A stretch of DNA of 36,053 nucleotides. It comes from Candidatus Methylomirabilota bacterium. Lineage in GTDB: Bacteria > Methylomirabilota > Methylomirabilia > Rokubacteriales > CSP1-6. The notes beneath the pieces are model-generated. The model saw only the letters and a program-made list of their open reading frames with translations. It had not been told where the DNA came from and searched no databases. The DNA lies in NCBI GenBank assembly GCA_035709005.1, contig DASTFB010000056.1:1-36053 (forward strand). The letters run 5' to 3'. Each line of letters begins with the position of its first letter. Position 1 is the first letter of the stretch. Position numbers and translations under genes: made by a program. This document shows positions 1-36,053 of this stretch, one piece after another.

Positions 1-10
1 GGCGCCCTAG

Positions 11-919
11 CTTCGCATTGTCTCGGATGATCTCTGGAGCGCGGTACAGGCACGACGCACGAAAGCCGCCAAACTGTTTCCACGGCGCCGGGCCGGTGGA
101 CAGTTGTTCGGCCGCCCCTCATACGGCGATGCCGACTCCCCGTACCTGCTGACAGGTTTCGCAGCCTGCTCCATCTGTGAAGGCTCGGTCGGCGGCCTGA
201 CGCGCCTTCATGGCTCTGGCCCGGCCTCTGGGCGAAAGCGCGTCCTCTTCTACAGCTGCACACGCCGGAGGAACCGCGGACCACACGTCTGCACCAACGA
301 CGTGGTGCTTCTCGCAGAGGTCGTGGATCAGGTTCTGCTCGATGCCCTCCGCGATGTCCTCGACGACCGGGTGACCGAGGCCGCGGTCGACAAGGCCCTG
401 GAGAGACTTCGCACCGGCCAAGAAGGCCACCTCGACCGCCGGACCCAGATCGAGCGTGAGCTGTCGCTGATCGAGTCACGGCTTGGGCGGCTCATGGAGG
501 CCCTGGTCAGTGGCGGCCCGCTGGAGACCCTGGTCGGACAGGTCAAAACCGAGGAGGACCGGAAGAAGGCGCTGGCGACCGAACTGCAGGGTCTCGCAAA
601 AGCCGAACGCGTCGCGGCGGTCGACAGTCAGCAAATCAAAGGCGAACTCCGCGAGCGGCTGGCGGACGTGAAGGCGCTGCTCGGCCGCCATACCCCGCAG
701 GCCCGCCAGATGCTCAGGAAGCTCGCAGACGGCAAGATCGCGGTCGAGCCAGTCATCCAGGATGGTCGTCGCGGCTTTCGGCTATCCGGACGTCTGAACG
801 TTGGCCGGCTTCTAAAGGGTGAAGTCTATGAGGCAATTGACGCAGGCGTGGCGGCCGACACGGATAACAGTCTTACGGTGGTGGCCCCAACGGGATTCGA
901 ACCCGTGTTTCAGCCTTGA
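11..919 (+). pseudogene. Large serine recombinase, C-terminal part (broken or truncated)
   Basis: C-terminal half of a large serine recombinase, the enzymes that integrate and excise mobile elements. The reading begins LRIVSDDLWSAVQ, typical of the Recombinase domain, followed by a zinc-ribbon (CSIC, later CTRRRN and HVC) and a long coiled-coil helical region with many Glu/Arg/Leu. The catalytic N-terminal resolvase domain would lie upstream of the window. An in-frame TAG at 8-10 stands immediately before LRIVSDDLW, and the first ordinary start codon after it is a TTG at 104, inside the conserved domain. So homology extends upstream of any possible start, which argues for a nonsense mutation or frameshift. 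The last 14 codons (reading APTGFEPVFQP) lie antisense inside tRNA-Glu and are not natural recombinase sequence, so the original stop has been lost or replaced at the junction. Probably a decayed element remnant; a sequencing error at codon 8-10 is the alternative. Confidence 0.7.
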
Positions 920-954
920 GAGGGCCGTGTCCTGGGCCTCTAGACGATGGGGCC
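879..954 (-). tRNA. tRNA-Glu (CTC)
   Basis: Reading the minus strand from 954 gives GGCCCCATCGTCTAGAGG and ends TTGGGGCCACCA. The acceptor stem GGCCCC pairs with GGGGCC, the anticodon stem CGGCC/GGCTG encloses the loop CTCTCAA with anticodon CTC, and the T-arm carries GGTTCGAATCC. The CCA end is encoded (881-879). The recombinase reading frame on the other strand runs into its 3' half. Confidence 0.95.
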
Positions 955-980
955 GGCCGTTACGACAGGTTGAAGAGAAC

Positions 981-1054
981 TGGCTGGGGGAGGAGGATTC
1001 GAACCCCCGCTACGTGGTCCAGAGCCACGCGTCCTACCACTAGACGATCCCCCA
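981..1054 (-). tRNA. tRNA-Gln (CTG)
   Basis: Minus strand from 1054 reads TGGGGGATCGTCTAGTGG and ends TCCCCCAGCCA. The acceptor stem TGGGGGA pairs with TCCCCCA, the anticodon stem CGTGG/CCACG encloses loop CTCTGGA with anticodon CTG, and the T-arm has GGTTCGAATCC. CCA is encoded. It lies 26 nt upstream of tRNA-Glu and is probably cotranscribed with it. Confidence 0.95.
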
Positions 1055-1070
1055 ACCTGTAACGCAACGC

Positions 1071-1100
1071 ATTAGACCACACCACGCCGGGGAGCGTCAA
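1071..1100 (-). promoter_or_regulatory. Sigma-70-type promoter of the tRNA-Gln/tRNA-Glu unit
   Basis: On the minus strand TTGACG (1100-1095) is followed after 18 nt by TCTAAT (1076-1071), five of six matches to each consensus. The predicted start near 1064 would leave a leader of about 10 nt before tRNA-Gln. No other tRNA promoter is visible between the two tRNAs. Confidence 0.7.
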
Positions 1101-1130
1101 CGTGACGCGAGCGAGGCACACACGCCCACG

Positions 1131-1403
1131 TCACTTCACCGCGCCCTTGAGGAGCCGGCTCGGCCGGAAGCGCGGCACGCGGGCCGACGGAATCTTGATG
1201 GTATTCCCGGTGCGCGGGTTGCGGCCGTTGCGGGCGGCGCGCTTGGTGACGACGAACGTGCCGAAGCCGCTGATGGTCACCCGGCGCCCGCGGCGGAGCG
1301 AGTCGATGATGCCGCACAGGAAGGCGCTCATCGCGCGCTCGGCAGCGGTCTTGGACCCGCCCGAGGCCTTGGCCATCACCGCGACCAGTTCCGCCTTGGT
1401 CAT
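1131..1403 (-). CDS. hup: HU/IHF-family nucleoid DNA-binding protein
   Basis: Ninety-residue basic histone-like protein, the standard HU length, that bends and compacts DNA as a dimer. It opens MTKAELV like many HU proteins, has the helical dimer region in residues 1-45, then the GFGTFVV beta segment and the DNA-binding arm with the RNGRNPRTG motif and the proline-centred tip IKIPSARVPRFRPS, where HU usually has IPA..V..F..G. The start ATG follows GAGGAGG closely. It lies 39 nt downstream of the sensor-kinase gene on the same strand, so read-through is possible. The sequence does not separate HU from an IHF-like subunit; HU is more likely for a protein encoded alone. Confidence 0.93.
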   Translation of the reverse strand: MTKAELVAVMAKASGGSKTAAERAMSAFLCGIIDSLRRGRRVTISGFGTFVVTKRAARNGRNPRTGNTIKIPSARVPRFRPSRLLKGAVK

Positions 1404-1442
1404 GCCCTCCTCGCGGGGGGAAAAACCGGGTAGGCGGGAACC

Positions 1443-4400
1443 TTACGCGCGAAGACCCGACGCTGTCAATCGGGTAGCGATGCGACGCACCAGATCGCGA
1501 AAGCGGTCTGGCGAGAACGGCTTCTCCAGCACGGGCACTCGCGCTTCGCCGAGGAACGCCCAGGCCCGGTCGTTGGCAGTGTCACCGGTGATGAAGATGA
1601 AGCGCTCGGCCAGCGAGGCGTCGGCGGCCACCGCCTCGCGGTAGAACTGCTCCCCGCTGCCCTCGGCCATGCGGATGTCGGACACGACGAGGTCGTAGCG
1701 GCGCGCACGGACGCACTCCAGCGCGGCGTGGCCGCCGCCGGCGAGGTCGACCTGCCAGCCGGTCTCGCGGAGCAGGGTCGCCACGAGCTCCACGATGCTG
1801 GGCTCGTCGTCGACGATGAGGGCCATGCGGCCCTGCCCGATCGGCTCGAGGTCTGCGGCCGGCTCGCTCGGCGCTCCCGGCGCCGTGGGTCGCGCGGCCG
1901 GCAGCTCCAGCGAGAACACGGTGCGGCCCGGCTCGCTCTCCACGGACAGTCGGCCGCCGTGCTCCTCCGCGATGCCATACGACACCGACAGGCCGAGCCC
2001 CGTGCCCGAGCCGACCTCCTTGGTCGTGAAGAACGGCTCGAACACCCGTGGCAGGTGCTCGGACGGGATGCCCGGCCCGGTGTCCTCGACGCTGGCCCGC
2101 ACGGTGCGGCCGCCGTCCACGACGCGGGTCCGGAACACGATGCTACCGCCGCTGCCGGTCGCGGTGATGGCCTGCTCGGCGTTGAGCAGCAGATTGAGGA
2201 AGACCTGCGTGAGTTGCTGCGCATCGCCGACGACCGGGGGCAGCTCGGGATCGACGTCACGCTCGACGGCGATACGGGACAGCGTCAGCTGGTTCACGCG
2301 CAACGTCAGCGTCTGCTCGATGACCTGATTGAGGTCGACGGGCGTCCGCTCCGGCGGCCGCTGGCGAGCGAAGTAGAGCAGGTTCCGGACGATCTTGGCC
2401 ATGCGGTCGGCCTGCTGGACCATGAGCTCCAGGGGGCGCCGCATGTTGTCAGCGACGCCGCGGCTCAGCAGGAGCTGCCCGTAGCCCATGATGACGCTGA
2501 GCGGGTTGTTGATCTCGTGAGCGACGCCGGAGACGAGCTGGCCGACAGCCGACATCTTCCCGGCCTGCAGGAGCTGGGCCTGCGTCTCGCGCAGCCGGGC
2601 CAGGCTGTCGCGGGCGCTGGCGTAGAGGCGGGCTGTCTCGAAGGCCAGCGAGGCCTGGTCGGCGAAGGCCTGCACCAGGCGCAGTTCGTCCCAGGAAAAG
2701 CGGCGCCCGGGCGCTGCGCCCATGGTGATGGCGCCCACCACGTGGTCGCGGACCATCAGGGGGGCGGCGACGACCGCCCGATATCCCAGCGTCTCGATCT
2801 GCGCGCGCAGCTCGGGCGACAGGCGGATCTCGGTGTCGGCCAGCATGTCGGGAGTGGCCATGATCCGGCGCTCCTGCACCGCGCGGCCGGCCATGCCCTC
2901 GCCGGCCGGCAGCGTGCTGCCTTTGCTGCTCGGCGCCCGGCCGAAGGAGGAGATGAGGGTGAGCGCGCCGCTGTCCGGCTCATAGCGATAGACCACCGAG
3001 CCGATGCCGCCCAGGAGCTCGACGATGCCCCGCGCCACCAGATCGGCGATGCGCTCGAGGTCCAGGGCGCCGGTGAGCTCGCCGCCCAGACGGGCCAGCG
3101 CCTCGGCCACCTCCCGCCCGCGCTGGGCCTCCAGGAACAGGCGGGCGTTCTGGATGGCCACGCTGGCCTGGGCGATGAACATGTCGACGACGCTGCGGGT
3201 CTCCTCTGTGAAGCGGATGGGCTCGGAATGACAGAGCACGAGCACGGCCAGCAGCTCGTCGCCCGCCATCACCGGGTAGCCGGCGAAGGCCTGGATGCCC
3301 CAGCGCCGCCACCAGTCGCGATGGATCATCCGCTCGTCCAGCGCGGCGTCGTCGATCCGGAGGGGGACGCGGTGGCGGGCCAGCCAGCCCTCGCCGCCGA
3401 CCTCGTAGCCGACGGTGGGCTGGGGGAACTCCTCGGCGATCGCGGGCACCGACGCGCTCTTGACGGTGAGCGTGCGCCGCTCCTCGTCGGCCAGCCAGAA
3501 CAGCGCGTACTTGACCCCCGTGAGGTCGGCGGCCGACTCGGCGATCATGCGGAGCAGCGCCTCGAGGTTCAGCGCGCTGGAGATGCGCTGGTTGATGGCG
3601 GCCAGCGCGCCCACCCGCGCCGCCTGCGTGCGCTCGGCCTGGTAGAGCGAGGCGTTGCGGATCGCGATGCCGGCGTAGGCCGCCATGAAGCGCAGCGCCT
3701 CCTGCGTCTCGCGGTCGGGCAGGCCGCGGGGGGCGATGTAGTCGAGCACGCCGAGCAGATTGTCGGCCACCATGATGGGCAGCCCGTGGTAGGTGGCCGT
3801 CGGTCGCGCCTTCCACCAGGGCCGGGCGATGGCGCGGGGGTGCTCGGCCGGGGCGGCGATCGCGATGGGCTGGCGCCGCTCGAAGACGAGCCCGGCCAGC
3901 CCGAGGTCGGCCGCCCGTTCAGCGGGGCGATCGCGCAGGTCCTCGCTGGAGGTGGCGGTGACGCGCAGGATGTGGTGGGCGGGGTCGTAGAGGTGCACGG
4001 CGGCCTTGGCCCCGGGGGCCATGCCCGCCGCCGCGTTGACGATCCGCTGCATGACGTCGGCCGTGTCCAGGGAGGCGGTGATGGACTGGCTCAGCTCGGC
4101 CAGATCGCGCAGCCGCTCGGCGCGCCGGATGGCCTCGGCGTAGAGCCGCGCGTTGTCGATGGCGATGGCAGCCTGCTCGGCGAGCAGCGACAGCGCCTGG
4201 GTCTCGTCGGAGCCGACGACGCGCTCGGTCCAGTAGTGCACGACCAGCGCGCCGTGGACGCCGCCCTGGGACGACAGCGGAGCGGCCGCCACGGCCTTGA
4301 AACCCTCGCGCTCGATCTGGGCCCGGCGTTCGACGGAGAGCTTCACGTCCGGATCGGTCAGGATGTTCGAGGTGGCGACGGGCCGGCCCTCCAGCACGGC

Positions 4401-5012
4401 GCGGCTCACGGGCCCGCCGCTGACCGGGATGGCGCCGGCACTGGCGTATCGATCGCTCAGGCGTCCGGCCGCGCGCATGACCCGCAGCTCGGACGTCTCG
4501 CCATCCCAGGAGACCACGAGCGCGGAGTCCGCCGCCATGACTTCCAGCGTCTTCGCCGCGATGGTGTCGAGCGTCTTGTCGAGGTCGAGCGATGAGGTGA
4601 GCGAGCGGCCCACTGCCTCCATGGCCCCCACGATCAGCGTGCGCCGCCTCACCTCGGTGACGTCGCTGATGAAGGCGGCGGCGCCGATGATACGGTTGCC
4701 CTCGCCCCGCAGCGGCACGCAGCGCACGTCCACCGGCACGCCCGAGGGCAGCTCCGCCGAGAACGAGACATCGCCCACCAGCGCGCGGCCCAGATGCTCG
4801 GGGAGCGCGATGGCGTCCAGGGCCGGCACCAGCTGGCGGAGGCCGCGCCCGCAGGCGGCGTCGTGATCGACGCCGGTCAGGCGCTCCAGGAAAACGTTCC
4901 AGTGCATGACGGTCAGCTCGGTGTCGACCACGAGCAAGCCACCGTCGATCGTGTCGACGAGACCCCAGAGGAGGGAGCCGCCACGGGCGGCGGGCAGGTC
5001 GCGAAGAGGCAT
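1443..5012 (-). CDS. Hybrid sensor histidine kinase (PAS, four GAF, HisKA, HATPase_c, receiver)
   Basis: A 1189-residue cytosolic-looking signalling kinase without clear membrane segments. An N-terminal PAS domain (about 13-125) is followed by four GAF domains (about 150-795), each ending with the IAIDNARLY-type helix. The HisKA domain has the phospho-acceptor in HEINNP (His832), the HATPase domain shows DTGPGIP and GTGLGLS, and a C-terminal receiver starts LIVDDEPS with phospho-acceptor Asp1112 in VVSDIRM. Such proteins sense small molecules or redox state through GAF and PAS domains; the ligand cannot be read from sequence. The attached receiver means it either phosphorelays to an external Hpt protein or is self-regulated. 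No response regulator with an output domain is adjacent. The ATG start is supported by a -10-like hexamer six bases upstream and by lack of a Shine-Dalgarno, suggesting a leaderless mRNA. Confidence 0.93.
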   Translation of the reverse strand: MPLRDLPAARGGSLLWGLVDTIDGGLLVVDTELTVMHWNVFLERLTGVDHDAACGRGLRQLVPALDAIALPEHLGRALVGDVSFSAELPSGVPVDVRCVPLRGEGNRIIGAAAFISDVTEVRRRTLIVGAMEAVGRSLTSSLDLDKTLDTIAAKTLEVMAADSALVVSWDGETSELRVMRAAGRLSDRYASAGAIPVSGGPVSRAVLEGRPVATSNILTDPDVKLSVERRAQIEREGFKAVAAAPLSSQGGVHGALVVHYWTERVVGSDETQALSLLAEQAAIAIDNARLYAEAIRRAERLRDLAELSQSITASLDTADVMQRIVNAAAGMAPGAKAAVHLYDPAHHILRVTATSSEDLRDRPAERAADLGLAGLVFERRQPIAIAAPAEHPRAIARPWWKARPTATYHGLPIMVADNLLGVLDYIAPRGLPDRETQEALRFMAAYAGIAIRNASLYQAERTQAARVGALAAINQRISSALNLEALLRMIAESAADLTGVKYALFWLADEERRTLTVKSASVPAIAEEFPQPTVGYEVGGEGWLARHRVPLRIDDAALDERMIHRDWWRRWGIQAFAGYPVMAGDELLAVLVLCHSEPIRFTEETRSVVDMFIAQASVAIQNARLFLEAQRGREVAEALARLGGELTGALDLERIADLVARGIVELLGGIGSVVYRYEPDSGALTLISSFGRAPSSKGSTLPAGEGMAGRAVQERRIMATPDMLADTEIRLSPELRAQIETLGYRAVVAAPLMVRDHVVGAITMGAAPGRRFSWDELRLVQAFADQASLAFETARLYASARDSLARLRETQAQLLQAGKMSAVGQLVSGVAHEINNPLSVIMGYGQLLLSRGVADNMRRPLELMVQQADRMAKIVRNLLYFARQRPPERTPVDLNQVIEQTLTLRVNQLTLSRIAVERDVDPELPPVVGDAQQLTQVFLNLLLNAEQAITATGSGGSIVFRTRVVDGGRTVRASVEDTGPGIPSEHLPRVFEPFFTTKEVGSGTGLGLSVSYGIAEEHGGRLSVESEPGRTVFSLELPAARPTAPGAPSEPAADLEPIGQGRMALIVDDEPSIVELVATLLRETGWQVDLAGGGHAALECVRARRYDLVVSDIRMAEGSGEQFYREAVAADASLAERFIFITGDTANDRAWAFLGEARVPVLEKPFSPDRFRDLVRRIATRLTASGLRA

Positions 5013-5018
5013 ACGGCC

Positions 5019-5024
5019 ACTATA
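5019..5024 (-). promoter_or_regulatory. -10 element for leaderless sensor-kinase mRNA
   Basis: TATAGT on the minus strand, then GGCCGT, then the ATG at 5012. The spacing puts the transcription start at or next to the A of the ATG. No recognisable -35 hexamer is seen upstream. Confidence 0.5.
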
Positions 5025-5068
5025 GCGCGTGCAATAATGTCCCGGCCAAATCCTCGGAAGGAGCCGGC

Positions 5069-5572
5069 ATGCGCCCAGCTTTCGACATCTCGTCGCTCAT
5101 CCTGATCACCCTCGCGCTGGCGCTGGCGGTGGTGGCCTATATCAAGGACCCGGGCTTGCCCTGGATCGGCGCGAAGACTGGGTTTTCGCTGTTGTGGGTG
5201 ATTTTGCCCAGGCTGGTGCCGGCGCTGCTGCTGGCCGGCTTGCTGCAGGTCCTGGTGCCCCAGGACGTCGTGGCCCGATACTTCGGGCGCACCAGCGGGC
5301 TCAAGGCCATCGTCGTGGCCTCCGCGGCCGGCCTGATCACCCCCGGCGGGCCGATGGTCACGGTCCCCTTCATGGTCGTCCTCGCCAACTCGGGCATGGC
5401 GCTGCCGCCGCTGGTCGCCTATATGACGTCGTGGTCGCTCTTCGGCATGCAGCGGATCATCAGCTGGGAGGCTCCGCTCATGGGCTGGCACTTCGTGGCG
5501 GTGCGGGTCATCTCCAGCCTGGCCTTTCCCGTGCTCGCCGGGTGGCTCGTGGCCGTCTTCTACTCGGAGTGA
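5069..5572 (+). CDS. Half-size permease, ArsP/DUF318-like integral membrane protein
   Basis: A 167-residue very hydrophobic protein with about five predicted membrane helices (near 8-26, 38-62, 78-105, 112-130 and 140-162). The segment GLITPGGPMVTVPFMVV resembles the repeated Gly-Pro motif of the ArsP/UPF0718 permease family, whose usual members are about 300-350 residues with two such halves; this protein matches one half, so it may act as a dimer. The start has AAGGAG at good spacing. It is the first gene of a plus-strand operon, 13 nt before the UbiD-type decarboxylase, but no link between this family and quinone synthesis is known to me. Substrate unknown. Confidence 0.65.
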   Translation: MRPAFDISSLILITLALALAVVAYIKDPGLPWIGAKTGFSLLWVILPRLVPALLLAGLLQVLVPQDVVARYFGRTSGLKAIVVASAAGLITPGGPMVTVPFMVVLANSGMALPPLVAYMTSWSLFGMQRIISWEAPLMGWHFVAVRVISSLAFPVLAGWLVAVFYSE

Positions 5573-5585
5573 GGGGCGGCCGGTC

Positions 5586-7136
5586 ATGGCCTGGCGGGAT
5601 CTCAGGGAGTTCGTCGATCATCTCCAGCGGCGGGGTCGCCTGCGGCGGGTGGCCGCGCCGGTGTCTCGCGATCTGGAGATCACGGAGATCACCGACCGGG
5701 TGTCCAAGGGCGCCGCCGACGGCAACGTGGCCCTGCTCTTCGAGCGGGTACACGGCTTCGACACGCCGGTGCTCATCAACGCCTTCGGGGCCGCGGATCG
5801 GATGGCCTGGGCGCTGGGCGTCGAGCGCCTGGACGAGCTGGGCGAGCGGATGGCCAAGCTGCTGGATCTGCGGTTGCCCGGGACCTTCGCCGAGCGGCTG
5901 GCCAAGCTCGGCACGCTGATCGACGTCGTCAAGGCCGCGCCCCGCCGTGTCGATACCGCGCCCTGCCAGGAGCTGGTGGAGACGGCCGCCCCGTCGCTGG
6001 CGACGATCCCGATCTTGCAGTGCTGGCCGGGCGATGCGGGGCGCTTCATCACCCTGCCCTGCGTCTTCAGCCGCGACCCGGTGACGGGAGCCCGCAACGT
6101 CGGCATGTACCGGCTGCAGGTGTTCGACGACCGCACGCTCGGCATGCACTGGCAGACCCACAAAGGCGGCGCCGAGCACGAGCGCCGCGCCCTCGAACGC
6201 GCGTTGGCGGAGCCACGCCGCACCTCGACCAGCCCACCCTCGGAGCTAACCGGGCACGCGGCTCCCGCTCCAACAGACCGAGCCGGGCAGGCGGCCCCCG
6301 CTCCAACAATACACATCGCCATCGCGCTCGGCGGCGACCCGGCGCTGATCTACGCCGCCTCCGCGCCACTGCCCCCCGGCATGGACGAGGTCGTGTTCGC
6401 GGGCTGGCTGCGGGGCAGGGGCGTCGAGATGGTCAAGTGCCGGACCGTCGACCTGGAGGTGCCGGCGCAGGCCGAGTTCGTGCTCGAGGGCTGGGTCGAC
6501 CCCGCCGAGCGGCGAGTCGAGGGGCCGTTCGGCGATCACACCGGCTACTACTCGCTGGCGCGTCCGTACCCGGTCTTCCATCTCACCGCCGTGACCCGCC
6601 GCGCCCGGCCGATCTACCCGACCACCATCGTGGGCCGCCCGCCGCAGGAGGACTACTGGCTGGGCAAGGCCACCGAGCGGCTCTTCCTGCCCATCATCCG
6701 GCTGATGCTCCCCGAGGTGGTCGATCTCAACATGCCGGCCGAGGGCATCTTCCACAATCTGGTCATCGTCTCGATCCGCAAGCGCTATCCCGGCCAGGCC
6801 CGCAAGGTGATGACCGCGCTGTGGGGCATGGGCCTGATGGCGCTGGCCAAGACGATCGTGGTCGTGAGCGATCACGTCGACGTCCACGATCTGTCCGAAG
6901 TGGCCTGGCGCGTCACCGGCAACATCGATCCCCGGCGCGACCTCATGGTGCTGGAGGGCCCCATGGACGACCTCGACCATGCGGCGTTACGCCACCGCTA
7001 CGGCGGCAAGCTCGGCGTCGACGCCACCGAGAAGGGCCCGCTCGACGAGGTCGGCCAGCCCTGGCCCGACGAGATCGTCATGACCGAGGAGATCCGGGCT
7101 CTGGTCAGCCGCCGCTGGACGGAGTACGGCCTCTGA
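5586..7136 (+). CDS. UbiD-family prenylated-FMN decarboxylase (menaquinone pathway, MqnL-like)
   Basis: A 516-residue UbiD-family decarboxylase. The family uses prenylated FMN made by UbiX to remove a carboxyl group from an aromatic or unsaturated acid. Family features visible include NVGMYRLQ, HWQTHKGGAEH, IALGGDPALIYAA and EGPFGDHTGYYS with its conserved acidic and glycine residues, and a C-terminal region with the SDHVDVHD motif. The next genes are an MqnP-type prenyltransferase and a UbiE/MenG methyltransferase, so the likely substrate is a 1,4-dihydroxy-6-naphthoate derivative in the futalosine route to menaquinone; UbiD of ubiquinone synthesis is the alternative. UbiX is not in the window. 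An unusual insertion of about 30 residues rich in Ala, Pro and Thr interrupts the fold between KGGAEH and IALGGDP. A GTG start of the next gene lies only 2 nt beyond its stop. Confidence 0.88.
   Translation: MAWRDLREFVDHLQRRGRLRRVAAPVSRDLEITEITDRVSKGAADGNVALLFERVHGFDTPVLINAFGAADRMAWALGVERLDELGERMAKLLDLRLPGTFAERLAKLGTLIDVVKAAPRRVDTAPCQELVETAAPSLATIPILQCWPGDAGRFITLPCVFSRDPVTGARNVGMYRLQVFDDRTLGMHWQTHKGGAEHERRALERALAEPRRTSTSPPSELTGHAAPAPTDRAGQAAPAPTIHIAIALGGDPALIYAASAPLPPGMDEVVFAGWLRGRGVEMVKCRTVDLEVPAQAEFVLEGWVDPAERRVEGPFGDHTGYYSLARPYPVFHLTAVTRRARPIYPTTIVGRPPQEDYWLGKATERLFLPIIRLMLPEVVDLNMPAEGIFHNLVIVSIRKRYPGQARKVMTALWGMGLMALAKTIVVVSDHVDVHDLSEVAWRVTGNIDPRRDLMVLEGPMDDLDHAALRHRYGGKLGVDATEKGPLDEVGQPWPDEIVMTEEIRALVSRRWTEYGL
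6251..6308 (+). repeat. Imperfect 33-nt tandem repeat inside the UbiD-type gene
   Basis: Two copies begin at 6251 (CGGGCACGCGGCTCCCGC) and 6284 (CGGGCAGGCGGCCCCCGC), both continuing TCCAACA, a period of 33 nt or 11 codons. They encode GHAAPAPTDRA and GQAAPAPT and keep frame. They fall in what is normally a short linker of UbiD proteins. Confidence 0.75.
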
Positions 7137-7138
7137 GC

Positions 7139-7999
7139 GTGCGGGCCGGGAAGCTCGGCCACGTCCTCGGGGCGATCAAGTTCGAGCACACGGTCTTCGC
7201 CCTGCCGTTCGCGTACATCGCCATGGTCGTGGCTGCCGGCGGCTGGCCGGGCTGGTGGACCGTCCTCTGGGTCACTGCCGCCATGGCGGGGGCCCGGACG
7301 TGCGCGATGGCCGCCAACCGCCTGATCGACCGGGCGATCGACGCGCGCAACCCGCGCACGGCCGGCCGGCATCTGCCCCGCGGCATCCTGCGGCCGGGGG
7401 AATTGACGGCGGTGGCCGTGGCCGGGGCGCTGGTCATGGTCGTGAGCGCGGCGATGCTGAATCCGCTGTGCCTGGCGCTGGCCCCGCTAGCCCTGCTCTT
7501 CCTCGTCGGCTACTCGTACACGAAGTACTTCACCTGGACGACTCACTGGATCCTGGGCTTCACCGACGGCATCGCGGCCGGCGCCGGCTGGATCGCGGTG
7601 ACCGGCCGATTCGAGCGGCCCGCCCTCGTGCTGTGGTTCGCGCTCACGGTATGGATCGCCGGCTTCGACCTGCTCTACGCCTGCCAGGACGTGGCCTTCG
7701 ACCGGGCGCACGGGATCCATTCGGTGCCCGCGCGCTTCGGAGTGGCCGCCGCCCTCCGGCTGGCCCGCGTCAACCACGCGCTGACGGCCGCGGCGCTGGC
7801 CGCGCTCGGCTGGCTGGCCGCGCTGGGCCCCGTGTACTGGATCGGCTGGCTGGCCATCGTCGCCCTGCTGATCTGGGAGCACTCCCTGGTGCGGGCCGAC
7901 GACCTCTCGCGCCTGGATCTGGCCTTCTTCAATGTCAACGGATATATCGCGGTGATCGCGCTCGCTGCCGTGGTCGGCGGCCTGTGGTGGCCGGCGTGA
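7139..7999 (+). CDS. mqnP: UbiA-family polyprenyltransferase (MqnP-like)
   Basis: Integral membrane prenyltransferase of about 286 residues that attaches a polyprenyl chain to an aromatic acid. The first Asp-rich site is NRLIDRAID and the second is DVAFD, both coordinating Mg2+-diphosphate. The N-terminal KFEHTVFALPFAY, the ARNPRTAGRHLP segment and YSYTKYFTW match the MqnP subgroup more than E. coli UbiA as far as I can judge by eye. About eight membrane helices are visible. The GTG start at 7139, 2 nt after the decarboxylase stop, gives MRAGKLGHVLGAIKFEH. The 3' end overlaps the methyltransferase start by 4 nt (GTGA), which indicates translational coupling. With its neighbours it forms the last steps of menaquinone synthesis in the membrane. 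Confidence 0.87.
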   Translation: MRAGKLGHVLGAIKFEHTVFALPFAYIAMVVAAGGWPGWWTVLWVTAAMAGARTCAMAANRLIDRAIDARNPRTAGRHLPRGILRPGELTAVAVAGALVMVVSAAMLNPLCLALAPLALLFLVGYSYTKYFTWTTHWILGFTDGIAAGAGWIAVTGRFERPALVLWFALTVWIAGFDLLYACQDVAFDRAHGIHSVPARFGVAAALRLARVNHALTAAALAALGWLAALGPVYWIGWLAIVALLIWEHSLVRADDLSRLDLAFFNVNGYIAVIALAAVVGGLWWPA

Positions 8000-8694
8000 C
8001 GCCCCCTCGAGCCGGGTACGTGCGCGCGATGTTCACGCGCATCGCCCGGCGCTACGACCTCATGAACACGCTCATGACGGCTGGCCGTCACCATGCCTGG
8101 AGAGACACCGTGGCCCGCCTCGTCGCCGCGTCGCCTCCCGGTCCCGTTCTCGATTTGGCCACGGGGACGGGTGACCTCGCCGTCGCCATCCGTGAGGCTG
8201 CCCCCGAGCGCCCTGTCGTCGGCGTCGACTTCTCCGAGGGGATGCTGGGCCAGGCGCGCCTCAAGCTGCAGGCTCGACGCGTTCGCGGGATCGCCCTGGT
8301 GAACGCCGACGCGCTGGCCCTGCCCTTCGCCGGGGGAACCTTCGCCTGTGTCACCTCGGCCTTCCTGCTGCGCAACCTGGAGGACCTGCCCCGCGGGCTC
8401 GCCGAGATGCGCCGGGTGACACGCGCCGGCGGACGGGTGATCACGCTCGACATCGTGCGTCCCGCCATGCCGCTCTGGGGCGCGGTGTTCGGCCTCTACT
8501 TCGGGCGCGTGGTGCCGGCGGTCGGCGCGCTCGTGGCCGGCGACCGCGCCGCCTACGCCTACCTGCCCCAGTCGGTCAACCGCTTCGTGAGCCCCCAGGA
8601 GCTCGCCCGCCTGATGAGGGCAGCGGGGCTGCGCGAGGTGACCTGGCGGACGCTCGCGCTCGGGACCGTCGCCCTCCACCTCGGCGTCGCCTGA
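7996..8694 (+). CDS. ubiE: Demethylmenaquinone methyltransferase, UbiE/MenG family
   Basis: A 232-residue SAM-dependent C-methyltransferase that converts demethylmenaquinone to menaquinone (and the ubiquinone equivalent in some bacteria). It begins with the UbiE hallmark MFTRIARRYDLMNTLMTAGRH, has the SAM-binding LDLATGTGDLAVAI near residue 50, VDFSEGMLGQAR, and the family sequence FLLRNLEDLPRGLAEMRRV followed by GGRVITLDI. The GTG start at 7996 overlaps the stop of the prenyltransferase. It is the last gene of the operon and ends convergently 9 nt from the hydrolase on the other strand. A small inverted repeat, CTGAG/CTCAG, holds both stop codons; it lacks a T-run. Confidence 0.92.
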   Translation: MTPPRAGYVRAMFTRIARRYDLMNTLMTAGRHHAWRDTVARLVAASPPGPVLDLATGTGDLAVAIREAAPERPVVGVDFSEGMLGQARLKLQARRVRGIALVNADALALPFAGGTFACVTSAFLLRNLEDLPRGLAEMRRVTRAGGRVITLDIVRPAMPLWGAVFGLYFGRVVPAVGALVAGDRAAYAYLPQSVNRFVSPQELARLMRAAGLREVTWRTLALGTVALHLGVA

Positions 8695-8703
8695 GGGCGA
8701 CGC

Positions 8704-9549
8704 TCAGTCCAGCCCGCGCAGGTAACGCTCGAGCACCCGCACGAAGGCGTCGGGAGCGTCGAGCACGAGATGGTGGTGGGTGCCGGGGATCTCGACCAGC
8801 TCCGCACGCGGCAGCTCGGCTCGCATGCGCTCGGCCAGATCGCGCGGCAGCACCGGGCTCAGCTCGGCGCGGACGATGAGGGTCGGCACGGCGATGCCCG
8901 CGAGCAGCGTCCGGATGTCGGCCGGCCGCCGGGTGCGGTTCGTGTCGGGATCGAACCGGTAGCGCCAGCCCCCATCGCGCCGGACGATGCCGGCCCGGGC
9001 CAGATGGGCCAGGAGCGCCGGCGGCGCGACCGTCTCGGGTGGCAGCAAGCGAAACGCCGTGACGGCCGCCTCCGGCGTGGCGTGCAGACGCAGCGCCCGC
9101 TGGCCCCGGCGGTGCATCCGCTCGAGCCGCTCGGCCGGGATCGCGGGACGGGAGTCGACGACGACCAGGCCGCGTACGAGCTCGGAGTGCCAGGCCGCGA
9201 AGGCCAGCGCGTTGTGACCGCCCATCGAGTGGCCCACCACGACGGCCCGCCGCCAGGCGAGCGCCTGCATCACCTGCCGGAGATCTTCGACGAAGTCCTC
9301 GGTCGCGTAGGCAGCCGGCGAGGCCCAGCCGCTCTCGCCGTGACCCCGCTGGTCGAGCGATATCACGTGATACCGGTCGGCGAAGGCCGGCGCCACCAGA
9401 TCGAACCAGTGCGCGTGGGCCGAGCCGCCGTGCAGGAAGCAGAGCGCCGGTCGTCCGGGCGTTCCCCACTCCAGCGCGTGCAGCGTGAGGCCGCTCGCCG
9501 CGAAGAGGCGATGCCGCGCGTGCTCGCAGCCGAGGCGCAACGTCGTCAT
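8704..9549 (-). CDS. Alpha/beta hydrolase
   Basis: A 281-residue alpha/beta-hydrolase-fold enzyme. The oxyanion-hole segment is LCFLHGGSAHAHWFD, the nucleophile elbow is GHSMGG, the acid is probably Asp in the strand after VPTLIVRAELSP, and the catalytic His lies in GTHHHLVLDAP. A cap region with many Arg/Leu lies in the middle. The reading frame is open 35 codons further upstream, but that extension overlaps the divergent exported protein and looks non-native; ATG 9549 (MTTLRLG) gives a normal N-terminus. Substrate unknown: esters, lactones and C-C bonds are all possible for the family. It stands alone on the minus strand between two plus-strand operons. Confidence 0.85.
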   Translation of the reverse strand: MTTLRLGCEHARHRLFAASGLTLHALEWGTPGRPALCFLHGGSAHAHWFDLVAPAFADRYHVISLDQRGHGESGWASPAAYATEDFVEDLRQVMQALAWRRAVVVGHSMGGHNALAFAAWHSELVRGLVVVDSRPAIPAERLERMHRRGQRALRLHATPEAAVTAFRLLPPETVAPPALLAHLARAGIVRRDGGWRYRFDPDTNRTRRPADIRTLLAGIAVPTLIVRAELSPVLPRDLAERMRAELPRAELVEIPGTHHHLVLDAPDAFVRVLERYLRGLD

Positions 9550-9625
9550 TTCATTCACGTGCCGCGCGTGCCGACATTTTCTTTGGTAGGCGTGAAATGC
9601 GTTGGCTAGGGTCGAAGTCAGGGAG

Positions 9626-11131
9626 ATGGAGGAGACACAACCGCACGGTATCACGCATCATCTGCTCGATAGTGCATATGCACTGTGTCTGCTGAGCCTG
9701 GCGGTCGTCTTCGGGTACGCCGTGTTCGCACCGACCATCTCGCCCGCCACGCCCATGTTGAGCCAGCATACCGCGACGCCGCAGGCGGAAGCGGTCACGA
9801 CCCCGGTGGTCAAGATCGAGCCAGCCGTCGTCCCGCGCCGGCTGACCGAGCGCCGTCCGGCCCTGGTGCCGCCATCTCCCACGCCCCGTCCGGTCGTGAC
9901 CTCGGACGTCCCCTGGCCCGCCCGGGTGAGCGGGCGCGTCCTCGATCCCGAGCAGCGGCCGGTGCCCGGCGCCGCCGTGGCCGCCAGCGGGCGCGAGCTG
10001 AAGGCCGACGACGAGGGCCGCTTCACGCTCGTCGACCTGCCGCCGGGCACGCCGGTCGTCGTCAAGGTGCCGGGCTACGCGCGCGTCATCCTCGAGCCCA
10101 CGGCCAAGCCGCTCGAGATCGTGCTCAAGCCGCTGAACGTCAAGGCGGCCTACCTCACCTACTTCGGGTTCGCCGACCGCGGCATCCGGGGCCGGGTCAT
10201 GGAGCTCCTCGAGACCACGGAGCTCAACGGCGTCGTGATCGACATCAAAGGCGATCGGGGCTGGATCCCCTATCGCACGGAGGTGCCGGCGGCCGTCGCC
10301 GCGGGCGCGCTGGGCCCGGTCATCCTGCGCGATTTCGACAGCCTCATGGCCGGGCTCAAGGCCCGGGGCGTCTACACCATCGCCCGCATCGTGGCGTTCA
10401 AGGACAACGTGCTGGCCCGCGCTCGCCCCGAGCTGGCCATCATCGACACTCGCAACGGCAACCCGTGGGTCGATCAGGAAAAGCTGGCCTGGGTCGATCC
10501 GTTCCGCGAGGAGACCTGGAGCTACAACATCGAGATCGCCAAAGAAGCCGCCCGCAAAGGCTTCGACGAGATCCAGTTCGACTACGTGCGCTTCCCCACT
10601 GACGGTCGCCTGTCCGCGGCCCGGTACTCGAAGCCCGTCACCCAGCAGTCGCGGCTGGCCACCATCAGCGGGTTCCTCGCGCGGGCCCGGCGCGAGCTCG
10701 GCGCCCTGGGCGTCTTCGTCGCCGCCGACACCTTCGGCTACACCGCCTTCAACGCGAACGACACCGATATCGGCCAGCGGGTCGAGGAGCTCGCCCCCCA
10801 CCTCGACTTCATCTGTCCGATGGTCTACCCCTCCGGCTATCACCTGGGCGTCCCCGGCTACCGCAACCCGGTGACCCATCCCTACGAGGTGGTGTACGAG
10901 AGCGTGCGCGCCATCAGCCGGCGGTCGGGGAGCCACCCCGTGCGCGTGCGGCCGTGGCTGCAGGACTTCAAGGATTACGCGTTCGACCGCCGGATCTTCG
11001 GCCCCGCCGAGGTCCGTGCTCAGATCAAGGGCTCCGACGACGCGGGCGGCGCGGGCTGGATGCTGTGGAACCCGCGCAACCGCTACACCGGCGCCGCCCT
11101 CAATCCCAAGGGCTCGCTGGCCGCTCGATGA
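9626..11131 (+). CDS. Membrane-anchored putative glycoside hydrolase (DUF4015/PF13200-type) with carboxypeptidase-regulatory-like domain
   Basis: About 500 residues, exported. A membrane helix (about 14-35, LLSLAVVFGYAVF) is followed by a Pro/Thr-rich linker, a small beta domain (VSGRVLDPEQRPVPGAAV to VKVPGYARVIL) of the carboxypeptidase-regulatory type, and a TIM-barrel-like domain starting AAYLTYFGFAD. That domain has NGVVIDIKGDRG, EIQFDYVRFPTDG, VAADTFGY and LDFICPMVYPSGYH, the signature of the putative glycosyl hydrolase family PF13200. Asp/Glu residues in those motifs are candidate catalytic residues. The start is uncertain: ATG 9626 follows AGGGAG without spacing, and a TTG at 9602 in frame would add eight residues. 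The stop overlaps the next start (ATGA), so it is coupled to a polysaccharide deacetylase; both probably act on an extracellular or cell-wall polysaccharide. Confidence 0.82.
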   Translation: MEETQPHGITHHLLDSAYALCLLSLAVVFGYAVFAPTISPATPMLSQHTATPQAEAVTTPVVKIEPAVVPRRLTERRPALVPPSPTPRPVVTSDVPWPARVSGRVLDPEQRPVPGAAVAASGRELKADDEGRFTLVDLPPGTPVVVKVPGYARVILEPTAKPLEIVLKPLNVKAAYLTYFGFADRGIRGRVMELLETTELNGVVIDIKGDRGWIPYRTEVPAAVAAGALGPVILRDFDSLMAGLKARGVYTIARIVAFKDNVLARARPELAIIDTRNGNPWVDQEKLAWVDPFREETWSYNIEIAKEAARKGFDEIQFDYVRFPTDGRLSAARYSKPVTQQSRLATISGFLARARRELGALGVFVAADTFGYTAFNANDTDIGQRVEELAPHLDFICPMVYPSGYHLGVPGYRNPVTHPYEVVYESVRAISRRSGSHPVRVRPWLQDFKDYAFDRRIFGPAEVRAQIKGSDDAGGAGWMLWNPRNRYTGAALNPKGSLAAR

Positions 11132-12099
11132 TCCGCCTCGTCACCGCCGTCATCCTGGCGTTCGCCGCCGCCGGCGCCGTCTCCGCCGAGCCCCTGCCGC
11201 CCAACGAGCTCGGGCGCCTCATGATCCTCGAATACCACCGGATCGACTACCCGGAGGAGCGCTGGACGCGCACACCCGAGAACTTCCGGCGCGACCTGGA
11301 AACGCTCTACGCGCGCGGCTACCGCCTGGTCGCCCTGAACGACGTCCTGGACGGCCGGATCGCCGTGCCGGCGGGCATGAGCCCGGTGGTGCTGACCTTC
11401 GACGATTCCTCGCCCGGGCAGTTCCGCTATCTGGAGCGTAACGGCGCGCTGGAGATCGACCCCAAGTCGGCTGTCGGGATCCTGGAAGCCTTCATCGCGG
11501 AGCGGCCGGACTTCGGACGGGCGGCCACCTTCTTCGTGCTGCCGGGCGCCAGTCGGCCCAACCGGCTGTTCAATCAGCCCGAGCACGAGGGCCGCAAGCT
11601 GCGCTATCTCGTGTCCCGCGGCTACGAGATCGGCAACCACACGCTCTGGCACGCCAACCTGGGCAAGTACTCCGAGTCCACCGTCCGCGCCCAGATCGCC
11701 GAGGCCCAGGTCTGGGTCCAGCGCCATGTCCCCGACTACCGCCTTCGCACGCTGGCCCTGCCCCACGGCGTCTACCCGCGCGACGTGACCTGGGCGCTGC
11801 AGGGCAGCGCCAAGGGCACCACTTACCGCAACGACGCCATCCTCATGGTGGCCGGAGGCGCCGCGCCGTCCCCCTTCGCGCGGGCATTCGATCCGGTCCG
11901 CTTGCCCCGCATCCAGGCCGTGGAGCGCGACCTGGCCTACTGGCTCAAGTACTTCGAGCGGCGGCCTCAGGAGCGGTTCGTCAGCGACGGCGACCCCACC
12001 ACGGTGACGATTTCCGCCGGCGCCCGAGACAAGCTCCGCGCGCCGCTACCCGCCCAGCTGCGCGTGATCGAGCGCCACCGTCTCGTCGAATCCCGCTAA
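11128..12099 (+). CDS. Secreted polysaccharide deacetylase (NodB-type)
   Basis: A 323-residue periplasmic or secreted carbohydrate esterase 4-type protein. Residues 1-20 are a signal peptide ending AVSAEP. MILEYHRI starts the domain, VLTFDDSSPGQF holds the metal-binding Asp pair, GNHTLWHANL gives the HTxxH metal site, and LALPHGVYPRD corresponds to the third motif, where RxPY is more usual. An insertion of about 75 residues separates TFDD from HTxxH, containing NRLFNQPEHEGRK. The start ATG overlaps the stop of the glycosidase-like gene, so the two are likely made together and may trim or modify the same N-acetylated polysaccharide. The substrate is not readable. Confidence 0.85.
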   Translation: MIRLVTAVILAFAAAGAVSAEPLPPNELGRLMILEYHRIDYPEERWTRTPENFRRDLETLYARGYRLVALNDVLDGRIAVPAGMSPVVLTFDDSSPGQFRYLERNGALEIDPKSAVGILEAFIAERPDFGRAATFFVLPGASRPNRLFNQPEHEGRKLRYLVSRGYEIGNHTLWHANLGKYSESTVRAQIAEAQVWVQRHVPDYRLRTLALPHGVYPRDVTWALQGSAKGTTYRNDAILMVAGGAAPSPFARAFDPVRLPRIQAVERDLAYWLKYFERRPQERFVSDGDPTTVTISAGARDKLRAPLPAQLRVIERHRLVESR

Positions 12100-12358
12100 C
12101 AGGCAAGTTGGACGCCAGCTGAAGTCGCGACTCACGTGAACGGGGGAGGTTTGGATGGGCGCGCGCCTCATGCCCCCTCCACGCCTGAGATTCCGGCGCC
12201 CGGCGCCCCGACTGCCGGCGTCCCGACGCGGACCATCGCCGACCACTGACGATCCCGGTCCTGACGCCGGCCTGGTGGCTGGCAGGATCTTTGGGTTGAA
12301 TGGCATTGCGGACATGCCCCGCCGGTGAGACAACAGGCCCCGCAGCAGGAGGGCGTTC

Positions 12359-13381
12359 ATGGGTCCTCGCCGCATCGTCATGGTCGCGATGCCCTGCAAG
12401 GAAGTCGTCGAGATCGGCGGGGTCCTCGATGCGCTCTACGCCGCCAACCAGATCCTGATCACAGCGGGCGCCACGGACCCCGGTTACCTCGCGGAGGTGG
12501 TGTCGCCGGTCGTCACCGTCCGCGCGTGGACTGGGTTCCGGCTGGTGGCCGAGCGCTCCTTCCGCAACGTGCGCGGGCCGGTCGACACGCTCATCGTCAC
12601 CGGCGTCGACGGACCGGAGGACGCGCGCCGCCATCCGGACCTGGTTCGCTGGCTGGGGCGCATGGCACCGCGCGTCCGGAGGGTCGTCGGCCTGTGCACC
12701 GGCGCCTACGTGCTCGCCGAGGCCGGGCTGCTCGACGGCCGCCGCGCGACGACACACTGGGCGGACTGCAACGCACTCGCCCGGCGTTATCCCCGCGTGA
12801 TCGTCGAGCCCGATCCCATCTATGTCCGCGACGGCAACGTGTACACGTCAGCGGGCGCCACCGCCGGGCTCGATCTGCTGCTCGCACTCATCGAAGAAGA
12901 TCTCGGCCGTGGCGTCGCGCTCAGGGTGGCCCAGCGCATGGTGCTGTTCCTGAAGCGTCCGGGCGGCCAGGCCCAGTTCAGCGCGCAGCTGTCGGGCCAG
13001 CTCGCCGAGCGGGAGCCGTTCCGCGAGCTTCAGGCCTGGATGCTGGACCACCCGGGGGCCGACCTCGCCGTCGATGCCCTCGCGCGGCGCGTTCACATGA
13101 GCCCGCGGAACTTCTTCCGCGTGTTCGTGCGCCAGGTCGGCATGACGCCGGCGCGCTTCGTCGAGCGTGCACGTGTGGAGGCGGCGCGCCGTCTGCTCGA
13201 GACCACGTCGCGCGGCGTGTCCGATATCGCAGCCGCGTGCGGCTTCGGCGCCCCGGAGACGATGCGCCTGGCCTTCCGCCGGACGCTCGGTGTCAATCCC
13301 GCAGCCTATCGCAGCCGATTCAGCGGCACGGACACCGTGCGCTCCGCCCGTCCCCTTGCAACCCGGGGAGGTTCCCCATGA
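12359..13381 (+). CDS. GlxA-family transcriptional regulator (DJ-1/PfpI domain plus AraC HTH)
   Basis: A 340-residue AraC/XylS-type regulator with an N-terminal DJ-1/PfpI (class I glutamine amidotransferase-like) domain, about residues 1-190, including VVGLCTGAYVLAEAGLL with the nucleophile-position Cys and ATTHWADC. The C-terminal AraC-type double helix-turn-helix is about 225-325 (LARRVHMSPRNFFRVF, FVERARVEAARRLLE, VSDIAAACGFGAPETMRLAF, FRRTLGVNPAAYRSRF). AGGAGG six bases before the ATG fixes the start. The stop overlaps the next start (ATGA), so it is cotranscribed with an FAD oxidase and may regulate its own operon. The effector is unknown. Confidence 0.92.
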   Translation: MGPRRIVMVAMPCKEVVEIGGVLDALYAANQILITAGATDPGYLAEVVSPVVTVRAWTGFRLVAERSFRNVRGPVDTLIVTGVDGPEDARRHPDLVRWLGRMAPRVRRVVGLCTGAYVLAEAGLLDGRRATTHWADCNALARRYPRVIVEPDPIYVRDGNVYTSAGATAGLDLLLALIEEDLGRGVALRVAQRMVLFLKRPGGQAQFSAQLSGQLAEREPFRELQAWMLDHPGADLAVDALARRVHMSPRNFFRVFVRQVGMTPARFVERARVEAARRLLETTSRGVSDIAAACGFGAPETMRLAFRRTLGVNPAAYRSRFSGTDTVRSARPLATRGGSP

Positions 13382-14766
13382 TGCGCACCGCCCTGCTCAC
13401 GGACTTTCGCGCCAGCTTGCGTGGCGAGGCCCTCACCCCGGGCGATCCCGAATACGATCGCGCCCGGCGCGTCTACAACGCCATGATCGACCGCCGACCG
13501 GCCGTGATCGTCCGCTGCGCCGGCGCGGCGGACGTCGTCGCCTCCATCGCCTTCGCGCGGGCCAACGGACTCCGCGTGGCGGCGCGCGGCGGCGGTCACA
13601 ACGTCTCGGGCAAGGCGGTGCCCGAGGGCGGCGTCATGATTGACCTGTCGCCGATGAAGGCGTGCCGGGTGGACGTCGGGCGACGCCTGGCCCGCGCCGA
13701 GGCGGGGCTCACGCTGGCCGAGTTCGATCACAGCTGCCAGGCTTTCGGCCTCGCCACGACCACGGGTATCGTCTCGACGACCGGCATCGCCGGGCTCCCG
13801 CTCGGCGGGGGGATCGGCTGGCTCAACGGCAGGTACGGCCTCGCCTGCGACAACGTCGTGTCGGTGGAGATCGTCACCGCGGACGGGCAGACTCGCACCG
13901 CGAGCGCCGATGAGGATCCCGATCTGTTCTGGGCGGTGCGGGGCGGCGGCGGCAACGTGGGCATCGTCACCTCGTTCGAGTACCGGCTCCACCCGGTGGG
14001 ACTGGTGCTGGGCGGGGGCATCGCCTTCCCGCTGGCCCAGGGCGCGCGGGTCCTGCGCTTCTATGAGCAGTTCGCGCGCGAGTGCCCCGACGAGCTCAGC
14101 GTGAACGCCGGCGTGGGGGCGCTGCCAGACGGATCGCCGTTCCTGGGCGTCGCCGTCGCGTGGTGCGGCCCGCTGGACGCTGGAGAGCGCGCCCTGAAAC
14201 CCTTGCGCACGTTCCTCACGCCCCTCGCCGACATGATTGCGCCCATGTCCTATGTCGATCTCCAGCGAGGCGGCGACGAAGGGTTCCCGCGCGGCCGACG
14301 ACACTACTGGAAGGCGGGATTCTTGCGACGCCTGGACGCCGCGGCCATCGACGTGCTGCTCGACTTCGCCGCGCGGCGGCCGTCCCCGCACACGCAGATC
14401 GGACTGCAGCAGATGCACGGCGCGGCGGCCCGGGTGGCGCCGGGCGTCACGGCATTCCCGCATCGCCGGGACCAGTGGGACTGCCTCATCCTGTCACAGT
14501 GGGACCGGCCCGAGGACGATGCCGCCAACATCGCCTGGACCCGCGCCTTCTACACGGCGATGACGCCGCACCTCGAGCGCGACGTCTACGTCAACGACCT
14601 CGGCGACGACGAGGCTGACCGGGTGCCTGCCGCCTACGGTTCCAACCTCGGCCGTCTGGCCGCCATCAAGACGAAGTACGACCCCGAAAACGTCTTCCAC
14701 GCGAACCAGAACGTCGCGCCGGCGTCGAAGCGGGAGGCAGCCGGAGGACTACCCCTTCCAACCTAG
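13378..14766 (+). CDS. FAD-linked oxidase with berberine-bridge C-terminal domain
   Basis: A 462-residue flavoprotein of the PCMH/6-hydroxynicotine oxidase family. The FAD domain contains RGGGHNVSG, whose His74 is the usual covalent FAD attachment residue, then TTGIAGLPLGGGIGWL and DLFWAVRGGGGNVGIVTSFEYRL. The C-terminal BBE domain is seen as YGSNLGRLAAIKTKYDPENVFHANQNV. At the place where bicovalent enzymes such as berberine bridge enzyme have Cys, this protein has Ser133 (GIVSTTGIAG), so FAD is probably attached through His only. GGGAGG lies six bases before ATG 13378, which overlaps the GlxA stop; a second ATG follows directly. The substrate, an alcohol or amine oxidised with O2, is unknown. 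The stop overlaps head-on with the stop of the next gene. Confidence 0.9.
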   Translation: MMRTALLTDFRASLRGEALTPGDPEYDRARRVYNAMIDRRPAVIVRCAGAADVVASIAFARANGLRVAARGGGHNVSGKAVPEGGVMIDLSPMKACRVDVGRRLARAEAGLTLAEFDHSCQAFGLATTTGIVSTTGIAGLPLGGGIGWLNGRYGLACDNVVSVEIVTADGQTRTASADEDPDLFWAVRGGGGNVGIVTSFEYRLHPVGLVLGGGIAFPLAQGARVLRFYEQFARECPDELSVNAGVGALPDGSPFLGVAVAWCGPLDAGERALKPLRTFLTPLADMIAPMSYVDLQRGGDEGFPRGRRHYWKAGFLRRLDAAAIDVLLDFAARRPSPHTQIGLQQMHGAAARVAPGVTAFPHRRDQWDCLILSQWDRPEDDAANIAWTRAFYTAMTPHLERDVYVNDLGDDEADRVPAAYGSNLGRLAAIKTKYDPENVFHANQNVAPASKREAAGGLPLPT

Positions 14767-17138
14767 GGGTAGATCAGATACGAGGCCCGTCGCGTCGCGA
14801 AGGCGGGCCGCTCCAGCTCCGACCAGCTCATCAGTCGGTCCAGCGGCTCGCCCCTGAGGAACGCCCACATCGTCGGGCGATGGACGAGCAGATACTGCAT
14901 GTTCTCCGGCCTGAACTGGTCCCGGTGCAGGGCCCGTAGCTCGCTGGCCAGCGCCAGCGCCACCGTCACCGGCCGGATCGCGTCCCGGTCGGTCACGATG
15001 ACGCGCACGCCCCAGCACGTGGTCAGGGCGTGCTTGTCGTCGGCGGGCATGAACATCACCGGCTGGAACTTCACGCCGGGCAGTTGCCGGGCGGTGAGCG
15101 CCCGGGCGAGCCCGTGGGGATCGACCCAGGGCGCGCCCACGACCTCGAACGGTGTGTCGGTCCCCCGCCCCACGGAGAGGTTGGTGGCCTCCAGCAAGCC
15201 GATGCCGGAGTAGAGCAGCGCCTGGGTCACCGAACGGATGTTGGGCGAGGGATTCACCCAGGGCAGCCCCGTCTCGTCGTACCACCGCGCGCGCTGCCAG
15301 CCCGCCGCGGGGACGACGGTCAGCGACACCGGCAGCCGGCGCTCGGCCGCCACCAGGCGAGCGAATTCGCCGATGGTGAGGCCGGTCCGCACGGGGATGG
15401 GGTGCGGCGCCGTGAACGACTTGAGGTCGGGCTCCATCACCGGGCCCTCGATGACCCGGCCCGTAATCGGGTTGGGGCGGTCGAGCACCACGACGGGAAG
15501 GCCGCGCCGCCCAGCCTCCTCCATGACGTAGACGAGCGTGGTCAGGTAGGTGTAGTAGCGGACGCCGACGTCCTGGATGTCGTAGACCAGCACGTTCAGT
15601 CCGCGCAGCATCTCGGCCGTCGGCCGCCGGGTCGGACCGTAGAGGCTCCAGATGGGCGTCCCGGTCGCCGGGTCCCGGCCGTGCGGCACGTCGGCGTTGG
15701 CGTCGCCCATGATGCCGTGCTCGGGGGTGAAGATCGCCCCCAGACGCACGCCGGCCGCGCGGGCGAAGAGATCGATCCCGCGGCGGCCCTGCGCATCGAT
15801 GCCCGTCTGGTTCGTGATCAGGCCCACGCTGTTGCCCTGGAACGGCGCGAAGTTCAGCTCGACCATGACGTCCAGGCCCGAGCGCACGCGGCCCGGCGTG
15901 GCGGTGGGCACCTGCAGCACCGATCCGACGTGCTCCTCGCCATCGGAGGCCGGGCCCGGGGCCGCCACCATCGTGGGCGCCGGCGGCGGCCGGAAGAGCG
16001 CCGCCCCCACCGCCGCGCTCACCCGCAAACGGAGCTCCCGGATGCGCGCGGCGCCGCCTCCGCTGGGGTACACGCGGTTGGTGAGGAGAATCATGTAGCT
16101 TCGGCTGAGCGGATCGATCCACACCGCGGTGCCGGTGAAGCCCGTGTGGCCGATGGAGTCCGCCGGGAAGAACGGCGCCATCGGCTGGGCGAACCCCGAG
16201 TTGACGTCCCACCCCAGCGCGCGGCGGCCGTCGGCCTCCGTGAACCGCGTCCACATCTGCTGCACGGTGCCCGGGCGGAGAATCCGCTTGCCCTCCAGCT
16301 CGCCGCCGTTGAGCAGCAGGCGGCAGATCCGGGCGATGTCGGCGGCGGTGGAGAACATCCCGGCATGGCCGGCCACGCCGCCGAGCTGCCGGGCCCGCGG
16401 GTCGTGGACCCGCCCGCGCAGCACGCCCGAGGCGTTGATCTCGGTCGGCGCCACTCGCGGCTTCACGGACTCGGAGGGGTGAAAGGAGGTGTCGCGCAGC
16501 CCCAGCGGCCGGAACAGCAGGCGTTCCAGGAAGCGGTCCAGGGGCTCGCCGCTGACCCGGCGGACGACCTCGCCGAGCACGATGAAGCCGGTGTCGCTGT
16601 ACTGGAATCCCGTGCCCGGCGGGTAATCGAGAGGACGCCGGGCCAGCGCGCGCGCCGCCGCGGGAAAGCCGTGGGCGAGGGCGTCGTGGGCGGGCAGCGC
16701 GGGAAAGCCGGCCGTGTGGGCGAGAATCCGCTCGATGGTGACCTCGAGGAACGCGCCGCGGCGGAACTCCCGCAGGTAGCGCCCCACCGGCGCGTCAAGC
16801 TGGATGTCGCCGCGCTCCACCAGGGCCATGATCGCGATCGTGGTCCCGAGCGGCTTGGTCAGCGAGGCGATGTCGAAGATCGTGTCCGTCGTCATGGGGT
16901 CGGGTTCGGGCGCCAGGCTGCGCCAGCCCCAGGCGCGGTTGAGCAGGACTTGATCCCCCCGCCCCACCAGCACGACGACGCCGGGGATCTCTCCGGAGGC
17001 GACGGCCTCCCGGGCGGCGGCGTCGACGTCCGCGAAGTCCACCCCGGGGACGGCGAGCGACGCGGCGGACGTCAGGATGAGGGCGAGCATGACGGCCGGA
17101 ATCGCGATCAGGCGAACAGCCACGGGGCATCTTAGCAT
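14763..17138 (-). CDS. Exported fusion: serine beta-lactamase-fold hydrolase plus NamZ (DUF1343) exo-muramidase
   Basis: A 791-residue exported two-domain enzyme. After a signal sequence (hydrophobic to about residue 29) comes a serine beta-lactamase-fold domain (about 32-385): SLTK at 92-95 is the SxxK motif, YSD at 180-182 the YxN motif, and HTG at 331-333 the KTG-box equivalent. The second domain (about 420-791) is DUF1343/NamZ, with GLITNQTGID, IFTPEHGIMGD, GRDPATGTPIWSLYGP, YDIQDVGVRYYTY and LDRPNPITG. NamZ releases N-acetylmuramic acid from non-reducing ends of peptidoglycan. In Bacillus subtilis the equivalents (amiE/ybbE and namZ/ybbC) are separate genes of one cell-wall recycling operon, so the fusion joins two steps of one pathway. 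ATG 17138 is used here; a GTG at 17123, five bases after TAAGAT, is an equally good start. Confidence 0.9.
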   Translation of the reverse strand: MLRCPVAVRLIAIPAVMLALILTSAASLAVPGVDFADVDAAAREAVASGEIPGVVVLVGRGDQVLLNRAWGWRSLAPEPDPMTTDTIFDIASLTKPLGTTIAIMALVERGDIQLDAPVGRYLREFRRGAFLEVTIERILAHTAGFPALPAHDALAHGFPAAARALARRPLDYPPGTGFQYSDTGFIVLGEVVRRVSGEPLDRFLERLLFRPLGLRDTSFHPSESVKPRVAPTEINASGVLRGRVHDPRARQLGGVAGHAGMFSTAADIARICRLLLNGGELEGKRILRPGTVQQMWTRFTEADGRRALGWDVNSGFAQPMAPFFPADSIGHTGFTGTAVWIDPLSRSYMILLTNRVYPSGGGAARIRELRLRVSAAVGAALFRPPPAPTMVAAPGPASDGEEHVGSVLQVPTATPGRVRSGLDVMVELNFAPFQGNSVGLITNQTGIDAQGRRGIDLFARAAGVRLGAIFTPEHGIMGDANADVPHGRDPATGTPIWSLYGPTRRPTAEMLRGLNVLVYDIQDVGVRYYTYLTTLVYVMEEAGRRGLPVVVLDRPNPITGRVIEGPVMEPDLKSFTAPHPIPVRTGLTIGEFARLVAAERRLPVSLTVVPAAGWQRARWYDETGLPWVNPSPNIRSVTQALLYSGIGLLEATNLSVGRGTDTPFEVVGAPWVDPHGLARALTARQLPGVKFQPVMFMPADDKHALTTCWGVRVIVTDRDAIRPVTVALALASELRALHRDQFRPENMQYLLVHRPTMWAFLRGEPLDRLMSWSELERPAFATRRASYLIYP

Positions 17139-17220
17139 CGGCGGGCGCGTAGACCGAAGCAGCGCGCGACCCGGCCCGCTCCCGCCCTCGACATGCTTGT
17201 GCTAGCGTAGGGGCTGTCGT

Positions 17221-18117
17221 ATGCCCCGCGTCTTCGTCACTGGCGCGACCGGGTTCGTCGGGCGGGCTGTGATCCAGGCCCTGCGTGCCGGTGGTCACAC
17301 CGTGCGCTGCCTCGTTCGCCGGGGCTCCGAGCGCGATCTGCGGGGGCTGGGTGCCATCGAGCGCGTGGAAGGCGATGTCCTGGTCCGCCAGGGGCTGGAC
17401 GAGGACATGGCCGGTTGCCAGGCCGTCATCCACCTGGTCGGGATCATCCGCGAGCAGCCCTCCCGCGGGATCACCTTCGAGCAGGTCCACACCCAGGGCA
17501 CCGTCAACGTGCTGGAGGCGGCGGCGGCCGCCGGGGTCCGGCGCTTCCTGCACATGAGCGCCCTGGGGACGCGACCGCACGCGCGCGCGCGCTATCATCG
17601 GACCAAGTGGGCCGCCGAGGAAGCGGTGCGGGCCAGCGGGCTGCGCTGGACGATCTTCCGGCCCTCCATCATCTACGGGCGCGGCGACGACTTCGTCACC
17701 ATGCTCGCCTACTTCGTCAGGCGCTACCCGGTGATGCCGGTGATCGGCAGTGGACGTCAGCGCCTGCAACCGGTGCCCGTGGAGCACGTCGCCGAGGGGT
17801 TCGCGCGGGCGCTGATCACGCCCCTGGCCGAGAAGCAAATCTACGAGGTAGGCGGCCTCGACACGGTGAGCCTGATCGAGCTGCTCGACCTGATCGGGGC
17901 GGCGGTGGGCCGCCGGCGGGTGCGCAAGCTGCACATTCCCCTCGGGGTGATGCGCCCGCTCGCGATGCTGCTCCACCGTCTGCCGGGCTTCCCCGTCACG
18001 CCGGATCAGCTCTTGATGCTCGAGGAGGACAACGCCGGGGATCCCGCGCCCTTCTATTCGACCTTCGGCTTGACGCCCATGCCGCTGGCCACCGGTCTTC
18101 GTCGCATGCTGGAGTGA
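17221..18117 (+). CDS. NAD(P)-binding atypical SDR, complex I NDUFA9-like
   Basis: A 298-residue extended short-chain dehydrogenase-like protein. The N-terminal Rossmann motif is VTGATGFVGRAV (GxxGxxG), VRCLVRRGSE follows the second strand, and the YHRTK pentad is the YxxxK motif; RPSIIYGRGDDFVTMLAY is typical of the NDUFA9/NAD(P)H-binding subgroup. The C-terminal part (RKLHIPLGVMRPLAMLLHRLP) is likely membrane-associated. Related proteins are accessory subunits of complex I or quinone-linked reductases of unknown reaction. A start-proximal AGGGG lies eight bases before the ATG. Its stop overlaps the next start (GTGA). Confidence 0.82.
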   Translation: MPRVFVTGATGFVGRAVIQALRAGGHTVRCLVRRGSERDLRGLGAIERVEGDVLVRQGLDEDMAGCQAVIHLVGIIREQPSRGITFEQVHTQGTVNVLEAAAAAGVRRFLHMSALGTRPHARARYHRTKWAAEEAVRASGLRWTIFRPSIIYGRGDDFVTMLAYFVRRYPVMPVIGSGRQRLQPVPVEHVAEGFARALITPLAEKQIYEVGGLDTVSLIELLDLIGAAVGRRRVRKLHIPLGVMRPLAMLLHRLPGFPVTPDQLLMLEEDNAGDPAPFYSTFGLTPMPLATGLRRMLE

Positions 18118-18521
18118 GCGTGCCGTTCCGCACCGGCCCCGATCAGCCTCGCGATCTGCTCGCCCTCATCGAGCACGAGGTCCGCGAGCGCATCGCGGAC
18201 GCCGTGGACGCGGTGAGTCTCGAGGTGATGGTCCAGCGGCGCCGCCGTCAGGGCCTGCCGGGTCCCGTCACGGAGAGCGCTGCCGACCGCGCCGAGTTCA
18301 CCGCCGGGGTGCGCGCGTTCCTGGAGCGGCTCGGCGTCGAGATTCTTCCCGCGCTCGCCCCGGACCAGCAGCGCCTGGTCGCGGAGGCGGCCACCCGCGC
18401 CGGCGCCGACGTCGTCGCTGGCTTGCTGGCCACCCAGCTGACGCTGGCCCGCGAGCTTCCGGACTACTGGCAGCGTTTCGAAGCCGTGCGCCTCGCCTTC
18501 ACCGGCGAGCGCCGCGCCTGA
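18114..18521 (+). CDS. Hypothetical helical protein
   Basis: About 135 residues with no family that I recognise. The sequence is strongly helical and amphipathic (LLALIEHEVRERIADAVDAV, RAFLERLGVEILPALAPDQQ, ATRAGADVVAGLLATQLTLA), without signal peptide or clear membrane helix. GTG at 18114 overlaps the stop of the preceding reductase gene and would couple translation; GTG at 18120 is the alternative, two codons shorter. Its position suggests a partner of the NDUFA9-like protein, but that is inference. It ends convergently 10 nt from the small gene on the minus strand. Confidence 0.65.
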   Translation: MSVPFRTGPDQPRDLLALIEHEVRERIADAVDAVSLEVMVQRRRRQGLPGPVTESAADRAEFTAGVRAFLERLGVEILPALAPDQQRLVAEAATRAGADVVAGLLATQLTLARELPDYWQRFEAVRLAFTGERRA

Positions 18522-18531
18522 GCCGGCGTGC

Positions 18532-18810
18532 TCACGCGCACTCCCGGAAGGACGCATCCTCCCCGGCCGCCTTCCAGGCAGCCAGCGCCCAGAGGTTCTC
18601 CAGATCGTCGAGGCTTCGACGCCAGCGGCCGTAGCCGTCGACGAGCGATGCCCTGACGGCGGCCATCTGGCTCTCGACCTCGTCCAGCCGCCGCCTGAGA
18701 CCGGGGTTCCCCACGGCGGTGGCCTCCAGGCATCCGCCGGGAATGCTGCCGGCCAGCCGGTCCAGAAGCTGGCTAACGTCGTCATTGAGGACCTGCTCCA
18801 TGCGGCTCAT
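18532..18810 (-). CDS. Hypothetical small helical protein
   Basis: A 92-residue protein beginning MSRMEQVLNDDVSQLLDRLA, with a middle helix LRRRLDEVESQMAAVRASLV and a Trp-rich C-terminal helix. GGAGG nine bases upstream supports ATG 18810. No helix-turn-helix motif, metal site or signal peptide is visible, so I cannot call it a regulator even though it is divergent from an MFS transporter across a palindromic intergenic region. Function unknown. Confidence 0.6.
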   Translation of the reverse strand: MSRMEQVLNDDVSQLLDRLAGSIPGGCLEATAVGNPGLRRRLDEVESQMAAVRASLVDGYGRWRRSLDDLENLWALAAWKAAGEDASFRECA

Positions 18811-18852
18811 CTGCCCCTGCCTCCTCTCCCCCCGGCGGGCCGGGCCCATATA

Positions 18853-18880
18853 CTCATCACATGATGAGCTTGATGTCAAG
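18853..18880. promoter_or_regulatory. Two adjacent palindromes in the divergent promoter region (likely operator)
   Basis: CTCATCA-CA-TGATGAG (18853-18868) is directly followed by CTTGA-TG-TCAAG (18869-18880), both perfect dyads. They lie in the 102-bp gap between the divergent small gene and MFS gene. On the minus strand TTGACA (18879-18874) is an exact -35 and GAGTAT (18855-18850) could be its -10 at 18 bp, which puts the first palindrome in the spacer. On the plus strand TATACT (18849-18854) is a good -10 match. A regulator bound here could control both directions. Confidence 0.6.
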
Positions 18881-18912
18881 CCCAACCTGGCGAGGGGGCC
18901 GAGAGGCCACGA

Positions 18913-20076
18913 ATGAGCGCCATCGTCATGACCTCCCCCACCGGCGTCGTCTTCGCCGCGAAGACGACCCGCACCTTCTGCTACGGCTTCCTCGGCATCC
19001 TGCTGCCCGTCTATCTGGCCGAGCTCGGCGTGAGCGCCGCCGGCGTGGGCGTGGCGGTGACGCTCACGCTCGCCGCCAGCGCCGTGCTCACCTGGGCGGT
19101 CCGCCGCCCGGCGGAGCGCCACGGCGCCCGCGCGGCGCTGCTCGGCCTGGCCGTCCTCACCCTGGCCGGGGCGCTGCTGCTGCTCAGCTCGCGTCATCCC
19201 TGGCTCGTGGTGCTGGGGGCCATGCTCGGCAACGTCGCCGTCGGCAGCGGCGAGACGGGCCCGTTTCTCACCATCGAGCAGGTGGTGATCGCCCGCGCGG
19301 TCACCGGCCAGCGACGCACGACGGTGTTCAGCCTCTACAACCTCATCGGCTACGGCGCTGCGGGGCTCGGCGCCGCAGTGGCCGGACTCCCCGGGGACCA
19401 TCGGACCCTGTTCGTGCTGTTCCTGGCGGGGGCGATCGTCCAGCTCGCCCTGTACCGGCGGCTGCCCCGGGCGCGCTCGGTCCCCGAGGTCCGGGTGGCC
19501 GTCCCCCGAACGTCCGCTCCCCTCATCAGACGCATGGCCCTGCTGTTCGCTGTGGACTCCTTCGCCGGCGGGTTCGTGCTGCAGTCGCTCATCGCGTACT
19601 TCCTGCACACGCGGTTCGGCCTCGATCTGGCCGGCCTGGGCCTGGTCTTCCTGACCGCTCAGCTCCTCACGGCGGCCTCGCTGCTGGTGGCCGCCCCGAT
19701 GGCTCGCCGCTTCGGACTCTTGCCGACCATGGTCGTCTCGCATCTCGTCTCCAACGTCCTGCTGATCGCCATCGCCGCCGCCCCCAGCGCGGGCGCGGCC
19801 ATCGCGCTGCTGCTCGGCCGCCAGCTGCTCTCGCAGATCGACGTGCCGACCCGCCAGGCCTACGTGATGGCGGTGGTGGAAGACCACGAGCGCGAGGCCG
19901 CGGCGAGCCTGACCACCGTGACCCGGACCGTGGCCCAGGCGGTCTCCCCCGCCCTCACGGGGTGGACGATGCAGACGCTCGCCCTGGGGGCGCCGTTCGT
20001 GCTGGGGGGCGGGCTGAAGATGCTCTACGACGTGCTGCTCTACGTCACCTTCAAGGACGTCCGGCTCAAGTCCTGA
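18913..20076 (+). CDS. MFS transporter
   Basis: A 387-residue major facilitator with about eleven to twelve hydrophobic helices in two halves separated by a charged loop near residue 195 (RTSAPLIRRM). Conserved short loops such as RRPAERHGARAALLG after helix 2 and AAPMARRFGLLP in the second half correspond to the family's motif-A positions. It shows the pattern of small drug or metabolite exporters; the substrate is not readable. GAGAGG lies six bases before the ATG. It ends directly against the pilus ATPase gene, with the two stop codons side by side (20074-20079) and no space for a terminator between them. Control probably occurs at the upstream palindromes. Confidence 0.85.
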   Translation: MSAIVMTSPTGVVFAAKTTRTFCYGFLGILLPVYLAELGVSAAGVGVAVTLTLAASAVLTWAVRRPAERHGARAALLGLAVLTLAGALLLLSSRHPWLVVLGAMLGNVAVGSGETGPFLTIEQVVIARAVTGQRRTTVFSLYNLIGYGAAGLGAAVAGLPGDHRTLFVLFLAGAIVQLALYRRLPRARSVPEVRVAVPRTSAPLIRRMALLFAVDSFAGGFVLQSLIAYFLHTRFGLDLAGLGLVFLTAQLLTAASLLVAAPMARRFGLLPTMVVSHLVSNVLLIAIAAAPSAGAAIALLLGRQLLSQIDVPTRQAYVMAVVEDHEREAAASLTTVTRTVAQAVSPALTGWTMQTLALGAPFVLGGGLKMLYDVLLYVTFKDVRLKS

Positions 20077-22368
20077 CTACTTGATGGCGACGGCTTTGAC
20101 CTGGCGGAAGTCGGTGAGGCCGGCCAGCGACTTCAAGATGCCGTCCTGGACGAGCGTGCCCATCCCTTCGCTCTTGGCCTGCTTGAAGATCTCGGCCGTG
20201 CGGGCCTTGACCTGGATCATGCGCTTGATCTCCTCGCTGGCGATGAGGAGCTCGTGGATGCCGGCCCGGCCCCGGTAGCCGGTGTTGTTGCACTGGGAGC
20301 AGCCCCGGCCCCGGTTGAGGGTGAAGCGGTCGTCGTAGCGATGGCCGAGGGCTTCGAACTCTTCCTTGCCGAACGCCTGGCTCAAGGCCTCGAACTCGGC
20401 CCGATCGGGGTGATAGCGCTCCTTGCAGTTGTCGCAGATGCGCTTGACCAGCCGCTGGGCGGCCACGCCGAGCAGCGCGTCAGCGAAGTTGAAGGAGTCG
20501 AGCCCCATGTCCAGCAAGCGCACGACGGTCTCCACGGCGCTGTTGGTGTGCAGGGTGCTGCACACCAGGTGGCCGGTGAGCGAGGCCTCGATGCCGGTCT
20601 CGGCGGTCTCCTGGTCGCGCATCTCGCCCACCATGATCACGTCGGGGTCGGCGCGCAGGAAGGAGCGCATGGCCGCGGCGAACGTGTAGCCGATCTTGGG
20701 ATTGACCTGCACCTGGCGCAGGCCCCACTGCGTGATCTCCACGGGATCCTCGGCGGTCCAGATCTTGCGGTCGGGCCGGTTGATGAAGCCCAGCACCGAG
20801 TGCAGGGTGGTGGTCTTGCCGGAGCCGGTCGGCCCCACCACCAAGATGAGCCCGTAGGGCTTCTCGGCGATGGTCTTGAGCTCGCGCAGGTTGCGATCGG
20901 TCATGCCCAGCTTGTCGATGGGGATGGGCTCGTTGGAGGCCAGGATGCGCATGACCACGTCCTCGTTGCCGCCGGCCGTGGGCACGGTGGCCACGCGCAG
21001 CTCGATGTCGCGGTTGTCGGGCAGCCGGAACTTGATCTTGCCGTCCTGGGGCTTCCGGCGCTCGGCGATGTCGAGCTGGGCCATGATCTTGATGCGGGCC
21101 ACGATGGCCCGCCGATAGGTTCCGGGCACGCGCTGGTACTCCATGCACGAGCCGTCGACGCGGATGCGGATCACGGTATCGCGCTGCCCGCCGTAAGGCT
21201 CGATGTGGATGTCGGAGGCCCGGGCCCGGTAGGCGTCCACCACCAGCTGGTTGGCCAGCCGGATGATGGCGCTGTCGTTCTCGTCGATATCGATGCCGGT
21301 AGGGATCTCGTCGCGGTCGGTCCCCTCGTCGGCCTTGAGATCGCCCAGGATGTCACCGAGGGAGCCCCGGGGCGTGAGGTCGCCGCTGGCCGCGCCCAGG
21401 AACATGAGGATGTCCTGGCGCAGCCCCACCGCCAGGTTGATCTTTTGCCGGGGCAGCAGCTGGTGGATGGTGTCGATCTTCTGGATGTCCTGGGGATTGT
21501 CGACGAGGACGGTCAGCCCCCGATCGTCGCGCCGCAGCGGAAGCCACAGCGCCTTCTTGAGGTACTCGAGCTTGAGGTCCCGCATGAGGTCAAGCGGCGG
21601 GATGATCTTGTCGTCGTACTCGATGAACGGACACCGATAGAACTGGCTCAGGGCCACGCCCAGCTCGCTCTTCGGGATCTTGCACTGCTCGAGGAGGACG
21701 GTCTCCACGTCGATCTGGCGGCGCCGGGCTTCCGTGTTGGCCTGGTTCAGCTCCTCCGGGGTGATGAGTCGCTGGCTGAGCAGGTAATCGAACTTGCCCC
21801 CGCGCTTCTGGGCCAGCTGGATGTGCGTGTGCAGCGCGACGCCCAGGGTCTTGGCGATGCGGACGAGGCCGCTCTCGTCCTCGCGGGTGAACCGCGGCCC
21901 CCGCTTCTTGTTGATGAGCTGCATCACACCCACCACGCGGTTGTCGTGCATGACCGGGATGGCCAGGACCTGTTTGGTCCGGAAGCCGGTCTTGGCGTCC
22001 CAGCTGCTGTCGAAGGTCAGCGAGGGGGCCAGCCGGGTGAGCTCGTTCTTGTCGTAGGCATCCGCGATGTTCAGCGGGGTCCGCGAAGAAGCCACGAAGC
22101 CGGCGATGCTCTTCTCGTTGATGGGGACCCGGATCTCCAGCACCTCGCTGATGGGGCCGGAGACCAACCGGGAGTACAGCTCCCGCTTGTCGGGATCGAC
22201 GGCGAGGACCGTCAACCGCTCGCCGTCGGTGGCGCCCAGAATCTCCGCTTGCAGCTCGAGGAAGATGTCGTCGAGGCTCTTGACGCCGTTGATCCGATCG
22301 ACGAGCGCGATGAGCTTCTGCTCGTAGGCGAGCCGCTGTTGCAGCGCGGACATGCTCTCGGGAGCCAC
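20077..22368 (-). CDS. PilB/GspE-type secretion/pilus ATPase with N-terminal GAF domain
   Basis: A 763-residue hexameric assembly ATPase of type IV pili or type II secretion. It is longer than usual because of an N-terminal GAF domain (about 10-185, containing AIPVMHDNRVVGVMQLINKK). Then comes the N-terminal T2SSE/MshEN region (about 200-320, TPEELNQANTEARR), a known cyclic-di-GMP-binding module in relatives. The ATPase domain has Walker A GPTGSGKTTT (Lys518), the Asp box LRADPDVIMVGEMRD, the His box GHLVCSTLHTN, and a tetracysteine zinc site (CDNC and CSQC). No other pilus or secretion gene is in the window, so it is an orphan or lies away from its partners. The GTG start at 22368 is chosen because of a -10-like TATGCT nine bases upstream; ATG 22353 is the alternative. 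Confidence 0.92.
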   Translation of the reverse strand: MAPESMSALQQRLAYEQKLIALVDRINGVKSLDDIFLELQAEILGATDGERLTVLAVDPDKRELYSRLVSGPISEVLEIRVPINEKSIAGFVASSRTPLNIADAYDKNELTRLAPSLTFDSSWDAKTGFRTKQVLAIPVMHDNRVVGVMQLINKKRGPRFTREDESGLVRIAKTLGVALHTHIQLAQKRGGKFDYLLSQRLITPEELNQANTEARRRQIDVETVLLEQCKIPKSELGVALSQFYRCPFIEYDDKIIPPLDLMRDLKLEYLKKALWLPLRRDDRGLTVLVDNPQDIQKIDTIHQLLPRQKINLAVGLRQDILMFLGAASGDLTPRGSLGDILGDLKADEGTDRDEIPTGIDIDENDSAIIRLANQLVVDAYRARASDIHIEPYGGQRDTVIRIRVDGSCMEYQRVPGTYRRAIVARIKIMAQLDIAERRKPQDGKIKFRLPDNRDIELRVATVPTAGGNEDVVMRILASNEPIPIDKLGMTDRNLRELKTIAEKPYGLILVVGPTGSGKTTTLHSVLGFINRPDRKIWTAEDPVEITQWGLRQVQVNPKIGYTFAAAMRSFLRADPDVIMVGEMRDQETAETGIEASLTGHLVCSTLHTNSAVETVVRLLDMGLDSFNFADALLGVAAQRLVKRICDNCKERYHPDRAEFEALSQAFGKEEFEALGHRYDDRFTLNRGRGCSQCNNTGYRGRAGIHELLIASEEIKRMIQVKARTAEIFKQAKSEGMGTLVQDGILKSLAGLTDFRQVKAVAIK

Positions 22369-22377
22369 AGCGAATTC

Positions 22378-22383
22378 AGCATA
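22378..22383 (-). promoter_or_regulatory. -10 element upstream of the PilB-like gene
   Basis: Minus strand TATGCT, preceded by TGC (extended -10 context), nine bases before GTG 22368. The predicted start of transcription falls within about two bases of the GTG, consistent with a leaderless mRNA. Confidence 0.4.
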
Positions 22384-22456
22384 GCAGACGGTCGGGACAA
22401 AGCCGCCACAGCGGCGGGTTCCGAACCGCTAGTGCAGATGAACTAGCCGCCTTCGA

Positions 22457-22475
22457 GCGCCGGCTTTGCCGGCGC
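22457..22475. repeat. Perfect intergenic hairpin GCGCCGGC-TTT-GCCGGCGC
   Basis: Eight-base perfect GC stem with a three-base loop in the 177-bp gap between the PilB-like gene and hcmA. There is no T-run on either side. It could be a RNA processing or REP-like hairpin downstream of the hcm operon. No second copy was noticed in the window. Confidence 0.55.
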
Positions 22476-22491
22476 AATCCTGGGGGAGGCC

Positions 22492-22547
22492 TCGGAGGGG
22501 GCCGTCGCGCCCAACCGGCGCGCCTGTGTGTCGCCCCTCCGATTTTT
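22492..22547 (+). terminator. Stem-loop with T-run pointing into the 3' end of hcmA
   Basis: TCGGAGGGGGC (22492-22502) pairs with GCCCCTCCGA (22533-22542) with one bulged G, and the plus strand then reads TTTTT (22543-22547). The T-run overlaps the hcmA stop codon. As a rho-independent terminator it works on the plus strand, where no gene ends, so it may block antisense read-through; on the minus strand it is a hairpin just after hcmA. Confidence 0.5.
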
Positions 22548-24228
22548 AAAACGCCGGGCGCTCCACGTAGCTGCCCCACACCGCGCGCAGGGCGGCGACG
22601 ATCTCGCCCAGTGACGCGCGGGCCCGCACCAGCTCGATGGTGATCGGCATCAGATTGACGTCCGGGCTCTGCGCCTCGGCTCGCAACCGGTCGAGCAAGG
22701 CGGCCACGCGCCGGCCGTCGCGGCGCGCCCGCACGGCCCGGAGGCTCGCCACCTGGCGCGCCTCGACCTCGGGGTCGACGCGATGAATCTCGAAGCTCGC
22801 CGCCTGCGGGGGCTCCACGTAGCGGTTGACGCCGACGACCACGCGCTCGCCGGAGGCCCGGGCCCGGGCCTCCTCCCAGGCCGAGTCGGCGATCTCGCGC
22901 TGGAAGTATCCGTCCTCCAGGGCCTTCACCGTCCCGCCGAGGGCGTCCACCTTGGCCAGGATCGCGAACACCGCCGTCTCGAACCGGTTGGTCAGCGCCT
23001 CCACGTAATACGAGCCGCCGAGGGGGTCCACCACGTCGGGAATCCGGGTCTCCTCGGCCAGGATCTGCTGGGTGCGCAGGGCGACCTTCATGGCCAGCTC
23101 GGAGGGGATGGCGTAGGCCTCGTCGAGCCCGTTGGTGTGCAGGGACTGGGCGCCTCCCAGCACCGCCGACAGCGCCTGGAGCGCCGTGCGCACGACATTG
23201 TTGAGGGGCTGGGCCTTGGTCAGCGTGGCGGCCGCCGTCTGGCAGTGGAAGCGCAGGCGCATCGATTCCGGCCGGGCGGCACCGAAGCGTTCCTTCATGA
23301 GGCGGGCCCAGATGCGACGGGCCGCGCGGAACTTCGCGACCTCCTCGAAGAAGTCGGCCTGGGCCACGAAATAGAAGGCCAGCCGGGGCGCGAAGGCGTC
23401 GACGGGCACACCGGCCCGGGTGACCTCCTCCACGTAGGCGATGGCGTTGGCCATCGTGAAGGCCACCTCCTGGACCGAGGTCGCTCCCGCCTCCGAGATG
23501 TGATAGCCGCTGATGTTGATGGGGTTGTAGCGGGCCATGCGCTGGGCGCAGAACACGATCATGTCCCGGACCAGCCGCAAGGAGGGGCGGATGGGGAAGA
23601 TCCACTCCTTCTGCGCCATGTACTCCTTGAGGATGTCCGTCTGGCAGGTCCCCGACAGCGCGTGAAGGTCGTGGCCGCGCTCCTCGGCCAGCGCCACGTA
23701 CATGGCCAGGAGGATCCAGGCCGCGGGGTTGATGGTCATGGACACCGAGATCCGCTCGAGGTCGACCCCGTCGAACAGCGCGGCCATGTCCTCGATGGTG
23801 TCGACGGCCACGCCCTCCCGACCCACCTCGCCCAGGGCCCGGGGGTCGTCGGAGTCGTAGCCCATCAGGGTCGGCATGTCGAAGTCGACCGAGAGCCCGG
23901 TCTGCCCCTGGGCGATCAGGTAGTGAAAGCGCTGGTTGGTGTCGCTGCCGGTGCCGTAGCCCGCGATCTGGCGCATCGTCCACAGTCGTCCCCGGTACAT
24001 CGTGGGGTAGGGGCCGCGGGTGTAGGGATACTGGCCGGGTAGACCGATCGCCTCCCACGTCGTGTCGGCGATGTCCTCCGGCGTGTAGACGCGCTGTCGC
24101 GGCAGGCCGGACGCGGATCGCCGGTCCGGCCGGGCCTCCGGCTGTCGAGCCAGGAACTCCTCGAGCTCCCGGGCTTCCCACGCGCGGCGCGCCGCCGCCG
24201 CCTGCTCGAGCGTCGTCGGATCAAACAT
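22546..24228 (-). CDS. hcmA: 2-hydroxyisobutyryl-CoA mutase large subunit (B12-dependent)
   Basis: A 560-residue catalytic subunit of a coenzyme B12-dependent acyl-CoA mutase, without its own B12 domain. The TIM-barrel substrate channel shows YPTMYRGRLWTMRQIAG, GQTGLSVDFDMPTLMGYDSD, SVSMTINPAAWILLAMY and NPINISGYHISEAG. Methylmalonyl-CoA mutase has Tyr and isobutyryl-CoA mutase Phe at the RQ(x)AG position; here it is Ile88. At the usually Ala position of GLSV(x)FD it has Asp115. These are the two residues I recall as defining 2-hydroxyisobutyryl-CoA mutase of Aquincola tertiaricarbonis (Ile90, Asp117), with the same offset of two for both. The predicted reaction is 2-hydroxyisobutyryl-CoA to 3-hydroxybutyryl-CoA. 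Its ATG overlaps the ligase stop by eight bases, and the B12-binding subunit is two genes upstream. No MeaB-type chaperone gene is in the window. Confidence 0.87.
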   Translation of the reverse strand: MFDPTTLEQAAAARRAWEARELEEFLARQPEARPDRRSASGLPRQRVYTPEDIADTTWEAIGLPGQYPYTRGPYPTMYRGRLWTMRQIAGYGTGSDTNQRFHYLIAQGQTGLSVDFDMPTLMGYDSDDPRALGEVGREGVAVDTIEDMAALFDGVDLERISVSMTINPAAWILLAMYVALAEERGHDLHALSGTCQTDILKEYMAQKEWIFPIRPSLRLVRDMIVFCAQRMARYNPINISGYHISEAGATSVQEVAFTMANAIAYVEEVTRAGVPVDAFAPRLAFYFVAQADFFEEVAKFRAARRIWARLMKERFGAARPESMRLRFHCQTAAATLTKAQPLNNVVRTALQALSAVLGGAQSLHTNGLDEAYAIPSELAMKVALRTQQILAEETRIPDVVDPLGGSYYVEALTNRFETAVFAILAKVDALGGTVKALEDGYFQREIADSAWEEARARASGERVVVGVNRYVEPPQAASFEIHRVDPEVEARQVASLRAVRARRDGRRVAALLDRLRAEAQSPDVNLMPITIELVRARASLGEIVAALRAVWGSYVERPAF

Positions 24229-25666
24229 GTGTGGTCCCTCGTCGGTAGAGGTCGCGGTCGTCGATCACGCGCCGGGCCTTGAACTCCGTCCGGGGCAGCA
24301 TCCCCGCCGGGAGCAGCTCCACCACCGGACGAACGCCCAGCCGGGCCCGCAGCCGCTCCGTCATCGCGGCGCGCAACCGCTCCTGGGCAGCCGGCGCGCC
24401 GTGGCTGGCGGCGTACTCGGCGCGGACGAGCAGCTCGTCCATGGTCTCCCGGCGGGACACGATGACCCTGAACTCGCCGCCGAAGCCCTCGATGGCCCGC
24501 AGCGTGTCCTCGATAGCGCTCGGGTAGATGTTCTCGCCGCGGACGATGATCATATCGTCCAGGCGACCGTAGAGGCCATGGGGCAGCCTCGGGTAGGTGC
24601 GGCCGCACGGGCACGGCGCGTCGCTCCAGCGGGCGCGATCGCCGGACACGAGCCGGATCATCGGCTGCGAGGTGCGCTCGAGGTGCGTGTACACCGGCGT
24701 GCCCTCCTCGCCGAAGGGCACGGGCTGGAAGCGCGCGGGATCGCAGACCTGCGTGTACACGAGATCCTGCCAGAGATGCATGCCCGTCCGGTGCCGGCAC
24801 TCGCCGTTCGTCATCCACGGCGTCATCTCCGCCATCGAGCCCATGTCGATGCAGGCAGCCCCGAACGCCTCCTCGATCTGCCGCTTGGTAGCGGGGATCC
24901 CGGCGCCCGGCTCCCCGGAGAAGAGCAGGACGCGCAGGCCGAGTTGCCGGGGATCGATGCCCTCGCGGCGCGCCGTTTCCGCCAAATGCAGCGCGTAGGA
25001 GGGCGTGGCGTAGAGGGCGGTGGGACGGAGGTCGCGGGCCCAGGCCACCGCCATCAGCGTCTGCCCCGCCACGCCGGCGCCGAAGGGGAACATGGTGGCC
25101 CCCAGCCGCTCGCCGCCCTCGAGGGCCCCCCACGAGCCCAGGTAGAGGCTGAAGAACGAGCAGATCATGAACCGGTCGTGCGGGCGCACCCCGGCGCCCC
25201 AGAGGATGCGGGCGTGGGCCTCGCCGATCCGTTCCCAGTCGTCGCGGCCGATGCCGAACACGGTGGGCCGGCCCGTGGTGCCGCTGGTCCCGTGGATGCG
25301 GGCCACGTCGCGAGGCTCGATGCACAGATAGTCGCCGAAGGGCGCCGCCGCAGCCTGGGCCGCGCGCAGCTCCTCTTTCTGCACCACGGGAAATCGCGCG
25401 AGGTCTGCCAGCTCCTCGAGGGTCTCGGGCGAGACCCCGGCTTCAGTCCACTTGCGGCGGTAGAAGGCGCTGCGCTCCCACGCCCACTGCACCTGCCGCC
25501 GGAGCTTGGCCAGAATCAGCGCGTCCCGCTCGGGCGGATCCGCGCACTCGATCTCGGGCAGCCAGTATTCGGCGTCGGGAGCCGGCCGGTAGCCTGGATC
25601 GTAGCGGGGCGGCCAGCGGGTGAGGTCGACGCCCCGCGTGCGGGCGATCGCGGCCAGGTCGATCAT
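24221..25666 (-). CDS. hclA: 2-hydroxyisobutyrate-CoA ligase (phenylacetate-CoA ligase-like)
   Basis: A 481-residue adenylate-forming enzyme of the PaaK-like branch. The phosphate-binding loop is HGTSGTTGRPTVFGI (about 125-139), the later motifs are YTHLERTSQPMIRLVSGDR and YGRLDDMIIVRGENIYPSAIED, and C-terminal FKARRVID carries the Lys near the catalytic site. PaaK has F/T and G around the acyl pocket; this protein has Tyr175 (FFSLYLGSWG) and Ser250 (LLFSGEPG). I recall Tyr164 and Ser239 as the residues that bind the hydroxyl group in 2-hydroxyisobutyrate-CoA ligase; both match with an offset of 11. It lies between the two mutase subunit genes, as in Aquincola. The ATG at 25666 overlaps the hcmB stop (ATGA); a longer upstream reading is non-native Arg/Pro-rich sequence. 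Confidence 0.85.
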   Translation of the reverse strand: MIDLAAIARTRGVDLTRWPPRYDPGYRPAPDAEYWLPEIECADPPERDALILAKLRRQVQWAWERSAFYRRKWTEAGVSPETLEELADLARFPVVQKEELRAAQAAAAPFGDYLCIEPRDVARIHGTSGTTGRPTVFGIGRDDWERIGEAHARILWGAGVRPHDRFMICSFFSLYLGSWGALEGGERLGATMFPFGAGVAGQTLMAVAWARDLRPTALYATPSYALHLAETARREGIDPRQLGLRVLLFSGEPGAGIPATKRQIEEAFGAACIDMGSMAEMTPWMTNGECRHRTGMHLWQDLVYTQVCDPARFQPVPFGEEGTPVYTHLERTSQPMIRLVSGDRARWSDAPCPCGRTYPRLPHGLYGRLDDMIIVRGENIYPSAIEDTLRAIEGFGGEFRVIVSRRETMDELLVRAEYAASHGAPAAQERLRAAMTERLRARLGVRPVVELLPAGMLPRTEFKARRVIDDRDLYRRGTTHV

Positions 25667-26073
25667 CGGGCCAAGCGCGAGCGCGCCGCCGCCCGGACCC
25701 GGCGCACGACGTCGTCGGGTGGCGTGTCCTGGAGGACGACGTCGCGCACGCCCCGGGCGAGGAGGCCGGGCACCTCCTCGTCGGGGATGACCCCGCCCAG
25801 CACGACCGCGATATCCTGAGCGTGGGCCTCGCGCAGGAGATCGAGGATGCACGGCACCAGCGTCGCGTGAGCGCCCGAGAGCAGGCTCACGCCCAGCACG
25901 TCGACGTCTTCCTGCACGGCGGCGGCCACGACCTCCTCCGGCGTGCGGTGCAGCCCCGTGTAGATGACGTCCAGGCCGGCGTCGCGCAGACAGCGCGCCA
26001 CCAGGCGGGCGCCCCGGTCATGGCCGTCCAGGCCCACCTTGGCGATCAACACCCGCGGCCGATGCTCGGGCAT
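25663..26073 (-). CDS. hcmB: B12-binding small subunit of 2-hydroxyisobutyryl-CoA mutase
   Basis: A 136-residue cobalamin-binding protein, the usual size of separate small mutase subunits. The base-off/His-on motif DGHDRG (DxHxxG) lies in KVGLDGHDRGARLVAR, the second motif is SLLSGAH, and the GG turn is VLGGVIPDEEV. It would hold adenosylcobalamin against the large subunit HcmA. First gene of the operon hcmB-hclA-hcmA, overlapping hclA by four bases. The ATG is eight bases after TACAAT and lacks a Shine-Dalgarno, suggesting the operon mRNA has almost no leader. By itself the sequence fits any small mutase subunit; the specific call rests on its neighbours. Confidence 0.88.
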   Translation of the reverse strand: MPEHRPRVLIAKVGLDGHDRGARLVARCLRDAGLDVIYTGLHRTPEEVVAAAVQEDVDVLGVSLLSGAHATLVPCILDLLREAHAQDIAVVLGGVIPDEEVPGLLARGVRDVVLQDTPPDDVVRRVRAAARSRLAR

Positions 26074-26081
26074 CGGCCGCT

Positions 26082-26087
26082 ATTGTA
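26082..26087 (-). promoter_or_regulatory. -10 element of the hcmB-hclA-hcmA operon
   Basis: Minus strand TACAAT, eight bases before the hcmB ATG. No convincing -35 hexamer is seen 16-19 bases upstream, so the promoter may need an activator. Confidence 0.45.
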
Positions 26088-26128
26088 GTCCCGAGCGCGG
26101 GGGGCCGGCGACGGCCAGGACATGAAGA

Positions 26129-26159
26129 TGGAGGGGGGCACTGGACGCGCCCCCCTCCA
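26129..26159. terminator. Strong 11-bp hairpin between the solute-binding protein gene and hcmB
   Basis: TGGAGGGGGGC (26129-26139) and GCCCCCCTCCA (26149-26159) are perfect complements around a nine-base loop. It lies about 150 nt downstream of the minus-strand solute-binding protein gene. No T-run follows on either strand, so termination is only a possibility. Confidence 0.4.
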
Positions 26160-26164
26160 AACCA

Positions 26165-26240
26165 CCCCCACTCAGCCGGGGGGTGACGACCGTCGGAGCG
26201 GTAGCCCCGAGGCTGTGAGGGCGGCGCCCTGATCCTCTAG
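26165..26240. repeat. Intergenic direct repeat, copy 1
   Basis: About 75 bp, begins CCCCCACTCA, has the identical core CGTCGGAGCGGTAGC, continues GGCTGTGAGG, and ends CTAG. It matches copy 2 at 27223-27297 in the same orientation at roughly 80% identity by eye. It lies just 3' of the solute-binding protein gene. Confidence 0.75.
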
Positions 26241-26306
26241 TGCCTAGGCACGGAGGGTCTCGGGCCTTCTTCTCTGCATCGTGAGCCGGCCCAGCTCAAT
26301 GTCCCC

Positions 26307-27029
26307 TTACAATCCGTAGGCCGCGAGAATGCGCGTGAGTGTCCCGTCTCGCTGCATCGCGGCGTAGGCCGCTCGCCATTGCTCGAGATTGAGCCCGGGC
26401 GTGTTTTTCGATGCGGCGATATAGACCGGGGCGGAATCGAGTTTCAGCCCGAACGCTGGTGCACCAGGCAGCCCAAGCTCCATCCAGTTGAATGCGACTT
26501 CGGGCACCGGTGCATACCAGGCATCGATCCTAGCCTCGTGCAACGCGCGCGCGTTCTCGGCCGACGACTTGACGATCACGAGGTTCGTGTAGCCCCGGCG
26601 CTGGAGGTCCTTGACCATCGGTGAGCCGTCGCGCACGCCGATGCCCTTGAGGGTGCGCGCAGCGCCGTCGGTCTCGACCTTGGGCCTGCCCGGTGCGGTT
26701 GCGAAGGCGACATCCATATCGAGGATCTTCTGGACCCACTGATAGTGCGGCTCGCGGGCGGCGGTGCGGGCAAGGGGAAAGATGAGAGTATCGGGACGGG
26801 ACTTAGCTTCTTCCTGGGAGTCTGGCCAACTCTTGCCGTAGATCACAGCGATTTCCGTCCCCAGGCGCTTGGCGATTTCAGACACGATGTCGCGGACGAA
26901 TCCGGCGCGCGGACCTTGCTCGATGGAGAACGGCGGAATGTTGCTCGTGAGCGCGTCGGCGGCGAACGAGGATGTTGTTGCGCAGAAGAATGTTGCGGCG
27001 GCGAATACAACGAAGACACGGTGGATCAT
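26307..27029 (-). CDS. Periplasmic solute-binding protein, polar amino acid type (SBP family 3)
   Basis: A 240-residue periplasmic binding protein. The signal peptide is MIHRVFVVFAAATFFCATTSSFAADA, with cleavage probably after SFA. The mature part has IPPFSIEQGPRAGFVRDIVSEIAKRLG, DTLIFPLARTAAREPHYQWV, LKGIGVRDGS and DAWYAPVPEVAFNW, as in the amino-acid-type SBP_bac_3 fold. AGGAGGG eight bases upstream supports ATG 27029 over the ATG at 27047. No ABC permease or ATPase gene is adjacent, so it is an orphan: a partner encoded elsewhere or a sensor role are both possible. It is flanked on both sides by copies of a ~75-bp direct repeat, and the codon use looks less GC-biased than the neighbours, hinting at transfer as a unit. 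Confidence 0.82.
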   Translation of the reverse strand: MIHRVFVVFAAATFFCATTSSFAADALTSNIPPFSIEQGPRAGFVRDIVSEIAKRLGTEIAVIYGKSWPDSQEEAKSRPDTLIFPLARTAAREPHYQWVQKILDMDVAFATAPGRPKVETDGAARTLKGIGVRDGSPMVKDLQRRGYTNLVIVKSSAENARALHEARIDAWYAPVPEVAFNWMELGLPGAPAFGLKLDSAPVYIAASKNTPGLNLEQWRAAYAAMQRDGTLTRILAAYGL

Positions 27030-27222
27030 GGCGATATCCCTCCTCATCGGTGTTGACCGACGATCGCCAGATGCCCCACGGTCCGACCGGCAGCCAGGCC
27101 GTCGCCGGCGGCGCCCAGTCGCAGTCACGCCACGACGTCCGAGGTTGGACCGTGTCTCCATCTGGTTCAATGATCCACTCGCATCATTTTGGTGGAGCCC
27201 TCGGATGACCGACTCGACGCGC

Positions 27223-27297
27223 CCCCCACTCACCCAGGGCGTGACGGCCGTCGGAGCGGTAGCGCCGCGGCTGTGAGGCGGCGGCGAGGTCCCCTAG
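27223..27297. repeat. Intergenic direct repeat, copy 2
   Basis: Same repeat as 26165-26240, same orientation, with the core CGTCGGAGCGGTAGC and terminal CTAG. Here the CTAG overlaps the stop codon of the outer-membrane protein gene, so the copy sits directly 3' of that gene on the minus strand. Confidence 0.75.
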
Positions 27298-28193
27298 TAG
27301 GTCATGGACACGCCGAGGGTGGCGATGACCTCCGAGCTGTCCCCGTTGTTGACGGCCTCCAGGTTGTCGCCCAGTCGCATGTAGGTGAGGGCGCCCTTGA
27401 GCTGCCAGGCGCCGAACCCGGCCGGGACGAACTTGAGCGGGACGCCCGCCGCCAGACCCGCGCTGAAGTACCCGAAGGTGTCGTCGTCGCCGCCGACGCC
27501 CACGCGCTCGTAGTAATCACTCACGCTCAGCCCGAGCACGATCGGCACGGACAGCGTGACCGGGTAGGCCCCGTTGGCGTTGAACGTGTAGCCGGGGCTC
27601 ACGCCGAGCTGCAGATAGACGCCTTCGTCGAGGCCGCCGTCGGCCTGGCCGTCCGTCTCGAAGGCGAGCAGCACGCTCGGGTTCAGCGCGAACGGGCCGA
27701 GAAGCTTGCTGTCGTTGTAGGCGAGGCCGAGGGCGATCTCCTCCACGGTCGTGAAGAAGCCGTTGGGACTCATGTAGGCCGTGTAGGTCACGGCCGCGGT
27801 GAAATCCTCGAACAGGGTCGCGCCCAGCCTGGCGTAGAAGTCGCTCTCGTACCAGATGCGCGGATCGCCGTTGGGGCCGCCAGTGCCCGTGGGACCGCCG
27901 TGCAGGCTGTTCCAGAGCCCGAGCGTGAGACCGACATTGGTGAGGGGCCCCTGGCCCTCCAGCAGCTTGAAGGTCACGTCGCCGTAAGGCTGCAGGATGA
28001 AGTCCTGATCCTCCTGCAGGATCCCGCGGAAGAAGTAGTGCGTCGTCCAGTCCATGCCCATGCTGAGCGACACGCGGCCCGTGTTGGGCCCCTTGTCCTG
28101 GGCCCTCGCCGCGGCCACGCCCGTCAGCACGACCACCGCCGCCGCCAGCGTGGCGACACCCGCCCGCTGCCACCCCTGTCTCAGTCCTCTCAT
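27294..28193 (-). CDS. Probable outer-membrane beta-barrel protein (TorF/Gcw_chp-like)
   Basis: A 299-residue exported protein. A signal peptide ends at about residue 31 (VAAARAQ). The mature part is made of alternating hydrophobic and aromatic strands separated by Gly/Asn/Asp turns and ends in an aromatic residue (SMTY), as outer-membrane barrels do. The early segment LSMGMDWTTHYFFRGI resembles the start of the TorF/Gcw_chp putative porin family. GGAGG nine bases before the ATG supports the start. The gene is monocistronic in appearance; its 3' end is covered by the direct repeat. Function: channel or adhesion not distinguishable. Confidence 0.7.
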   Translation of the reverse strand: MRGLRQGWQRAGVATLAAAVVVLTGVAAARAQDKGPNTGRVSLSMGMDWTTHYFFRGILQEDQDFILQPYGDVTFKLLEGQGPLTNVGLTLGLWNSLHGGPTGTGGPNGDPRIWYESDFYARLGATLFEDFTAAVTYTAYMSPNGFFTTVEEIALGLAYNDSKLLGPFALNPSVLLAFETDGQADGGLDEGVYLQLGVSPGYTFNANGAYPVTLSVPIVLGLSVSDYYERVGVGGDDDTFGYFSAGLAAGVPLKFVPAGFGAWQLKGALTYMRLGDNLEAVNNGDSSEVIATLGVSMTY

Positions 28194-28417
28194 CGTTCGC
28201 TGTCCTCCTCGTTCCGTTGCGCTCGTGCGTCGCGCACGACGCGCGCACGCGCTTGACCGGCACGGGGCTCAGGAGCAAGCGGCGTGCCGGAGGTGCACCG
28301 AGCGTTTCGTCAACGGCAATTACGACTTGGGACAGCGCCTGACCGGCGCCGCTGCCGCCGGCGCGGGCAGCCGGCTCGGCCGTGCTCAATCAGCGGGCAG
28401 CGGCGGGCGGGGGCCGC

Positions 28418-28795
28418 TCAGGAGCGGCGGGGAAGGCGACAGCTGAGCTTCATGCGATTGGCGGCGATCCAGGCGTAGGCCCGGCGCGCCAGCGGCCGCG
28501 CTCCCGGCAGGTCGAAGGCGTGCCGCAGCCACCGCCATCGCGGCATGCGGGCGAGCAGCTCGGGAACGGCATCGGCGCCGCTCAGGACACGGCCATCGGG
28601 CAGGACGAGCTGCATCGCGGTCAGACAGGCGGCCTCGTCGATCGCAGGGAACCGCGCGCGACGCGCCGGAGAGCGGCAGGGCAAGATCTCGAGCTCGTCG
28701 GCGCCGCTGCCGAGCGCGCGCCGCATCAGCCACAGCGCGCTCGCTCGGCACATGGCGCAGTCGCCATCGTAGATCAGGACGGCGGGGGCCCCCAT
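28418..28795 (-). CDS. DCC-family thiol-disulfide oxidoreductase-like protein (DUF393)
   Basis: A 125-residue protein of the DUF393/DCC family. The defining motif is at the N-terminus, LIYDGDCAMCRASALWL (YDGxCxxC), followed by the family's basic C-terminal half with PRWRWLRHAF and ARRAYAWIAANR. The CxxC suggests a thiol-redox role, but no reaction is established for the family. It overlaps the small membrane protein gene by 22 bases, and is the last of a seven-gene minus-strand run that also contains a two-domain disulfide oxidoreductase. Confidence 0.85.
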   Translation of the reverse strand: MGAPAVLIYDGDCAMCRASALWLMRRALGSGADELEILPCRSPARRARFPAIDEAACLTAMQLVLPDGRVLSGADAVPELLARMPRWRWLRHAFDLPGARPLARRAYAWIAANRMKLSCRLPRRS

Positions 28796-28974
28796 CCGCG
28801 CAGGCTGCGGTAGTAGAGGAGCAGGCCGACGGCCACCGCCGCCGCCACCACCGACTGCAGCAGGTCGGAGGCCGGCCCGCCGGCGACATAGTGCCGGACC
28901 CGCCAGCCGGCATAGAAGAGGAAGAACGCGATACCGGATCCGATGAGGATCCGGTGCGCGGTGATCAGACGCAC
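28774..28974 (-). CDS. Small two-helix membrane protein
   Basis: A 66-residue protein with two hydrophobic segments, GSGIAFFLFYAGW and SVVAAAVAVGLLLYY, and a basic stretch between them. GTG start at 28974, 7 nt after the class III aminotransferase stop, and 22-base overlap with the DCC-family gene. No family recognised. Its tight position suggests it works with the DCC protein, perhaps as its membrane anchor; inference only. Confidence 0.65.
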   Translation of the reverse strand: MRLITAHRILIGSGIAFFLFYAGWRVRHYVAGGPASDLLQSVVAAAVAVGLLLYYRSLRGWGPPPS

Positions 28975-28981
28975 ACCGCGC

Positions 28982-30358
28982 CTACACGCCGAGGACGGCC
29001 TTGACGGCGTCGCGGGTGACGCTGACGGTCCGGTCGACCTCGGCGGCGGTCACCACCAGCGGCGGAGCGAAGAAGATGGTGTCGCCCGGGCCGCCCGGGG
29101 ACTGCACCCGCACGCGGCTGACCAGGCCGCGCTTCATCATCTCGGCTTGCACGCGCGGCCCCACCTTCTGGTCGGCGGGCAGGTGGGCCTTCGTCGCTCG
29201 ATCGGCCACGAGCTCCACGGCCGCCAGCAAGCCCTTGCCGCCCCGGACGTCGCCGACGTTAGGATGGTCGGCGAAGGCCTGCTGCAGTCCCTGATGCAGG
29301 CGCGTGCCCATCCGGGCTGCGTTCTCCCACAGCCGCTCGCGCTCCATGATCTCGATGTTCTTGAGGGCCACCGCGCAGCACGTCGGATGCCCGGAGTAGG
29401 TGAAGGCGTGCATCCACCGATCCTCCGGCTTCACGCCGTCCATGGCGTCCTTGATCTCCCGGCTCACGATGATGCCGCCCAGCGGCAGGTACCCGGACGT
29501 CACGCCCTTGGCGAACGACACCATGTCGGGCAGCACGTTCCAGTGGCCCATGGCGAACCAGCGGCCCGTCCGGCAGAACCCGGTGATCACCTCATCGGCG
29601 ATGAACAGCACCTGGTGGCGCGTGCAGACCTCGCGCACCCGCGGGAAGTAGTCGTCGGTCGGATAGATGACGCCCCCGCCGCCGTGGATCGGCTCGGCGA
29701 TGAAGGCCGCCACCGTGTCCGGACCCTCCCGCAGAATCGTCTCCTCCAGCTCGCGGGCCGCCGCCTGGCCGACCGTCTCGCCGGGGCGAGCGCCCTGGAA
29801 CCGATAGGGGTAGCAGGTCTGCACGTGGACGATGCCCGGCACCCGGGGCTCGAACATCTTCCAGTAGGCGGCCATGCCCGTGGCGCTCATCGATTGCAGC
29901 GTGACGCCGTGGTACCCGTGGTGGCGCGCGATGATCTTCACCTTCTGCGGCTTGCCCCGCGCCTTCCAGTAGAACCGCGCGGTCTTCATCGCCGACTCGG
30001 TGGCCTCCGCGCCCCCCGTGGTGAAGAAGACGGCCTGCATGTTCTCGTAGGCCAGCTCGATCAGCCGCTGCGCGAGGTTGATGGCGGGCAGGTTGGAGGA
30101 GCCCACGTAGCCCGTGAAGTAGGCCAGCTCCTTCATCTGCTTGGCCGCGGCGTCGGCCAGCTCGGCGCGGCCGTGGCCGACGTTGACGTTCCAGAGCCCG
30201 CTGAGGCCGTCCAGGTACTCGCGACCCCCCAGGTCGAACACGGTCGCGCCCTGGCCCCGTACGTAGATCGTGGGCTCGGCGGCGTCGACCGGGTGGTGCA
30301 GCGGGTGGATCAGATGATCCTGGTCGGCTTTGATCAGCTCGGCGGCAGTCATCGCCAT
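28982..30358 (-). CDS. Class III PLP-dependent aminotransferase (omega-amino acid:pyruvate type)
   Basis: A 458-residue class III aminotransferase. It shows LDGLSGLWNVNVGHGR, FFTTGGAEATESAMKTAR (PLP phosphate-binding GG-A), HHGYHGVTLQSMSATG, FIADEVITGFCRTGRWF with the PLP-ring Asp, and SFAKGVTSGYLPLGG with Lys284 forming the Schiff base. This subgroup transfers amino groups from beta-alanine, GABA, taurine or diamines to pyruvate; the actual donor is not readable. ATG 30358 is chosen because GGAGG stands five bases upstream; the upstream TTG 30370 includes that Shine-Dalgarno. The start overlaps the cyclotransferase stop (30349-30358). Confidence 0.9.
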   Translation of the reverse strand: MAMTAAELIKADQDHLIHPLHHPVDAAEPTIYVRGQGATVFDLGGREYLDGLSGLWNVNVGHGRAELADAAAKQMKELAYFTGYVGSSNLPAINLAQRLIELAYENMQAVFFTTGGAEATESAMKTARFYWKARGKPQKVKIIARHHGYHGVTLQSMSATGMAAYWKMFEPRVPGIVHVQTCYPYRFQGARPGETVGQAAARELEETILREGPDTVAAFIAEPIHGGGGVIYPTDDYFPRVREVCTRHQVLFIADEVITGFCRTGRWFAMGHWNVLPDMVSFAKGVTSGYLPLGGIIVSREIKDAMDGVKPEDRWMHAFTYSGHPTCCAVALKNIEIMERERLWENAARMGTRLHQGLQQAFADHPNVGDVRGGKGLLAAVELVADRATKAHLPADQKVGPRVQAEMMKRGLVSRVRVQSPGGPGDTIFFAPPLVVTAAEVDRTVSVTRDAVKAVLGV

Positions 30359-30699
30359 CGCTTCCTCCAATCGCCTCCGGGTATGGCGGGTGCGCGGGTC
30401 CGTGGGCCGCGGTACCAGTACGCCCAGGCGCGCGCGGGGCGCCCGTCGGCGCCTCTCACCAGCGTGGGACGACGCTCGAAATTGTACCCCTCCTCGCGAT
30501 CGATCTCGGCGAGAACTTCGACGCGCTCGACCCGATACAGCTCTCCCCGCACCGTCGTCGGCCCCTCGACCAGCCCCGGATAGCTCCCCAATGCCAGCAA
30601 CCGCCCCCGCACCCGCGCCAACTCCACGAATCTCATCGCCCCGACCAGAAACCCGTGCCGGCTAAGCCCCCGCATGAGGGTGCCATACGCGAACAGCAG
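30349..30699 (-). CDS. Gamma-glutamylcyclotransferase-like protein lacking a standard start codon
   Basis: A GGCT/AIG2-fold protein of about 116 residues. The family start motif reads LLFAYGTLMRG, followed by RGRLLALGSYPGLVEG, VRGELYRV and EIDREEGYNFERR. The enzymes release 5-oxoproline from gamma-glutamyl compounds such as glutathione. The conserved YGTL is upstream of the first in-frame ATG (30675), so the real start must lie further left in the protein, yet there is no ATG, GTG or TTG in this frame all the way past 30857, and no stop either. The coordinate given begins at a CTG. A 124-bp inverted-repeat segment at 30711-30834 sits in this place; reversing it would provide ATG in frame (MDPRNATAASALV joining to HPEPPALLFAYG). 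So the gene may be switched off in the present orientation, or be started at CTG. Confidence 0.72.
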   Translation of the reverse strand: MLFAYGTLMRGLSRHGFLVGAMRFVELARVRGRLLALGSYPGLVEGPTTVRGELYRVERVEVLAEIDREEGYNFERRPTLVRGADGRPARAWAYWYRGPRTRAPAIPGGDWRKRWR

Positions 30700-30710
30700 C
30701 GCCGGCGGCT

Positions 30711-30834
30711 CGGGGTGGGCGGGGGCTCCGGAAACCCGTTTCCCTGCGACTGTCCTCGCCGTGCCTGTCGATGGACCCGCGGAACGCGACCGCCGCCTCC
30801 GCGCTCGTGGTTTCCGGAGCCCCCGCCCACCCCG
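30711..30834. mobile_element. 124-bp segment with perfect 26-bp terminal inverted repeats (invertible segment or MITE)
   Basis: Positions 30711-30736 (CGGGGTGGGCGGGGGC...) and 30809-30834 (...GCCCCCGCCCACCCCG) are exact reverse complements over 26 bp, enclosing 72 bp. A 12-bp direct repeat GCGCCGGCGGCT flanks it (30699-30710 and 30837-30848), like a target-site duplication. No coding capacity. The inner segment carries an ATG (30771, plus strand) that would be in frame with the cyclotransferase after inversion. Confidence 0.75.
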
Positions 30835-30854
30835 CGGCGCCGGCGGCTGACGGT

Positions 30855-31514
30855 TCAGGGTGTGGCGTCGCTCGCGGAAGCCTGAAGCACCGCGCCCAGG
30901 AATTCTGCCTCGGGCAGCGCCCCTTCGAACTCCACGCGATCGTTGATGACGACCTTGGGCACCGCCATCACCTGATAGGCCCGGCTGAGGTCGGGGAATT
31001 CCGTGGCCTCGATGGCAGTCGAGCGCACGCGCTCCGAGGCGACGGCCATGTGCTGGGCCAGGCGGACCGCCCGGGGGCAGTGAGGTCAGGTGGGCGTCGA
31101 GAAGACCTTGATGTCGACGTCCCGGTCCAGACCGGCCAGCGCCGTCTTCGTGGCCTCGGCCAGCGCCGGCTCACCCGTCGACGCCACGATGATGGCGTCG
31201 ATCAGATTGCCGAACTCGTAGCCGAGGGGCACGCCGTAGAAGCGGATACCGTAATCCCGGGCTCCCTCCACGACGATGGCCGGCACCCGGTCGATACCGT
31301 AACTGGCGGCACGCTCGCGGTCGATGGCCAGGTTCAAGACCTCCATCGTGATCTTGTCGCTGAGGGCCGCCACCTCGCGCACGAGCTGCTCGTTCTGGGC
31401 ACACAGCTCGGCGGCGGCGAGCGACTGCGAGAAGACGGTCAGCTTGACCGGATCCCGGAGCGCCCCGAGCGCTTTGCGAACCTCGGCTTCGTTCTGCGGC
31501 GTGAGGATGGCCAT
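30855..31514 (-). CDS. Two-thioredoxin-domain protein disulfide oxidoreductase, probable selenoprotein (Sec143)
   Basis: Predicted 219 residues when the in-frame TGA at 31088-31086 is read as selenocysteine. The protein has two thioredoxin/glutaredoxin folds as in archaeal and bacterial PDO. Domain 1 (1-115) has lost its CxxC (FSQSLAAAELC) but keeps VPAIVV and FYGVPLGYEF. Domain 2 continues straight through the TGA: VFSTPT-U-PHCPRAVRLAQHMAV, with the second Cys retained and the cis-Pro loop VMAVPKVVIND further on. The TGA takes the place of the first Cys of the CPHC redox motif. Sequence on both sides is conserved-looking and in one frame, which speaks against a pseudogene. The start is ATG 31514, six bases after a perfect TATAAT that overlaps the stop of the upstream gene. 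Nonsense mutation is the alternative. Confidence 0.82.
31053..31088 (-). promoter_or_regulatory. Candidate bacterial SECIS element at the UGA codon
   Basis: After the UGA (31088-31086) the RNA can fold CCGGGC (31074-31069) with GCCUGG (31063-31058) around the loop GGUCC, and below an internal loop CUG (31080-31078) with CAG (31055-31053). The apical loop starts 17 nt after the UGA and has G in its first two positions, as bacterial SECIS elements require. The folding was drawn by hand. Confidence 0.55.
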
Positions 31515-31520
31515 GGCCAG

Positions 31521-31526
31521 ATTATA
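31521..31526 (-). promoter_or_regulatory. Perfect -10 element for the disulfide oxidoreductase gene
   Basis: Minus strand TATAAT, then CTGGCC, then ATG 31514. The hexamer contains the TAA stop of the upstream TPP-like gene. The spacing predicts a leaderless transcript starting at the ATG, so this gene can be expressed apart from the operon. Confidence 0.55.
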
Positions 31527-32994
31527 CCGGCGAACCGCGTGCCGGTCGGGCCCGGACGCGGATCACCGTGGGTCCCCGGCCGGCCAGGGCGCGGTGCAGG
31601 GCCCGCGTGAGCTGCTCCTCGTCGCCCGCCGTCACATCGGGCACGGCGGCCTCGGTCGGCGGTGTTTCGGCCCCGCCGACGCCCAGGTCGATGAGCACCA
31701 CGGGCAGTTGGTGCCGGCCGGCGGTGGCGATGGCGTCCGGCGCCGCAGCCAGGCCCGCCGCGTCGCTGAAGGCGACGGCGTGGCCGCCCGCTCGCGCCAG
31801 TGACGCCGCCACGGCGGCGGCCGGCGCGAACGACTGCCCGGAGTCGCCGGCGCCCACCAGCAGCTCGTTCGGTCCGACGGCCTGCCACCGGGCCGTGACG
31901 ACCGCGGCGCCGGGTCCTTCGTCGACCGTCGCGACGGTGCCGGCCGGTGTGAGCGCTCTCACCATGTCCACGGCTCGCGATGGCGAGAGCTGCCCGGCCG
32001 AGGTTGCGACCCGGCGCGCGCGTTTGAGGCGATCGAGCTCGGCGACATCCCAGTCGGCGCGGGCCTGCCCGCGAACTCGTGGCGCCAGCTCTTCGATGAT
32101 GAGAGCGAGGTCGCCGGACACCGAGAGCACACCGGCCCGACCGGCGCCGCCATCCGTGGGCCCGCCGAGCGCGAGCCGGGGCAGCCCCGCCGGCCAGCTG
32201 ATCGCGGTCTCCTCCAGCGGGTCGAGCCCGGCGGTGACGATCAGATCGGCCCGCGCCAGCACGGTCCCGCCCTCGTCGAGCAGCCCGAGCACGAGCGGAT
32301 GAGGATCGGGCAGGACGCCTTTGCCTCTGAGGGTGACGAGCACCGGCATGGGCAGGGCCTCGGCCAGCGCGCGTAGCCACGGCCCGGCCTGGCCCGACCG
32401 GCACCCGAGCCCCACGACGAGCAGGGGTCGCGCCGCCGCCGTGAGAAGCGCGGCAGCTTCATCGAGCACCGCCGGCGCGGGCGGCACGCCGGGCGCGACG
32501 ACCGCCGGGCGCTCCCCCACCCCGGTGGCCGGGGCGGCGGCGACGTGCGGCGACAGCGCGAGATGCACCGGCCCGCGTGGAGCCTCGATCGTCAGGTCGA
32601 GCGCGCTCATCAGGGCGCTGGCGGCCGACTCGCTCGTCGGCTGCAGCGCGGCCTTGAGGTGCGGCGTGAGGACGCTCGAATCGAGGGGGCCCGCGGAGAT
32701 CACGAGCAGGGACGCGCGGGCCGTCGCGGCGTACCTGACCCCGACGACGGCGGCTGGAGCGTCGGCGGGTGACAGAAGCACCACCCCCGTGGCGGGCCCG
32801 AGGTCGCCGGTCACCGCCGCCATCACCGCCGCAGCGGCCGGTGCCTCCGTCTCGACGAGGGCGAGCCCTCGCGCTCGAGCGGAGGCGTCGAACGGCCCGA
32901 GGGAGGATGCACCGCCTGCCGTGAAGAGCCGGGTCGCACCCGACGCGACGAGGACGTCAGCGACGACGTCGGCAACACGCCGACTTCGGGTCAA
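31522..32994 (-). CDS. Thiamine-diphosphate-enzyme-like protein (acetolactate-synthase fold) with degenerate cofactor motif
   Basis: A 490-residue protein with the three-domain layout of acetolactate synthase-like enzymes: N-terminal Pyr domain (VADVVADVLVASGATRLFTAGG, with the activating Glu in LVETEAPAAAAVMAA), a central domain (LLVVGLGCRSGQAGPWLRAL), and a C-terminal PP domain. In the PP domain the expected GDG-x(~25)-NN cofactor signature is replaced by FSDAAGLAAAPDAIATAGRH and LIDLGVG, so Mg2+-diphosphate binding is doubtful. It is about 60-100 residues shorter than typical acetolactate synthases. The TTG start at 32994 overlaps the aminotransferase stop (TTGA), indicating coupling. It may be a decarboxylase with altered cofactor use or a non-catalytic relative; I cannot name a substrate. 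Confidence 0.72.
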   Translation of the reverse strand: MTRSRRVADVVADVLVASGATRLFTAGGASSLGPFDASARARGLALVETEAPAAAAVMAAVTGDLGPATGVVLLSPADAPAAVVGVRYAATARASLLVISAGPLDSSVLTPHLKAALQPTSESAASALMSALDLTIEAPRGPVHLALSPHVAAAPATGVGERPAVVAPGVPPAPAVLDEAAALLTAAARPLLVVGLGCRSGQAGPWLRALAEALPMPVLVTLRGKGVLPDPHPLVLGLLDEGGTVLARADLIVTAGLDPLEETAISWPAGLPRLALGGPTDGGAGRAGVLSVSGDLALIIEELAPRVRGQARADWDVAELDRLKRARRVATSAGQLSPSRAVDMVRALTPAGTVATVDEGPGAAVVTARWQAVGPNELLVGAGDSGQSFAPAAAVAASLARAGGHAVAFSDAAGLAAAPDAIATAGRHQLPVVLIDLGVGGAETPPTEAAVPDVTAGDEEQLTRALHRALAGRGPTVIRVRARPARGSPV

Positions 32995-34160
32995 CCGGCG
33001 AGGCGCTCGAAGATCGGCCGCATCCGCTCCAGCGCGGTGCGCAGGTTGGCCTCGGAGTTGGCGTAGGACAGGCGCAGGTACCCCTCGCCGTACTGGCCGA
33101 AAGCCGTCCCCGCCAGTACGGCGACACCCGCCTCGTTCAACAACCGGTCGGCGACCTCTGCGGACGAGCGGCGGGTGCCCGTGATATTGGGGAAGACGTA
33201 GAAGGCCCCACGGGGGCGCGCACACTTCACGCCGGGCAGGCGGTTCAGGCCGTCCACCACCAGGTCGCGGCGCCGCTTGAACTCCGCGACCATGCGGGCC
33301 GTCGGCGTCTGGTCGCCCTGCAGGGCGGCGATGCCGGCCAGCTGTACGAACGAGGACGTGCAGGAGTTCGAGTTCACCATCAGCCTGGTCACGTGCTCGG
33401 CGAGCGGCACCGGCATCACCCCGTAACCCAGGCGCCACCCCGTCATGGCATACGACTTGGAGAACCCGTCGAGCAGGACGGTGAGCTCGCGCATGCCGGG
33501 CATGCCCATGATCGACACGAACTCGCCCTCGTAGAGGAACTGCCGGTAGATCTCGTCGGCGAGCACGGGGATGCCGCGGGCGGCGGCCAGCGCCGCGATG
33601 CGCTCGATCTGGCTGCGATCGAGCACCCCGCCCGTGGGGTTCTCCGGCGAGTTGATGATGATGAGCCGCGTCCGCGCGGACAGCTTGCGCTCGAAGAGCT
33701 CGAGGTCGAAGCCGAAGCCCGTGTCCTCCCGCAGCGGGATGGGCACGGGCACGCCGCCCGCGAAGTTGATGACCGACTCGTAGATGGGAAACCCCGGGTT
33801 GGGATAGATGACCTCGTCGCCGGCGCCGGCCAGGGCCAGGATGGTGAAGAACATGATGGGCTTGGCCCCGGGCGTCACCACCACCTCGTCCGGCGAGACC
33901 GGCACGCCCCGCGTCTCGGCCACGTGCTTGGCGATGGCTTCCCGGAGCTCGGGCAGCCCGGCCGAGGGCCCGTAGTGCGTCGCGCCCGCGTCCAGGGCTT
34001 GCTTGGCGGCTTCCTTGACGTGGGCGGGGGTATCGAAGTCGGGCTCGCCGATCTCGAGGTGAATGATCGACTTGCCCTGGCGCTCCAGGGCCTTGGCGCG
34101 GGCCAGGACCTCGAACGCCGATTCCGTGCCGAGTCGGCTCATGCGCTGGGCGAAGTTCAT
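32991..34160 (-). CDS. Class I PLP-dependent aminotransferase (aspartate aminotransferase I-gamma type)
   Basis: A 389-residue fold-type I aminotransferase. Visible are IHLEIGEPDFDTP, THYGPSAGLPELREAI, INSPENPTGGVLDR with the conserved Asn and Pro, VLADEIYRQF with the PLP-ring Asp, DGFSKSYAMTGWRLGY with Lys235 as Schiff-base residue, and the C-terminal carboxylate-binding Arg in LRLSYANSEAN. The family transfers amino groups among aspartate, alanine, aromatic amino acids and 2-oxo acids; substrate not fixed by sequence. ATG 34160 is chosen because a perfect TATAAT lies six bases upstream, which makes the upstream GTG (34184) part of the promoter. First gene of the minus-strand run down to 28418. 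Confidence 0.92.
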   Translation of the reverse strand: MNFAQRMSRLGTESAFEVLARAKALERQGKSIIHLEIGEPDFDTPAHVKEAAKQALDAGATHYGPSAGLPELREAIAKHVAETRGVPVSPDEVVVTPGAKPIMFFTILALAGAGDEVIYPNPGFPIYESVINFAGGVPVPIPLREDTGFGFDLELFERKLSARTRLIIINSPENPTGGVLDRSQIERIAALAAARGIPVLADEIYRQFLYEGEFVSIMGMPGMRELTVLLDGFSKSYAMTGWRLGYGVMPVPLAEHVTRLMVNSNSCTSSFVQLAGIAALQGDQTPTARMVAEFKRRRDLVVDGLNRLPGVKCARPRGAFYVFPNITGTRRSSAEVADRLLNEAGVAVLAGTAFGQYGEGYLRLSYANSEANLRTALERMRPIFERLAG

Positions 34161-34166
34161 GCCGGG

Positions 34167-34172
34167 ATTATA
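34167..34172 (-). promoter_or_regulatory. Perfect -10 element for the class I aminotransferase operon
   Basis: Minus strand TATAAT, then CCCGGC, then ATG 34160, predicting a leaderless mRNA. Eight bases upstream is a 10-bp palindrome TTCACGTGAA (34180-34189), a possible operator. Confidence 0.55.
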
Positions 34173-34539
34173 GGGTATCTTCACGTGAACAGTGGACGTA
34201 CCGGCGCCAGCCGCTGGTGGGAACTGACCGGCGGGCCGGCCGTCCAGCGCGCAGCCTGCGAGTCCCTCAAAGCCGATGCCTGGGCAACCTTATCCGCCAG
34301 CCGCGCGCCGATCCTCCGATCGAGTACCGCGCCCCCTGGCGGTGCGGGCCAGACACGACACGCGCTCATATGATCGCGTCGCCCCGCCGACACTTGGCAG
34401 ACACTTCCGGCCAGCCTGGCAATCTGCCGAGCGTGGCCGCCCGGCGCGGCCTGGCTCAAACACGCAGATCTTCATCTCTCCGATCCGCGCTTCCCGTCCA
34501 ACGGTCCTGGCATCGCGTTCGCACCATCGTTCTGCGTTC
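34173..34539. other. Intergenic region between divergent aminotransferase and glycosyltransferase genes
   Basis: About 367 bp. Apart from the palindrome TTCACGTGAA at 34180-34189 I see no gene, repeat or clear promoter. The glycosyltransferase frame is open back to 34228 and an ATG at 34369 exists, but the translation in this part (Pro/Arg/Ser-rich) does not look native. Confidence 0.5.
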
Positions 34540-36053
34540 ATGTCCCGCTTCGGGTTCTGCGACGCCCACGGCGCCACGGAGAGCCATGACCGTGTCGATC
34601 AGCGCGCTCGTCTGGCATTCGTCCGGCGCGAGATACGCCTCACCATCGCAGGGCTCGTGGTCACGCTTACCGCCGCGGCGTTGACCATCGCCGATATGCT
34701 CGGCGTGCTCGCCATTCGCATCGAAGCGCAGGCGTGGGCCGCTACAATCGCTCAGGGCCTGTTCTTTCTCATCGTCGCGGCCCTGATCTATGGCGCGTGC
34801 GTGTATCAGCTGGCCCGGATCGGCCAACTCCGACGTCACGCCGCTCACGTGCCCGCCACCGACGAAGACCTGCGTCGGGTCTACCGGGAAGCAGCACCGC
34901 CGCTGCTCACCGTGCTGGTTCCCTCCTACATGGAGGAGGCGCGCGTCGTGAGACGCACCCTGCTTTCGGCGGCGCTTCAGGAGTATCCGCGTCGTCGCAT
35001 CGTGTTGCTCATCGACGACCCTCCCGTTCCTCGAAGTGGTCACGATGCCGAACGCCTTGCCACCGCCCGGGCCCTACCCGGCGAGATCGCCAAGCTTCTG
35101 GACGAGCCCGCGAAGCTGTGCGCGGGAGCCTTCGAAGCGTTCCTCGATCGACGGGCCATGGGCCTGCGAGAGGTGGCGACGGAGGGCCTGGCCCTGAGTC
35201 GGTTGTATGCCGACGTGGCCAGCTGGTTCGAGCGACAGGCCGATCTCTATGACGTCGCCGATCATACCGATCAGCTTTTCGTGGAAGTGACTCTGCGCGG
35301 TCCCGGCCAAGCCTGTCGCGCATACGCCGAGCGTCTACGCGCTTCCGTCGACGCGATCGACGAACCCACTCTTATGGAAGAATACGCGCGTCTCTCCGCA
35401 TGGTTTCGGCCCGAAATCACCGCCTTCGAGCGCAAGCGCTACGACAACTTGTCGCACGCGCCGAACAAGGCGATGAACCTCAATAGCTACATCGCCCTGC
35501 TGGGGCGAAGTTTCCGTGAGGTCCGTCGCGGACACAGGCTGCTTCTCGAACCGGCGGATTCTCGCCCGGCAGATATCGTGGTGCCGCAGAGCGAGTTTCT
35601 CCTGATCGTAGACGCCGACAGCCTGCTGACGCCGGACTACGCCTTGCGGCTTATGCATGTCATGCGGACGCCGGGAAACGAGCGAGTGGCCGTTGCCCAG
35701 ACACCCTACAATGCCTTCCCCGGCGCGCGCAGCCTCGTCGAGCGCATCGCTGGAGCCACCACCGACATCCAGTACCTGACACACCAGGGATTCACGCAGT
35801 ACGGCGCGACCTATTGGGTGGGGGCCAATGCGATCGTCAGAGTGGCCGCCCTCGCCGACATCGGGATCCGGGACCGGGAGCGCGGATACGAGATCACACG
35901 GTTCATCCGGGACGACACGGTCATTGAGGACACCGAATCGACAGTGGATCTGATCGCCCGGGGTTGGCGCCTCTATAACTATCCCGAACGCCTTGCCTAC
36001 AGTGAGACGCCGCCAGACTTCGGCGCCCTGCTCATCCAGCGGCGCCGCTGGGC
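34540..36053 (+). CDS. Membrane GT2-family glycosyltransferase, 3' end outside the window
   Basis: Partial gene, at least 504 residues, no stop before the window end. Two N-terminal membrane helices (about 32-54, LTIAGLVVTLTAAALTIA, and 68-92, ATIAQGLFFLIVAALIYGA) precede a cytoplasmic GT-A domain: LTVLVPSYMEEARVVRRTL, LLIDDPP at about 159, the DxD metal site in IVDADSLLTPDYALRL at 358, VIEDTES at 463 and QRRRW at 500. This is the D, DxD, ED, QxxRW pattern of processive cellulose/hyaluronan-synthase-like enzymes. About 200 residues of mostly helical, charged sequence are inserted between the first Asp and DxD, much more than in ordinary GT2 enzymes. The start at ATG 34540 is not backed by a Shine-Dalgarno. 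Product unknown. Confidence 0.82.
   Translation, partial: MSRFGFCDAHGATESHDRVDQRARLAFVRREIRLTIAGLVVTLTAAALTIADMLGVLAIRIEAQAWAATIAQGLFFLIVAALIYGACVYQLARIGQLRRHAAHVPATDEDLRRVYREAAPPLLTVLVPSYMEEARVVRRTLLSAALQEYPRRRIVLLIDDPPVPRSGHDAERLATARALPGEIAKLLDEPAKLCAGAFEAFLDRRAMGLREVATEGLALSRLYADVASWFERQADLYDVADHTDQLFVEVTLRGPGQACRAYAERLRASVDAIDEPTLMEEYARLSAWFRPEITAFERKRYDNLSHAPNKAMNLNSYIALLGRSFREVRRGHRLLLEPADSRPADIVVPQSEFLLIVDADSLLTPDYALRLMHVMRTPGNERVAVAQTPYNAFPGARSLVERIAGATTDIQYLTHQGFTQYGATYWVGANAIVRVAALADIGIRDRERGYEITRFIRDDTVIEDTESTVDLIARGWRLYNYPERLAYSETPPDFGALLIQRRRW

What the first reader, a model, noticed from the sequence alone, without database searches (positions are those of the whole stretch)
30855..31514. 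Probable new selenoprotein: two-domain disulfide oxidoreductase with UGA in place of the first active-site cysteine
Seen: one continuous minus-strand reading frame is interrupted only by a TGA at 31088-31086. Before it the protein reads VFSTPT, after it PHCPRAVRLAQHMAV and then a full thioredoxin second half with its cis-Pro loop. The TGA replaces precisely the first Cys of CPHC. A hairpin with loop GGUCC starts 17 nt after the UGA, within the range known for bacterial SECIS elements, and has G in the first loop positions. Known: Sec/Cys exchange in redox motifs is the classic sign of selenoproteins. Inferred: domain 1 has lost its redox motif, so activity would rest wholly on the Sec site. 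Gene finders would split this into two pieces.
Basis: partly seen in the sequence, partly recalled or inferred. Interest (0 to 1): 0.82.

Follow-up and report, generated by a model that had tools for sequence, protein, structure and literature searches.

The report
Known-family redox selenoprotein in a Rokubacterium
This gene uses an internal "stop" codon to insert selenocysteine into the active site of a thioredoxin-like enzyme; the evidence for that is very strong, but selenocysteine forms of this family (the AhpF N-terminal-domain homologues) have been known since at least 2006, so it is a sound annotation rather than a new kind of thing.

Summary
On the minus strand, 31514-30855 is one conserved gene with an in-frame TGA at 31088-31086, exactly at the first Cys of the second CxxC of a two-domain protein disulfide oxidoreductase (PDO; NCBIfam TIGR02187, 255.9 bits; best solved relative 1A8L, the CPYC position). 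The own genome has tRNA-Sec (TCA), selA, selB and a selD that itself carries an in-frame TGA. Across 95 genomes of the phylum, 51 of 52 homologues carry one in-frame TGA; every TGA-bearing homologue aligned residue by residue has it at this column. Archaeal and Chloroflexi homologues have Cys there; one MAG has AGA. dN/dS is about 0.1-0.35 against most relatives on both sides of the TGA. A hairpin starting 12 nt after the UGA (5-nt loop at 18-22) meets the published bSECIS model, and its six codons form the least synonymously variable window of the gene. The reading as a selenoprotein is therefore supported. [quoted passage not shown] The Rokubacterial members are a clade-wide addition in which domain 1 has mostly lost its CxxC. 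Interest is low to modest.

The parts
30855..31514 (-). Selenoprotein gene: two-domain protein disulfide oxidoreductase (219 aa with Sec143), ATG 31514, terminal TGA 30857-30855
   Evidence: TIGR02187, 255.9 bits, cut-off 185; 1A8L, E 8.7e-43; dN/dS mostly 0.1-0.35 on both sides of the TGA
31086..31088 (-). Sec codon TGA in place of the first Cys of the domain-2 CPHC motif (UPHC)
   Evidence: 51 of 52 phylum homologues have one in-frame TGA, at this column in every aligned TGA-bearing one; Cys in L033-L035; P. furiosus PDO has TPTCPYC here
31058..31074 (-). Putative bSECIS hairpin: 6-bp stem CCGGGC/GCCUGG, loop GGUCC (31068-31064), loop 17 nt after the UGA
   Evidence: Lowest synonymous diversity of all 6-codon windows of the gene, 11 of 20000 permutations; fits the bSECIS model quoted
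31077..31079 (-). Resolving Cys146 codon (TGC) of UxxC
   Evidence: Invariant Cys in all aligned homologues
31401..31403 (-). Remaining Cys38 of the degenerate domain-1 motif (AxLC instead of CxxC)
   Evidence: Aligns with the second Cys of CQYC in 1A8L; absent in some relatives such as L031, L060, L062-L064

Best explanation
The gene encodes a two-thioredoxin-fold protein disulfide oxidoreductase of the PDO / AhpF-N-terminal-domain family, with selenocysteine as the attacking residue of the second active site (U143-P-H-C146). The UGA is decoded by tRNA-Sec, SelB and the hairpin 12-28 nt downstream (machinery genes and hairpin shown; decoding inferred). By analogy with PDO and AhpF, Sec143 would attack a substrate disulfide, Cys146 would resolve it through a selenenylsulfide, and a thioredoxin-reductase-type flavoenzyme would re-reduce it (inferred; a TrxB-family gene is in the genome). 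Domain 1 would be mostly structural, as in AhpF, since its CxxC is reduced to one Cys. The family is already known to have Sec members.
For: Family model and solved homologues. Machinery: tRNA-Sec, selB, selA, selD with its own TGA. Conservation of the TGA. Cys homologues. Purifying selection on both sides of the TGA. Hairpin with exceptional synonymous constraint; published bSECIS criteria. Conserved neighbourhood (TPP enzyme - PDO - GGACT) in many relatives. TrxB homologue. Prior art.
Against: L032 has AGA at the Sec codon with the hairpin intact. Three MAGs with the TGA gene (G031, G032, G021) showed no selA, selB or tRNA-Sec, though all have a TGA-containing selD. tRNA-Sec lies close to selA where both were found, and selA next to selB in G008, so one missing contig would explain this, but G031 is rated 100% complete. 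The hairpin is not the MFE of longer segments and shows little true covariation, because it is nearly invariant. No protein-level data.
Confidence: 0.95

Rival explanations
1. The TGA is a real stop: the gene is a pseudogene or is split into two ORFs (or the TGA is a sequencing error for TGC/TGT).
For: Standard gene callers would end the ORF at 31086 (ORF list).
Against: The TGA recurs in 51 of 52 homologues from independent MAGs of the phylum; downstream dN/dS is as low as upstream; the machinery is present.
Confidence: 0.02
2. UGA is read through by another route (near-cognate suppression or code reassignment), giving Trp, Arg or another residue.
For: One relative, L032, has an Arg codon (AGA) here.
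Against: The gene and many relatives end with TGA, so UGA is not reassigned; distant homologues have Cys; tRNA-Sec and SelB are present; the synonymous constraint sits at the bSECIS position.
Confidence: 0.02
3. The gene is on the opposite strand (ORF 30771-31610 +).
For: That antisense frame is open here and in 28 of 33 relatives.
Against: An antisense frame aligned to the codons is almost always open in GC-rich genes, because TTA, CTA and TCA codons are rare; variation follows the sense third positions; the sense protein matches TIGR02187 at 255.9 bits.
Confidence: 0.01

Closest known systems
[quoted passage not shown] Carboxydothermus, Symbiobacterium, some Asgard archaea)
   Same: Same family model, same UxxC motif
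   Different: Another lineage (Rokubacteria/Methylomirabilota); I did not align it directly with the type sequence
Pyrococcus furiosus protein disulfide oxidoreductase (PDB 1A8L) and related PDO-like proteins (2YWM/2AYT)
   Same: Two tandem thioredoxin folds over the whole length; second-domain motif TPTCPYC aligns with TPTUPHC
   Different: Cys instead of Sec in domain 2; complete CQYC in domain 1, here reduced to one Cys
N-terminal domain of alkyl hydroperoxide reductase AhpF (1HYU, 4O5Q)
   Same: Two thioredoxin folds, one active site in the second fold
   Different: Free-standing here, not fused to a flavoprotein; Sec in the active site

Membership tests
TIGR02187 protein disulfide oxidoreductase (PDO_seleno_TRX) | Full-length match above the curated cut-off | tested here: met
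   255.9 bits against 185, model positions 3-209 of 209
TIGR02187 protein disulfide oxidoreductase (PDO_seleno_TRX) | Two thioredoxin-fold domains | tested here: met
   phmmer alignment over residues 17-212 with 1A8L, E 8.7e-43; no structure prediction was run
Archaeal-type PDO (both active sites) | CxxC in domain 1 as well as in domain 2 | tested here: not met
   A35-E-L-C38; also degenerate in nearly all Rokubacterial relatives, complete in L037 (CPTC). Not required of the AhpF-type members
Bacterial selenoproteins | In-frame TGA aligned with a catalytic Cys of homologues | tested here: met
Bacterial selenoproteins | TGA conserved in relatives | tested here: met
   51 of 52 homologues in the phylum
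Bacterial selenoproteins | Sec machinery (tRNA-Sec, SelA, SelB, SelD) in the genome | tested here: met
Bacterial selenoproteins | bSECIS: 3-9 nt loop, 4-16 bp stem, G in the first two loop positions, 16-37 nt spacing, MFE at or below -7.5 | tested here: met
   Loop of 5, 6 bp, GGUCC, 17 nt, -11.2 kcal/mol for the local hairpin (criteria)
Bacterial selenoproteins | Selenium in the protein | not testable with these tools
   Needs 75Se labelling or mass spectrometry

The most novel reading that the evidence does not exclude
Rokubacteria carry a clade-wide sublineage of PDO selenoproteins in which loss of the domain-1 CxxC left catalysis to one Sec-Cys site, kept in a conserved neighbourhood with a TPP-dependent enzyme, often an aminotransferase, and a GGACT-type gene, hinting at a dedicated partner or substrate.
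Probability: 0.35. Interest if true: 0.35.

Novelty: new member of a known kind. Interest (0 to 1): 0.2.

Why it matters
The gene is likely to be cut in two by automatic annotation. It shows that Sec use in this redox family is nearly fixed across a branch of an uncultivated phylum, with a bSECIS visible as strong synonymous constraint. It gives a clean reference case for annotation, not a new principle.

Tried and rejected
Rfam scan of 30700-31700 gave nothing above cut-off. Free-energy folding of 66 nt was uninformative. RNAalifold on ten sequences recovered the hairpin, but with hardly any covariation in it because it is nearly invariant. Pseudogene, code-reassignment and antisense readings were considered and rejected. 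A search for papers naming Rokubacteria together with selenocysteine found two hits that I judged incidental from title and abstract and did not read. A protein search of plasmid records gave only distant matches, below 60% identity throughout and below 30% in the listed rows.

Full report
What is there. The minus-strand frame 31514-30855 reads as 219 residues with one internal TGA at 31088-31086 (residue 143) and a terminal TGA. With Cys at 143 the protein matches NCBIfam TIGR02187, PDO_seleno_TRX, over the full model at 255.9 bits against a cut-off of 185, and Thioredoxin_3 in the second half. The best solved relatives are the PDO 1A8L (Pyrococcus furiosus, from general knowledge; E 8.7e-43), PDO-like 2YWM/2AYT and AhpF. 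In 1A8L the aligned stretch is FVTPTCPYCPLAVRMA, so the TGA sits exactly at the first Cys of the second active site.

Is the TGA sense? The own genome (4.59 Mb, 95% complete) has a tRNA-Sec above the Rfam cut-off with anticodon TCA, selB at 361 bits, selA at 596 bits and selD at 336 bits; selD has its own in-frame TGA in the Cys/Sec loop. Of 15 relatives found among named genomes, 12 are Candidatus Rokubacteria MAGs and three are distant homologues. In 95 genomes of the phylum, 52 have a strong homologue and 51 of these have one in-frame TGA. In all TGA-bearing homologues that I aligned residue by residue it is at this same column. Bathyarchaeota, Thaumarchaeota and Chloroflexi homologues have Cys there. 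Against nine relatives dN/dS is about 0.1-0.25 downstream of the TGA for eight of them (0.33 for the most distant, L031) and 0.14-0.35 upstream (0.56 for L031), so the downstream half is under at least as strong protein-level selection as the upstream half.

SECIS. Positions 12-28 after the UGA form a 6-bp stem with loop GGUCC. In 33 distinct TGA-bearing sequences, codons +4 to +9 (mostly CCC CGG GCC GTG CGC CTG) are nearly frozen at synonymous sites: mean synonymous diversity 0.14 of expectation, against 0.91 for the gene. This is the lowest of 212 six-codon windows, reached in 11 of 20000 column permutations. Codon +10, just outside, varies freely. The mean local folding energy over all sequences (-9.8) lies far below that of synonymous recodings (-6.6, sd 0.4), though for the window sequence alone the difference is marginal (5% of recodings fold as well). 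Most relatives have loop CGUGC and two distinct sequences (the window's and L028) have GGUCC; L028 swaps the G-U pair for A-U, and the outlier L037 forms a shifted hairpin. The element meets the published constraints of loop size, stem length, G in the first two loop positions, 16-37 nt spacing and energy (PMC13188914). In longer segments other folds win; I give weight to the comparative signal, not to the free energy.

Exceptions. L032 has AGA at the Sec codon, and the only TGA-free homologue in the phylum search is in G085. I take these to be the same gene; that was not proved. L032 is near a contig end and 92.6% identical at the DNA level to L064, which has TGA. G085 is a 78%-complete MAG in which selB was not found and tRNA-Sec only below cut-off, while its selD copies keep TGA. 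Recent decay and an assembly error are both possible. G031, G032 and G021 have the TGA gene and a TGA-containing selD but no selA, selB or tRNA-Sec was found; since tRNA-Sec is close to selA and selA next to selB in G008, a gap in the MAG is the likeliest cause.

Function. The two-fold anatomy, the UxxC site and the families point to a thiol-disulfide oxidoreductase. Domain 1 has A-E-L-C38 in place of CxxC; several relatives have no Cys there, and L037 has CPTC. So catalysis probably rests on Sec143/Cys146. A TrxB-family reductase is in the genome; that it is the electron donor is inferred. The gene begins 7 nt after the stop of the TPP-enzyme ORF, and TPP enzyme, PDO and GGACT genes are neighbours in many relatives; whether this is functional is unknown.

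Novelty. Sec-containing members of this family are in the literature: "homolog of AhpF, amino-terminal domain" in 2006 (PMC1794560), and "TIGR02187, UxxC, ABB15282.1" in the 2022 and 2026 reviews (PMC9312934; PMC13188914). Asgard examples were reported in 2024 (PMC11227280). The 2026 review also cites a Methylomirabilota MAG with 63 predicted selenoproteins, so Sec use in what I take to be this phylum (Rokubacteria are placed in Methylomirabilota, from general knowledge) is not new either. The present gene is a well-supported new member.

Noticed in passing
window 30700-30845: A 37-nt inverted repeat (95% complementary, 72-nt spacer) between the PDO gene and the GGACT gene; arms found nowhere else in the genome; as RNA it folds at -114.7 kcal/mol, z -6.3. 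L025 has a 31-nt inverted repeat with a 67-nt spacer in the same intergenic position but of unrelated-looking sequence; of eight other relatives' stretches none of that length was found.
   Followed up: partly
G000:C87:189561-190505 (L017): selD of the same genome is itself a selenoprotein gene (in-frame TGA in the Cys/Sec loop); in-frame TGA also in selD of all 8 relatives checked.
   Followed up: partly
L032 148-780; G085: The Sec codon is AGA instead of TGA in one Rokubacterial MAG, with the downstream hairpin intact: a possible early step of Sec loss, or an error.
   Followed up: partly
window 31606-31672 (-): Sub-threshold Rfam match to Hammerhead_II (23.2 bits, cut-off 37, E 0.044) inside the TPP-enzyme coding region; probably chance.
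   Followed up: no
window 31522-34184 (-): The TPP-dependent enzyme upstream of the PDO gene is much less conserved (about 37-48% identity) than the PDO (57-83%) and the aminotransferase (73-88%) in most Rokubacterial relatives, although it stays in the same neighbourhood.
   Followed up: no
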